Shown: positions 1 through 64,000 of the stretch, one piece after another | Layout of the letters: the number at the start of each line of letters is the position of its first letter | How positions within the stretch are numbered: position 1 is the stretch's first letter | Assembly (NCBI GenBank): GCA_944472155.2 | Contig: OX235271.1 | Coordinates: 94,997,256 to 95,061,255, forward strand | Origin: Trichobilharzia szidati | Lineage: Eukaryota; Platyhelminthes; Trematoda; Strigeidida; Schistosomatidae | Length of the DNA: 64,000 nt | Reading direction: 5' to 3' | The notes under the pieces: model-generated | Database searches by the model: none | Seen by the model: only the letters and a program-made list of their open reading frames with translations | What the model was told of the DNA's origin: nothing | Program-made: the position numbers and the translations under genes

Positions 1-90
1 TACGCCTTGCTGATGAGTGCCAACTAGCACGAAACCTAGGTCCAAGGCTTCCTGCCGATTGCCTCTAACCATCTAATACCAGGAAAATCA
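1..90. repeat. Foldback repeat, arm fragment
   Basis: This is a truncated arm of the foldback family seen complete at 25883-26146. It contains the same 'GCCAACTAGCACGAAACC' block and ends in the family terminus CCATCTAATA at about 80-89. The other arm lies outside the window or is lost. Confidence 0.7.
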
Positions 91-837
91 TATAACACTG
101 TTTGCTTTCTAGGTGGTGCTCATGTAGGCAAAACAGCTGGAAGCACAACTACTTAGTTTAGTACTTTGTCTACCATACTTAAAGCAGATTGTTTTCTAGA
201 CTGTACCTGATGCGTGTTTCTTTGTCATTATATCTTTTGTACTTGTATAATAAAGATAGGCTACGAATCAATTGTAGGTTATTAGAAAAGGAGACAGTCT
301 TAGCACTTCAGTTGTAATTATCGAAGCATTTTCTGTGTTTGGTGGGAAAATCCTTTTAGTTTTTTTCTCGTGATGGATTTTTGGCTGACGAATTTGAAAT
401 TTTCTGACAAAGTTGGCCTTGGAATTCTCTTAAAATATATCTAATAGATCAGCTTCTCCACTCCATAAAATAAATGTGATGAAGTACTTTTTGGCATTAA
501 ATCCCCTCCCCGCTGTAAAAACTATATGAAGTTAGAAATTCACGTGGATACATTGATATCAGTAATGAATTGTACACTAAACGTCATCGAGTCTTTGCTT
601 ATATATAAAATAAAGTTATATGAAAATTATTGATCAACTGTAAGTCGCCAACATCGTCCATAATGTCTAACCCAAGGTTCCAGTCAACCTGATGCCTATT
701 TATCAGACAGACTAGGATTTTCGTTTAGCCCAAGTTATGGTGAAATTTTAAATATTATGTTGCATTTTTGTGATAGGAGAGTCTTGGCTGCTACTGAGTA
801 AGAGTAGAATTTCTAGACCAGAAAGCATAAAAATGAA

Positions 838-854
838 TATATATATATATATAA
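838..854. repeat. (TA)n microsatellite
   Basis: A short TA dinucleotide run. Similar runs occur near 58017-58032 and 63023-63038. No function is inferred. Confidence 0.9.
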
Positions 855-1176
855 TGACGACAGATATTTATCACTGACCATAAGCTATGATACGAATGTA
901 TTTATGTGGGTTTATTTTACTTAGAGATTTTTTATGTAGTGTTTTAAACTGACTGGTGACAAAGTGCTCAGTTTAGTTATCGAAGATAGGATGAAATGAT
1001 TCCGTGGTTATCTAGACAGAAAAGCTTGGAATTTTCCAAGCCAGCTGAACTTTCTCAGGTAGCATGCTAGTTATTTTAACATCACTATGTTTTGAGACTT
1101 TATCCGCTAATTTTCAGTCATCGTGCAGTATCCTAAACTAATATCTGAAGTTTTCAAGTATTGATTTTTGTAGGGA

Positions 1177-1302
1177 TTTTGTTTGATTGGTTGGAGGATT
1201 TCATCATGAGCTGACAGCAGTTAGAGAGCCATTGAAAAACCTAGGAGTATTGGACAACTGTTCCTTCCTAGTTTGGGACTCTTCAGCAGTACGTACCCGC
1301 AG
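1177..1302 (-). repeat. Hammerhead-bearing SINE, 3' half
   Basis: Minus-strand copy of the tRNA-headed hammerhead SINE family (called HH-SINE here). Reading the minus strand, stem I strand GTACTG is followed by an intact CTGAAGA core and the stem II sequence, but the GAAA box has become GGAA, so it is probably not catalytic. It abuts a plus-strand copy at 1303, making a head-to-head pair. Confidence 0.7.
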
Positions 1303-1500
1303 AAGTTAGAATTCATGGGCCATTGGGTTGGACCACAGTGGCTTAATGGCCTACGAGCTCGCCTTGAAACCAGAAGGTCCTGGGTTCGAACCCTATTGGT
1401 GGGTGCGTACTGATGAAGAGTACAAAACTAGGACGAAACAGCCGTCCAGTACTACCAGGTTCTCTTACTGATGTCAGCTCACGAATAAATCCTCAAACTA
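1303..1500 (+). repeat. Hammerhead-bearing SINE, near full length
   Basis: Plus-strand HH-SINE copy. It has a tRNA-like head with an A-box-like TGGCTTAATGG and a B-box GGTTCGAACCC (about 1383-1393). The hammerhead follows: GTACTG, then ATGAAGA (the invariant first C of the core is A), a damaged stem II, GAAA, and CCGTCCAGTAC. The layout of Pol III promoter then ribozyme is the same as in Sm-alpha, but the stem I and stem III sequences differ. Confidence 0.75.
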
Positions 1501-1686
1501 ATATCTGAAGTCACATAATTTTACATAAAACGCAGGAGAGGGAAAGACAGGAACTTTATTTAACGACTTTTCAATGACATGTCTCGCCTGTTTAAGGTTT
1601 CTAAATCCCAACATGTTTATTAAAACGCTTTTTACTGTTAGGATAGAATATATCTCAAACTTATGGTTAATCATTGTAACGACCAA

Positions 1687-2241
1687 AACCGACTCGTTAT
1701 AGTCTGAGCGCAGGAAACTTATCGTTGCTCTCTACTGTAGAGCTGACCACAACTTTCTTGAGTTACTCACTGTCACAAAACGCCCGAACGAACATTGAAT
1801 ACGAGGTACTGAGCAATGCCATTAGGCAGCTACACATATCATGTCAGTTTCTAGTACAGAAAATTGCTGAGAATCAAGTGAAATATTCCAAACAAAGTGG
1901 GATCAAACATCCGTCAGCATGAATCAAGCACCAACAATTCCCGCAGACATTTCAAGTTCAGAATCACCTTGGCTCATTTACACAAAGTTCCAGTCACAAA
2001 ACAATACATTATCAATGGCATTGTACAACCACAAAGAGAAGCATTAAAATTAGAGATGAAACAAGAATAAAGATAAATATTAAGAATCAAGTCAACCTAT
2101 GTTAAGCAAACGTCAGAACAGTAATATACAGTTTAGGAGAAAAACAGCTGGTAACCACAAAGTTTGTTGAAACATCCAAATATGTATCAATATTATGATT
2201 AGATCATCCCAGGAGGGATTTTCCAAACAATAAGACTTACC
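1687..2241. repeat. Unclassified dispersed repeat, copy 1
   Basis: This segment matches 37084-37701 in a diverged but collinear way. Shared blocks include 'AAGAGAAGCATTAAA' (about 2036-2050 and 37515-37529) and the ends near 2216-2236 and 37681-37701. It holds no coding domain I recognise, and I see no terminal repeats, so the family is unknown. Confidence 0.55.
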
Positions 2242-2963
2242 TAAAAGCAGACTACTTCGCTTTCTACGAAACATATCCTGATTAGAGATTTAAGCGGTTA
2301 AAGTTTGAGTTGTATCCCAGCCCACTCGCACTTAGTTTTATGTTCTTATGAGTTAACTAAATACACACAGATTTAAATCACGTGATGGTAAAGAAATATT
2401 CTGTATTTTTAGACTACCTCCATCACTCTATACATTTATTATTTCCTTGATTCTTCTAAAGCTTGAAACATTATTATGAAGCATTAATTCACTACCTATT
2501 TATAGTGACAATAGGTATTCAATAAATTTATGATCAACTGTAACGCTAAAATTTTGCGTTTCCGGAATATTAGCTCCTTTTTTTCAATAATCATCCTAAT
2601 CATCTTATGTGTGTGTATGTAAAATATAGATTTGGTTGCTTTGAAAATACCTTAATAAATGTTCTTTCATTTATGGCCGGAAATCCATAATTAAATAAGT
2701 TAACTGTCCTTTTGTTCTTAATATATATCTGTTGAACTAAAAGGTATCATTGTGTCTCAGCTTGCACCTAGTGAATTACCAATGTACGTTTATTGTAACC
2801 GGATGCCATTGAGCTACTTGTAAAGTGACGTTAATCATGCCTAATTAGGTAGGGAAAATTATGAACTGGTTAGCAGTAAGTAGTAACATTTATACTTTGA
2901 ATGTATCAGAAAGCACCTTTTGACATTCGGGTTTACTGTTATACTTTCATTGAGTTTTGCATA

Positions 2964-3722
2964 ATGACTATTTCAAGAACTTTATACACTCCACAAGGAT
3001 ACCACAGATCCTGGAGAGCTGAGACAGCTGTTCAGTTTAGTGTTGAGACCTTAAAAATAGTGAATTCTGTTCTCAGTGGAACAGACAATCAGAAATTATT
3101 CTTGGCTAAATTCCCTCCATCTATTATCCCAGTATTCGAGGCGCAAAATGGAACATGCCTATTTGATATAAATGCAAAATCGTATGATATTGAAAATTAA
3201 TCAGCTCAGGGGTCACCAGAATTCAAATTTCATTACTCAGTTGTGACATGGGTCTATCTGTGTCTCAGAATCACAAAGTTCAACAAACAAAACACAGAAA
3301 AAACTAAGGGTTCATAAATATCCTTTCCCAAGTTTTTGAACAAACAGTTAAGCAAGGTAACTTTTCTTGTAGGCGATAGATTATCTCAAGCTGACATGAC
3401 CATATTCACATCACTGCATCCGTTGTTGATAATTGTATATAAAGAAAAGCTTCAAAAATCCTTCCTCGTGCTGTACGTTAGTACACCACTGATGCAAATC
3501 AACCGGAAATGATGAGGGTTGGGACGTCTATGTTTTGTCTTGAGGCTGCAACAATTTGATGCCAATAAGTATATTGAGTTATGTAGGAAGGTCACTGAGA
3601 CTAAGCCAATCGAGGAAACAAAAAGCTGGAAAAAAGGAAGCCCATGCCAAAAAGAAGACTTCTATCAAAAAGGAATCTATCTGCACCTATGGTGTTACAT
3701 TCTATCTAACTTAAAAGTATAA
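2964..3722 (+). pseudogene. eEF1-gamma processed pseudogene
   Basis: Resembles the N-terminal glutathione-S-transferase-like half of elongation factor 1-gamma, the structural subunit of the eEF1B nucleotide-exchange complex. From the ATG at 2964 it reads MTISRTLYTPQG, then KFPPSIIPVFEAQNG and NAKSY, which fits the start of the family. An in-frame TAA follows at 3198-3200. The same frame resumes with TWVYLCLR and NKQNTEK. In another frame from about 3360 come FLVGDRLSQADMTIFTSL and, near 3543, LQQFDANKYIEL, followed by a lysine-rich linker where eEF1-gamma has its charged hinge. The conserved blocks run on without introns, and stops and frameshifts separate them, so this is a dead retrocopy rather than a gene. 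The C-terminal domain is absent. No poly-A tail or target-site duplication was identified. Confidence 0.8.
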
Positions 3723-3804
3723 CACATCAGATAAGCAATGCCTATGCACCTTCAATTTATTCAGTTAATTATGACGAATTACCTAGTTTCTTCAGCAGTG
3801 TTAG

Positions 3805-4160
3805 TTTGTAGAGATTTGATCGATTCCAAGTTGGATTTCATCATGAACCTACAATAGTTTGAATCGATGAAAAACAAAATCAGTGGATAGTTGTTTTGAC
3901 CTAATTCTAGTTGCTCCCGAAGTAGGTACTTATGAGTTCATCGAGGAACGCTTATAGGACATTGTACGCCATCTCTTGTGACTGATAGGTCAACCGGCTC
4001 GCCTCGTAACTCAAGGGCCTGGATTCGTTATCCGTTAATATTATTCAGTAGACGCTACTGAACAGTCACCAACAAGAGCGAAATAGCCGGGAAGTGGTCC
4101 CTAGTTTTCGATGGTTCTCTAACTGATTTTGATTCGAGAGGTAGTCCAACCTGAAAGTAG
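3805..4160. repeat. Decayed HH-SINE pair
   Basis: Two eroded copies in opposite orientation. The left part (about 3815-3960) keeps the 'GGATTTCATCATGAAC' tail of a minus copy. The right part (about 3985-4140) keeps the tRNA-like head and the 'GGTTCTCTAACTGAT' tail of a plus copy. The hammerhead core is destroyed in both. Confidence 0.5.
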
Positions 4161-5087
4161 TTTGTGTTGAGTAACTTTCAGTTACGAGTAAAAAGGTATG
4201 TGATTTATTGGAAGTTAGCATTAATCACCATATATTATCCACTTCTGAGAGTTTGACTTTAGAAAAGAGGACACTAGTGCCATTCTTTCGATACACAGCA
4301 ATCTCATGGAGTTGGTAATGTATGCCACTTATCATACACATAAAATAACAACACAGCAAAATTTACATAACCATTAATTTCTATGCTTTACTTTTGTTCG
4401 ATGGTTCACAAGATAATCAAATGTTTTTTACATGCACTTTGTTTTTTTTGGCTGAATTATTTAGTACACACATGTAGGTGTAGGCTTATGTGATCGTAAC
4501 GATGAGAAATTTCAATCTATTTTTAAAAAAAAAAAAACAGAACAACAACGATGTGTATACTCATGAGACCATAAAACATGTGTATATTTTATGAACTCCT
4601 CTATGCTAGTTTTCTTTTTATCTCTTATTTTTGAACGACAAATTTGTTCTATCTTTGATTTTAAAGGAATGAAATATTTTCATGGTTGAAATTTGAGTAT
4701 TACATGCAGACAGAAAAAATAATATATTTGTAAAATCCCTCGTGAAATTTAATGTTTTTTCCCTTATGCATATATATATATGTATAATACAAAATATGAG
4801 AGAAGCAATAGAATTTACTAGTATGACTATAACACAGATTCACGCGATTTAACAGATGAATTATTATCTTTAGACTTCAAGTTTTCCATGGTTATGAAGC
4901 GGAATTTGTTTCTATCATGGTTATGTAAACTTTTCCTGTGATCAGATAATGGGATCAGATAATGAAGTCTGAATTATTTGGTGGACAGTAGTCAATGTTA
5001 TGCATACAATAAATACACTTTGGTGTTGTGTTTTTGGTGCTGAAGTTAGAGGTGGACATTTTAAACATACAACTCAAAGAACGTAAT
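4161..5087. other. Non-coding, no recognised feature
   Basis: AT-rich sequence with a poly-A run near 4526-4538 and short TA runs. I see no ORF with recognisable domains and no splice-flanked exon. Confidence 0.5.
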
Positions 5088-5330
5088 AATAATAAGATAT
5101 TTATCATTTATTTTATCCCACTACGTTCCAAATGGGACATTGGGGCCTGAAGCTTTGAGCTGCGGTCTTATTCTTTTTCTTTAAGAGATGAGATTGTTAG
5201 CCTCTCTAGATCTTCACCGAGTCTACTGCCAGTTAAATGAGGTTTAAGGGTGCGTTTTCCTGGGGATTGAACCCTGGATGATGTGGGGCGTGGCTGGCTA
5301 GCATTCTGCCGCTGAACTACCAGCGAACAA
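5088..5330 (-). repeat. tRNA-headed SINE with LINE-like tail (SINE-1)
   Basis: Minus-strand copy. A tRNA-like head lies at about 5255-5330 (B-box complement GGGGATTGAACCC). The body ends in a variant of the 'ATGTTCCACTGGGGAAC' tail typical of the family, followed by an (ATA)n stretch. Related copies are at 7545, 17265, 36232 and 38986. Confidence 0.65.
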
Positions 5331-5837
5331 TATTTGTTTTAGCCAGTAATTGTGCTAAGGTGCTGTTTTAATGATTTTAGGAAGGGTTATTAGGAGCTGG
5401 TGATAAGCAACCTGCATAAGGGAAGTAGTGTGCAAATTTGTTTTACAAAAGAATCATAAAGAACAGGTAAAATTCACCGAGATTTTGTTAGTTTTGAATT
5501 TTTAGGCGTGAAATAAGAAAAAAACTAACTGTCGAAATGATCTCAAGAAAACGGAGAACCTTAGAGGGAAACAAACCACATTAGTTTACCCCCACTAAAT
5601 TAAGCAAAGTGATATTTCCTCTTCCTACTGTTTTGGATACTTATTATTTGTCGAAACACAGAACACTAAAATGATTATTCCACGTCTTGGTATCATACCA
5701 GAGAGTTGCTCGTGAATCCAACCTCCATAGGGAATATGGATAGGACATGCATGAATCTCTCGAATGCTTAGATCCAATTGAAAAATATGCTATTTATCAA
5801 GACAATTTATTTCATCTAGAAACCAATAATTTTTAAT

Positions 5838-6016
5838 TTTGATTACAGCTTGATGCCACACCGTATTTTCAGTACAAGTATGGAATGGTATGGTAGTATG
5901 GTAGCCCACATTTTGCAGGCCAACCATAAATATCGGGTGCTCGTCGGCAGGGGATCGAATCCCGGACCATGTGCATGGTCGGCGAGAGTCCTAACCACTA
6001 TGCCACCGACGGAGAA
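5838..6016 (-). repeat. tRNA-derived SINE (SINE-2)
   Basis: Minus-strand copy. The head reads CGTCGGTGGCATAGTGGTTA (A-box region), then the B-box GGATTCGATCCC. The tail ends in GGCATCAAGCTGTAATCAAAA. The same head and tail occur at 16056-16250 (+), and both ends of this unit bracket the composite at 28448-29396. This is not a functional tRNA gene: a long tail follows the head and no clean anticodon arm is visible. Confidence 0.75.
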
Positions 6017-6639
6017 GCAGCTTACCACTGAATTTCGTAGGTTCACAGAATAAGCACACTATTTTTAATTCATGCGCTCAACAATTAATCTACACAAAAT
6101 CCAAAAGATTTCACCTATTAACTGGACATACAGTATCAATGTGTTTGGGAAAAATATTTTATCTCTAATGAGAACAGAGACAGAAAAGAATTATTAATAA
6201 TAAAATTTCATAAAAATCACTCATTCTTTTCCATATTTAGAAGAACATGAAAATATGCTGCATAGCTTTTTTGATATTCAACTAAAAGGAGGAGAAAATA
6301 GCTCACCTGGAAAAAGACGCATGCGCACTCAATGTTTTTCGCGTGCAGAAACCTAATTAGTTTCTAACCTGTTAACCATTTTTTAAAGATATATCTGAAG
6401 AGCAGAGCGAAGAAGATTATTTATACAGAGTGATTACAAAAAGAATCAGAATGAAGGCATAATTACTTAACTACAGTAGAATCTTATTTTGGTTTTCTTA
6501 AAACATAAACACGAATAAACCAGGGTAATTTAACTGAAATGACAATAATAATAATAATAAAGAAGACATTATATATATAAACTTGTAATTTAACTGGAAG
6601 TGTCATTTAGCAATTGGTAGGAACCATACGAAGCACATT

Positions 6640-6830
6640 TTCATCTAGATAACCATTGGAAAGCCATAGAGTGCTAGACAGCTGTTTCGTACTAGTTTGG
6701 GACTCTTCATCAGTATGCACACACAGCTCCATCAGGGACCGAACCCCTTGACCTTCATGTTACGAGGCCGACATCATCGACAATTTGGCCAGTAACCTAA
6801 GAATTCGAACTTCGGTCATTTTCCCCTTGA
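6640..6830 (-). repeat. HH-SINE copy
   Basis: Minus-strand copy with a degraded tRNA-like head (about 6725-6780). Its hammerhead region reads ATGAAGA, GTCCC, then GAAAC and AGCTGTC on the minus strand. The first core base is A instead of C, so activity is unlikely. Confidence 0.65.
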
Positions 6831-7544
6831 ATTCATATAGTGCAATAACGGATTTTCACTTGTTTCACCTCTTTCAAATGTATTTGTCACACGGATAATA
6901 ATTGTTGTAATGACACTCACTTTTCGGGTATAATTAATCAGTTTCTAGCTAGCACGTTACACAGCATCTCCTCTTGTAGTTCAGAAAAACAAAAACAAGA
7001 AAATCTAGGCGAAAACTTATTTCATGGTATACCTAGAACTTAAGATTATCAGAATGGATTAAGAAGGATTTGTAAAGGCTTATACATTCAGTGATTATAA
7101 TGATTATAGATAATGAAATAATTCTCTAAAATAAAAATTTAGTTACCACATTTATATGAGAATAGCTAGGCTATATAATTGTATGTACATGTCACATTTT
7201 ATTGGTTTGTTGAATATTATTAATATTTCGTGAACTGAGGTAAACTGATAGGTGCCTGTTCACCTTTTTCAGTTAGAAGAAAAAATGGAGTTTTTATTTA
7301 CTATTCATTGAACATCTGACAGTGGAGCTTGAGAAGAACTTGGTAAATGTATTGAATTCACTAATGATAACTTCGTAACGCAGAAGCATGTATCTTTCTA
7401 AATGCAGGCGAAAACAAACAACATTAAGGATTTCTGTTTTTCTGGCTTAAAGTGATATCGTGAGAAATGCGTTACACACTGTGGGACCGTAATGAATGTA
7501 CAGTCCTTTCAGTTGACTTCCTGTTTTTTTGAAAAAAATGTGAT

Positions 7545-7785
7545 GGTATAACTTTTTTCATTTCATTTCGAGTAAAAGGTAAACCTCCAGGAATGAGGCC
7601 TTGAAGTTTAAGTAGGGGTTTAGTTGTGTTTTAAACGGAGTAGGGTTGCTGGCCTCCCATCTTTCCCGGCCTTGCCACATGCTAGGTGAGCTGTAAAAAT
7701 GTGTCAATCAAGAACAAAACCTAGACCACGTGCGTTGTTAGCAAGCATTCTTCTGCTAAACCATCGTCTTTTCAAATAGCACAGA
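7545..7785 (-). repeat. SINE-1 copy, diverged
   Basis: Minus-strand member of the tRNA-headed SINE-1 family. It shares the internal 'GGGTTGCTGGCCTC' block with 17265-17520 and has the degraded head at about 7710-7785. Confidence 0.6.
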
Positions 7786-7837
7786 TTTAGCCTTCGTGAT
7801 CTTACTCTTTATTTACTTTCTCATTTTCTATAGTTTG

Positions 7838-8075
7838 GTTTGTAAGGGTTAGTTATGTTTTTACGAGTTGATCACAGATTGATATCAGTTAGGGAACCAT
7901 TGAAAACCAGGAAGTACTGGACAGCTGCTGTTTCATCCTAGTTTGGGAATCATCGGCAGTACGCACCCACCACAAAGGCTCGAAACCAGGACCTTCCGGT
8001 TAGAAGGCAAGCTCGTATACCATTCAGCCACTGGGACCAGATTCAATGGCTCATGAATTCTCATTGTTTTTATAT
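7838..8075 (-). repeat. HH-SINE copy, near full length
   Basis: Minus-strand copy with tail, hammerhead and tRNA-like head. On the minus strand the ribozyme region reads GTACTG, CCGATGA (second core base C instead of U), a stem II sequence, GAAA, then the stem III palindrome CAGCAGCTG, TC, and CAGTAC. It belongs to the same subfamily as 30465-30740 and 30870-31115. Confidence 0.75.
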
Positions 8076-8479
8076 GTTCTAATAATATCCCTCATAACTT
8101 CCTTTTCTGTTTCACTCTATTAATGAATGACAATGCGAGTAGTTTTTTTATTTTATACTTGTGTATGATGTGCTGATCCACAGTGTTTCACACACTGCTC
8201 TGGTTATTAGTCTGTCTTCTCAACTTTCTTAATCCTATTTATCATGGATCGCACAGAGTTACTGATAATTTACTATCATCTTTAGGTTGAACAACTCAAG
8301 CTGTCTACAGCCCAGGTTTCGTTTTATTTATTTATCTTCAAAAAGTAGCATGTAATGAACGCCAAAGAAATTATCTTTTTACCTAACGTTTATTGTGCAT
8401 TTTGAGTAAATACAAATAACAGCCCTCCAAATCTGTTTTCAAACAAAAAACGCATTATCAAGTATTGGTTATTTTGAAG

Positions 8480-8660
8480 GGATTTTGGTCTACTAGCTCG
8501 CCTTGTAACCAGAAGGTCCTGGGTTCTAACCCTATCGGTGGATGAGTACTGATGGAGAGTCTAAAAATGGGACGAAACAGCTGTCCAGTACTCCCTGCAG
8601 GTTTTCCAATGATTCTCTAACTGATGTCAGCTCATGATGAAAATCCTCCAACCAATCAAA
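8480..8660 (+). repeat. HH-SINE copy
   Basis: Plus-strand copy with the distal part of the tRNA-like head and the hammerhead region. The core is altered to ATGGAGA. GAAA and CAGCTGTCCAGTAC are kept. Confidence 0.7.
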
Positions 8661-8844
8661 AAACGCATTAGTCTCTAGTTAACTGTTATGGCCATGCAAT
8701 TTGAAGGTGTCATTGAGTACAACAACGAAGTATAAGCTATACATTCAGGTGATCTGTGATGTTTTGATGAAAATATGAATTTCTAACCTTATTCGAATGA
8801 GCTTGGTAACTTCAAGATTTCCAATAGATTTTCAATTGTTATTT

Positions 8845-9045
8845 TGCAGGGATTTGACTAACTTTTAGTTCGATCGCCAGTTGATTTCACTTTGAGAACC
8901 ACTGAAAGCCAGGAAATACTGGACGAATGTTTCATCCTCTTCTGGGTCTCCTCACAGTACACACCTATGATCCCACCAGGAATTGAACCCAGGATCCAGC
9001 GCTCCCTGGTTTTCGGTGATTCAGTGGTTCCCTGTCCGAAGTCAG
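8845..9045 (-). repeat. HH-SINE copy, diverged
   Basis: Minus-strand copy with a recognisable tail and tRNA-like B-box complement (GAATTGAACCC near 8981). The hammerhead core is lost. Confidence 0.6.
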
Positions 9046-10540
9046 TTCCAGCGAACTTACACATGCTGTTTTATTTGTGCATACAGACCTCAGTTTATAG
9101 CATAACTGTTATTCATGTTGACCGTTAGTGTCACGTTAGCACTTATTTCACCCAATTTCCTCATATGATCTATTTATTTAGTTCTGCCACATGTTTCCGA
9201 CCAGTTTCGTTCAGAGTTAATCTTAGTATTTCGTCATTCTATAAGAATGATTATCCACAATCATGAAGTCAGTATCTAATCTGTCATATCTGAACAACCA
9301 AAGGAACCATTATGAAGACATTTTAAAAGTAAATACAAGTATGGAGTGGTTAGAAAACAATCTATGTAAATCAAGGTATATTTGCATAATATTCATTCAT
9401 AGATTGGTAACTTGTTTAAATCACATAAGTATCGCAGCCCGGGCAATTACAACAACAACAACAAATTTATTGGACTGGATACAATCTAGAAGGCTTAACT
9501 GATAGACTTGCATTCAGCTCCCCTTGTTATTGATCTACGAGATATACATGTTCATTTTGAGCAGATATATAAGTTCATAAAAGGTACACACCTTTAACAC
9601 ATTATTGCATTCGTTGATGGCTAAAAAAGAGTTACAGAAGATGGTCAATCCATTAGTTAAGTGTATTTGCATCAAAACAAATATATTTTTTCTCTCACCA
9701 TAACTGGTAAGTTAAAATTTGCATGGGTGTGGTCAAATTGATATAAAGTGTTCCAGGTAAGCAAAAAATATGATACAAATAACCAAAAAATAAAAGCTGA
9801 TGGTAGTTGAAAATATTTCTGAGATAGTTCTTAGTCAAACGTCAGTTTATCAGAACATGAATTTAACTCTGTGTATTCAGTAAGCATCGATTTAATGTTT
9901 GCAGCCACACATCACCAGATGAGCAGTAGTGAAAAACAGTTTCTCTTTTCAAAGAAAATATCAGGTAGACTATAGCAAAGAAGTGAGAACATTTCATAAT
10001 TATCTACAGTCAAAAGTATCCCACGAATCTGTCCGGTCATTCATATATGTATATCCGTATCCCTGATTCAAATGCAGATCTTAGGTCTTGAACATAAAAT
10101 CTATGATGTAATTTCAGAATATCAGAGTTCTATTTGAGGTTATAGTGAACTACAGGAGAGATCTGGTTCCAGTCTCATGTGACGTCACAGACCATTTTGA
10201 GTCGACAGTTTCAAATGACTGCCTTGACTATATAAATGAAAAATCCAGTTGTACTGATTTTGAATGAAAACCAGTGAATGAAAATCTGTTGAACCAAGAA
10301 CGCAATGACACTTGTGATTTTGTAGATTCATTTATGAATGTCAGTTTGACAGATGATAGAACTATCTAGTTGTCTCGTCTTCCTGACATATGTCCTGCTG
10401 ATAGAAACCGTCTGTATTTCACGTAACTTTATTCAGTCCCATAGTATCAACGTTGGAGTAACAGTTCACTCTTCACTACCACTTAAAAGTGTTTGTACTT
10501 CGATGTAATTTCAATGTCTGACTCAATATAAGCACCATAT
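9046..10540. other. Non-coding, no recognised feature
   Basis: AT-rich sequence. A 79-codon ORF at 9263-9502 has no recognisable domain. I see no repeat matching others in the window and no splice-flanked exon. Confidence 0.45.
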
Positions 10541-10544
10541 CTTA

Positions 10545-13380
10545 TTTTTATCATTCATTCCTGGGACTCAGAGTGGATCATATGGTTTCAGCCACACGAC
10601 TGCATACAAGCTGTTATTTCATCTTCATATATTACAAAAGGGTACCAAACTTTCTGATCCCCATTCACCTTCCAATATACGGCCTTATATGGGGTGTCAC
10701 TTGAAGGCTTACTCAGAGAAAATCAAGTCCATCGCCATTTCCTTCTCCAAATTTATTGAGTATTAGCTTTTTAGCCGATTCACTGACTACCAAAACTTCC
10801 TTAATGCTCGTTTTTCCCAGCTGGCCATCTGACAGTTGTTGATGGAAGTCTGTGACGTTTTGGAACCCCATTTGACGATGCATGCTCTAGGTCAGTGAAG
10901 CATAGAGAAGCACTGGCTTGACATTAGTGTTGAGAATCCGGATCTTCGTCTTTGTGCAGAGTGATGTAGACCTCCAAAGTGATTTAAGAGTAACGATTAT
11001 ATTTCCTGTTTCCCTGATCACATTCTGACTGTCTTTAACATTCTCACTCATGCTGCCTGTAGTTGAAGCCATGGAGTCTGTCAATGCAAGTGAAAAAAGA
11101 CGTGATTTGTATTTCTTCCGTTGATGGTGGTTGGTGATTGTTCTTGTTCTCTAGCTTTCTTCATCCCATCTGTCTTCCCTGTGCTCACCTGAAGCTTTGT
11201 CTTTGCTGCCTCTTCTGCCAATTTTAGGTTTTCACTTGTAAATGATAGACTTTTTGAGGCAAGATACATTCATCCACCGGGACCACATCTTCTTGGGTCT
11301 TTTTGTCGATCTCAGGTATTCTCACCCTTCAGCTTTTCAAAGTCAAGACCATCACATTTAAGATGATCAGTGATAGTTGGAAACCTTGACTTACTCAAGT
11401 ATTCAATTCGAATTCCCTGGTGAACTCCCTATTTCGACTTCCTTGACATGTGCCATTGTCATATAAGTGTGGAATGAAGTTTATAAATGTATGTGGCACT
11501 GCACACTATAGTGCTGAGGTAGTCACCAAATTACTTCAAAGTCGATGCTGTCGAAAGCTTTTTTAAAATTCTTTGGGCTGATTAACTTTCTCGGTTCTTT
11601 CCGACGATAATGCATAGTATTGTAATTTTATGCATGCAGGGTGAGTTTATCCTGATTTCAGCCTGTTCTGGAAGAAGGTTTGCATCCGGTGAATCTTTTA
11701 GTCTGCAAAGACAATGCGGATTAATTTTTTTCCTTTAATTGGACGGGAACATGATGCCGCGCCAGCTTTGCATAGGCCTACATAGTTCTCATTTGTCAGT
11801 TTGACTAGGTAACCTTTCTTCATGTAGGCAGGTTGCTTTTCTTCCCTCAAAGCTTTCTAGAGTAATGTCATGAGCACATTTGCTTAAGTCTCTGGGTCTG
11901 TATTCAGTCCTTCTAGGGAAATCCCATGTGGTCTTGCTGCTTTTCCAGCTATCAAAATTTCACTTTTTGCGGGTGGATGGCTTCTAAGTGACAGTTCTCC
12001 AGCTGCCGGGAGAACATCTGGATGACTTGCAGGTGATAGTCGGTTAAGTAGTCCTTTGAAGTGATCAACCTATTGTTTCCTTTTTTCAACCTTTCTGACA
12101 GTTGGCTTGCCTAGCCTTCAAGGACTCTTTCTGCGTTCATCTCTCCCGGATAGCGGCCTGGTTATTTTTTATGATGTAGTAAGGTCTCTCTTACTTGAGG
12201 TCTGTTCTACTTTAGCTGCTAGTGTGTCGTAAGCGTCTTTCGTGTCTCCAGCAGTATTATTCACTCATCCGGTCAGTGCTCTACAGACTATACTCAGCTT
12301 CTTTTTTGTTTTTCATCTCTGCACTGGTTTGTTTTTTGATTTCCTATCCTTCTCTCCTCTATTAGATTTCACATTTCCATACTGAGCCATTTTCTGTCCT
12401 GCCTCTTCTTTGTGCCTAATGTGCTTATATAGATTACCTTTCACGTTGCTTTCAGAAAGTTCCAATGTTCTTTCATACAGATTTTCATAACGAAGTTGCT
12501 TATTGTCTCCCACTTTTTTCCTGATGGCTGCAGTGAATGTGTCCTACATAATTTCGTCCTTTAGTTTTTGAGTTTGAAGCTTGAACTGTGGTCTATTCAC
12601 AGCTTCTTTGGAAGCTTTCAACTTGACCTTGAGGGCCGCCTGCACTAGATAATGATTTGTGCCTACATCTGCTTCCCTCCTCGATTTTGTGTCCAGCAGG
12701 CTGCGTCTTCACTTCCTCGAGACTGAAATGGAGTTTATCTGGTTTTCAGTGTGTCCTTTAAGTGAAACTCGTGTCACGTTGTGCACATCCTTGAGCTTAT
12801 AAATGCCTCCTTCATTCACTAAATCACTGAAGGCTCAGAATTGTGCAAAGAGTTCTCCGTTCTCATTTATTTCACCAAGAGCCTCCCGATCGATGACGAG
12901 TTCTCTTCCTATGTTGTCTGCTTACAGTTCGGCATTCATATCACACATTAGGATTATATGTCGTCATTTTGGTGTGTTGACAATTACTGTCCGCAGTTTT
13001 ACATAGAAGTTCACCTCCTTCCTTTCATCTGCATTGTTTGTAGGTGCGCAGCACTGTATGATCAGACCAAGGCATCTAAGGACAGCGGAAGCATTTGCGA
13101 ATCAGAACCTTAAGTCGATGCCATGCATCTAAATAAAATTACATTTAACCTTTGTTTGGCCACCGGTTTCACAACCACTGTGTTTTCTGAATAGAGTTTT
13201 TATTACTCACTTTTGTTTCCTCAGCTTCCTGCCAAATTACATTTTTTCTCAGTTCTTAATAGTACCAAGTAACACTGTTTCATTATCTACTGTGTTTTGA
13301 CCTCTGAGCACGAACAGTTTTGCTACTATGTCACTCTTTTCCTCTATATTCCTCACTCATGTACCACCTAGTTGGTACTG
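10545..13380 (-). mobile_element. RTE/SR2-like LINE, decayed
   Basis: The longest LINE remnant here, read on the minus strand. Near 13000-12890 is the apurinic-endonuclease signature: conceptual QCCAPTNNADE, then DMNA and NIGRE..ID, followed by INENGELFAQFCAF. Near 12100-11700 come LNRLSP and GKAARPHGISLEGLNTD, the N-terminal part of the reverse transcriptase. Near 11250-11170 is AEEAAKTKLQVSTGK, and near 10960-10890 is KTKIRILNTNVKPVLLYASLT, from the C-terminal end. The 3' end matches the other RTE ends in the window ('CTGGGACTCAGAGTGGA' complement near 10560). Stops and frameshifts are spread throughout, so it is inactive. The 5' end is eroded. Confidence 0.8.
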
Positions 13381-13394
13381 TCCTTTTAAACCGA

Positions 13395-13550
13395 AATAAC
13401 TTCAAAGTAGATTTCGTCATGAACTGTGAGGTGAATTTAAGAAATATTGAGAACTAGGGAGCAATGGACAGCCATTTCGTCCTATTTAGGAACTCTTCAG
13501 CAGCGCATACTAATAATTCCTTCAGGAATCGTAGTATCACACTGTATTTC
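13395..13550 (-). repeat. HH-SINE copy with intact core motifs
   Basis: Minus-strand copy. The ribozyme region reads CTGAAGA, a stem II able to pair (GTTC/GGAC), GAAA, then TGGCTGTC. The catalytic boxes are intact, but stem I is only two or three pairs, so activity is doubtful. Confidence 0.6.
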
Positions 13551-13589
13551 AAAATACCACAAGTGAGAACTTACTAGTCATTAGAAATC

Positions 13590-13765
13590 AACCTGGTATC
13601 TGAACGGTCAGTGGGATTGCCTCATAACTCGAAGGTCCTGACTTCAATCCGTGGTGAGTGTGAGTGCACACTACTCAAAAGTTGCAAGTCAGGACAAAAC
13701 AGCTGTCCCATGCTTCCTGTTTTCAATAGGTCTGTAGCTTATATCGGTTTTTGAAAAAGTATCCC
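13590..13765 (+). repeat. HH-SINE copy, diverged
   Basis: Plus-strand copy with a tRNA-like head (about 13600-13655). The hammerhead core has become unrecognisable, while 'ACAGCTGTCCCATGCTTCC' keeps the 3' half. Confidence 0.55.
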
Positions 13766-14399
13766 ATGAAATTAATCAAGTTCTCACAACCCATTACCCG
13801 AGGAATTATTTTAATTTGATACAATTATCTTTACTTTTTCCTACAATGAAATCCGTATATTTTGTTGAGTTAAATATGTGACTATATGACTTTTAGGAAA
13901 AGTCATTTCCGATGAAGACTTACATTTTTATCACGCTTATTACCTTTTGCTACAATAGAAACGATTTGAAGTATAAAGACAGACTTTTTATATCATTGTT
14001 TGTGATACCGTTGGCATGCCTGGATTTTATTGACTATGGTTTGAATAAATCTTAATGAGTAGAATAGGAGCAAGTTACAATTAGTAAGAGTCGACAAGAA
14101 AAAAGCCGATTCTAAATGTGTGAACTAGCAGTCTTAATTTTTATATGATAAATAGATGTAAAATCTCGAAAATTAATTAACTTACTTTTCGAGAATTTTG
14201 TTAGTCTCTGGGTTAATGCTAAACACGTCTATTTTAATTTCAAGTCACTGTAACAACTAAGAGTATTAGAATGTTAGCTGCCAACTCACATATCGAATAA
14301 GATGTTGCCCAAATAATGATTATGATAAATAATTTTAGTAATCGAGGTTATTCGAATGCTGTTATATGGCTACTAATATTATACAACATAGCTCAGACA

Positions 14400-14740
14400 A
14401 AAACAAATTTTATTCAACTTTGAACACGGACTGATATCAGTTAGAGAACCTTTGAAACCTGGGAGTACTAGACATTAATTTCGTCCAGGTTTGGGACTCT
14501 CCTGCTGTACGCACGTATTACCTGGCGATCAAACTTAAAACAGATAAAATCCCAACAAGTTAACTCTTGGAAATTAATCCGGTGCTCACTAGTGTCCGTT
14601 TACAGTACAAGTTGCCAGGAGGTCTAGTGTGAAGTCGTAACCAACGGGGTTCGCCAGGTCAGGGCTAGTGACAAGTATTCACCGACGACACTGACTAGCG
14701 ACTGCTCTAAAGTCCGAATCAGTGGGTCACTAAATTCCAT
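14400..14740 (-). repeat. HH-SINE copy plus upstream extension
   Basis: Minus-strand copy whose core reads CAGGAGA, followed to the right by an extension containing 'CTAGTGTGAAGTCGTAACCA'. A similar extension accompanies the copies at 20285, 27045 and 44525, so the full unit may be longer than the tRNA head plus ribozyme. Confidence 0.55.
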
Positions 14741-14744
14741 CATA

Positions 14745-14910
14745 ATTGGCTGAATGGTCAACGAACTTTGTCTTGTAACCTGAAAGTCCCCGGTTCACTC
14801 CCTAATGAAGATGTTGATGCGTAGTGCTGAAGAGTCCCAAATTGGGACGAAATAACTGTCCAGTACTCTCTGGTTTCTAATAATCGTTTAAATCACATTA
14901 GTCCATGGAC
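14745..14910 (+). repeat. HH-SINE copy with best-preserved ribozyme
   Basis: Plus-strand copy with a tRNA-like head (A-box-like TGGCTGAATGGTCAACG near 14749; B-box-like CGGTTCACTCC near 14791), followed by the hammerhead annotated at 14821-14866 and the usual tail. Confidence 0.75.
14821..14866 (+). ncRNA. Hammerhead ribozyme (HH-SINE type)
   Basis: The order is stem I strand GTAGTG; core CTGAAGA (14827-14833), which fits CUGANGA; stem II GTCCC-AAATT-GGGAC, five perfect pairs; GAAA (14849-14852); a short weak stem III; and the cleavage triplet GTC (14858-14860), followed by CAGTAC, which pairs with the first strand except for one G-G mismatch. All required core bases are present. Stem III is minimal, as in Sm-alpha ribozymes, which are thought to act better as dimers. 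Self-cleavage is inferred from the motif only. Confidence 0.65.
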
Positions 14911-16055
14911 TTAATTGAAACAAATCAAGTTTCTTCAAACCAACTCTTGAAATTATATTTTGTGTAATTTCTCATCAGCCTTTAAAACGATATATCAAAA
15001 CCAAACAGCATGCACACTTGACCTCAGTGTGATTAGAAGATTTAAAGTACACGAACTAATGAATAATAATCAAGGTTAATCTAATAACAGAGAGTAATGG
15101 AGGCGTTTTTATAAACCAGGTGGTTAGTTACTGTTTCCTAGCAAGTGGAATATACAGCGTTTGGTTCTAGTAGTAAGCTGTGAAACTAAGACTTAAATAT
15201 GCAGCTATAAAAGAATATGGTAGTAATAATAATAAAGAAAATAGTACAAATAAAGACAATATTTACACTTGTCTGTTACTGCTGGGAAAGAATATTAATC
15301 TAGTTGTATTTGACTTAGGAGTGAAGTCTTTGAGAGAAAAAGGAAGTGAACAAACAGTTTTTTTATTAAACACAGACCAAACAGAAAAAAGTTTGATGGA
15401 AATTGCCACACCTGTGCTTAGCAATAGGAGGCGTAAAACTCGTACTAATAAAAGCTGTATTTTTATCGTTGTAGTGCTACATATTCATGAAGATCTTGAC
15501 AGGCGTTAATATTCCTTTTCCTAACCACGTTAGATTATGCTCAAGAAAGCGATGGTAGGTTTATCGAATCGGTCTGCCTATTCAACTATATCTTCACAAG
15601 TCAGACTCGCAAACTTTTCTTTCAACTGAAGCATAAATGTCAACAAATAATGAATTTAGTAGATATGATGGAGAAGATTTGTAGCTCAGGTGGATGATTT
15701 TGATGTGGTTGTGTTCTCTGAGCTGGATAGTTAATTTGCGAAGCTTTCATCACCCTACTAGGTGAAATCTTCAGCGCATACTTCAATTTGAACTCGGTAA
15801 AGAATTGTTCAGTTATTGTGTTCGATTTGTTTGACTAGGCAGCTACATTTCCTTTGAACACTAAGATCAGACATAGATCATTGTTTTACAACCTTCTGTA
15901 AGTAGTTCACACTAACTGTCCCTATTAAAGAAAACTTTACATTTTTTCGCCTCTACGTCCACTCTCGTATAATAAATCTTTGTGTATCTTTCTTAGTCCA
16001 CCTTTCGAAGTATCACTTATGCAGATTTTTCTAGCCTGAAACATTAAAGTGCTGT
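14911..16055. other. Non-coding, one unrecognised ORF
   Basis: Contains an open frame at 15180-15509 (109 codons from a TGTGAAA context) with no domain I recognise. It has no sign of splicing or repeat homology, and I do not call it a gene. The rest is AT-rich and unremarkable. Confidence 0.4.
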
Positions 16056-16250
16056 TCAGATACCGTGAGTCGGTGGCACAGTGGTCAGGACTCTCGCCGA
16101 CTATCTACATGGTCCGTGGTTCGATCCCCTACCGACGCACACCTGATATCAATAGGCGGCCTGCAAAATCTGGGCTACCCATATCATATGCTGAAAATTC
16201 CATACTTGTACCAAAGATGCGGTGTGGAATCAAGCTGTAATCAAAAATCA
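16056..16250 (+). repeat. SINE-2 copy, full length
   Basis: Plus-strand copy. The tRNA-like head has GAGTCGGTGGCACAGTGGTC (A-box) and GGTTCGATCCC (B-box). A body with GGCCTGCAAAATCTGGG follows, and the tail ends GGAATCAAGCTGTAATCAAAA. It is the cleanest reference copy in the window. Confidence 0.8.
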
Positions 16251-16661
16251 AATCAATTATACGACAAGAATAAATTCCTTGATAAAAATACCCCGTTTAT
16301 TGCCACTATCTGGTCTCCTTGATAGTTAGGAACATTATAGCTAGACGTGATTTGTGCAGTGGGTGCACACCTTCCTCATGGTTACATTTAGACCAAGCGT
16401 ACAAGTATCAAGAAACAACTAATCCGATTTCAGGACCGTGTGTCCATTAACCTGCATCATTTAACAGAAGATCAACTATTTTTTACTCCATGAAGATTCC
16501 TACAAGAATACGTATTCAGATATTTTTAAGATAAAGACGTGAACCATTCGAAAGATAGAAATAAACCCTTGGATCAGCTTCAGTCTTAGGTGCTTTACTG
16601 GAAGCAGATGATTATGATAATAACTTTGAGTTCAGAATAATTAAGATATATGGCACTTTTG

Positions 16662-16980
16662 TTGGTATTAGATGGTTGGAGGCAATCGGCAGGGAGCCTT
16701 GGTTTCGTGCTAGTTGGCACTCATCAGCAATGCGTATAGAAAACCTCGAAGGAACTCATGTCCCTTCTGATTAATGCCAGCTAGCACGAAACCAAGGCTC
16801 TCTGCCGATTGCCTCCAACCATCTAATACCAACAATTCAGAGTGCACCGTGATGGCGAGCCACCTAGCATGGTGGCCACATTGCAAACTTGATTGATAGA
16901 ATTCAGTCTGCACAAAAGTTAGGACTAGACGCATTACACTAGTTACTGACTAGTGTCCAATCAAAAATGTGTCATTTTTG
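16662..16980. repeat. Foldback repeat with associated flank
   Basis: An inverted-repeat hairpin spans 16662-16832: TTGGTATTAGATGGTTGG on the left is mirrored by its complement on the right. After it comes the family flank (about 16833-16980, 'GTGCACCGTGATGGCGAGCC'), which also follows the copies at 25883 and 43300 and precedes, in reverse, the copy at 45663. Confidence 0.75.
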
Positions 16981-17264
16981 TTGGTTGCAACTGAAATACC
17001 CTTTTGATTATAGATTAAGAACTATTTTAATTAGAAGAAAACTAAGATTCCCTATCTCTTTAGCATCTTGGATCCTTTCAGTAGGGCTAACAGACGTTCG
17101 CATTCTGGAGTAATCAGAGAATTATCAGATTTGACATTTCTTAAGTAACTGCTATCCTTATAATAAATAAACATTTTAAGAAATACGGAAATGCGATTCA
17201 TGGATTAGGAATTAGAATGACAAAATTTAGGTATTGTGAGTTAATTATGGAAACAGAACGTGAC

Positions 17265-17520
17265 CAATGCGATAAAGTATTTTTTAAAATTTATTCTTAT
17301 TTTAATTCCTTTATGTTCGTATTGGAACATAGGGCTTCAAGCTAGAGATTTGAAGTTTCGGTTGCAGTGGTGTTTATTTTTACGGGATAGGGTTGCTAGC
17401 CTCATGCCCAACCTTCACTCTTTACCAATCTTATTACTGGCTTAGTGAGGTAAACGATCGAACCCCGGACCATCTGGGTGGTTGATGAACATTCTACCGC
17501 TGTGCCACCAATGCACGCGA
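17265..17520 (-). repeat. SINE-1 copy
   Basis: Minus-strand copy with a tRNA-like head (B-box complement CGATCGAACCCC near 17456) and the tail complement 'GGAACATAGGGCTTCAAGC' near 17324. The tail resembles the 3' end of the RTE LINEs. Confidence 0.75.
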
Positions 17521-19114
17521 TAAAGTATATTTCAATCAAATTTACAATGTCACTGACAGACTGCAAAGTAATCTGCAAACTGTGAATCTGATTTACGGCA
17601 TCGCCAGTTAACCCAAGTAGCTAGCCAGAAATCGGTTGTCTGGAACTCATTCGGTTGTCTAAGCTAAGGCAAATTGGGTACATCAATGATGAGCTTGACC
17701 GCGAAAGAGCGAAACGGCCAATTGGTATTTAGATCACTGCGATATGGCTAGCAAGCGATAAGCGACTACTCGTGACAATCAATCAGTAGTATATAGCTTT
17801 ATATACTTCAATAATAAGATGATTTACTTGATTAAGGACATATATGATCAAATGTTATTAGCCAGTGACCTTTTAAGAATATTTTATTGGGCTTATAATA
17901 AAGAAATTAGGGCGGAATTCAAAAATAAAAAGGGTAGAAGTAATTTTTGTACTTTGATAATTTTATTGACCAAGTGTAACTAGATATTTTCATGTCAATT
18001 ACCACTGCATTGACTATAAGGTCAGACTGGTCGATTCAGGTCACTTAAGTTTTCAGTGTTACACTAAATGAGTTATCATGTTAGGCAACTTATATAATAA
18101 ACCTTTAACTCTTTAATTTGTAGGTTAGCTTAGGATATCTCATATAGCGTAGACCGTTTCTTTGTTACTTGAGAGGTTTATAGGAACCAGAGACTGATTT
18201 TTATTTAATGTATTCACTAAATAGAATAAAGAGGAGCAGTCCATTCAAGTGTATATGGTCGAAAGTGAACTACGATGGTTTGTGCAATTATCACTTAGCT
18301 ACAGATAAAGAAATGCTTATTGATTATGTCTTTTTAAACACATTTTCATGCACTTTAAGCACTATTCACTATACAATGCCTAACTTTCAAATCAGTAAAC
18401 ACATCAGGTTTCCTTTGATTATCATTTTACTTTATAAACGTTCCATTTTACCCTGTATAAGAGTTTATTCGCAAGTGAAAGCAACCAAACTAAGCCTCTC
18501 ATGAAACATTCTCAGTAATCCCATGATGGGAAGTTTTTACCAAGCAATTTATCTTCTTTATAACCATAAATCGTCCATCTATAAAATACTTTATTCATGT
18601 CAACACCTGCTGAGCTGTTAATTATCATGATGCTTTATCAATAAAAAATAAAAAATAGAGGACTGAATCACACAATACAATATTTTATTCACAATTACTC
18701 GCAGATAAAAATGTCAAACCTGACATAAAATCAGTTAAAGGAAATAATGATTGCATTTCTGCATTATTACTATTATTCTTACTTATTATTATTCTTTAAA
18801 GTAGATGGCAATCAGTATTTCTTCTTATTGTATCGATTCTATTACCTATACAGAATATAAGAAATAAATATAAACAGATACATGCTATCTTTTTTCGTCT
18901 AACTGAATTGAAATGTTTGTCTGAAAAGTAGAATTTCTATGTTGCAGAGAAAGTAGGTGTTCCAATGATTCCAGTTTACCTTATAATTATAGATTTTTGT
19001 ACTACTCGTCCGGTGGGGGTTTAACCTTTCATAGTTGGTACCTAATCGTATTTATAGCTCCCTCTCAATATTCATACTGTGATCAGAAACTAACAATCAC
19101 TTACTTAATTATTA
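17521..19114. other. Non-coding, no recognised feature
   Basis: AT-rich sequence. A 98-codon ORF at 18208-18504 shows no domain, splice context or repeat relationship that I can recognise. Confidence 0.4.
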
Positions 19115-19440
19115 TTATTATATATTATTGTTTCCTTTAATTCCTAGAGGAACATAGGGCTTCAGCCGTGCGTCTCCATTGCGTTCGGTTCTCTGCTAGA
19201 GTCTTCACCTGGCTCCAAGTCTGCCCACACGTTTTCATCTCCTCTTCATATGACCTCCTCCAAGTCACCCTTACACTGACGACCAACTCGTCGCTTCCCT
19301 TTCGGGTTCCACTCGAGCAGTGGCTTGTCTAGTGATGTCACTTGATGGTTTCCTCAGAGTATGGCCAATCCATCTCCATTTCTTCCTGCCTATTTGTTTC
19401 ACAATCGGATCCTGGTTCCTGCCAGAGATTTATTGACAGA
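19115..19440 (-). mobile_element. RTE LINE, 5'-truncated 3' end
   Basis: Minus-strand 3' end of an RTE-like LINE, very close to 31969-32539. It begins with the (ATT)n tail complement and 'TTTCCTTTAATTCCTAGAGG', and runs back through the ORF C-terminus region. It breaks off near 19430 at 'CCTGGTTCCTGCCAGAGAT'. Confidence 0.8.
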
Positions 19441-20174
19441 TTTATTCAGTCTCACAACAATTCAGGGTTGTGCACACTTCTTAAAGCATTCCTGACCTGT
19501 TTTGTTTGAAGTTTCCTTCAAGTAATACAACATGCTATCACGATGCTTAATGGAGAGCACAGCATGCAAGCCTGTAGTTCCGTAGAGGCCATTTTCGTGT
19601 TTCTCTGCTTTATTCCATGAAATGTGAGCTGTATTCCATGTATTTTGTTCATAAACCTAGGCAGCTTGACATTCCAGCTAGTATCTTATGTTATTAAGTA
19701 GATGGAAGCAATTGAAAGTTATGCTGAGATTGGTTAGAATAATATTTTAATTTACGAGGTGAATTTTACTCTTCACAATAATCGTATTCAGTATAATATG
19801 TATTCATAAGGTAACATTTATTTTAAACTTTTTTGATGCCTAGCATTTTAATGAATGGTAAATTAAAGCATAGTATCTAGTGCTCTTTCAGATGCTATTG
19901 TTCATTTACTTCCTCTATGTCATCGTATTTATGAGAGAGTGTTTTGAAACTTCTGTATTTCTTGAATACCTAAACATTTCTATGAGTGCATAATTTCTGC
20001 ATTATCTGCGTTCTACCCATTTTAGTGTTTAATCTTTTGACCAGACTTCCCATGGTCCTATTTCTACTGACCATCATCCTGCTGGCACTGTGAAGCTTGG
20101 CATTTTTTTAAAATCTTTTCCATATAAACAACACCAATGTCAAGATTGCAACACTGTTGGATAGCTTTCGCCAA

Positions 20175-20196
20175 CCACACACACACACACACACAA
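20175..20196. repeat. (CA)n microsatellite
   Basis: A short CA dinucleotide run in non-coding sequence. Confidence 0.9.
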
Positions 20197-20284
20197 CGAC
20201 ACTCACCGCACATACCGTTCTCAGCTGGAAGTTAAGTCTTTTAGTCTGGTAGCTGTTTTACACAGCTGCCAACGGAAATTTTAT

Positions 20285-20640
20285 TTCAGGATTTCATCAT
20301 GAATTGACATTGGTTAGAGGGCTATCGGAAAACCTGGGAGTACTGGGCAGCTGTTTCGTCTTAGTTGGGGACTCTTCATCAGTACGCACCCGCTGATGTT
20401 CGAACCCAGGACTTTATGGTTACAAGGCAACCTCATAGACCATAAACCCACTGGGACCCGATCCAATGGTCCATGAATTCTAAGTTCTGCCAATTCACGA
20501 TATGGCACGACCACTAGCGAATGTCATCGGTGGCGAGTGTTTGTCCTCACGCCCGACTTGCTGCACCTCACTGGTCCTCTAACCCTGCCAGTTCATGATG
20601 AAATCTTGAAACCAATCAAATCCCTTCAAACAACACTTCA
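20285..20640 (-). repeat. HH-SINE copy with extension
   Basis: Minus-strand copy with tail, ribozyme region, tRNA-like head (B-box complement GTTCGAACCC near 20399) and the upstream extension 'TTCACGATATGGCACGACC'. The core reads ATGAAGA, so the invariant C is A. A second, inverted tail lies at 20592-20635. Confidence 0.75.
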
Positions 20641-21206
20641 ATAGAAATTTCACTGGTGTCCATGCAAATAATCAAGGCTCAGTGGAAGCACACGGTACTT
20701 TATTAACAAAGCTACTAACAACTAAGCTACTTTTACCATATTTGTTGATCGTTTAACTCTCATCCTTTAATAAAAATTCTCAGTTTTCATTCCGCTGGTA
20801 ATGGAATATCGATTGTAACTTTCTGAATTCTTTTCTCATCCTAATTTTGTCGAATATCAAAATGTTCTTAACTTTAAGTCAATGTAAACAGTTTAGGAGG
20901 GAAATACTATACACTGGGTTCATACGCATTAGTATAATGTTCATATAACCTATTCAAAAGAACCTGAAATGGAGATTCAGGATTAAAATGCTAGTTGTTT
21001 CAAAATTAATAAAAAAAATCCTTGATGAATATTATGGAATCCTGCAAAACACAATAAGGTATGCTCATCATCTTATGACTTGTATTTGCCAATTATTATT
21101 TGAACTACATAGACAAGATTCAAAATTGTTTTCTTCGCATCACTATTGTAAAAGCTTTGCACTGGAAATATTAAACAATCTGCCTTAATTCTTTCCATTT
21201 TTACAG

Positions 21207-21297
21207 ATTTGCTTCTGTATTTGGATGCCTTGTCCTAAGCGTGTTATCCACTATTCATGAATATACAGAATCGGCTGGAAGAATTTTATTATATATG
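21207..21297 (+). CDS. KCNQ: KCNQ potassium channel exon (S1)
   Basis: Part of a voltage-gated KCNQ/Kv7 potassium channel, an integral plasma-membrane protein that assembles as a tetramer. This exon encodes most of transmembrane segment S1 and the start of the S1-S2 loop: conceptual CLVLSVLSTIHEY matches the conserved S1 C-terminus (human form CLIFSVLSTIEQY, from memory). It is 91 nt, starts with the last base of a codon and ends on a codon boundary, the length and phase I recall for exon 2 of vertebrate KCNQ genes. The acceptor is TTTTTACAG and the donor GTAAGT. The exon that should precede it (N-terminus and NFLERP-like motif) was not found upstream. The next exon is about 8.9 kb away. Confidence 0.85.
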
Positions 21298-21501
21298 GTA
21301 AGTTACACTATACTATGTTATTTTAGTATTTTTAATTTCCGATAAAAATATCATATAAACATATATATGCTGCGAATTTATTCTAAGAAGAAAGTTCATA
21401 TTTCAGGGGAGGTAAGTTTGTTCGTTACCAGTGCTTGTGGCTTAAAATTATCGATATCTAATCATAATAGAAGCTGAAGTTCAGTTAAGACATATTAGTA
21501 T

Positions 21502-22590
21502 GAACAAGACATATAAGCGAACAATATTGTTTTCAGTTAGATCTTCAGGCTTTACTCTAAATTACATAGATTTATATATAAAATTTTAACCAATGACGGT
21601 GATTTTAGGAATCAAATAATAATAAAATGTGGTAAAGTTTGAAGAAATTAATAACGATGATTATAATGATAACAAAATATTGATAATAAGGTTTATGCAG
21701 GTGATAAGAATAACGAAGATAGTATATGTATCTAAGTGTATAAATGGGGACGTGGCTAGTGAAGTCTTACACCTGAGATTATCGAGAGCGATAAAACGGA
21801 CTTATACTGCCGGCACCCTTTGTTTGTCATTTTCCAGCCGACCAATTTTGATTGCTCAAGTGAAAGATAAGCTACCTAGCTGTGTCACTTCAATGTGTAT
21901 ATATAAATTTAGTTGCTCCTGTGGAGAAAGCTATATAGGGCGAACAACTAGACAGCTCAACAAACGCATTAATGAGCATCTTCCTTTATGGTTCGGAAAA
22001 GGTCAAATAAAATCCATACGAAGTTCTATTTTTGCTCATTTGATTGATAGCGGTCACCAAGTGGACGAAAATAGTGCCTTCAAAGTTATCTATCGCATTC
22101 CATCGAGTCTTTCGAATAGAATCAGAACCCGTCTTTTACACCTAGCCGAAGCTATGGGAATTCGAGAGAACAATCCTAGTCTTTGCATACAAAAGAAGTT
22201 TGTTCAACCTTTGTCTCTCCCTTGGCCTAGATGAACTGTATTCAGAACCTTCCCACCCTTCCTTATTTTCCATCTCCTTCGTACTTTTATAATATTTATT
22301 TAAACTCTGATTATCGTTCCACTTCACCTTTTAAGATTTGACCTAATTTATTTATACACTTATATACTATTTTTGTTATTCCTAATCACCTGCACAAACC
22401 TTATTATCAATATTTTATTATCACTATAATCATCGTTATTAATTTCTTCGAAACATTTACCACATTTTATTATTATTTGATTCCTAAAATCACCGTCATT
22501 GGTTAAAATTTTATTTATAAATCTATGTAATTTAGAGTAAAGCCTGAAGATCTAACTGAAAACAATATTGTTCGCTTATATGTCTTGTTC
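21502..22590 (+). mobile_element. Penelope-like element, 3' part with inverted pLTRs
   Basis: An open frame (about 21740-22233) encodes the C-terminal end of a Penelope-like reverse transcriptase plus its GIY-YIG endonuclease: SEVLHLRLSRAIKRTY, then CIYKFSCSCGESYIGR, RINEH, AHLIDSGHQVDEN and LSLPWPR. Two terminal repeats of about 228 bp flank it in inverted orientation (21502-21728 and 22362-22590). That is a known arrangement for PLE pseudo-LTRs. Each arm holds a hammerhead-like motif (see 22540-22577). The RT domain proper is missing, so the copy is 5'-truncated and non-autonomous. Only the endonuclease frame is open. The left arm shares bases with the upstream part of the open frame, so the start at 21629 is not meaningful. 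Confidence 0.85.
22540..22577 (+). ncRNA. Hammerhead-like motif in PLE terminal repeat
   Basis: In order: AAGC; core CTGAAGA (22544-22550); a 7-nt spacer TCTAACT where stem II should be; GAAA (22558-22561); the perfect palindromic stem III AACAATATTGTT; C (22573); then GCTT, which pairs with the first AAGC. Stem I, the core, stem III and the cleavage site are all present. Stem II cannot pair, so this copy is probably inactive or weak. The other arm carries the same motif on the minus strand. Hammerheads in PLE terminal repeats are an established association. Confidence 0.6.
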
Positions 22591-23156
22591 TAATATTATA
22601 AATGGGAATATTTTAAGACTTTAGCATGAGACGAATATCCTACCTGTGTAGAGGCATGTTGAAGTTCATTAGTGGAACGCAAACATTTTAGGAACACGCG
22701 AGTCAGCAAAGAAATTTCCTTTCGCAACTACATATATATATGTATATACAATGTAGATCGGCAACACACGTCGAAGGCTATTGTCAGTGTATGAAAATGT
22801 CCCAAAAATCGAGAATAACCTCACGTGGTCTAGAGGGTTGGAAACTAATTAACTAATTTGAAGGGGATAGCAACAAGTTACTACGTAATCAGGAAATTCG
22901 TAAAGTAACAATAACTAAGATAAATAGAATGACTAATTAGGATTGTGTAAGATACAAACAAGTTAACTAAACTAGCTAGAATTGCAGTCACAACGAAATA
23001 AAGAAGTTTAAAGATAGTTACAAGGTTAGGTGAAAATCTTTTGTAAAACTTGATACACATTATGTAGTTGGCTAGGGCAAAGTAAGCAGCTGGGCGAAAT
23101 TCTTTTAAACACACTGATTTGGCTTGTTTAGATGATTTCTGATCGCCTCTGCTGTA

Positions 23157-23460
23157 CTAGTAGGGCACGCGAAAGGTTGGGTAAAATACGATAAATAATT
23201 TTAAAAGCTTTGTTGGTGCCACCTTGATGTCCCGTATCGATGAGAGGACTGCGTATACCTTTGTTCTGACCTTTGCCAGACTAAGATTAGAAGCGTTCAG
23301 AAATTCGACGAAGAAAGTAGCTGATCGTGAGACCAATGTAACAAGCTCCTTAGGAATACACGGATAAATACACACAGAAGAGGCGAAACATGGCAGTTTC
23401 TCTTCGAAGAGACAGCATAACTTAACTGAGTTTAAAGTCCTTTGTATTTTACTGATAAAA
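23157..23460 (-). mobile_element. PLE endonuclease fragment, decayed
   Basis: Minus strand. Conceptual GACYIGLTISYFLRRISERF, then SGKGQNKGIRSPLIDTGHQ and NKAFKIIYRILPNLS, match the GIY-YIG endonuclease and tail of the PLE at 21740-22233 (KGQIKSIRSSIF..SGHQ and AFKVIYRIPSSLS). Stops break the frame. No terminal repeats were found. Confidence 0.75.
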
Positions 23461-24849
23461 AATTACGATTCATCAGTACAACCTGGTTATTGCTTAACAT
23501 TTTGTTTATTGATATAACAATAGAACTGAGACATCGCGATTGAATACAGTTTTAAAATGGAATAATTTTATTTGATAAAAAAACACAGTGATACAGTGTT
23601 ATTCACCGATGACGTATTATCTGCACATGATGACGAGCAATAAATTATACTCAATAAACTTTGTCTAGATATTCATACTACATCACTGTATGCTTTGATC
23701 AGATAAAATTATTATAATATGACACGATATTCTGTTTCTATAACAAAACTATTTGCTTTCACCGAACATACTGTATACAGCTGAAACAATAGTGACGAAA
23801 TACAATAACAAATGACTATTATTTATTCATATGAACGAAAAGAATTACGCAAACAGAACCTGTGTTGTTATACTTGGATGATTAAATCAAACGAAAGTGC
23901 TACGCAGAAAGTAAAGATTGATAGATCGCTAAAAAATCACTCTATTCGTGTGTGTGTAATGCATTCATCATAACTAAATAGCAGATAGTACTTTTTCTGG
24001 TCACAATATGACGAAATTGATGAATTAGTCGTCAGATAATTCAGCTGGTGTACATATTATTATTATTGTTGTTGTTATTCACTGTGAGATAAATGTGACA
24101 GATCGAATCAACAATTTTCCAGACAGTTAGTTATTCAATGCAACAGTTATAGAAAAGTGTGTATAAATCTTATTTTCGTCTACTCAGAGCTAATCTGCAA
24201 CCATCATAGGCAGAGAAAAAAGAATGCTACATATTTTGTCATATTTTGCCTGCATAGTGTTAAAGTGAGAAAATTATATTGAATTAATAAGTGTATTGGC
24301 AAATGACAATCAATGTGTCAGTTGTTTTAATGCAAAAACGGGGTAATGTGAAGATCAAAAATGTCTAATTCATCATGATACTTTTTCCTGTCAGATTTTA
24401 CGACAATGTTTTTTTTAAAAATCTTTGAATAATCTACTCAACTGAAATGTTGTCATTCTCAGTCAGAGTTTATTTTCAAGCATACAAACAAACAAATGCC
24501 ACCTAAAAGATGTTTATAAAGTTTCATTTTATTAATGAAATGATAATTAATAAAGGAATTATTCTGTTGTGCTTACTCAACACCATTCTTTTATTGGATA
24601 TATAGTGTAGATACGAGGTTATCCGAGTAGTTTGAAAAACCGGTAATTAACGTAAATTTAGAATTCGGCTACGGTCGTAGAATGGAACTCCATATTAGAT
24701 AAATTTTTATTTGACATAACACAGTGATACACTATTAACAACTGGATGACGTTCCGAGCACAACTTATTCCTCACTATTATATCCATAAAAATGTCTGTT
24801 ACTACTGGGGATATTGGTGATCTCATCACTACCCCGTTTGTTTATTTAT

Positions 24850-25470
24850 ATTTGAGTACAGTTGAGGTCGTATATAACTGAATGCCTAATATTGTTTCCT
24901 TAGTCAAGATTTCAATTCTGTTTGCGAGCTTAGGGTGAATGTCTAGTTCATTCCTAACTGCTTCCAGCGCTGCATTTATCTGACTTTCAGTAATCTATTA
25001 GGTGCACGACAGATAATGGAAAAAGATTCTTGAAAACTCACCCCTTGAACTGTTTGATCTATATGCGTCATTATCAATCTGTTTGTACTTTATTTAGCCA
25101 AACTGGTATATGCACTTGAGCAAAGGCATATGTAACTGGCTGCATAGAAGCAGTTCAGTTAATTGACACAGGAAGAGGTGGCTGGCCTCAGCACTTTATC
25201 TTGCAGATTCTTTTTCACAACTGGGAGTATAGAAACATGAGATGCAATTTTTCTGCTTTAATAGTTCTCTGAATTGACCTGCCTAGCTTGTTAGTCACTA
25301 CGTCACTGAGTATATCATATCCAAATTGCAAATATATGTCTAGTGGCTTCCGGATCGTGAATACACCACAGTCTTCTCTACTCTCGCATCCATATCTTTT
25401 CTTATGAACCTATATTCGTAGTTATTTCCAATTGAATACAGTCCTCACTTCATCCCTGCTGATATTTTAG
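24850..25470 (-). mobile_element. PLE endonuclease fragment, highly decayed
   Basis: Minus strand. Conceptual DILSDVVTNKLGRSIQRTIK and then, in another frame, DKVLRPATSSCVN and LNCFYAASYIC line up with SEVLHLRLSRAIKRTY and CIYKFSCSCGESYIG of the PLE at 21740-22233. Several stops and frameshifts are present. Boundaries are approximate. Confidence 0.55.
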
Positions 25471-25728
25471 AATATATATAGCTCTCGACCTATTACTAAG
25501 TGTTCTTACTAGATTAATGAAGAGGATTAAGTTGTGGAAATGAGTACATCACTCATTTCAGGTACACTGCTTATGTGAATTCCCTCTTAGAGTGTTACCT
25601 TCCCCTTTTTGCGAGAGCATGCAATTTTATCCTGGGACTCCTCTCTAAATGCAAATTTTATTAGTGGATATACTTCACTGAAATGAACAGTTATCGCAAA
25701 TCCTTGGGCACTGTGGTAGTAAGGAAAT

Positions 25729-25834
25729 CCATATTAGTTTGTTTATTAGATATATCACACAGTGAATAATAATAGATAAATAATAAATAATACTGTTTCA
25801 CTGTGTGATATATCTAATAAACAAACTAATATGG
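25729..25834. repeat. Perfect 38-bp hairpin inverted repeat
   Basis: Arms 25729-25766 and 25797-25834 are exact reverse complements (starting CCATATTAGTTTG), with a 30-nt AT-rich loop. A 12-bp direct repeat TATCGCAAATCC lies at 25692-25703 and directly after the hairpin at 25835-25846, which suggests a recent insertion or duplication. Weakly similar 'CACAGTGATA' segments occur near 23580 and 24720. Confidence 0.85.
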
Positions 25835-25882
25835 TATCGCAAATCCGTTTTCGTCATTTAGATATGGATGAATGTATCATTC

Positions 25883-26146
25883 ATATTAGATGGTTGGAGG
25901 CAATCGGCAGGAAGCCTTGAACCTAGGTTTTGTTCTAGTTGGTACTCACCAGTCAGCAAGGCGTATCTGCAACCTTGAAGGAACTCATGTCCCTTCTGAC
26001 TGCAGCACTGGGTGACACGAGTTCGAATCTCAGAAGGGACATGAGTTCCTTCAAGGTTGCAGATACGCCTTGTTGACTGGTGAGTGCCAACTAGCACGAA
26101 ACCTAGGTTCAAGGCTTCCTGACGATTGCCTCCAACCATCTAATAT
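25883..26146. repeat. Foldback repeat, 117-bp arms
   Basis: Arms 25883-25999 and 26030-26146 are near-perfect inverted copies starting ATATTAGATGGTTGGAGG. The 30-nt loop contains a tRNA B-box-like piece (GAGTTCGAATCTC). It is followed by the family flank. Compare the copy at 43300, where only the ends are inverted and a longer tRNA-like segment is kept. Confidence 0.85.
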
Positions 26147-26237
26147 CATCAGATCAATGTGCACCGTGATGGCGAGCTACCTAGACCAGGACTGAATAAT
26201 AAACTAGGTCGCCTACTACCACCGGTAATCTTCCTAA

Positions 26238-26900
26238 TTGTGGTGGACTAAATCATGCAATATACCGTGGAGGCTGAGCTTACATTGGGTCAACAAAAAG
26301 GCCCTACAGAATCAAATTTTTGTGGATGATTTATGTCTTATATCTCAAAACGTTGACGATCTACAGGCAAAATCCAACAAGTTTGGAGAGGAGGCAGCGA
26401 AGACAAGACTTCAGATGAAACTAAAGAAAAAAGAGGTGATGAAGATACCTAACCGAAAACAGCAAGCACCAGTTATAATCAACGCGAGAATTCTAAAGAA
26501 AGCTGTATCTTTTTCTTACCTTGCAGCCTTGTTTCAAGTGCAGGTGATGTTAAAATCAATCAGGATGAGATTGGGAAAGCGAGACAGACGTTTACTTCCC
26601 TAAAATTATTGTGAAGATCTACAACAATTAGCACAAGGAACGTGGTCTGAGTTCTTAGCACTAATGCCAGTTAGGCATTTCTACATGGTTTGTTCACCAT
26701 CAGGAGCAGTCTTTCATTAAGAGATGCTTTCGTTGGGTACTTTAAGATCGGAAAGGATAAGCACCGAGGGCTCTGACAGGCAACGGACCAACCAAGAACC
26801 TATTAGCTGAAAAATATGCAGGATACAATTGAGATTACAAGTTTCCAGGCCGTAGGTGTTACGAACTTCCTGGAATAATTTGAGGGCCGAGTCAATGAAA
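26238..26900 (+). mobile_element. RTE-like LINE fragment, RT palm
   Basis: Plus strand. A 121-codon open frame (26238-26603) contains FVDDLCLISQNVDDLQ, the RT catalytic motif with its aspartate pair. It is followed by EEAAKTRLQMKLKKKE and the conceptual SFSYLAALF. Further on, the frame-shifted TNQEPIS matches the RTE C-terminal end. Both ends are truncated and no (ATT)n tail is seen. Confidence 0.75.
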
Positions 26901-27044
26901 TCACTGATAATTGACAAACACATTGGAGTCCATCTGTTCAATTTGCCACAACCAATTTTCACATACGCACACCCTTAAGCTTATAAAGGGATATTGAGTG
27001 TCATTACAATGGACAGTATCAAGTGGAAACAAATATAGTAGTGA

Positions 27045-27490
27045 TCACAGGATTTCATCATCGGCTGACACTGGTTAGAGGACCAATGGAAAACCTGGGA
27101 GTACTGGACAGACGTTCAGTCCTAGTTTAGGACTCTTCAGCACTACGCACCCACCGGGGTTCGGACCCACGACCTTCTGGTTACAAGGCAATCTACCTCG
27201 TAGACCATTAAGCCACTGGGACCCGATCCAATGGCCAGCCCATGAATTCCAACTTCTGTTAATTCACGACATAGCGCGACCTCTAGCCAATGTCTTCGGC
27301 GAGTTTTCGTCCTCACACCCGACCTGCTGCACCCTACTGGTCACGACTTCTCACTAGAACCCCAGGTAACTACCTATCTGAATAGGGCAAGTAGCTAGTG
27401 AGCATCTCATTGATATTCAAGTGTTGGTTTGTAGGGATTTGATTGGTTACAGGATTTCATCATGAGCTGACATTAGTTAGAGAACCACTG
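27045..27490 (-). repeat. HH-SINE copy with extension and second fragment
   Basis: Minus-strand copy with tail, ribozyme region (core CTGAAGA intact, but the GAAA box has become TGAA), tRNA-like head (B-box complement GGGTTCGGACCC near 27158) and extension. A second tail fragment follows at 27437-27490. The two tails point the same way. Confidence 0.75.
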
Positions 27491-27499
27491 GAATGGAAA

Positions 27500-28440
27500 T
27501 ATAGTAGTGATTATATTTCTAAACTAACCTCTCTCAGAAATGCAGTCAGTAATGTTACTGATTCAGAGTGTATGCACATTGACAACACATAAGAATGAAT
27601 CACAGACTGTACGCTTTCTACATTATTCTTTCAGTTACGTAAATCATTAAAATCGACATAATACTAAATTATGAAAATTGTATTACTTTATTCAATTATC
27701 TCGATAGCATCATATGTATCTACTAGCCTCGTATTGAAGTTCATCTACAAATTCCTTCCTTATACAGATGCATTAGAAAGTATTAAAAGTAAGCCAACTA
27801 GACAGATGTTTGGTTACTGGATGATTCTTTTTTCTATTCCTATATTCTTCCTTTCCCCCCTCAGACCACCCCCCCCTCCTAATATATGTACATCACTGAT
27901 TATTTAATCTTTATTTTCCCACCCATTACTACTGGAATTATTCTCGCTTCGCTTTTCTTTCGGAGTAATTTTCATTTCCATTTACTTGCTTTTAAGAAAT
28001 ATATACTTTCAACTTAAAGTTATGTGTATACAGAAGTATAGTTCAAAGCTTATAACTTCATAAATTTCTCTGTTAACAAATTTATAACGAAATTTATATA
28101 CTATACAAACTCGTGTTAGTCAATACTATGGGGATAAGGAATAGATGAAATCCAAAGAATTTAAGCTTATATCTTATTTTCATTTTCCTGTCTATGCAGA
28201 AAAGATATACAGTTCTCATATTAAAATGAAAACTATCAGGGGAATTGTGGTGCATCTTATCCTATGTGGATTTATTTTCCATCAAGTACCTTTAAACAAA
28301 TAAAATTTCATTGCAGATTAGTAACTTTTATTAGGCGAAAAAATTTACTTCACAGTAAATCACTATCAAGGGAGATGAGTAAACTCAAAATGACTTCATC
28401 AGTAGCATTAAATTAACCTCTGACATTGTATTTTTTTGTA
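27500..28440. other. Non-coding intron sequence
   Basis: AT-rich. A 78-codon ORF at 27671-27907 has hydrophobic residues but no recognisable domain, and its C-rich stretch near 27857-27880 looks like low-complexity sequence. I see no exon here. Confidence 0.4.
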
Positions 28441-28447
28441 CTTTTGT

Positions 28448-29396
28448 ATTTTGATTATAACTTGATTCCACACAACACTTTTCGTACAAGTATGAAATTT
28501 TCAGCCCAAATTCTGCAATCTGTCCGATTTGGCAGAGGATCCTGACGTTAAATGCTCCTATATGAAGTTGGCGACGTGGCTTTAAAAGGCTATCTGGGGT
28601 GTTTCTATGGCTCTCACCGTTGTTTGTGGTCACAGAGTGAAGTGAAAAGGACTCACTAGCCTGCAGAATAGTACTAACTGTAGTAGAGAAGCAAGATGAG
28701 GAAGGTGATGTGAGTAAAGGAGAATGGTGCTCAGGAAGACTTCGTGTGCTTTTGGAAGTGTGTGGGCGGTTGTTACTTCCCGCTTGCCCACACCGTGGAA
28801 GTTGATTGATTCTTTGGGTACCTGAAACAGAGTTAGTGTTGCGTGACCGCAGAGCCCAGGGGACAACTGCTTGAGGCCGGTCACACACGGCCTCGGATTG
28901 GTTCCGTATTAGTAAACTTACCGCCGGTTACGGACCACCGTAGGGTAAGTCGGGATGTACAATTTTTGGGGTCGACCTTTTCTAACCCCCTCTCTCCGAA
29001 GTGGAGAGACAGCATAGCTGGCATGCTGGTCATCTGAGGGAAACACCTCACTGCTGTTACATCCCTTTTCCCCAGCAGTACGATTTCGCCCTCAGACCCC
29101 CAGCATAGTGTAAGAGAGATTCTTACACAATGCCGGTAACTGCTTTTAGTCTAATCACTAACCTAACAACCTTCCTGGCACGGTAGGACCTGCAGGAACA
29201 ATAGTTCCAGCCAGTGCAGCTTGTTGGGTCATCGCGATGTGCAAGCCCGACCACCACGTCAAGGTAGCAGCTATCGGTCGGGAAATTCTGCAGGCAGACC
29301 ATTGATATCAAGTGTGCGTCGGCAGGGGATCGAACCCCGGACCATGTGCATGGTCGGCGAGAGTCCTAACCGCTGTGCCACCGACGCACAGTTTTA
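28448..29396 (-). mobile_element. SINE-2/RTE LINE 5'-end composite
   Basis: Read on the minus strand, it starts with a SINE-2 tRNA-like head (29396-29312). It continues into a GC-richer segment (about 29310-28890) and an open frame (28888-28385). That frame holds a serine/histidine-rich stretch and then RRQLHIGAFNVRILCQIGQI, the start of an RTE-type endonuclease domain. Immediately after this the sequence jumps to the SINE-2 tail (about 28515-28448, CTTGTACGAAAAGTG..GGAATCAAG). A LINE 5' end is thus enclosed between a SINE head and a SINE tail. It cannot encode a complete endonuclease. It could be a non-autonomous derivative able to use SINE promoter and tail signals. Confidence 0.7.
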
Positions 29397-30217
29397 TGTA
29401 TCAACAACAGCATACTGAAGCATTAATACTTGGCCTAAAGATTAACAGTGTTTAATCTTAACTTTTCTGCATTAGGTTTTCAGTGTATGGCATTGTAGTA
29501 GGATATTTATTCATACAAAAATGTCCCTTTGAAAGCATAATTTAACAAATAAGAATATTTATGTGCACATGTTTTACTTCTACATTCACCAATAACAACA
29601 GTTTGACACAAATTCAGTATAGGCTTTTTGCTAGAAAAGAAATGGTAAGTAATATCAAGAATGTGTAGAATTTAGCTAAACATGATTTCCATAAAAACAG
29701 TATGATTCTTTTCAAAGTAAATAGAAATGTAAGCCTTATTTGTAGTAAAGCTCCTAAATGGCTTTTAGAAAATCTTTGAAATTCAACTACAACAAAGGAA
29801 AAGAATCTATTGGAATAAGAATAAAATGTCTTTAAAGTAGACCAACTGAGAGCGTCGTACAGCATTTATCTGGTTCAATCTGTCTGTCAGTGGTCGCAGA
29901 AAATTTTAAGGAGCTCTGTGTAGACGACACATTTGTCACCATTAAGTCGACACCATATTCAAGGATAACTACAGTCCTTTTAAAGATGTTTATTTCAAAG
30001 TCATGTACAGAGGAATAACTTTAACGACTTTAAAGAAAGCTGATATACCTCTTCACTTTATTTCACTATAAGGTAGTTTCTAGTGTTATTGTTTTGTTAT
30101 CTTTCGTGTATACAAACCTCAGTATAATCATTTATACACTGATAGTGATTTAAAAATATTTTTCATATTAAATAATAATAATAATCAATTCTTTTTGATA
30201 ATTTCGCTTCTCTTAAG

Positions 30218-30344
30218 GAACTTGTAATACTATTTTGGTTTTTCGCTGAATATTGTTTACGTCTATGGAGTGCTGGATGTAGATCCAGGTATCAGACATG
30301 GCGTGGAAGGTTGAATTTTGCAAGAAGACCTTTTTGTATAGTTG
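30218..30344 (+). CDS. KCNQ: KCNQ potassium channel exon (S2 to S3 start)
   Basis: Encodes S2 and the S2-S3 loop: conceptual ELVILFWFFAEYCLRLWSAG, then CRSRY and RGRLNFARRPFCIV. The LRLWSAGCRS-Y and RL-FARRP blocks are hallmarks of KCNQ channels; the loop contributes to calmodulin and phosphoinositide interaction in characterised members. It is 127 nt, starts in phase 0 after the upstream ATG|G junction and ends one base into a GAT codon completed by the next exon. This equals the length I recall for exon 3 in vertebrates. The acceptor is TCTTAAG and the donor GTAAGT. The conserved acidic residue of S2 is present (FFAEY). An inverted SINE pair begins about 120 bp downstream. Confidence 0.9.
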
Positions 30345-30464
30345 GTAAGTCAGTCAACAAAAATTCTTTGTGAAATTTAAAGTATACAAGATTATAATAC
30401 TAAAATACAAATTAATGTTTGAAAATTCGTTTTGTGCATTTAGATAATGATGGATTTTCTATAG

Positions 30465-30740
30465 TTTGGTTTGTAAGCGTTAGTTATGTTTTTACGAGTT
30501 GATCACGGATTGATATCAGTTAGAGAACCATTGAAAACCAGGGAGTACTCGATGGCTGCTGTTTCATCCTAGTTTGGGAATCATCGACAGTACGCACCCA
30601 CCAGCAGAGTTCGAACCAAGGACCTTCCGGTTACAAGGCAAGCTGTCGTATACCATTCAGCCACTGGGACCCAATTCAATGGCCAGTCCATGAATTCTAA
30701 CTTCTACCAATTCGTGATTTAGCGCGACCCCAACCATTGT
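30465..30740 (-). repeat. HH-SINE, left arm of inverted pair
   Basis: Minus-strand near-full copy (tail, ribozyme region, tRNA-like head with B-box complement GAGTTCGAACC near 30608). It is close in sequence to the plus-strand copy at 30870-31115, so the two form a large potential hairpin with about 130 bp between. Confidence 0.8.
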
Positions 30741-30869
30741 CGTTGGTGGGACATCCATCCACACACGTGACATCTAGATGGACCTCACTAGTCACGACTT
30801 CTCACTAGTAATTCAAGGAACTCCATCCTATAGCAAGTCACTAGCGAGCATCAGATTAATTTTCATTGG

Positions 30870-31115
30870 TTGGAGTCGCGCTAAATCACGAACTGGTAGA
30901 AATTAGAATTCATAAGCCATTGAATCGGGTCCCAGTGGCTGAATGGTGTACGAGCTTGCCTTGTAACCGGAAGGTCCTGATTTCGAACCCTGCCGGTGGG
31001 TGCGTACTGCCGATGATTCCCAAAGAGCTAGGATGAAACAGCAGCTGTCCAGTACTCCCTGATTTTCAATGGTTCTCTAACTGATATTAATCCGTGATCA
31101 ACTCGTATATTGATG
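30870..31115 (+). repeat. HH-SINE, right arm of inverted pair
   Basis: Plus-strand copy: head with TGGCTGAATGGTGTACGAGC and TTTCGAACCC, then GTACTG, CCGATGA (U at core position 4 replaced by C), stem II remnants, GAAA, the CAGCAGCTG palindrome, TC and CAGTAC. Confidence 0.8.
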
Positions 31116-31859
31116 GATTATTTGTCCTGTAAATTTTATGAAAATCAGTAAGTATTCATGAATACTCTCCATCCAGATATTAATGAAGACAAAACACGTA
31201 ATTCAGCGAAGAGTCTCTTTTCGGCGAATTCATTCACTAAGCTGTACAATCGCAATTATATATACTTATTTTTCTAGGTGTATGTATATTAGGTTTGTCC
31301 GATAAGAATAAAAATAAGTTAGGGTTATTGTTGTCAAAACATTTCAAAAATGTGTTGAGTAATCAAATTGTAACTAAGGGGAAGGAGTTAGGATTGGTAA
31401 GAGGGTAGTGGTGATGTGTTGTCAAAGGAACATATTTATTGACGTTAATCAATACACAAAGGAAGTTGAATAGGCGTAATACAGTTACGCAATAAGATGA
31501 ATAATTTAATGAGTGAGTTGTCATTAGAATGCACATAGAAACAAAGGAGAAAACGGAATTATGTAAGAGTCCTAAAAATTACAAATGTTATAAGGAGTTA
31601 GAAAAAACCAGTAAAAGTCGACATGGTTGTTACCATGGTAACATAAATGGTTGGACGATTTCCTTTTGGTGTACATAACTGTGGTTTTTTCAACTGATTG
31701 GCTAGGGCTTCAGCAATTTTTTGTTTGATTATTTTGTTTCTCTGGTAAAAAATATCATAAAAATACAAAGGATGAGTTGACTTAGTCTGTGAAAATATGT
31801 CTAACGCTTTACTTAATGAGTAAAAAAGTAATTTAACTCACGCTGAACAATTACTTGTT

Positions 31860-32640
31860 TCTGATTTTCCTCTGGGTTATTTGAACTGAAATGTTCAGCC
31901 TCCTAGTAAAAACGCTTCGGTGAAATGCTCATCCTGGATCCCGACGCTAGTCTTTACCTACCAGACTATTATTATTTTCCTTTAATTCCTAGAGGAACAT
32001 AGGGCTTCAACCGTGCGTCTCCATTGCGTTCGGTTCTCTGCTAGTCTTCACCTGGCTCCAAGTCTGCCCACACGCTTTCATCTCCTCTTCACATGACCTC
32101 CTCCAAGTCACCCTTGCACTGACGACCAACTCGCCGCTTCCCTTTCGGGTTCCACTCGAGCAATGGCTTGTCTAGTGATGTCACTTGATGATTTCCTCAG
32201 AGTATGGCCAATCCATCTCCATTTCTTCCTGCTTATTTGTTAGACAATCGGTTCCTGGTTGGTTCGCTCCCAGAGATCCCTATTGCTGATCTTTTCTGGC
32301 CATCTGATCTTGAGTATTGAGCGAAGACAGCTGTTAATGAAGGTCTGTAGTTTGTTTGAGGTGCTCTTTATGACGCACCAAGTCTCTGATCCGTATAGTA
32401 GCACTGACTTCACATTGGAGTTGAAAATCCGGATCTTATTTTTGATGCTGAGTGCTGTTGACCTCCACACAGACTTGAGAGTAGTGAAAGCTTGTCTTGC
32501 TTTTCCGATCCTTGCTTTGATATCCTCGTCAGTTCCGCCTACCTACCAGACTACCTCAAGTTAATTTGCAAACATCATCGAAACGTCTGTACTAGGAGCT
32601 GATTAACAGCAGAGGCCGAATATTTCAGTTCAACCAATCA
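31860..32640 (+). repeat. Sm-alpha-like SINE interrupted by an RTE insertion
   Basis: The left piece (about 31860-31968) keeps the 3' half of an Sm-alpha hammerhead, GAAATGCTCATCCTGGATCC. The right piece (32554-32640) keeps the distal repeat body ending GTTCAACCAATCA. The RTE fragment 31969-32539 lies between, flanked by the 14-bp target-site duplication TACCTACCAGACTA (31955-31968 and 32540-32553). The 5' half of the ribozyme is missing. Confidence 0.8.
31969..32539 (-). mobile_element. RTE LINE, 5'-truncated insertion
   Basis: Minus strand. An open frame (32470-32240) gives SIKNKIRIFNSNVKSVLLYG, then SETWCVIK and CLRSILKIRWPEKISNRDL, the C-terminal region of RTE/SR2-type polyproteins. It continues with conceptual RRVGRQ. 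The 3' end is an ATT repeat (complement, 31969). Truncation at the 5' end and a perfect 14-bp target-site duplication fit target-primed reverse transcription. It is among the least decayed LINE copies here. Confidence 0.9.
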
Positions 32641-32689
32641 ATGGGAAGTCAGAACTGAATTAAAAACTAATAACAGCCAATATCCACTA

Positions 32690-32887
32690 CAAAAAGGTGG
32701 TCTGACAGATAACGCTTTGGCGGTTAAAACGATCGTTAGTGGATTCAAGTCCCAGTGGAAACATGGTGACTCAGTGAGAAATGGACGTACATTGAAACGA
32801 TGAGTACGTAACAGGAGGAGATGTGCATCCTGGATTCCTTCGCTAGCCACCCTCCACCACATGTTCCTGAGTAAAATTGTGGAATGT
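32690..32887 (+). repeat. Sm-alpha-like SINE
   Basis: Plus-strand copy with an A-box-like GGTGGTCTGACAGATAACGC, a B-box-like GATTCAAGTCCC and a decayed hammerhead: GTACATTG, ACGATGA, then AGATGTGCATCCTGGATTCC. The first two core bases are changed and GAAA is lost. The repeat is cut at its 3' side by the RTE insertion 32888-33243. Confidence 0.75.
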
Positions 32888-33243
32888 TATTATTATTATT
32901 CCCTTGGGTTTCTAGTGGAACATACGGCTTCAACTACACGTCTCCACTTGCTTCTGTCTTCTGCTGTACTTTTCACTTGCATCCATGTTAGTCCATACTG
33001 TTTCAACTCCTCTTCACACGATCTCCTCCATGTCACCCTTGGACGTCCCACTCACCGTTTCCCTTTTGGGTTCCACTCGAGCATTGGCCTGACGCGCGAT
33101 GTCACCCAGTGGCCTCCTCAGCGAGTGTTCAATCCATCTCCACTTTCTCCTGCATATTTGTTGAGCGATTGGTTCTTGTTTTGTTTGTTCCCATGGTCTC
33201 TTGTTGGTGATTCTTTCTGGCCATCTGATCTTCAGTATAGAGC
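32888..33243 (-). mobile_element. RTE LINE, short 5'-truncated insertion
   Basis: Minus-strand RTE 3' end with the (ATT)n tail at 32888 and body 'CTTGGGTTTCTAGTGG'. A perfect 14-bp target-site duplication AAATTGTGGAATGT flanks it (32874-32887 and 33244-33257). It is another LINE insertion into the end of an Sm-alpha copy. Confidence 0.9.
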
Positions 33244-33259
33244 AAATTGTGGAATGTAC

Positions 33260-34145
33260 AGATTAAGAAATTTCAAAACTAAATTCTATTGATAAAGACC
33301 AACAGTAAATTGTCTCACTTCTAACCCACAGAAATAGTGATTAGCTCTCAGCGCACAGGCTTCACAGTCTCTCAATATTATGCAGTTGCAACCTATATAA
33401 TTTTGCATATCATGTAAATATATTTATTGCTGATAAAATTGCATTTCGTGACAGTTAATTTCAACAAAGTAGGGAGAGGTGATTTGTGAAAATGGAGATC
33501 AAGGTTAGTAGTGAGATACTGAGGTACATAAATTATAAGATTACTCAAGTGATTGCGCAATCTATTTGTCCAAATACATACATAAATATGAATACATATA
33601 TCCATAGAAAGTTGTTAATAAGGAACACACGAAAAGCTTCTTGAGGGTTATATCGACAGAGTATCCCTGAAAATTAAGCGCTACACGTCTCACTAACTCA
33701 AAAAACATTATCTCTGAAAAACAGATAAACACAAAACTATTCATTTTGCCTCTCAGACTGAAAAGAGCTGTCATCCTGTAGTTTAAACAGTGGAATTGAT
33801 GTTAACGGATTTGTGGTACTTTAATTTTCCACTGTTCTGAGGAAAACGTCATTCCTTTTACAAATTTTGTTGAATTTAGACTGAAATATGATTAATTTTA
33901 TTTTACTACTTATATTTGGTCCTGCCATGAAGAAATACGATATATGACACAGACCTGAACAACAACCAATTTTTGATATTTTGGGTTCTTATTATTTCTT
34001 ATAAAAGTGCCTCAATTATTTAGTTAAAATTAGATTTTCCCGTCGATTGATTGGACCGAAGTGCTCGGTCTCTATCGATCCAGTCAGTCGACGGGGAAAT
34101 TCTAAATTGAATTAAAGAATTATTAAGACCCGTTGCACAAGAGAT
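33260..34145. other. Non-coding intron sequence
   Basis: AT-rich. Short overlapping ORFs on the minus strand (33393-33774) have no recognisable domain. The piece near 34056-34105 resembles the distal Sm-alpha flank. Confidence 0.4.
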
Positions 34146-34335
34146 GGCTCTCGTGGCCCAAGTGGTCTAGTGAATAACGCTTTGGTGTTCGAAACTATTG
34201 ACACTGGGTTCGAGCCTCGGTGGGAACACCATTACTCACTGGGGAATGCAGGTACATCCAGACGACGACTTCCGAAAATATGATGAAATGCGCATCCTGG
34301 ATTCCACTGCTAATCACCATCCACCAGTTGACTAA
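34146..34335 (+). repeat. Sm-alpha SINE with hammerhead remnant
   Basis: The most complete Sm-alpha copy. It has an A-box-like TGGCCCAAGTGGTCTAGTG, a B-box GGGTTCGAGCC and the stem I strand GTACATCCAG. The core has changed to ACGACGA. Then come GAAATGCGCATC (GAAA box and palindromic stem III) and CTGGATTCCAC, the second stem I strand. Stem I is nearly perfect, but the CUGANGA box lacks its first two bases, so this copy should not cleave. Confidence 0.85.
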
Positions 34336-34770
34336 AAATACATCCAGTTTAAACATTGTTTCAAACTAAGAATCACTTCATCGTAGGTTTCCCAGAATGA
34401 CTGAGAAAATATATCAGACACTTCAGTACTTCGACTATGTAAAGATTCTCTCACAAATTAAAAGTCATTGTGAACAAAGAGATTTCTCACTTTTGCTATT
34501 ATCTTTTGAATCTTATTTCTTACATATATCAAGATCACGCTGATAGCTTATACGCATGTCTTCAAAATGTTTTGAAAGCCGAAGTTTTTATTCATACATT
34601 TAGTAGAAGGTTGCACCAAGTATATCGAGGTTACATTTCTATGGATAGTATAAAACGTTTACTTTATCAGATTTCAATTTCAAGATAAAGTACAGTATAG
34701 TTATGAATGAAACGTAGATGCGATTTCAGATCCTATACAAACGTTAAGACAAATCACATGGAAATCTGGG

Positions 34771-35690
34771 ATTATTTATTTAAATAAGGCATTAAGAAGA
34801 CAAATTTCGCGAGATGATATCATTTCGTAGTTTCTTTACAACCGCTTTACAACTAACATGGTTAACAATAATAAAATAAAGTTCATGACAATTACTCAGT
34901 TAAATAAAAACAAAAGTACATACTAATGACCAGTCATATTTAGATAGGTCATGTAGTCCATGGTAGGCGAAGATTGAAGTCTATTGTTTTTTGTACACAT
35001 AGTTTAGGCTGTATGTGATTAATCCAAAGTGCTTCCATCACCTTTAATAACCAACCTTGAATTAGAGTTATGTGAAATAATTGTGAAGCAGTCACTAATA
35101 TTGATTTTGTGACCTGACATTAATAAGTGTTTTGCAATGGATGATGCTGGATTTCTATTCAGATTAATCGCGTTGGGATTTTCTATATGATTTAGTAGCC
35201 ATTTTGGAACATGTTCTTTTCGATGACATTGGAACATTCTATTGGTTCTACCTATATAGGTGTCACCGCAGCTGCAGGTGAACTTGTAGATACAGTTTGA
35301 AGTAGAGTCCATAGAATTTCGTCCTTTAATCGTAGGTACAGGGATCGAAAATGTTCGGCAAATGAGAAAAAGAGATGCGGCGTAGAATGTGCGTTTGATG
35401 GCTGACCGAAGTCTTTGAGCTGTCAACTGCATAAAAAAAAACAATAGACTTCAATCTTCGCCTACCATGGACTACATGACCTATCTAAATATGATTGGTC
35501 ATTAGTATGTACTTTTGTTTTATTTAACTGAGTAATTGTCATGAACTTTATTTTATTATTGTCAACCATGTTAGTTGTAAAGCGGTTGTAAAGAAACTAC
35601 GAAATGATATCATCTCGCGAAATTTGTCTTCTTAATGCCTTATTCAAATTTATCAAAGGGACTAATTGTTTTAATTATTTATTTAAATAA
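34771..35690 (-). mobile_element. Penelope-like element with 17-bp target-site duplication
   Basis: The minus-strand open frame (35444-35019) encodes the RT tail and GIY-YIG endonuclease: RLRSAIKRTFYAA, CIYKFTCSCGDTYIGRTN and SIAKHLLMSGHKINI. Inverted terminal repeats of about 215 bp flank it (about 34784-34996 and 35431-35644). The 17-bp direct repeat ATTATTTATTTAAATAA occurs at 34771-34787 and 35674-35690. A 29-bp tail (35645-35673) lies between the right arm and its duplication; the start of the same tail recurs at the right arm of the PLE pair ending 58396. The RT core is absent (5' truncation). Confidence 0.9.
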
Positions 35691-36231
35691 CCGCAGATGT
35701 GCGTATTTCATTGATATCAATGTCTACTTATATGTTTAAACATATTTTAGTGCATCCTTGACATAGATGATAAATAATTACGACATAGTTAGTAATTGTT
35801 GTAAATGTACGTTTCCTATCTGTACATTTCTCAGAAATTCCTTGTTATCATTTTAACATCATATACTCCATTAAGCCATATTTTGTATAACCTATAATTG
35901 ATCTGACAACTTCTATGAGGTGAATACAATTGCATACCAGATCAAAGTATGTGAAAGTGCAATTTCATTCCTTAGATTTTGGTGTAGGCTTGTTCTCTGA
36001 GTTAGATGGTCTATTTGTAAAATTTTCATTGCCTTTCTAGGTAATAACTTCAGCGCGGAATTCCAAATAAAGTGAACTTGTTTGAATTATCCATGAATGA
36101 CTTCAACTGCTTTTCTTGAGAAGCTTGTTTAAAAATACGATGAAAGTTTTCCGAGTAAATCATTCGCCTCAGAAGGCAAAACAACACTAATGTCATCCAT
36201 CCGAACTATAAATTTTCTTCATCATTCCTGT

Positions 36232-36470
36232 GAGTCAGTGGCACAGAAGTAGAATGCTCTCCAACCATTCAGGTGATTCGGGGTTCAAACCCCAGCCGAC
36301 GCACTCCTTTACCTCGCCAACTCAGTAATAAGACTAGTGTGGAGGGAGGGTTGGGAATGAAGCTACCAACCTCATACCATAAAAATAAATACCGCTACTA
36401 CCTAAACTTCAGAGCTGCAGCTTGAAACCCTATGTTCCACTGGGGGAACGTGAAGGAATATAAAAGAGAT
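36232..36470 (+). repeat. SINE-1 copy, full length
   Basis: Plus strand. The head reads GAGTCAGTGGCACAGAAG, then the B-box GGGGTTCAAACCCC. A body with AGGGTTGGGAATGAAGC follows, and the tail CTATGTTCCACTGGGG..GGAA resembles the RTE 3' end (CTATGTTCCACTTGGAAC at 56223). Confidence 0.8.
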
Positions 36471-36623
36471 TTATCGGATAAGATTATCATTCACAAATAA
36501 GTATTATTGAAGACATTTTCTTGGTCACTATGCTTGTAATGCTCAGATATCTTACCTATACCACCATTTATTTTCTTCTAAAATAATCTTTTAATAAAAA
36601 ATCTATTTCCTAATTTTTCATAG

Positions 36624-36799
36624 ATGTAATTGTCATAGTCGCCAGTGTAATAGTCTTGGCTGTAGACAGCGACAGAAATATGTTTGCTGCTAGTGCACTT
36701 AGAGGATTGAGATTTTTTCAGATTTTGCGTATGATACGTATGGATCGTAGAGGTGGATCATTTAAATTGCTAGCATCTGTTGTATGGGCACACAGACAA
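36624..36799 (+). CDS. KCNQ: KCNQ potassium channel exon (S3-S4-S5 linker)
   Basis: Encodes S3, the voltage sensor S4 and the S4-S5 linker: conceptual [15 protein letters not shown], then [20 protein letters not shown] and [15 protein letters not shown]4 has the KCNQ spacing of arginines with a glutamine at the third gating position (RFFQILR), a known KCNQ feature. GGSFKLL..V..HRQ matches the conserved S4-S5 linker that couples the sensor to the pore. It is 176 nt, the length I recall in vertebrates, starts with two bases completing the Asp codon begun upstream, and ends on a codon boundary before GTAAGT. The acceptor is TTTTTCATAG. Confidence 0.92.
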
Positions 36800-37083
36800 G
36801 TAAGTAATTTCATATGATAGTACTATTATTGTTATTATTACTAATTCTTATAAACATTATTAGGCCAAGGAAGGATACAGGTGTTTATTTAAGCAAATAA
36901 AAATTGTTTTAAAATTTTAAAAATATCTTTAAATTGTGCATTAAATGATCATTTTGTGAAGCTTTTTATCAAAACAAAGGAAAACATTATACAAAGCACC
37001 CACACAAAGAAGTAAAAGCTTTTAGACAGAGTATGGTTAAAATAGCTACACTTCTGAAGGACATTGTAATGATCCAAGTATTA

Positions 37084-37701
37084 TGGTCTGAGCACAGGAT
37101 ACCAATCTGTGTGTTCTACTCTGTAGGTAGCCCGATTTTCCTTGAATCACGCGCAGTACAAAAATGTCCCAATGATAGAAAAAAGATAATTGTTTACGGT
37201 AAAATGGGCGGTACTTTTTACCAATAAACTCAAAATTACCTCAACAATGACGTAAGGCATCTATACAGATCAGATAATTTTTCAGTACAAAACAAGTAGG
37301 GTGGAATAAAATTAGGTAATTCAAGTCAATCGTTAGAAGTACCCGGAAATCAAGTAGAATATGTCCAACAAGTTTGGAATACAACTCTGTTAGCAAGAAT
37401 CACGCACCAAACAATTCTCGCAGACGGTTCAATTTCAGAATTATCTTGTTTCACTCAAACAAAGTCACAGTCGCAAAATAACACCTCATCAATATCATTT
37501 CACACAACAACAAAGAGAAGCATTAAAGTTTGAGATTGAACAGGACTAAAGACGGATAACAGGGATGATATGCGAATGCCAGAACATTGATAAACAGTCT
37601 AGAAGAAAACGGATAATAATTATAAAGGTAGTTGAAACACCTGAATTAGTATCAATACTTTTCAGTTAGCTCGCTGAAGAGGGATTTTTCAAACAATTAT
37701 T
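37084..37701. repeat. Unclassified dispersed repeat, copy 2
   Basis: Collinear with 1687-2241. Shared blocks include 'AAGAGAAGCATTAAA' and 'GTCTAGAAGAAAACGG', which corresponds to a diverged block near 2131-2145. A 64-codon ORF at its 5' end (37033-37227) shows no recognisable domain. Confidence 0.55.
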
Positions 37702-38084
37702 CCATTGTAAGCACCCCTTAACACTTTCTGAATTTGCGATACATTGAGTTAAGTTGTGATTTACAGTTGCGGCTCATAATGTACATAATAATTCACGTTA
37801 AGACACTCAGTGGTGATCACAAGTTATCAAAAATTAACAGTATATGGATATTACGAATTAACACATTATGTCTCAGGGTAAAAAATGGTGACTTCGTGGC
37901 CTGTTGATCTGATGCCTGTAAAATTCATTTTTCTGAAGAATCCTGAGCTTGCATTACTTAGTGGTTGTTGTGTTTTCCTTCAACTGAAAATGTGTTTGTC
38001 GATATAGGTTTGTTGTTTAATTAACACAGTTTATTTCATAATCATCTGCATTCACTAAAATATAATTTATTCTGACAGTAGAAT

Positions 38085-38170
38085 CCAGGATGCGCATGTC
38101 GTCTTGTTTGAAACTTGTCATCTGAATCTACTTGCATTCCCAATGAGTGGTGATGTTCCTACTCAGATCT
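38085..38170 (-). repeat. Sm-alpha hammerhead fragment, minus
   Basis: Minus strand: AATGCAAGTAGATTCAGATGA, then GCGCATCCTGGATTC. The core reads AGATGAC-like and GAAA has become GACA. It forms an inverted pair with the plus copy at 38205. Confidence 0.7.
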
Positions 38171-38204
38171 AAACTCTGCACTCACTGTCTCAATGAAACC
38201 ACTG

Positions 38205-38410
38205 TCACTCACTGGAAATGCAAGTATATCCAGCTGACAGATCTTAAATATGACTAAATGCACGTCATGGATTTCATTCCTTGTCACCATCAACTATGAT
38301 AACTTCACACTCATCCTTGTACATCGTCAAAGCGCCCATACTAAAAGCTGACATGTCAGTTGAGTTCAAGCACTTTGGTCCGATATAATCAACCAACAGG
38401 AATTGCAAGT
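38205..38410 (+). repeat. Sm-alpha hammerhead region and distal body
   Basis: Plus strand: TATATCCAG, CTGACAGA, ...TAAATGCACGTC, ATGGATTTC. The core is a variant with an insertion and a lost GAAA. The distal body runs to CCGATATAATCAACC near 38390. Confidence 0.7.
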
Positions 38411-38985
38411 TAACCTAAAAATAAACAATGTTTTTTAACTCCCTTAATTTAATCAAGTCCTGTTTTTTTAACCCATAAAACGCGTATAGATATAAATTTT
38501 CGAGGGATTTCATAATCCCACTATATTTCCCTTCCTTCAGTGACTTAGTCTATTTATGCAGTGTGGAAATCGCTCATGTCACGGATGCATTCACCGCATA
38601 TACACCTTAACATTCAAAAAAGTGAATTAATCATAAAATACGTGATACACACATCGCTCGATATCTACACACTGCAGCTATTAAAAAAGTATTCTGATGT
38701 CTGAAAAATATTCAACTCCCTTGCAAAAAGGCAACTTGTCTTAGGCTAAACAAACACTATTATCAACAGGTTATGAATATTTTAAATTCCCTATGGTTTA
38801 TATAACAGCATCAAGACTAAACAGCATCATGAATAATTAAAATATAATGACAATGTGAATGAATACTTAGGTACAGAAATATCTTCGTATCACTACATTT
38901 TTGACAATTAGAATCTCACTCAATAGCATCACAAGAACATCTAAGATAGCCTAATTGGAAATACATAGAAGCTATATAAGAAAAC

Positions 38986-39216
38986 GTGCGTCGGTGGCAT
39001 AGCGGTTAGGACACTCGCCGACCAGGGGGGTTCGGGGTTCGATCCCCAGCCGATGCACTCCTTTACCCCGCTAGGCCAGAAATAATGCTGGTGTAGAGGA
39101 AAGGTTGGGTATGAGGCTAGCAACCCCATCCTGTAAAATGAACACAGCTACAGAAACTTCAAGCCACTAGGCCTATGTTCCACTGGGGAACGTGAAGGAA
39201 AAAAAATATAAGAAAA
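38986..39216 (+). repeat. SINE-1 copy, full length
   Basis: Plus strand: GTGCGTCGGTGGCATAGCGG (A-box), GGGGTTCGATCCCC (B-box), then a body and tail CCTATGTTCCACTGGGGAAC ending in an A-rich run. Best-preserved member of the family in the window. Confidence 0.85.
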
Positions 39217-39344
39217 CGCAAATGTCATGCGATAGTACATAGTATTCCAATAGCTAGTTTCTGTGATCATTAAAATATATCAACAGTTTAATATCATACT
39301 ATTTTGCTTGCTTGATTGATCACCATTCATGGTATCAAGCAGAC

Positions 39345-39515
39345 GAAATGTTTCAAGTTTGATGTCAGTTATAGAAACATTGGAAACCAGGGAGCACCGG
39401 ACAGCTAGTATGAAATAGCTCTCTTCAGTACTCCCTGGTCTTTAGAGGTTCTATAACTGACATTAAACCGTGACCAAACTTGAAACAAATCAAACCCCTA
39501 AGAACTAATTCTCGA
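39345..39515. repeat. HH-SINE tail fragments, inverted
   Basis: A minus tail (about 39350-39415, 'AACCAGGGAGCACCGGACAGC') meets a plus tail (about 39425-39515, 'AGTACTCCCTGGTC'). The ribozyme cores and tRNA heads are absent. Confidence 0.6.
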
Positions 39516-40144
39516 AAACCACTTATTACACGATTATTTCAGCTTACCTTCAGGAAACTATATTGGTTCTTTGGTTCCAGCGGCGCAAATTATGAACCTG
39601 ATCCTATATCCACTGAAGTGGTTAGTTAGACTTCAAGTGGTTTAAGCTGATTCAGCCTTCTGAGTTCAGCCCACCTGTACACACCACCGATGAACGAAGT
39701 TGTGAAATAGCGTAACAACCGCCTAAGATGTAAAACTTCTAGAACAAGCTAGCAAGCAGTACTGATTGACGTGACTGTCTTCTAACTACTCTAATCAATC
39801 AAAGAGGATACACAACATCTAGATGACAAAATTTTACTAACGAGTAAGGTGCATTTCCGATTCACTCATTCATTCATTTATAAACCTTTTACGTGACATA
39901 CTCTTTGTTTTGGAATAGAAAAATCAATCGAATATGCATTGTCCCCTATCCTTTATGCCATTGTTTACTTCTGGGCGAATTTTTCTTTGCTTTTTCTTTG
40001 TTTTTTCGTCTTTCCTGTTTTCACCGTTCTTGTATTTATCAATATATAATATATACATTTATATATATGCGGACGTATGGCTTGTAATTATCTGATTTCA
40101 TTTTTCTTATTTCTCTTATTTTCTCTCTTTTTCTTGTTATGCAG

Positions 40145-40270
40145 GAATTATTCACAACTGTATATATTGGATTTTTAGGTCTGATATTCAGTTCATTCTT
40201 AATATTTCTAGTGGAGAAAAAAGAGAATGAGAAAATTCGTACCTATGCTGATGCTTTATGGTGGGGTGTA
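40145..40270 (+). CDS. KCNQ: KCNQ potassium channel exon (S5 and turret)
   Basis: Encodes S5 and the outer turret up to the pore helix: conceptual [20 protein letters not shown], then [20 protein letters not shown] and [13 protein letters not shown] and YADALWWGV are nearly invariant in KCNQ channels. The turret is short (KKENEKIR) compared with longer vertebrate forms. It is 126 nt, phase 0 at both ends. The acceptor is TTATGCAG and the donor GTAAGT. It must be joined to one of the two pore exons (41451 or 52618), both in the same phase. Confidence 0.92.
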
Positions 40271-41450
40271 GTAAGTTTATCTATGAAGAATATCTTAATT
40301 TTTCTGTAATATATGTATATATATATACGTTTATTTATCTTAGTAAACTTAGTGATCTTATCCTACTAGCATTTAGATGGAGAGCGAGCGAATGATTGTT
40401 TCATTTGTTTATTTTCAACAATCGCTTACTAAGAGCATATTTTTTACAGAAATACTAACTACCAGCATCACAAAGGCAGTTAGTTACTGCAATTGTACAA
40501 ATCCATGCTTACTTCTTACAACGCACATTTGTTTTCATTTTGAGGTTGCTGTTGTTGTTAATGTCATCAGAATTGAATACGAACAAAGCGAAAATAGTAA
40601 TTTCCATTTTTAACTACAAATGACTTTCTCTGACCTAGTAGACAGATTTTCACCACTCCTAACTGCTAATAATATGTGTGTTTATATACATATGTTATCA
40701 GAGAAAATACATAACAAATGGATAAACATTTTGACATGCTTTTAACTAGGTTACAAACATAACCACTAAGATATGAATAGATCTTTATTGACAGAGTTAA
40801 CGAAACCTAGGATCCGTTTTGATTTTTTTTATTTATTCCGACCATCAAAGGAACTGAGGGTTTTAAATCTCTTTTCTTGTACTTCATAATGAATAGTTAT
40901 GGCATTTTTCAAGAGATAAATGCAGTACAGTTAATAATAGGACCTGAAAACGTATCATAAATTTCCTTTTCAAATGAAAGTTTCTCACGAACCGTTTTCA
41001 GTTAATGAATCACTGAAACTGGTGCGGCAATGAATATCTGCTTTGTTCTTACCATGCACCCTTATGTTGTAAAGTTCAGAAACAGATGTTTTTCTTCATT
41101 TAAGGAAGGATACATGAATGATGGTTTTACATTCTAAATTGTATTAGACGGATAGCTGTGGAATACAAGGAAATTACGCTACTCTTTATTCTGCCTTGTA
41201 GACAACTGTATACTGAAAGATCTTTTCCCATTGAGCTACTACAATGAAGGAATCTCAAATCGAATCACATATTTAGTGAAGTGGGGAATTTCAAACCGAA
41301 AACATTACTGTCCAGCGAATCAACATACGGAGAAAGCTACTTCATTTGGAATTATTTTATCTTGAGTTAAATTAATTAATTATATATGTATATTTGTATC
41401 TATATATGTACTCATTCCCTAATACTTTTCTCCCGTTAAATCCTCACTAG
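40271..41450. other. Intron before the first pore exon
   Basis: AT-rich intron of about 1.2 kb with TA-rich stretches at 40310-40330 and 41380-41410. It contains an unrecognised 78-codon ORF (40377-40613). No repeat family seen elsewhere in the window is present, which sets it apart from the neighbouring introns. Confidence 0.5.
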
Positions 41451-41561
41451 ATAACACTATGCACAGTAGGTTATGGTGATAGTGTACCACAATCTGGTTT
41501 GGGCAAAACTATTGCAGGATGTTCATGTTTGGCTATAATATCATTCTATGCATTACCACCG
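41451..41561 (+). CDS. KCNQ: KCNQ alternative pore/S6 exon A
   Basis: 111 nt, 37 codons, phase 0/0. Encodes the selectivity filter and first part of S6: [20 protein letters not shown], then IAGCSCLAIISFYALPP. It has the potassium-channel signature TVGYGD. Splice sites fit (CACTAG acceptor, GTAAGC donor). It has the same length and phase as the exon at 52618-52728, and the two peptides match at 24 of 37 positions. Differences lie after the filter: the usual PxTW tryptophan is replaced (PQSGLG), the S6 start has extra cysteines (CSC), and the hinge residue before the next exon's Gly is Pro, turning the KCNQ 'PAG' hinge into 'PPG'. The frame is open and splice sites are intact, so it looks functional, most likely as one member of a mutually exclusive pair. 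Confidence 0.9.
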
Positions 41562-42660
41562 GTAAGCTAAGTCCCTCTAATTCACTTCCTACAACAAAAA
41601 TACAAAAATTGGATAGAAAGAAAGGTTGTAGAAGAAAATTTAAAGTTTTGGAGCTATATATCAACAGTTGTCCGCAAAATTAAAGTAACATTTAAAAGTG
41701 GCGGTGAAAAATGTCGAAAATACACTCGTTTTAAACAATTTAATTTCCAGTGTGATATATTTGAAAGTTACACTATACAGAAATATCTGAAGAACATCTG
41801 TAACACCGATAGAAATTTAGATTTATATCAATAAATGGCTAATTCTTTCGCATATATTAGTGATCTAATTTAGAGATAATTACAGACCTTGTGTAAATGA
41901 CCTAATTCATGACAATAAACAGCAAAATAAAAAAAACTTCAGCTACAGACGTTAGCTTTGATTGAATAGGTCTTTCAGGTAGATGTAAATGAGGAAAATC
42001 AGAAAAGTACGGGTAATTAGAAATCCTTTTCATCCTTAACTTTTCTCTCTCTCTGAAATTTTCCTCAGTTTATTCTCCAGTTCTTTCTTTTATGCATATA
42101 TTACACTGATGAACAGAAGAAATTACTCTCAATCTTGTATCCACTGACAGCTGGTCAACTTTTATTCCTTTTCGAAAAAAAACCATCTAGGGTAAATCTT
42201 GATCTAATCATAAAGAATTCTATGGTAAACGTAGTTGATCTGTTTTTCTGACAAATGTCACATAATTTATTGTGCTTGTATAAATATTGGGATACATTTA
42301 TTACGAACACTTAAGTGACTGTCATAGCTTAAGCTAAATACTCGTTATTTTTTCAATTACTTTACAGAACATAAACATTAAGTTAAACCTTATTGGTATG
42401 GTGCTTAAGGAAGTTAATAAAGGAGAACATTTGTAGTTCAGATGGATATTTTTGGTGTTGCCTTTTTCACCTAACATTTACAGTTTAACTGCAAATGTTC
42501 AATCTTCACCGATGGCTACATATTCAGTGTATTTTATTTTAAGTTAGCGCCAGTTCTCAGTTTATTAATTGAGTTCTCTGTCTAAAATAATCATCGTATG
42601 TTAAATGAATATTAGTTATCCTACGATTTTTATGTACTCTCTTACTGTGTAGCTTAAAAG
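41562..42660. other. Intron sequence after pore exon A
   Basis: AT-rich with no repeat family I can identify. Any splicing-control sequence for the pore exon pair would be expected in the 41562-52617 intron, but I cannot identify one by eye. Confidence 0.4.
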
Positions 42661-42661
42661 A

Positions 42662-43205
42662 AATGATCATTTATTATCATTCTCTTGGGTTCAGAGTGGG
42701 ACGTAGGGTTTCAGCAGTACATGTCCATATTATTCTGTTCTCTGCAGACCATTTTAGCTGGCTCCATGATCGTCTGTAAGCTCTCACATCCTCCACACAC
42801 TATGTCCTCCATTTCACCCTTGGACACACTCTCAACTCGTCGTTTCCCATTCGCGTTCCACTGTAGAACCTGGCACGCAATGTGACTGAACGGTCTCCTA
42901 ATCGTGTGTCCAATCCATTTACTTCGACGTATTTATTGGGTAATGGCTTGTTGACAGGTTCGTTTCCATAGTTTCCTGTTGCTTATTTTTCCTGGTAACC
43001 TGATCTTCAGTATGGAGCGAAGACAACTGCTTATGAAAGATTGCAGCCTGTTGCCAATGCTTTTCGTGAAACTCCAAGTCTCTTCACCATATAGAAGAAC
43101 TGATTTGACATCGGTGTTGATTTTTACTACTTCCCTTCTCATATCTAAGACACAATGAAGGCATTTGTAATAAACTTCTACCATAGCTGTATGTTTATAG
43201 CATTG
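42662..43205 (-). mobile_element. RTE-like LINE 3' end, decayed
   Basis: Minus strand. An open frame (43211-42933) gives NTDVKSVLLYGEETWSFTKS and CLRSILKIRLPGKISNRKLW, the RTE C-terminal signature. The 3' end with ATTATCATTCTCTTGGG complement is at about 42670. The 5' end is truncated. Confidence 0.8.
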
Positions 43206-43299
43206 CCACATAAAAACAGATCGTTTCTATAATTGATTTATGTGGTTCGACTAAGTCAGCTTTATTCAAAAATGACGAAAAATAAACTGAATTTTGATG

Positions 43300-43680
43300 A
43301 TATTAGATGGTTGGAAGCGATCGGCAGGAAGCCTTGAACCTAGGTTTCGTGCTAGTTGGCACTCACCAGTCAGCAAGGCGTATCTGCAACCTTGAAGGAA
43401 CTCATGTCCCTTCTGAGATTCGAACCCGCGCCACCCAGTGCTGCAGTCAGAGACGTTACCATTGAGCTATTCGGGCTCGTGATTGACTCCCTGTTGATTG
43501 CCTCCAACCATCTAATATCATCAAATCAGTGTGCACCGTGATGGCGAGCTACTTAGACTGGTGAACACATTACAAACCTGACTGATAGAATTCAGTCTAC
43601 ACCAAATAGGGGACTAGACATATCACACTGGTTACTAATTAGTGTCCAGTCAAACTGAATTTTCCTTACTTCTTCCTCAT
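43300..43680. repeat. Foldback family, form with tRNA-like core
   Basis: The ends (about 43299-43325 and 43491-43519) are inverted (GATATTAGATGGTTGG). The centre, read on the minus strand at about 43405-43480, resembles a tRNA: TAGCTCAATGGTAACG (A-box) and GGGTTCGAATCTC (B-box). The family flank follows to 43680. This copy may represent the ancestral form from which the pure hairpin at 25883 arose. Confidence 0.75.
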
Positions 43681-44524
43681 CTTGGTCTTAAAACGACTGC
43701 AAAAATAATTAACACTTACTTCACCAGAATGTGGTCTATGTGTCTTATCAGGGGAACTAAAGGTGCTTTAAATTTATTTCACATACAATTATAATAATAA
43801 TAATAGAAGTGATTTTGATGCAGAAATAAAACATGTTGGCAAAATATCAAAAAAATGGAACACTTTCTCCACATGTTATTGGTTTTTTAAAGGAACACAT
43901 GACTGACAATCTTCTTCAAGAAAGTTTATCTTTTTCTGGGAGAAATAATTTCTTATTTCAGGATATTCTAACCCTTAAGGATTTTTAGAAGTTATTTTAT
44001 TTGGTAAAGATTTATGAACTACTACAATTATTTACGAGCAATTGTTGTAGCAAATGAAATACACAATGTTTCGTTTTATAGAGGAAATTCTGGCCACTGG
44101 CTTCATCCTAGTAGTAGGGATCTTAAGGTTGGTGTTCTCATCAGTGTATGAATGAATTTCAGAACAAGTCGATAGTTTAACAGTTAACATCACACTATCT
44201 TAAATGTATACTGTTCTGAAATAATGCCTCAATCATTACAGTATAATCAATCAGGCGGGATAATACCATGTATACGAACAGAGTGGATGTTCATAAATTT
44301 AGGGAGATTCAGTGTGGGAGGTTGTTCACTGAATTTTTGTTTATCAAAGTATTTAAGTACGATTCGCCATATTGGTAGAAAAATTTCAGGTATGAGAAAC
44401 CGTTTCATTAAATTTAGAAACGCTTAAATGGGCAAGTTCAGTAATGAGATGGATGAGGAATAGCTTAATGGGAAGAAAAATGTTGAAGACAAGCTGATAT
44501 AGTCATCAGTAATAATCCGTTTTG
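43681..44524. other. Intron sequence, no recognised feature
   Basis: AT-rich intron sequence. An unrecognised 67-codon ORF at 44224-44427 has no domain or splice context. Confidence 0.4.
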
Positions 44525-45060
44525 TTACAGGATTTCATCATCAGCTGACATCGGTTAGAGAACCATTGGAAAGCCTGAAAGTACTGGACAGCCGCTCAGT
44601 CCTAGTTTGGGACTCTTCACAGTACGCACCCACTGGGTTTCGGACCCAAGGTGAGCTCGTAGACCATTAAGCCACTGGAACCCGATCCAATGGCCCATGA
44701 ATTCCAATTTCTGCCAATTCACAATATAGCGCGACCGCTAGCCAATGTCTTCGGGGAGTATTTGTCCTCACACCCGACCTGCTGCACCCTACTGGTCACG
44801 ACTTCTCACTAGATTCTAGGTAACCTGAATAGGGCCAGTCGTTAGTGAGCATCTTATTGATATTTAATTATTGGTTTGTGGGCATTTGATTGATTGGTTA
44901 AACGATTTCATCATAAGCTGACCCTGTGGGTGCGTACTGATGGAGAGTCCCAAACTACGGCTGAACGGCTGTCCAGTACTCCCAGGTTTTCCAGTGGTTC
45001 TCTAACAGATGTCTGCTCATGATGAAATCCTGTAACCAATCAATCAAATCCCTACAAACC
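44525..45060. repeat. HH-SINE pair, minus then plus
   Basis: A minus-strand copy with tail, ribozyme region, degraded head and extension (44525-44900) is followed by the hammerhead and tail of a plus-strand copy (44930-45055, core ATGGAGA). The minus copy keeps GTCCCAAACTAGGAC but has lost part of the core. Confidence 0.7.
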
Positions 45061-45662
45061 AATATTTGAATGATAATTTGTTTTTTTGAACGTATTGACT
45101 AAATAATAATACATAACTGTTTCTTATATTAAACAAATTATTCTAGAATGTCATCGTAAATCATGTTTCAAAAGATACTAGTTTGGAAATGACTTCACGC
45201 AAACCAACTGCATCCTATTCTGTTGGTATTCTTCATGAGTTTATAACAAATTATTGTACTGTGAGAGTTTGAGATTGTAGTTACATTGCAAATTTATTCC
45301 ATATTCAAACTTATTCTTTTTGACTCATTAACATGATGTATAACACGAATTATCCTCCACTAGTCACTTTATTATATTGCCAATGTAATGTTCCTAAAAT
45401 GACGAAAAGTAACATGCTAAAACACGTATAATCTCAAGCTGATGTTACCTAAACAGAAAGATAAAACAATATATCCTACCGGTATTCACTGCAATATATT
45501 ACTATCGTCAATGTTTCCTTTCACCAGAGACAGACAGTGATCTATTAAAACCCATAGATATTGATAGAAAATAATATTTCATGACTGTGAATCTAGATGT
45601 CAGGTTGATATAATTCCCATATGACCCTGTTCTGAAGAGAAACGGATTTAAGCACGAAGTCC

Positions 45663-45870
45663 AGTTGGACGTCATAGGTCTAGTCCTTCGTTTAGTGCAT
45701 ACGGAATTCCATCAGTCATATCTGCTGTGTGGCCACAAAGCTAAGTGGTCCGCTACCACAGAAAATTCCGAATTGTTGCTAGATGGTTGGAGGCGGTTGG
45801 CAGAAAGCCTTGGACCTAGGTTTTGTATTTCCTGGCACTCATCAGCAAGGCATATCCTCACCTTCGTAAC
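45663..45870. repeat. Foldback family copy, reverse orientation
   Basis: Begins with the family flank in reverse complement (GGAATTCCATCAGTCATATC), then one arm TTGCTAGATGGTTGGAGG..GGCACTCATCAGCAAGGC. The second arm is missing. Confidence 0.65.
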
Positions 45871-48590
45871 GCTGTCGAGATATTTACAAGATCAACAATA
45901 CAGATTTTGTAAACTTTGACCTTATAGAAACCGAGCACACGGCTAACCTATATTTTAACTACATTTTTACACTTAGTCATCGAATATTATTATGATTTTC
46001 AGAAGACTGAAACACTGTGAGTAATACAAAGAAAGGTACACCATTTTCCATGAAACTGGAAATATGTATACTTAAACTGAGCGAATATCTTGCAAACACA
46101 CAGTTTCCTAGGATTCTTTACTGTTTACCTGCAATTTTTATAATTATGTTGTGAAAAATCTTTCATTTCTGACCATAAAACTCCAGCAACCAGTGGAACG
46201 GGATAATTCTCATCCTATAATTATTTTATACTCATCTTTGCCAACAATGAGTCTCCAATTACTAAAACAATTTGATATGATATCCCTGCAAGGATCATCT
46301 TTCAGATTCAGTCATGGTAACTTGATTCATGCTGTCTAACCAACTGTTTCGGACCGCTTGGATGCTTAATTGTTGTTTAGTTCTTATCTTACATGAAATT
46401 TTAATTACTGCCATAAGTAAATAGGAAAATTCAGCAAAATATTTGCTTCATTTTCTCCAGTGTAGAAGGACCACACCCACCTTTAATCAAATTTAAAGGA
46501 TGTTAAACCAATCTTGGCTTTCAAATTTAGTTTTCTAATAAAGCTGAAAGTTCGGATCATTATTATTATTAATATTGTAAAGAAAAACAGTCTTGTCATG
46601 TTTTTATAACAACTGTGAAAATTAAGTAGCACCCAAAAATAGTTGGGTATATGTACAAAGACAGTTTAACGTACCTGCAGATGGGACACAGTTGTGGTTA
46701 ACAGGATACTCCTAAGTTAATATCACAAACTTATGCACAGAATGCTCAAGTTCAAATATAACAAAAACAGTGGGAAAGGAGTCAAGTAATAAAGTCAAGA
46801 GGTGGGTAGGTTTATGATCAGTAACTGGTGGGTTGCATAATTATGCGGCTGTGGTGGTGTGATACACACAATCGGTTCCGACGGAATATTATTCTCACAC
46901 ATTCCCACAGTTCAATACTGCATTAGCAACAGTAAACTATATATGTATTTGAACATTCTATTTCATGTCGTTTAATGTACACCAAAATCACACACTCAAT
47001 GATTGGTTAAAGAATATAAACTGTATCTATATAAATAGCTGTTTGATCACTTGAAAATATACCTTGGCCTCCGTGTCTTGCCTTCTGTTGTTACACAGTG
47101 AGTTCGGGCCAAATCATAGAATTTAAAGTAAGCATAATTCCATTATGACAAAGGAGAAAGTGGTTAAAGCCGAAAACTACGTAATCAAGTTAACAGGGCA
47201 TGGAATAACTAATAACTACATTCTGAACAAACAGATCAGTTTCTAAGCGTCTGATAGCAGATGATTCAGAAAAGTTAAAGATAACTGAATCTTGCCCACC
47301 TTATGACACGTATCAACGGCATGCCTGGAAACAACATTATTGAAAGCGTGTGTTCCTTTGAACCGTAGACTTCTCGGGGCATGTTCAGAGAGTGATATGA
47401 CATTCAGATATTTACAATACTGAGGAATCCATAAAGAGTTTAATCATGGCTTACCAAAATATGCTAGCTCTTGTAGAACCAGTTGACATTTCATAAAGTG
47501 GACTTCACAGAAAGAGAGTTGTTCAACCCTGCTCTGACAAACGTGCCAGCTATTTGCCTTATGACATTTCACTTAAGCGATAATTTTAATTTCATCAAAG
47601 AGCTTCCTAAGAATTCATTCTATCTAATTATAGTCCTGTTTTGATACTCTTAGAGTTCTTATCAGAAAAAAACAATCTAAAAATAGATACTTCAACTAGA
47701 GGTAGCAGCTTTTTTTAAAAAAAAAACAAATGAAAAATAAGACAAATAAACAACCAGCTGAACAGTTATGTCTGTTTCCTAATAGTAAATATAGACTGTG
47801 TAAATGAAAAACCAATGATATTGAATTTCATTCTGAATTTATCCCTTTGGCGGCGGTTTCTTTGAAAAATTTTTCAGTCACTAATGAAATAGTGGAGTGT
47901 ATAAGTCAATTTTAATTAGATAAATACAAGCCATATGACCTTCAGAAGGATACCTAAAGAGAAGTAACTATATATTTCTGATGATCAAAGAGAATTAAAA
48001 ATTTCAAAGGTGTCTTGCTAAAAAATCACAGAGGCGAGTCGGTTTTCCGACTTCTTGTTCTAAAGATCTACGACTCTTGTTCCCTTATTGTGGCTTTTGT
48101 AGCTTTTTGTGTTTTAAACTTGAAGGAATGAGAAGCAGCTTTTGTAAAACAATTGACTGTCACCACAGATTTTACTTAGTATATCTCAGTATTCAATAAA
48201 TTAAGCTTATATGACGGATAGTATACTTTCCCCAATTAATGTGCTATATACGAGTCTTTCATTACAACTCATAGTACTGAGTGTGTAACTAACTCACTAG
48301 AGCTGTCAGCTGAATAGGCATTGAAGATAAAGGAATTTTTCACTTAAAAGAATTCCAGAATAATTTCACTGAGCTGCTACAAAAATGATTCATGACTTCT
48401 GTTGCCTCGTTTCTATTCGTAGAATAAATGAATGCGTATAGTCGTTCCTATTCTAAACAATCAAACTGTATCTTCATCATTTATGCTTGTCTTTATTGGT
48501 CATTTGTGACATTGTAAACGTAAGCCTATAACCGAGTTATAATAATAATAATGACTTTGGACACCATCACGCTTTTAAATGTGGGTAATT
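45871..48590. other. Intron sequence, no recognised feature
   Basis: Long AT-rich stretch between the two pore exons. Short ORFs such as 46151-46339 show no domain. A poly-A run lies at 47717-47727. I see no exon, no terminal repeats and no match to other repeats in the window. Confidence 0.4.
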
Positions 48591-48591
48591 C

Positions 48592-48800
48592 TATAGTTTG
48601 GTTTGTAAAGGTTAGATATGTTTTTACGAGTTGATCACTGATTGATATCAGTCAGAGAACCATTGAATGGTGTACGAGCTTGCTTTGTAACCGGAAGGTC
48701 CTGGGTTTGAATACCAGTGGGTGCGTACCGCCTATGATTCCTAAAGAGCTTGGATGAAACAGCTGTCCAGTACTCCCTGATTTCAGTGGGTAATTCTCTT
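48592..48800 (+). repeat. HH-SINE chimeric copy
   Basis: The left end (48592-48667) is a minus-orientation tail. It switches directly, at 'GAACCATTGAATGGTGTACG', into a plus-orientation head and ribozyme region. The tail-to-tail arrangement seen at 30465-31115 has been shortened to one hybrid unit. The ribozyme core is lost. Confidence 0.65.
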
Positions 48801-49039
48801 AAGTAGGATTGATTGGCAATCCGTAATTACTTTTCTTCGCGCTTCTAATTTTATTCACTTGATCTGTTCTGTTTACCTACCTTATACAAATCTAAGGATT
48901 ATTCGGTTGATGCATTGTTTATTTATAATTGTCTTATCAAAATCACAAGAAATCAAATCTCCATGTTTAACTTAATTTGCACAGTAAATAAACATCTGCT
49001 AATTACCTTTCAAAAAGCTAAAATTCATCAACGTATCAG

Positions 49040-50170
49040 GAGAAAGTGTGTCAAGTCAGCTAGTGGAACACCATGAGTGAGCTCTAATCTTAAGTGGTAA
49101 CTGTATCACTTACTCAGAAGCAGGCATATCCAGCTAGTTCAGCAGACACAGAATTGCCAGTGAACACCAACCCTCAAAAGAAGTAAGCAGTTTTGGAAGC
49201 CATAGAAGTTACTCAATGCCTGGAAAGCAGAAGAATAACATTCCATTCCATTCTGAAACACTGAAAATCGACTTCGAGACCTCAGTGGACACACTCAGTG
49301 CACTTTCGCAAAATGTCTGGAGGAAAAGAAAGAAACCTATCACCTATTAGAAGAAAGGTTACCATGTAAGATTGCCAAAGAAAGTTAACTTAAGCGTATC
49401 CAAGAAATGGCACAAGATCACGCTTCAGTAAATCGCCTCATTTTGGGAAAACGGAATGATGCATTGGATAGAAAAGGCTGAATTCAGGAAAGACAAATAG
49501 TGTACTTATCAAATCGCTACATATTCATAATTATCAAACAAGGTGTAGAATGGACTACAACACTTTACTCAGTTTTTCTTCAACTTTGTAAAGGCCTTTG
49601 ACAGCGTTTGACCTTGAAGTAATTTGGCAACTGCTTCAACGATACGGAGTGGAAACATTTATAGACCTAATTGAAAAATCAAGTGATTCACACAAGACAG
49701 TTTTGTGAAGCAGTCATTACTGGCATCATTTTCAACTGCAAACTTCCATCATCGTCTGCCTCGTCTGCATACTTGAGATCGGATCGTAAGCCAAAAAGAC
49801 TGAACGACAAACAGCTCTGGCAACTAAGCATTCAAGAACCTACTGCCTAACGAATATGCAGAAGGGAATTGAGATGAGTTGGACATGCAGTCGGTGACAT
49901 CATACATCAGGCTGCTGAATGGAACCCAGGTGGCAAGTGACAAGTTGCGTGTCTGAGGGTGATATAGAGGAGATCATGTGAAAAGGAAATAAGAGACTGT
50001 GGACAATCGTAGAGCCAGCTTATAAACACACAGCAGAAAAAAGGAGTGAAGTGGAGGATCTCTATGTTTTAATTAGAACCCAATGGATGAATAATAATAA
50101 CATCCAGCTGACAAGTGGTGGAATGAACAAAACACGAATCCTGAATTCCACTACTAACCGCCTTTATTTA
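49040..50170 (+). mobile_element. RTE LINE inside an Sm-alpha copy
   Basis: An Sm-alpha-like flank with ATATCCAGCT (about 49127-49136) leads into a decayed RTE fragment. The fragment reads DFETSVDTLSALSQNVWRKR, then FFNFVKAFDSV (RT motif A region, near 49580), and C-terminal LLPNEYAEGN-like remnants. The 3' end is ATAATAATAAC near 50090. Directly after it comes CATCCAGCTGACAAG (50101) and an Sm-alpha 3' half ending GAATTCCACTACTAACC. The Sm-alpha repeat thus appears split by the LINE, with ATCCAGCT at both edges as a possible target-site duplication. Confidence 0.65.
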
Positions 50171-50833
50171 CATAACCTTAAAGTGGTTTCTGCCTTATAT
50201 TCCTTGTCAGAGTGAATTTCTCCGCAGCAATCAATAAGAAGGAGACTAAAAGCTAACGAATAACCTAGCTGTAGTAACAGCATGTTGCTGTATGTAAACA
50301 AAATGCGTGTCTGTTGATTTCATTGCACAAAGTTGCTTGAAACGGATGAGAAATAATAAGTCTGTCATTTTGTTTGACATTATTTGGAAAACATGGAGTA
50401 CGAGCTACCTTCTCCAGACACGCACACTTTACTGTTATGTCAGGAAGAAGGGGACTTACATGAAAGACTCCACATTGATTGACTCCGTCACTTTAATTTA
50501 CTCCGTTTATTTTGGTTGTACCCGAAATGTATAATGTAACAGTTCACTTACATAAGAACTTTGTCAGAATCATTATCTCAAAACGTTAAAGGAAGAAGGA
50601 TAGCTTAACTGGTATTCAGTATTTGGTGCCTTACAAGTGATTGTAATAGAAAGCGATAGAACAAATTCCTACTATAATTCATATTAACACTTCATTTTTA
50701 CAAAGTAATGACGATTTACCGCGGTAGATTCATGGAAGTTATGACTCTTCAAGAATTACTTTGTGGGGATTTGATTTGTTCCACGTTTCATCGCGGACTG
50801 ATATCAATCAGTCCACGATGATCAGTCCACAGA

Positions 50834-51765
50834 GTGAGAGAAATTTGCTCGGATGAATGTCTTGACGAGGAGCTTAACAATATTAAACGGTTGCTAAGTG
50901 AGTTTGGTTATCCCGAAAAGTTTATTGATAAGAATATGAATCTAAAACCAAAACAGTCCAAGTTACCAACAGTGCCAAAGAAAGCCTTGTTCTTACAGAT
51001 GCAGTTCCTAGGAGACAACACAAGTGAGATACTAACACATCGCCTCAGGAATGCGGTAAAAAGAGCATTCCCTGCTGCCTAATTACACTGTGTCTTCAAA
51101 ACCACTCCTCTTCTGCGTTCGGGAATAAAGGACAGACTGCCTAATTTCGCCTCTTCCATGTGTATCTACCAATTTAACTGCTCCTGTGCAGTGAGCCAGT
51201 TACATAGACCGTACAATTAAGCGTGTTTCTCGTCGAATTTCCAAACATCACCCTGCCTGGTTAAGCAAAGGTCAAACAAAATCTATTCGCAGCGCTATTC
51301 GGGCGCATCTTGTGGAGACAGAACACAAGATTGACGTTAATCATGCTTTCAGGGTCATTTACCGCATACCTACGAATCTCAATTTTGCTTTAAGAGTTCG
51401 ACTTCTAAATATTGCTGAGGCTGTGGGGATTCATATTAATAAGCCTAATTTATGCACCCAAAAGAAGTTAGTTCAGTCATTATCATTACCTTGGCCATCC
51501 AGGTTTGAATAATCCAGAATTTTTGTGAAATTTCCCTAATTTTAGTTGATATTCTATTCGCTATTATATCTTTATTATCATTATAATTTAAGCATCTTCA
51601 ATGAAGTGCAATAGCATTGATCATACTTTGCAAATCGATATTATTTAAAAAAACGCTAATATTGTTATTAACTACTAATTTAAAATATTCTGTGTATATA
51701 AACATATATATATATAATTGTAGAGCCTGGAAGAGGAATTTATCGAAAAGAATATTCTTTGCTCG
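50834..51765 (+). mobile_element. Penelope-like element, frameshifted
   Basis: The first frame (50834-51079) encodes RT C-terminal residues: SEFGYPEKFID and HRLRNAVKRAFPAA. The GIY-YIG region (51100-51290) is broken, giving SSMCIYQFNCSC with the YIG part frameshifted. The last frame (51312-51509) gives VNHAFRVIYRIPTNLNFAL and LSLPWPSRFE. The 3' region carries a hammerhead motif at 51723-51764. No inverted second repeat was found. It lies beside HH-SINE pieces at 50765-50830. Confidence 0.8.
51723..51764 (+). ncRNA. Hammerhead-like motif at PLE 3' end
   Basis: GAGC is followed by CTGGAAGA (core with one extra G), a possible stem II GGAATTTATC, GAAA (51745-51748), the palindromic stem III AAGAATATTCTT, T, then GCTC, which pairs with GAGC. 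The architecture matches the motif at 22540-22577. The inserted G in the core makes cleavage uncertain. Confidence 0.55.
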
Positions 51766-51814
51766 ATTATTTTGTGTTTTATAGGTGTCTGAATGAATAC
51801 TTTTGCAATATTGA

Positions 51815-51965
51815 AATCAGTGAATCATTGAAAACTATGGAATGCTGGATAGCTGCTTTGCCATAGTTTGGGACTCTTTAGGAGTACGCATCCATGACCT
51901 CACAGGGAATCGAACCCAAGACCTTTAGGTCAAGCTGACTGGCAGTCACAACAACTCAAGATTTT
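51815..51965 (-). repeat. HH-SINE fragment
   Basis: Minus-strand copy with tail, decayed ribozyme (GTTTGGGACTCTTTAGGAGTAC complement) and B-box complement GGGAATCGAACCC near 51906. Confidence 0.65.
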
Positions 51966-52617
51966 ACTGTCGAATTTTTACCTTTAACGTTAACTAGATT
52001 ATTTTTAGCTAGTAGAATGATGTTGTATATCGCTAACTGACCTTCATATACAATACGATAAATCTTTAAAATTATAATCTGTACCAAAGTTGTTTCTTCC
52101 TTATAATCTTTCCGCATGAATTTTTGCATAGATAAGTAAGCAACTGGAAAACTGATTCACTGATTTAATATGGTTCTTGTAAATAATGCCGACTTTGACG
52201 GATAAACTTTCTTCGTTTTAAAAATCCTTACAAATCAAAGACTGAATGTTTACTCATAACAAGTCAAACTCATCCAACTGAACCACTTTTAATATGAATA
52301 AATGCCCAACGTATTTTTAATACTCAAGTAAACTAAACAGTCTCCGAATGGCTTTCCTTTAACTTTCAAAGAGGCCTTAAATGAATGTTGAATGAGATTA
52401 ATTGGATTAATAGTGATTATTTGTAATAATAAACCCTGGATTATATTCATATTGAAAAAAAAATATGCACAGTGTGCATATTTCAATCTCTTAAACTATA
52501 AATCATCATTTAGAAATTCTGTCTTACTAAACTAAACTAATCCTCTTCTGTTTTTTATTTTTAATCCTTGTCATCTTTATTTTTATCGTCTTCTTTCTTT
52601 CACTTTCTATCTGTCAG

Positions 52618-52728
52618 ATAACTCTTTGTACAGTCGGTTACGGGGATACAGTGCCTAAAACATGGATGGGGAAAATTATTGCAGCATTTTGTGCATTGGC
52701 TGGTATCTCCTTTTTCGCCCTACCTGCT
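52618..52728 (+). CDS. KCNQ: KCNQ alternative pore/S6 exon B
   Basis: 111 nt, 37 codons, phase 0/0. Encodes [20 protein letters not shown], then [17 protein letters not shown]. This is the more orthodox KCNQ version: TW after the filter is kept, S6 reads ISFFALPA, and with the Gly of the next exon it gives the PAG hinge. The filter reads TVGYGD where vertebrate KCNQ has TIGYGD, and exon A shares this change. The acceptor is TTTCTATCTGTCAG and the donor GTGAGT. It lies 11.06 kb after exon A and 4.16 kb before the next shared exon. Including both pore exons would keep the frame but duplicate the filter, so selection of one at a time is expected. Confidence 0.92.
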
Positions 52729-55566
52729 GTGAGTTTTTAATCCTATAGTCAATACGTATAGTGCCTATCTAATTCTTCTACATTGATAATTAAACGCTAA
52801 CGATTTTTTGTCGTTCGACACTTTCATTCATCGGTAATATATTTGAGTGGTAAATGTCAGACTATAGGGAAGAAAGCAAAGGGTTTCTGTATACTCAGTA
52901 TTAATCAGCTTAAGTGTGGACACATGCGCGGATATATCGGAAGTGAAGCAAAAAACAGTATCTGGGCAAATTTATTCACTTCCTTCTGGCAAAGAGCATT
53001 AGATTATCTGAATAAAATCCTCTTTCGTGTCTTGGTCTGATACAGAAAGAAGTAGGAAGAAAAAATATTATGCCCCATAGTAAATTTTTAAGATATTTCT
53101 GGAATCCTTAATATAGTTGCCATTACAATTTCAGAAGTTTGACAACAGACTTTTGAAAAGTTTATCACAGGCTGTCGTCATACATTATCTATCAGTAATA
53201 GTGGCTTTACTGTAGCATTCTGCAGTTGTTTTACTGCAGTTAAGAATGGTGTTGAATACCAAGTCATGTACAACCGTATCTTTATCCATTTCTATGGTGA
53301 AATTAGATTAGCAGTTACAGAAGTACTGGTGAACTTACGGTGTAAACGTCTATGTGTATGTCAGTTTCTTCTTCATTCTTTTTTCTAGACGGTTTTCTGT
53401 AAAACAGATCACTTTATTTTTCCTAAAGCTTATTCTCTTCCCCCTTAGATAACCCTTATTTGATTTTCGGCAATCACCTTCTCTCTTCAGCATTTCGCAC
53501 TATGAATATCTCTTTTTAAGAACCGGATTATGTGACTTGAAGGATTTAATCTCTGCCTTTCTCCTCCAGCATAGGCATTCTCATGAGAAAAACATCCAAA
53601 GCAGATTAAATTCCAGAGAAGATGTAGTGAATACTGAGCTGTTAGGTATTTTGAGATCTTGTAGGCCTTAAGGAAGACTTCATCTTTAACCAATATCCGT
53701 TTAGAAATCAATGAAGGCTATGAAACCCTGCAAATCTATTTAGTCAGCAGTCATCACGCATTACCTTACAAACTATTGAACGATTACATATGAAAACTAA
53801 CAAATTACTACTCAGGTAGTGGAATTGCAACTAAGAGAGATACATTTAGAAGTCAATCATTGATAAACAGTAGATTTGTGCTACATTTTTGTGTTTATAT
53901 GAGTGTTGCTAATTCAAAATAGGTTACTAACACATCCTAAAATATTTAAAAATCAACATTAGCATTCAATAAGGGTTATTTCAAGCTTCATATGCCCCAT
54001 TTAACCGGTTAATGTGATAGCCTGTAACTTCTTTAGGACTATCAGTATAACATTATTTATTTACCTTAAGAAATTAGCACTGTAACTCATAAACTTAATT
54101 TCTGATTAACTGATAGCATCAGAACGATGGTTTTATTCTTCACAAATCCATTAAGGTAGTTGAACAGAATTCTCAGGTAGTTAAAAGTATTGGAATAATA
54201 GGAATCGAATGCAGTCAAGTGGTAGGATGACTGGGACAAAAATTCAATTTTTATGTATGAATATCCAGGCATATCAAGCACTTGTTCTAAGTTAAATACA
54301 CTCATGTACATTCCACAATTTAGAACCATACTCTTATACGTCACTACCAGGAATCATATCTCTCATTTCTGCCCAAGGTCTATCACTAACTACAGATGTC
54401 TTAAGTATTTTGTATGCTATTTAGAATACATAGCTATGTTTGAGTGTTGTGGAAAGCTTCTTCTTTTGATGACATGTGTCCTCATAAGTAATTATGTTCA
54501 GCTGACACGAAAACTTAAGAACCTGATAACATTTCTAGAAGAGTTGAGTGTTAACGTTTGGACTTAACTTCCATAAGTAAATGAAAACTTGAGAAAAGAC
54601 TATTTAAGAATGATAATTTTGTGAAAAGCATTGACATCTGCAGAGCCAATGTTATCTTCTTCAAAGTTGCTTTTACTTATTAAAAGTGTTTTCAAATTGC
54701 TGTTAGTTTTCCTTATTAAAATCTTGTCTGCTTTTCTCCATTTCATCTTCAGAAAGCCTTTTTTTATTATTTATATCCATGAATAGTTTCATGAAGTCTC
54801 CATAGGTAGTGGGGTTCAAAAATCAAATATCCTCGAATGCATTAAGTGAATTTACTCAAAAATCATGCATGTGTTTTAGTTGGTCGTAAAACAGCGGAAT
54901 TTGTACTTCTAAGCAACATGAAAATCTTTACTTCTTGAATTTTTCTAAAAATTCCTGATGTATAAAAAACGTATTTCATTTAGAACTGAATTTAAGTTGA
55001 TGGTAGAAGACGGTTAGGGAGATTTTGTTGGACAACTGTTGAGAAAAGCTCCAAAACACGTAGGAATATGTAGGGGATGTTATAACAAACATTTTGTAAA
55101 TATTCAGTTTTTATATGTTAATTTTATGTGTTTATTATTGTAACTTTATGGATATATGTTTTGTGCATGAATTTTGGATTAACCTTCCAGAATTTCAATT
55201 ATGTTGCTACTGTTCAAACTACACTGTATGATTGTTGTGGAAATGATGGCGAAGAAAAGACATAGTCACCATGATAAAAGATAACAAAATCCTGTATGTA
55301 AATAACTTTCATAATGTTTCCTGCTATGATATTCACAGACTGTAGGTATCTAATTCACTTGTAAACCTAATTTTTGACTCAGAAATTGGATGTACGTCTA
55401 ATAAAGAACATCACATCATCTGGAAGATTTAAAAGTTTACGCATAACAGCAAGACGCATACAGATGAACTAATTGTCTGAGTGACGTCATAAGCAAATCC
55501 TAGAAATTTTCCTCAAGCTAAAAGGATGGATTATATGCTTCATCTCAATCTGTCATAGTATTCCAT
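52729..55566. other. Intron sequence, no recognised feature
   Basis: AT-rich intron sequence of about 2.8 kb. Small ORFs at 52843, 53487 (minus), 54087 (minus) and 54253 have no recognisable domain, splice pattern or repeat match. Confidence 0.45.
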
Positions 55567-56262
55567 TTCACCATCGTAAACAACAACTAACACCAATCAC
55601 CATCAATGGAGGAGAATTAACAGAGGTTGCCTCCTTCACTTATCCGGGAATCACCGTTCCAGCTACAGGCCAGCGAAACGGATGAAGATGTCAAAGCCAG
55701 TCAGAAACGTGAAGGCAAGGTACGCCTTCATCAACCTGAAACCAGCTTGGAAATCTTCTGCACTCCGCTTCAACATAAAGAACAAGATTCGCATTTTCAA
55801 CACCAATGTGAAGTCAATTATTCTATACGGGTCAAAAACTTGCACTGTGTGTCACGAAAAGGATTTACAACAGGTTACAGTTTTTGAACAGTTGCCTTCA
55901 CTGTCTGCATACTGAAGACCAAATGGCCAGAAAGAATAAGCAACAAGAAACTCTGCAGTGGAACAAGCCAACTGAGCAAGAGCCGATCGCTCGACAAATA
56001 TGTAAGAGAAAATAGTGGTGAATACATTGAGGAGGCCGTCGAATGACATCGCACGACAGGCCATTGCTCGAGTGGAATCCAAATGGTGTGACTAGTGGGT
56101 TGTCAGTGAGAGGGTGACATGGAGGAGATCGTGTGAGGAAGAGATGAGAGAGTTTGGTCAATCGTGGACCCATCTGAAGAGGACGGCAGAAAACAGAACA
56201 AAGTGGAGATCTGTTGTTGAAGCCCTATGTTCCACTTGGAACTCGAGGAAATAATAATAATA
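55567..56262 (+). mobile_element. RTE-like LINE 3' end
   Basis: Plus strand. Conceptual TPITINGGELTEVASFTYPG, then in shifted frames IKNKIRIFNTNVKSIILYGS and, further on, a WNPNGV-like stretch. It ends CTATGTTCCACTTGGAACTC followed by (ATA)n at 56252-56262. The 3' tail is almost the same as the tail of SINE-1. Confidence 0.85.
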
Positions 56263-56890
56263 ATCGTAAACAACTAAATTAATTAGATACGATGATTCTT
56301 ATTTGTAGCCTGTGGTATACTTAAGGTATGAATGATTTTGAAAATCTACTGACCAAAGAAAAGAGTTTTTAACGACATCAAACGACATCATATGTTTACC
56401 TGCATTTTTATTTTGTGACATACCACAGCTGTAATTCGAGGCTAATTTTCACACAGATGTACACCATGGAATGAGCATTATAATAACTCGAAATATTCAA
56501 ACTGCACATCATGTTTATATTTCAGCAAAGTTCAGAGTTATTTACAACTGAATTTAGGGGATACACTGAGTTATGTAACACTTGGAATTTCGGTCCATTC
56601 AAGTATCTTCTGTGGAAACTAACAAAGACTGTCATTTTAATTGCACAAATTATTCTTCGCGAACTTACTCAATGGACAATCGTTTAGACAATTTTCGGTC
56701 TAATACTGTCTTGTCCACTGGTGCTGCGACAAATCTGTCAGCTGCAACATACGGGGGGAAATAAGACTGACTTGTGAAAATGCATGACGACTTAATACAT
56801 GGATAAACAAAATACTTTAGTTATGACTTAAATTTATTGTTCATTGTTAATTTTCTTATAATTAATAAAGATGTTTCAAAATATTTTCAG
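56263..56890. other. Intron sequence before S6/helix A exon
   Basis: AT-rich. A 60-codon ORF at 56582-56764 is unrecognised. The polypyrimidine/acceptor of the next exon (ATATTTTCAG) closes the segment. Confidence 0.45.
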
Positions 56891-57075
56891 GGTATACTAG
56901 GTAGTGGTTTCGCTCTCAAAGTACAGCAGCATCAGCGACAAAAACACTTAATTCGAAGAAGAGTTCCAGCGGCCACATTAATCCAATGTCTATGGAGGTG
57001 TTATGCTGCTGATCCGCATTCATCATCTGCAGCAACATGGAAAATTCATATGAGACCTTTACGGAAGCCTGTTGG
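56891..57075 (+). CDS. KCNQ: KCNQ potassium channel exon (S6 end and helix A)
   Basis: Encodes the end of S6 and cytoplasmic helix [21 protein letters not shown], then [16 protein letters not shown] and [32 protein letters not shown] is a KCNQ hallmark (S6 gate and proximal C-terminus). The IQ-like [11 protein letters not shown] segment is the calmodulin-binding helix A. It is 185 nt, phase 0 start, and ends two bases into a Gly codon completed by the next exon. The acceptor is TTTTCAG and the donor GTAAGA. It is shared by either pore exon; joined to exon A the hinge reads PPG, joined to exon B it reads PAG. Confidence 0.92.
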
Positions 57076-57833
57076 GTAAGACAAATACAATTTTATCCTT
57101 CAAGTGCATTAAGAAGAATTAAAATTAATCTTTTCAAACAATCGAGGTTACTTTATTAGTAGAGAAATTTTCCTACCAACTTACTGAGTGATTCGAATAG
57201 GCTTAACTATGATATCAGGTATGGAGAATCATTCTGCTGTTCTTTTTATTGAGGATAACAGTTCAAACAACAATAAAATCTATTGAATTAGGTCATCTTA
57301 AATGGATCTGTGCATGACAAATGCAGTCACTAAATAGCTTCCTATACATGACTAAGTGATCGTATAAAACTCAACCTACTTCACATATGTGAGGTAGAAT
57401 CATTTGAGATGTGAGTATGTTATGAAACTGGACAAATAATTGTAAAATTATTTACAAGCCGTTCTGTTTACACAAATTACACTGGACTACAGTACCTGTA
57501 TCATTTACTTTATTAGCTAGATTGCATCATCCATTAACCTGATAAGCACTTGCAAAGGGACGGTTGCATTGTTTATAATACGTTCATCAACTTGAACACA
57601 TGGACTTTTTTCTAAGTGAATTCCTTACAGAGATGTCAGGCGATTAAACAAAGCCAGTCAACAACTTTTGAATGCATGCGGTCACAAACCACTGAAATTC
57701 AAGAAGATAGTGTTCAAGATTAGTAAATGAATAGAAGTAAACTATTATATAAGTGAATTACTTATAGATTTGGTGCTCTGGTCAAAAGGTTTCCCGTGAT
57801 ATATAATACATAAACTGCTAACTTTTCATAGAC

Positions 57834-58396
57834 TTTGAATAAAGCAAGAACAACAGTTTTTGCAGAATAAAATGGTATCATCTTTTATTTCGTTGGCTTC
57901 TCATCAGCTGCTTACAAGCCGAAGCTATTATTGAATATATCTACAGAAACGATCTAAACATACTTGTACAGAGTTCATTTTCAAACAAAAATCAATCAAT
58001 ATATGCATACAGTAATATATATATATATATAATATTAAACACTATTCTGAACAGTAATAATCATACACAATGGGAACTTTCGGCATTACGTAATCAAATG
58101 GAAGAGAGATGAAAATATCCATTTACCAGGGCAAAGAAAAACTGATAACTGCTTCTTTCTGAACGCATAAGTCAGGTTTCGTGCCCTTGATGGGAATGGC
58201 TTCAGCAAACTTGAGGAGAATTGAGCCCTTTTGCCTACTGATGATTTTGAACTACTTTGCGACGTCCACCTCATGACCGGTGTCTTTGGATATATTTAAT
58301 AATGACTTTGGTCTGTAAACAGATGATGAGAAGCCAACGAAATAAATGATGGTACCATTTTATTCTGCAAAAACTGCTGCTCTTGCTTTATTCAAA
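57834..58396. mobile_element. PLE inverted terminal-repeat pair
   Basis: Two 82-bp inverted arms (57834-57915 and 58315-58396) enclose about 400 bp with a TA run and no recognisable endonuclease. The sequence after the right arm (TTCAAATCTATTAAGGGG) matches the tail of the PLE at 35642-35660 (TTCAAATTTATCAAAGGG). This supports a PLE origin. The left arm carries an intact hammerhead (57862-57911) and the right arm a version with one core change. Confidence 0.75.
57862..57911 (-). ncRNA. Hammerhead ribozyme (PLE type)
   Basis: Read on the minus strand: GCAG; core CTGATGA (complement of 57901-57907); a short stem II region GAAGCCAAC; GAAA; a stem III formed by ATAAAA/TTTTAT; the cleavage triplet ATT; and CTGC, which pairs with GCAG. 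All invariant core bases are present. Stem I is four pairs and stem II is weak (one G-C pair). It is the best-preserved PLE ribozyme in the window. In the right arm (plus strand) the first core C is A. Confidence 0.65.
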
Positions 58397-59224
58397 TCTA
58401 TTAAGGGGAATAAATGTATGAAATTTTCAAAGACTCATACACAGTACTTTTTTAGAAAAGCGGCTATTGGTCAGCTGTATTTTCTATTAGAAATGTCCTC
58501 CACTATGCATAAAACAAACTGTTTGTTAATTTTTCATGATGACGTAATCGATGACTGTATACTTGACAAACATCGAGAACCATAGTTGAACTGAAAATTA
58601 AACGTCATAATATGGTAGATTAAATAGTTTCTATCCACATACGTCTATGAAAGCGTCTGGTTAAAGCATTTCAAAGAGAAATTCCCAGTTAAATTTTATG
58701 TGTAGGTATATGGGATCAAAAACGTTGGTGAACAGCTAGCTAAAAATGCATCTCTTTAAGTGGCGAGAGAAGAGTTTTTTCTGCCTAGACGCTTCGAATT
58801 TCAGCTTTTTAAGTTCAGTAAAATACCGTTTTTTTTTTAAAAATTAGCCTGAAAATAATTTATTGCCTTGCGACATTTTTACCTGTGCTTGCGTAAGATA
58901 CCACTGGATTAAAAATTGGTCAATAGATATTAGAGGATTAATTTTTGCAGAATGTGAAGATAATTCAAACAAGGAGAAATGTAACGGTATGATCAAATAA
59001 TTTTTTGCTCAGCTAGACTATAAATACTTCTACAAACGTCTATGAAATTTATACACCTGATTTGTAATGGCAAATTTATTCGCACCAACATTTACAGTAG
59101 AACATTTATAATAGAACGATGTCCAAACATAACCAGAACACAATTGCTAAAGATGTCATGAAAGTTTGGTACCATATAACATCTCAGAGCAGTGCATATA
59201 CTCTAACTATTGTGATAACAGAGA
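58397..59224. other. Intron sequence, no recognised feature
   Basis: Contains a 79-codon ORF (58346-58585) that overlaps the right PLE arm and has no domain. The rest is AT-rich. Confidence 0.4.
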
Positions 59225-59875
59225 AGGTTAATATTCGTTTAAAAACTACAAGCACCCTAAAGAAATGGAGGTCAAATTTCTCATTATAAGACTATCTCTA
59301 GTATACCGAAGTATAGAGGGCAATTCTTCCACCTATCTAAGCATTATTATTCCAACTACAGGCGAAACTGATGACAGCGTGAAAACCAGAATATGTTTGG
59401 AAATCTGCTGCGCTCAGCATAAAGAACAAAATGCAGATTTTCGCTTCTTTTATATGGGTCAGAAACTTGGTGCGTCACCAAGAGTATTTCCAGCAGGTTA
59501 TTACAGAATTCTATCAAAATCTGTCTTTGCTCCACAATGAAGATCAGATGGCCAGAAAGATCTAGCAACGAGAGACTCTGAGGACGAAATAGTCAAGGAT
59601 CTCTCGCCCAACGAATATTCCAAAGAAAATGAAGATGGAGTGGGACACACTGGGGTGGCCGTTGGGTCACATCACCCGCCAGACCATCACTCGAGTCGAA
59701 CCTGAGTGCGAAACGACGAGTTAGGCGTCCGAGGTTGACTTGGAGGGTATCACGAAAGTTTATGAGGAATCGTGGGGCCAGCTAAGGAGAGCTGTAGAGA
59801 ACAGAATGAAATGGAGATGTGCTGCTGAAGCCTTATGTTCTACTCGGAGTCCAAGAGAATCAATAATAATACTGC
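59225..59875 (+). mobile_element. RTE-like LINE 3' end, decayed
   Basis: Plus strand. The layout follows 55567-56262: remnants of the theta-to-C-terminal region ('AAGATCAGATGGCCAGAAAG' near 59541, shared in part with 55917-55935), the 3' end CTTATGTTCTACTCGGAGTC and then AATAATAATAC at about 59865-59874. Frames are broken. Confidence 0.75.
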
Positions 59876-60101
59876 GTTAAGATTGATTCATGGTAATAAC
59901 ATAATTTAAGTGATGTATGACAGTGTAAAGTATCCCACAACTGTGACAGTAGTTAAACTTAGGGGGAACACTTATTCACTTATACCTATAGACTCAAATA
60001 ACCTCTGAAGCTTGAATCTATATAAGCGTAAACATTCTAATATGAACTGAGATAATTTTATTTATTACATTTATCTACTTCATTTTTAATTCTCATTTCA
60101 G

Positions 60102-60335
60102 TTTAACAAATTCTTATTCCATGATTGAAAGGAGTGGATTTTCTCGATTCAGTCGTTTTTCAACATTAAAACGGCGTTCAGATAAGATTCATTCTGGTAC
60201 AAATACAGGCGGGAATAACGCTGCACCGACTGTATCCTCAGATGAAACAAACACTGATTTACCAAGATCTGCACCTGCGAAACCTGAAGGTTTAGACGCC
60301 ATGTATACATTTATAAGTGATGAAGAGGCTGCAAA
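60102..60335 (+). CDS. KCNQ: KCNQ potassium channel exon (C-terminal linker)
   Basis: 234 nt. The first base completes the Gly codon started at 57074, and the exon ends two bases into a codon before GTAAGT. Conceptual SYSMIERSGFSRFSRFSTLK, RRSDKIH, then a Ser/Thr/Asn-rich stretch and EGLDAMYTFISDEEAA. The position after helix A fits the variable linker towards helix B. The sequence itself is not diagnostic, but the splice phases and an acceptor of TTTCATTTCAG fit, and an open frame of this length is unusual here. Basic and serine-rich parts could be phosphorylation targets (inference). Helix B and the tetramerisation region were not found downstream, so the gene probably continues beyond the window. 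Confidence 0.75.
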
Positions 60336-61097
60336 GTAAGTGAACGACAAATATAATGAATTGTAGGGGAACATAAAATGCCTCACATTTTACAATTAAT
60401 ATTCTGAAGTAAAACTTATGTGAACGTCAGTAACGAAAGACAAATGATAATTGCAGAGACTGAAAATAAATTAAATTTCGACACTAAGTGAGATCACTTA
60501 GAGAGCCAGTGTAAACCTGGGATCACTAGGCACCGGGTGATAATGATGCTTAAGAAACCTAAACTTAGCGCCTATAGTCTCAAAAGGTTACTAAGCTTTA
60601 AAAGGTTAACGATTCATGTCATATCATAGTGTTGAATGAGTTTCAGTCATGTTCAACAGTAATTAATTTCGGACAATTCAGAGTAGACAAGATAAACAAC
60701 GACATGTGTATAACATAATGATGACGATGGATTCTGTCAATGAAATGTTAGATATGGTGATCAGTGTAGATTACTCACCTTCGTGGTTCCCAATTAATCA
60801 ATTGCTTGCATCCAAATATCTAATATCAACCTAATGTAAGCCACAATAGAAAGTCACGTACGTAGGTGACCACAGAAGAATAGATACACGACATTATTTA
60901 CTCCACACTGACCAATCATGTGTACTATATTCCTACAAGAGGTCAGTCAGGTGCCAAATAACTCACTATACCACTAGTTGGCGCGCATCTGAATATCTCA
61001 AGATACGTACATTCTCTTCTGATGTGTCATTCTGATGAGTACCAATGAGCAATTACCTTCAACCAACTAAGCACCAACAAGCCTAAACAAAACAAGG
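60336..61097. other. Non-coding, no recognised feature
   Basis: AT-rich sequence after the last KCNQ exon found. A piece near 60490-60530 has faint similarity to HH-SINE tails. I see no helix B exon. Confidence 0.4.
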
Positions 61098-61413
61098 GAA
61101 TTTTATGATTAGACTTATTTTCAAAATTATGGTGTTTAGGATTAGAGTTTAGTAGAAGCACCCTGTCGGACTTATTGCTTTGTCTTCTTTCTGAAGATTG
61201 AGCTGCTTTATTCGACCTACTGGAGTTGTCAGGTGACTCGACAGCTACGGATTTAGGATATGCATTCTGTTGCAGACAACGGAGAGTGAAAACACGATGA
61301 TTGTTCCAATTACACAGTTTCTTTGTTAATTTAATTCGATTGCAAAATAATGCCTTCTACTAACTCTAACCCTAAACACCATAATTTTGAAAATAAGTCT
61401 AATCATAAAATTC
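61098..61413. repeat. Inverted repeat of ~62 bp arms
   Basis: Left arm 61098-61159 (starts GAATTTTATGATTAGAC) and right arm 61351-61413 are near-perfect reverse complements, with about 190 bp between. No ORF lies inside. The shape fits a small non-autonomous DNA element, but the terminal motif and target-site duplication are not clear. Confidence 0.75.
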
Positions 61414-62095
61414 TAGATACTAACAGTGTGAACAGACATGAAGGTGTGATGTTAGCTGATGCATAGGAAATCCTTATTAATGAATAAAAAATGGATATGT
61501 ATCACTAATTATTAATACTTGGTCAAAATTCTCGACTGTCCATATCTTCTTTTGGAAACGTTAAGCAATGTTTTACAACTGTTTACCCACACACGCATGC
61601 ACACTCTGTTTAAAGTGTTTAACAAAGGTAGACCAATATTTGTAAGTCCGAGGTCAAATTTTGATCACAGCTCATAAAATTTTGTTTACTATACTTGTTG
61701 ATACTGGTTGAATGACTCATGATTAGACAAAGTTTTTAAAAACAAGTGATGTTCCTTTTATATATAAACCTCTGTTATGTTAATTTCGATTAATTTCCCT
61801 GAAGAAATTCGGACCAGATTGCCGAATGAAACTTTGGAATTACTCATTTCAATCTCGCTGAGATTTTACAAGTATAATTTCTTACAAATGTCTACTTCTC
61901 ACTCGGCGCCCAAATATTTCAGAACTATTCTGTCCAATCTTGACGACGGTTCATTTGAATAATTGTAGTAGGATAAATAAAATAATAAATACAGATGATA
62001 CCACCAGTAGTATCTAATACAAAAGAAAAATAGTTGGGTACTCCTTATAAGCAAATCCAGTTTATCAGCAAGCTTTCAGTCAGTTTGACTTGTCT
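61414..62095. other. Non-coding upstream of histone H4
   Basis: AT-rich. A 61-codon ORF (61777-61962) is unrecognised. The last 50 bases before the H4 start turn pyrimidine-rich. Confidence 0.4.
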
Positions 62096-62143
62096 CGGGT
62101 GGTCTCCGCAGGTCTGTTTTTTCTTCCCTAAGTCTACCGATGA

Positions 62144-62458
62144 ATGACGACTGGCCGTGGAAAAGGTGGAAAAGGATTGGGTAAAAGAGGATCCAAACGA
62201 CATCACAAGGTTCTCCGAGACGACATCCAAGGCATCACGAAGCCCACTATCCGCCGTCTTGCTCATCGTGGTGGTGTGAAACGCATCTCAGACTTGATCT
62301 ACGAAGAGACTCGGGATGTCCTGAAGGTGTTTTTGGAGAATGTGATTCGTGAGGTTGTGACATACACGGAGCATGCCAAGAGGAAAGCAATGACAGCTAT
62401 GGATGTTGTGTACGCTTTGAAACGCCAAGGTCGTAGGCTGTACGGTTTCGGTGGTTAA
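62144..62458 (+). CDS. Divergent histone H4 (possible retrocopy)
   Basis: An uninterrupted 104-residue frame for histone H4, the core nucleosome protein that pairs with H3. It starts [14 protein letters not shown] and ends [14 protein letters not shown], so the full length is kept, with one extra residue near the N-terminus. H4 is among the most conserved eukaryotic proteins, yet here about 14 residues differ from the common metazoan form, among them GK-G to GKRGS near residue 14, RHRK to RHHK, AIRR to TIRR, ISGL to ISDL, TRGV to TRDV and GRTL to GRRL. No replication-type histone 3' stem-loop follows the stop, and 28S rRNA sequence starts about 40 bases later. Two ATGs lie five bases apart; the second gives H4. 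It is either a divergent H4 variant or a retrocopy with a still-open frame. It lies on the same strand as KCNQ, probably in one of its introns. Confidence 0.8.
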
Positions 62459-62495
62459 TTTTGTCAGTGAGTGAGTGAATGAGTTGATGGTGACC

Positions 62496-62706
62496 TGACC
62501 TCGGATCAGATGTGAATACTCGCTGAACTTAAGCATATCATTTAGCGGAGTAAAAGAAACTAACAAGGATTGCCCATAGTAACTGTGAGTTAACAGGGAT
62601 TAGCCCAGCGCCGAAGCCTGTGGTTATCTGACTGCAAGGTAATGTGGTGTTTAGGTTTGTTCTTGGCATTACTGCTCTGCCCCAAGTCCAGCAATGAGTA
62701 CGGCAT
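62496..62706 (+). rRNA. 28S rRNA 5' end fragment
   Basis: About 211 bases that match the start of eukaryotic large-subunit rRNA: TGACCTCGGATCAGA, CGCTGAACTTAAGCATATCA, AACTAACAAGGATT, CAGGGATTAGCCCAGCGCCG, and near the end AAGTCCAGCAATGAGTACGG. Scattered changes (for example CATTTAGCGGAGTAAAAG in place of the usual CATTAAGCGGAGGAAAAG) show it is not a working rRNA gene. It stops abruptly at about 62706 and is not preceded by ITS2, but by the histone H4 3' region. Confidence 0.85.
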
Positions 62707-64000
62707 ACTATCCCTTATTATTAATCTTAATTCATTTACAACTATTCTTCGGTGGTACCAGTATCTTAAATCGTTTTATTATTAGAACAGTTATTATCAG
62801 TATTACTCAGTTGTCGATTCTTGGTATATTTACGTGCTGTCTCTGTTATGTAATTGTTTATTTAAGTGATCTAATTTAACAGTATTGCATTATTATTTTA
62901 ATTTTATTCATTCGTATCCATCTTCCCCTTATCTATGTGAACATTAGCTGAAAAAACATTCATAACTGCCGTTTTGCATGATTGAGTCAATGTTGTCATA
63001 TATCTCAGTGTATTTCTACTAGTATATATATATATATATCACTGTATGTAGAGTATTCAGCTGGAGAGTTCTACTGGAATTTAGTGAATTCATAAAATCC
63101 TGCTTTATTAACTCGTATCGCGAAGTAAATATTTCCAACAGAATGAGTCATTTTACATACTTGTCTGAAAAGTCTTTGATATCGAGTTCGATTTGCTGGA
63201 GTGGTCTTAGGTGCTGACTGTTAACGAATCAGGGTCTAAGGCGAATCCACCGCCTTGTGCTTTGTTGTTTTCAGTGGTCTCTTAATTGAAGTCCCTTCAC
63301 AGCAGAATCAACTTTAGGTGAGAAAGAACCTGTTCAACTTCCAAGATATAAATATATTGATATCAACTGAGCAAGAAACACGATAAATTTCATGTGTAGT
63401 TTCTCATTGACAATTCACTATGAGAGACCAAAACAATCAGTTCATATCGCAGATGGTTGAATATGTCTTTTTACATCAAAAATAGTTATTATTGAATTGT
63501 TGGGTTACTGAGAAATTGGTTTATTTCAAGTCAAAAATCTAATATCAAAAAGAATGCAATTGAGAGCCAAAAAATAGGATGGTGGAAAACACCCATATGG
63601 ACATTAGAAAGAAGAGAACATGAAGTTCAGCAAAGATATCTTTTCAGCGATTTCATTTTCAAAAAGCTGTACAATCGCATTTAAATACATAATTTTACAT
63701 GGAGACAATTCTTGCTTGATTCTACATAATTATGACGGCGAATAAAAGGTGATAATTATTTCCAACTAGATATGGTTTTTACGAGAGGCTTAGAAACAAA
63801 ATTACACAGGATTAGAACGGATATCAAGTGTGTAAAAATGAGCATGGAAACAAAATTGAAATAATAATTTTCAACTTGAAATGGGAGTTAGGAGGTGTGA
63901 ATATAGATTACAAGAGCCTTAGAAACACAAAAATTGCACAGGATTAAGATCTAATTGTAAAATAGTTAATTTTTTATTATTAAACGAATTATAAATGTGA
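62707..64000. other. Non-coding, no recognised feature
   Basis: AT-rich sequence to the window end with a TA microsatellite at about 63023-63038. It contains a 61-codon hydrophobic ORF (62694-62879) that begins inside the rRNA fragment and is probably spurious. No further KCNQ exon was recognised. Confidence 0.4.

What the first reader, a model, noticed from the sequence alone, without database searches (positions are those of the whole stretch)
41451..52728. Mutually exclusive pore exons in a fluke KCNQ channel
Two exons 11 kb apart (41451-41561 and 52618-52728) are both exactly 111 nt, both phase 0/0, both have good splice sites, and both encode the TVGYGD filter plus the start of S6. Their peptides match at 24 of 37 positions, so the duplication is old and both copies have kept open frames. 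One gene could make two channels with different pores. I know of no such arrangement in vertebrate KCNQ genes, where this exon is single. This is the strongest candidate for a new system in the window.
Basis: partly seen in the sequence, partly recalled or inferred. Interest (0 to 1): 0.9.

Follow-up and report, generated by a model that had tools for sequence, protein, structure and literature searches.

The report
Two swappable pore exons in KCNQ
A blood-fluke potassium channel gene carries two versions of the exon that builds the inner half of the pore, and its relatives keep both nearly unchanged, so one gene probably makes two channels that let through the same ion but open and close differently.

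Summary
Exons A (41451-41561) and B (52618-52728) are both 111 nt, phase 0/0, AG/GT-bounded, 24/37 identical in peptide, and lie in one KCNQ gene of about 106 kb; the window is Trichobilharzia szidati. Exon A is constrained: annotated proteins of nine schistosomatid species, this one included, hold it (37/37 in eight, 36/37 in one), while Heterobilharzia and S. intercalatum share only 46% and 33% in two C-terminal regions of the same protein. In S. intercalatum two annotated 996-aa proteins differ only in this exon. The filter (TVGYGD) is identical, so selectivity should not change. The swap alters the outer mouth and S6: A has Ile336, Tyr340 and Pro344 (PPG instead of PAG) at gating-hinge positions where 85 other distinct KCNQ pores vary little or not at all. 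No listed protein outside Schistosomatidae carries A. Mutual exclusivity is inferred: every splice combination keeps the frame, and 3 of 14 gene models, including this species' own, join A and B. No RNA reads were seen. Mutually exclusive pore exons are a known kind (NALCN); my searches found no description of this KCNQ case. New variant of a known kind.

The parts
41451..41561 (+). Exon A: alternative pore exon (filter TVGYGD, outer mouth, first half of S6 ending in PP); 111 nt, phase 0/0
52618..52728 (+). Exon B: standard pore exon (filter TVGYGD, outer mouth, first half of S6 ending in PA); 111 nt, phase 0/0
40145..40270 (+). S5 and pore-helix exon joined to A or B; tandem donor GTAGTAAGT at its end
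56891..57075 (+). Exon for the end of S6 and the first C-terminal helix ([11 protein letters not shown]...)
36624..36799 (+). S3-S4 exon
30218..30344 (+). S2 exon
21207..21297 (+). S1 exon
60102..60335 (+). C-terminal linker exon; further exons lie past the window (to C1:95076943) and the first exon about 26 kb before it
52538..52617 (+). Pyrimidine-rich tract in front of exon B (80% C+T in 80 nt, the richest of 8 acceptors over that length), candidate strength or regulatory element
41562..52617 (+). 11,056-nt intron between A and B (rules out exclusion by too-close splice sites)

Best explanation
One KCNQ (Kv7) gene of schistosomatid flukes makes two channel subunits by putting either exon A or exon B between the S5 exon (40145-40270) and the post-S6 exon (56891-57075). 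Shown: both exons, frames, splice sites, strong conservation of A, and annotated A-only and B-only proteins. Inferred: that a normal mRNA takes exactly one. Both or neither keeps the reading frame but should not make a normal pore: the exon starts at the filter and ends in mid-S6, so a second copy would put a second filter where the lower half of S6 should be, and skipping removes the filter. Both subunits keep the K+ filter TVGYGD. They differ at S6: B has the central glycine (position 336 by KCNQ1 numbering), Phe340 and the PAG hinge; A has Ile336, Tyr340 and a PPG hinge. Most likely A changes how easily or at what voltage the gate opens, and S6-lining pharmacology, not selectivity; mixed A/B tetramers may grade this. 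The choice is most likely made by trans-acting splicing factors, with B as default and A as the regulated form (inference). The confidence below is for one-exon-or-the-other use; that A channels conduct with altered gating I put at about 0.6.
For: Exons, frames and splice sites. Exon A in 9 of the 14 schistosomatid proteins listed, 8 at 37/37 and 1 at 36/37, in Schistosoma, Heterobilharzia and Trichobilharzia. Against S. intercalatum, Heterobilharzia has 37/37 in A but 68/149 and 88/263 in two C-terminal regions; T. regenti 37/37 but 74/149 and 95/259. S. intercalatum P0009 and P0024 differ at 13 residues of 996, all in the exon. Against 85 distinct standard pores, A alone has Cys333, Ile336, Tyr340 and Pro344; 340 is Phe in 85/85 and 344 is Ala in 85/85, after the A-type pores and the Strigamia extra pore were set aside. 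PAG and position 336 as S6 gating sites: PMC7212895, PMC7584456, PMC3440756 (passages).
Against: No RNA reads examined; isoform evidence is annotation only. 3 of 14 models (S. curassoni, T. szidati itself, S. mansoni) include both exons in tandem. No frame or distance constraint enforces exclusion. AlphaFold models of the A and B isoforms (mean pLDDT 50.1 and 50.6) show nearly the same helix layout; residues 388-394 at the hinge fall below pLDDT 50 in A and not in B, but A is lower over most of the folded part, so I draw nothing from it. Gating effect and splicing factor are inference.
Confidence: 0.78

Rival explanations
1. Exon A is a cassette exon that is added to B (A+B) in some mRNAs, giving a subunit with a duplicated filter segment that is non-functional or dominant-negative and lowers KCNQ current.
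For: Three of 14 annotated models join A and B, including T. szidati P0004; A+B is open in frame.
Against: A-only models in 6 species and an exact swap pair in S. intercalatum. Conservation of all 37 residues of A, including the full K+ filter, is more than a poison segment needs. Gene predictors may chain in-frame exons (general knowledge).
Confidence: 0.12
2. Exon A is used alone, but its PPG hinge makes subunits that cannot open; A is a dominant-negative or assembly-only form that tunes channel number. (This competes with the gating part of the best explanation, not with the exon choice.)
For: KCNQ1 A344, F340 and nearby S6 residues are sites of listed disease variants (table passages in PMC7212895); A changes both, plus position 336.
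Against: The complete filter and every S6 residue of A are conserved, which a dead subunit would not need; the Shaker gate has a PXP motif at the homologous place (PMC3440756 passages).
Confidence: 0.2
3. Exon A is a relic: an old duplicate no longer spliced into functional mRNA.
For: No reads seen here; weaker acceptor pyrimidine tract than B.
Against: Open frame, kept splice sites, codon-position pattern, 36-37/37 conservation over three genera, annotated in proteins of 9 species.
Confidence: 0.03
4. Exon A is an assembly artefact or belongs to another nested gene.
For: None found.
Against: The same exon is in proteins from other species' assemblies; no other KCNQ exon of the gene is duplicated in the 164 kb searched.
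Confidence: 0.01

Closest known systems
NALCN alternative pore exons 15a/15b (and 31a/31b) of invertebrates
   Same: Tandem duplicated, mutually exclusive exons that cover the filter (exon 15 also the start of S6) of one ion channel gene; flatworms (planarian) are among the carriers; cDNA-confirmed in a snail (PMC3557258, passages seen)
   Different: NALCN exons change the filter residue (E/K) and so selectivity; here the filter is identical and the S6 hinge changes. Four-domain channel versus tetramer, so here all four pore quarters can change. Schistosoma is reported there to have lost exon 15a
Tandem duplicated exon substitutions in voltage-gated channels (Cav, Nav, Slo; PMC9741552, section 16 read)
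   Same: Homologous exons swapped one for one; enriched in ion channels; repeatedly independent
   Different: KCNQ does not occur in the main text of that paper; here the filter-to-mid-S6 exon of a one-domain K+ channel is swapped
Vertebrate KCNQ1-5
   Same: Same domain order, filter-to-mid-S6 segment (KCNQ1 308-344), PAG hinge in exon B; an exon boundary after Ala344 in human KCNQ1 is recalled, not tested
   Different: One copy of this exon (recalled); no PPG hinge among the pores seen
Strigamia maritima (centipede) KCNQ1-type protein P0013
   Same: Its gene model also holds two copies of the same segment in tandem, and the extra copy also loses Trp323 and Ala344
   Different: Different gene clade (KCNQ1-type); the extra copy shares only 21/37 with A, so probably an independent event; seen in one model only

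Membership tests
KCNQ (Kv7) channel | Six-TM core with S4 and K+ filter matching KCNQ better than other Kv | tested here: met
   Best PDB matches are KCNQ5, 2 and 1 at E 1e-83 to 1e-76; the best other Kv family is at 4e-22 (S3 to post-S6 composite with exon B)
KCNQ (Kv7) channel | C-terminal KCNQ_channel domain (Pfam PF03520) | tested here: met
   P0004 (T. szidati), P0009, P0024: 121.2, 115.7, 115.7 bits, cut-off 25
Standard KCNQ pore with PAG hinge: isoform B | PAG at the S6 hinge | tested here: met
   ALPA+G
Standard KCNQ pore with PAG hinge: isoform A | PAG at the S6 hinge | tested here: not met
   ALPP+G; membership of the gene in KCNQ rests on the rest of the protein
Mutually exclusive tandem duplicated exons | Two neighbouring homologous exons, same length and phase, own splice sites | tested here: met
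Mutually exclusive tandem duplicated exons | Both copies conserved across species | tested here: met
   A in 9 species and B in 7 species among the 14 schistosomatid proteins listed
Mutually exclusive tandem duplicated exons | Transcripts contain one or the other | tested here: inconclusive
   Annotation only: A-only 6, B-only 5, A+B 3 of 14 models; no reads available
NALCN-type selectivity switch | The two exons differ in the filter | tested here: not met
   TVGYGD in both
Exclusion by steric hindrance or by frame/NMD | Intron too short, or double inclusion breaks the frame | tested here: not met
   Intron 11,056 nt; A+B and none are open
Exclusion by competing intronic RNA structures | Conserved docking and selector sequences | not testable with these tools
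   Only one genome's introns are held; the long inverted pairs found look repeat-derived

The most novel reading that the evidence does not exclude
Schistosomatid flukes lost one of the two KCNQ genes that other flukes have and regained a second Kv7 channel inside the remaining gene by duplicating the pore exon. The copy keeps the K+ filter but swaps the S6 hinge (Gly336/PAG to Ile336/PPG), making a splice-controlled switch of gating in all four subunits. The same exon was duplicated independently in a centipede KCNQ1-type gene, again losing Ala344, so this exon is a recurrent site for evolving a second Kv7 gate.
Probability: 0.35. Interest if true: 0.7.

Novelty: new variant of a known kind. 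Interest (0 to 1): 0.55.

Why it matters
The PAG hinge of KCNQ is a central gating element and its Ala was fixed in the standard pores seen here; a natural, conserved PPG version that differs from its sister isoform only in 37 residues is a clean experiment on how S6 controls gating. For schistosome biology it would mean that a single Kv7 gene makes two channels, so drug or RNAi work on the gene must say which isoform is meant. It also adds a K+ channel to the list of pore exons duplicated in evolution.

Tried and rejected
That exon A is a KCNQ1-type pore (my first impression): rejected, A matches B at 24/37 and the vertebrate KCNQ1 pores listed at 19-22/37. That A derives from the other fluke KCNQ gene: those pores match A at 22/37, no better than others. 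That exon geometry alone is evidence: rejected, 59 chance open AG-111-GT segments. AlphaFold comparison of A and B isoforms: nearly the same layout, low confidence, not informative. Intron pairing search: long inverted copies that look repeat-derived; no conclusion. A Rfam scan of the window found five hammerhead matches and nothing else at the gathering score. Calicophoron P0027 has an unusual pore (RTWVGKIIAACCAVGG) in the clade-2 gene; it could be another alternative exon or plain divergence; unresolved. Paper searches (listings seen): KCNQ with mutually exclusive exons (21 papers, 21 listed), KCNQ with Schistosoma (23, 20 listed), KCNQ with splicing and exon 6 terms (1), Schistosoma with mutually exclusive exons (22, 15 listed), Kv7/KQT with fluke terms (1,045 with three terms, 15 listed), KCNQ with exon-duplication terms (32, 15 listed). 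No listed title or abstract start describes this case. Subscription papers and preprints are not covered, and the longer lists were seen only in part.
Full report
What the window is. A genome search placed the window at G000:C1:94997256-95061255 of a 1.11 Gb assembly. P0004's stretches over the window's exons match at 95-100%, except the S1 stretch (66%), whose alignment runs into introns. T. szidati is a schistosomatid fluke. P0004 maps exon by exon from C1:94971106 to 95076943, about 106 kb, so the window holds S1 to the start of the C-terminal linker; the first exon and the C-terminal helices lie outside it.

The two exons. Exon A (41451-41561) and exon B (52618-52728) are both 111 nt, AG/GT-bounded and phase 0/0. 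Peptides match at 24/37, DNA at 73/111, and codon positions 1/2/3 at 29/29/15 of 37. In exon A's frame a stop stands directly before the exon and the third codon after it is a stop (stop-to-stop ORF 41451-41570), so the open stretch nearly coincides with the exon. Only two K+ filter motifs occur in 164 kb on both strands under the pattern used, these two. As a control, length, splice dinucleotides and open frame alone are common: 59 such segments in the window. The homology is what counts.

Which gene. The composite channel matches solved KCNQ5, KCNQ2 and KCNQ1 at E 1e-83 to 1e-76, the best other Kv family at 4e-22. P0004, P0009 and P0024 carry the Pfam KCNQ_channel domain above cut-off. The genome search with pore plus post-S6 sequence scored 20 candidates and gave 14 matches, 3 of them in this gene. 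Of the 11 others, 5 were held as loci (L003-L005, L007, L008): none shows the KCNQ-type S6 end, three show filters of other Kv types (my reading of the motif) and two showed no filter motif in my scan; 6 were not inspected. So I see one KCNQ gene in this assembly, within the limits of that search; follow-up searches did not complete.

Relatives. Protein search 1 used the region around exon A (1421 hits, 120 listed). One search used the post-S6 region (1601 hits, 120 listed). Fourteen schistosomatid proteins appear; each stands for a cluster, so further isoforms may be hidden. A-only: Heterobilharzia americana, S. bovis, S. intercalatum, T. regenti, S. mekongi, S. rodhaini (6). B-only: S. haematobium, S. 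intercalatum, S. turkestanicum, S. japonicum, S. mansoni (5; S. turkestanicum at 36/37). A followed by B in one model: S. curassoni, T. szidati, S. mansoni (3). Exon A is 37/37 in eight of the nine proteins that hold it and 36/37 in S. rodhaini. S. intercalatum P0009 and P0024 differ at 13 of 996 positions, all inside this exon: the annotation itself records the swap. Whether reads back it I could not see.

Constraint on A. Compared with S. intercalatum, Heterobilharzia has 37/37 in A and 171/178 in S1-S5, but 68/149 in the linker and 88/263 in the tail; T. regenti has 37/37, 171/178, 74/149 and 95/259; S. mekongi 37/37, 177/178, 96/144 and 136/267. Exon A is therefore held at least as tightly as the membrane core.

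Where it came from. No protein in the listings outside Schistosomatidae carries A. The five other clade-2 fluke proteins (P0020, P0021, P0022, P0027, P0028) show only B-like pores. Absence is weak evidence because annotations often give one isoform. A tree of the channel core without the exon (31 rows, among them 4 of the 14 schistosomatid proteins) groups fluke KCNQs in two clades: one with Fasciola hepatica, Cryptocotyle, Clonorchis and Opisthorchis (100/100) and one with the schistosomatids, the second proteins of other flukes, and cestodes (99/95). Cryptocotyle lingua and Clonorchis sinensis are seen in both clades. No schistosomatid member of the first clade was listed. This suggests gene loss in schistosomatids plus exon gain in the remaining gene; it is an inference, and the dates are open.

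What changes in the channel. By alignment to KCNQ1 the exon covers residues 308-344. The filter is identical. Against 85 distinct standard pores (271 occurrences in the proteins held; segments not ending in ALPx, the two A-type pores and the Strigamia extra pore were set aside), A has four residues never seen: Cys333, Ile336, Tyr340, Pro344. Position 336 is Gly in 65 and Ala in 20, 340 is Phe in 85 of 85, 344 is Ala in 85 of 85. Counting occurrences followed by G, S or I, the hinge reads PAG 266, PAS 3, and otherwise only exon A (PPG 6, PPI 3) and the Strigamia extra exon (PSI 1); P0230, with PAA, falls outside that pattern. These pores are the best hits of three searches and not an even sample of animals. 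The spacing 333-336-340-344 would put the changes on one face of the S6 helix (inference). In the literature the PAG motif (P343-A344-G345) is the hinge where S6 bends to open, position 336 also affects gating, F340 is coupled to gating and F340W channels are constitutively active, and KCNQ1 lacks the central glycine that KCNQ2 has (PMC7212895, PMC7584456, PMC3440756; passages seen). B thus has both hinges of the KCNQ2 kind, while A has neither the glycine nor the alanine. I therefore expect a change in gating and cavity pharmacology and no change in selectivity. AlphaFold models of P0009 and P0024 (mean pLDDT 50.1 and 50.6) show nearly the same helices; the hinge segment 388-394 is below pLDDT 50 only in A, but A is lower over most of the folded part, so this does not test the idea.

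How exclusion may work. A, B, A+B and neither are all open in frame, so frame and decay do not enforce it; the 11,056-nt intron rules out steric exclusion. Over the last 80 nt B has the most pyrimidine-rich 3' splice region of the eight acceptors measured (80% C+T, reached by 0.03% of windows scanned in 21-60 kb), A a moderate one (64%); over the last 40 nt the S5 acceptor is slightly richer than B (82% against 80%), and S5 and B tie in CU-motif count. A trans-acting factor that represses or promotes one of them is the simplest model; a PTB-like repressor of B is one option and is untested. A double-exon protein would place a second filter in the middle of S6, and a skipped one has no filter, so a working subunit should need exactly one.

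Compared with what is known. Mutually exclusive exons covering filter and early S6 are documented in NALCN of invertebrates, where they switch E/K in the filter (PMC3557258, passages), and duplicated exons are enriched in voltage-gated channels (PMC9741552, section 16 read). KCNQ has no occurrence in the main text of the latter. A flatworm ion channel survey (PMC4794918, passages) has no occurrence of KCNQ, Kv7, KQT or splice, and an S. japonicum splicing study (PMC4203478, passages) none of potassium or KQT. The paper listings (the longer ones seen in part) showed nothing on a duplicated KCNQ pore exon. The kind is known; this instance, with an identical filter and a swapped S6 hinge, appears undescribed in what I could search, though the isoforms already sit in public annotation.

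Limits. No RNA reads, no introns of other flukes, annotation-level isoform evidence only, and only the best 120 hits of each protein search were seen.

Noticed in passing
Protein P0013 (Strigamia maritima), residues about 373-446: A centipede KCNQ1-type model also holds two copies of the same pore segment in tandem; the extra copy ([37 protein letters not shown]) had no close relative among the 120 listed of 309 hits of a dedicated search (best other pore 24/37).
   Followed up: partly
window 42671-43120, 49736-50100 and 55797-56263: Three related repeat-like copies; the first lies inverted to the third (472 aligned bases, 68% identical), so the pair flanks exon B on both sides. An ORF overlapping the third (55580-55912) matches DUF6451. 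Pairing in the pre-mRNA could loop out exon B and favour exon A; untested.
   Followed up: partly
window 40268-40276: Tandem donor GTAGTAAGT at the end of the S5 exon; the S. mansoni model P0005 lacks the valine before the filter exon, as if the donor 3 nt upstream were used there (its DNA not seen).
   Followed up: no
window 4-48, 1407-1452, 8546-8591, 14821-14866 (+), 38083-38127 (-): Five type I hammerhead ribozyme matches above Rfam's gathering score.
   Followed up: no
P0027 (Calicophoron daubneyi): Clade-2 KCNQ protein with a pore ([27 protein letters not shown]) unlike the other fluke clade-2 pores listed; may be another alternative exon or plain divergence.
   Followed up: no
P0006 (Centruroides sculpturatus): Model with two identical pore segments 78 residues apart; looks like a gene-model or assembly duplicate.
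   Followed up: no
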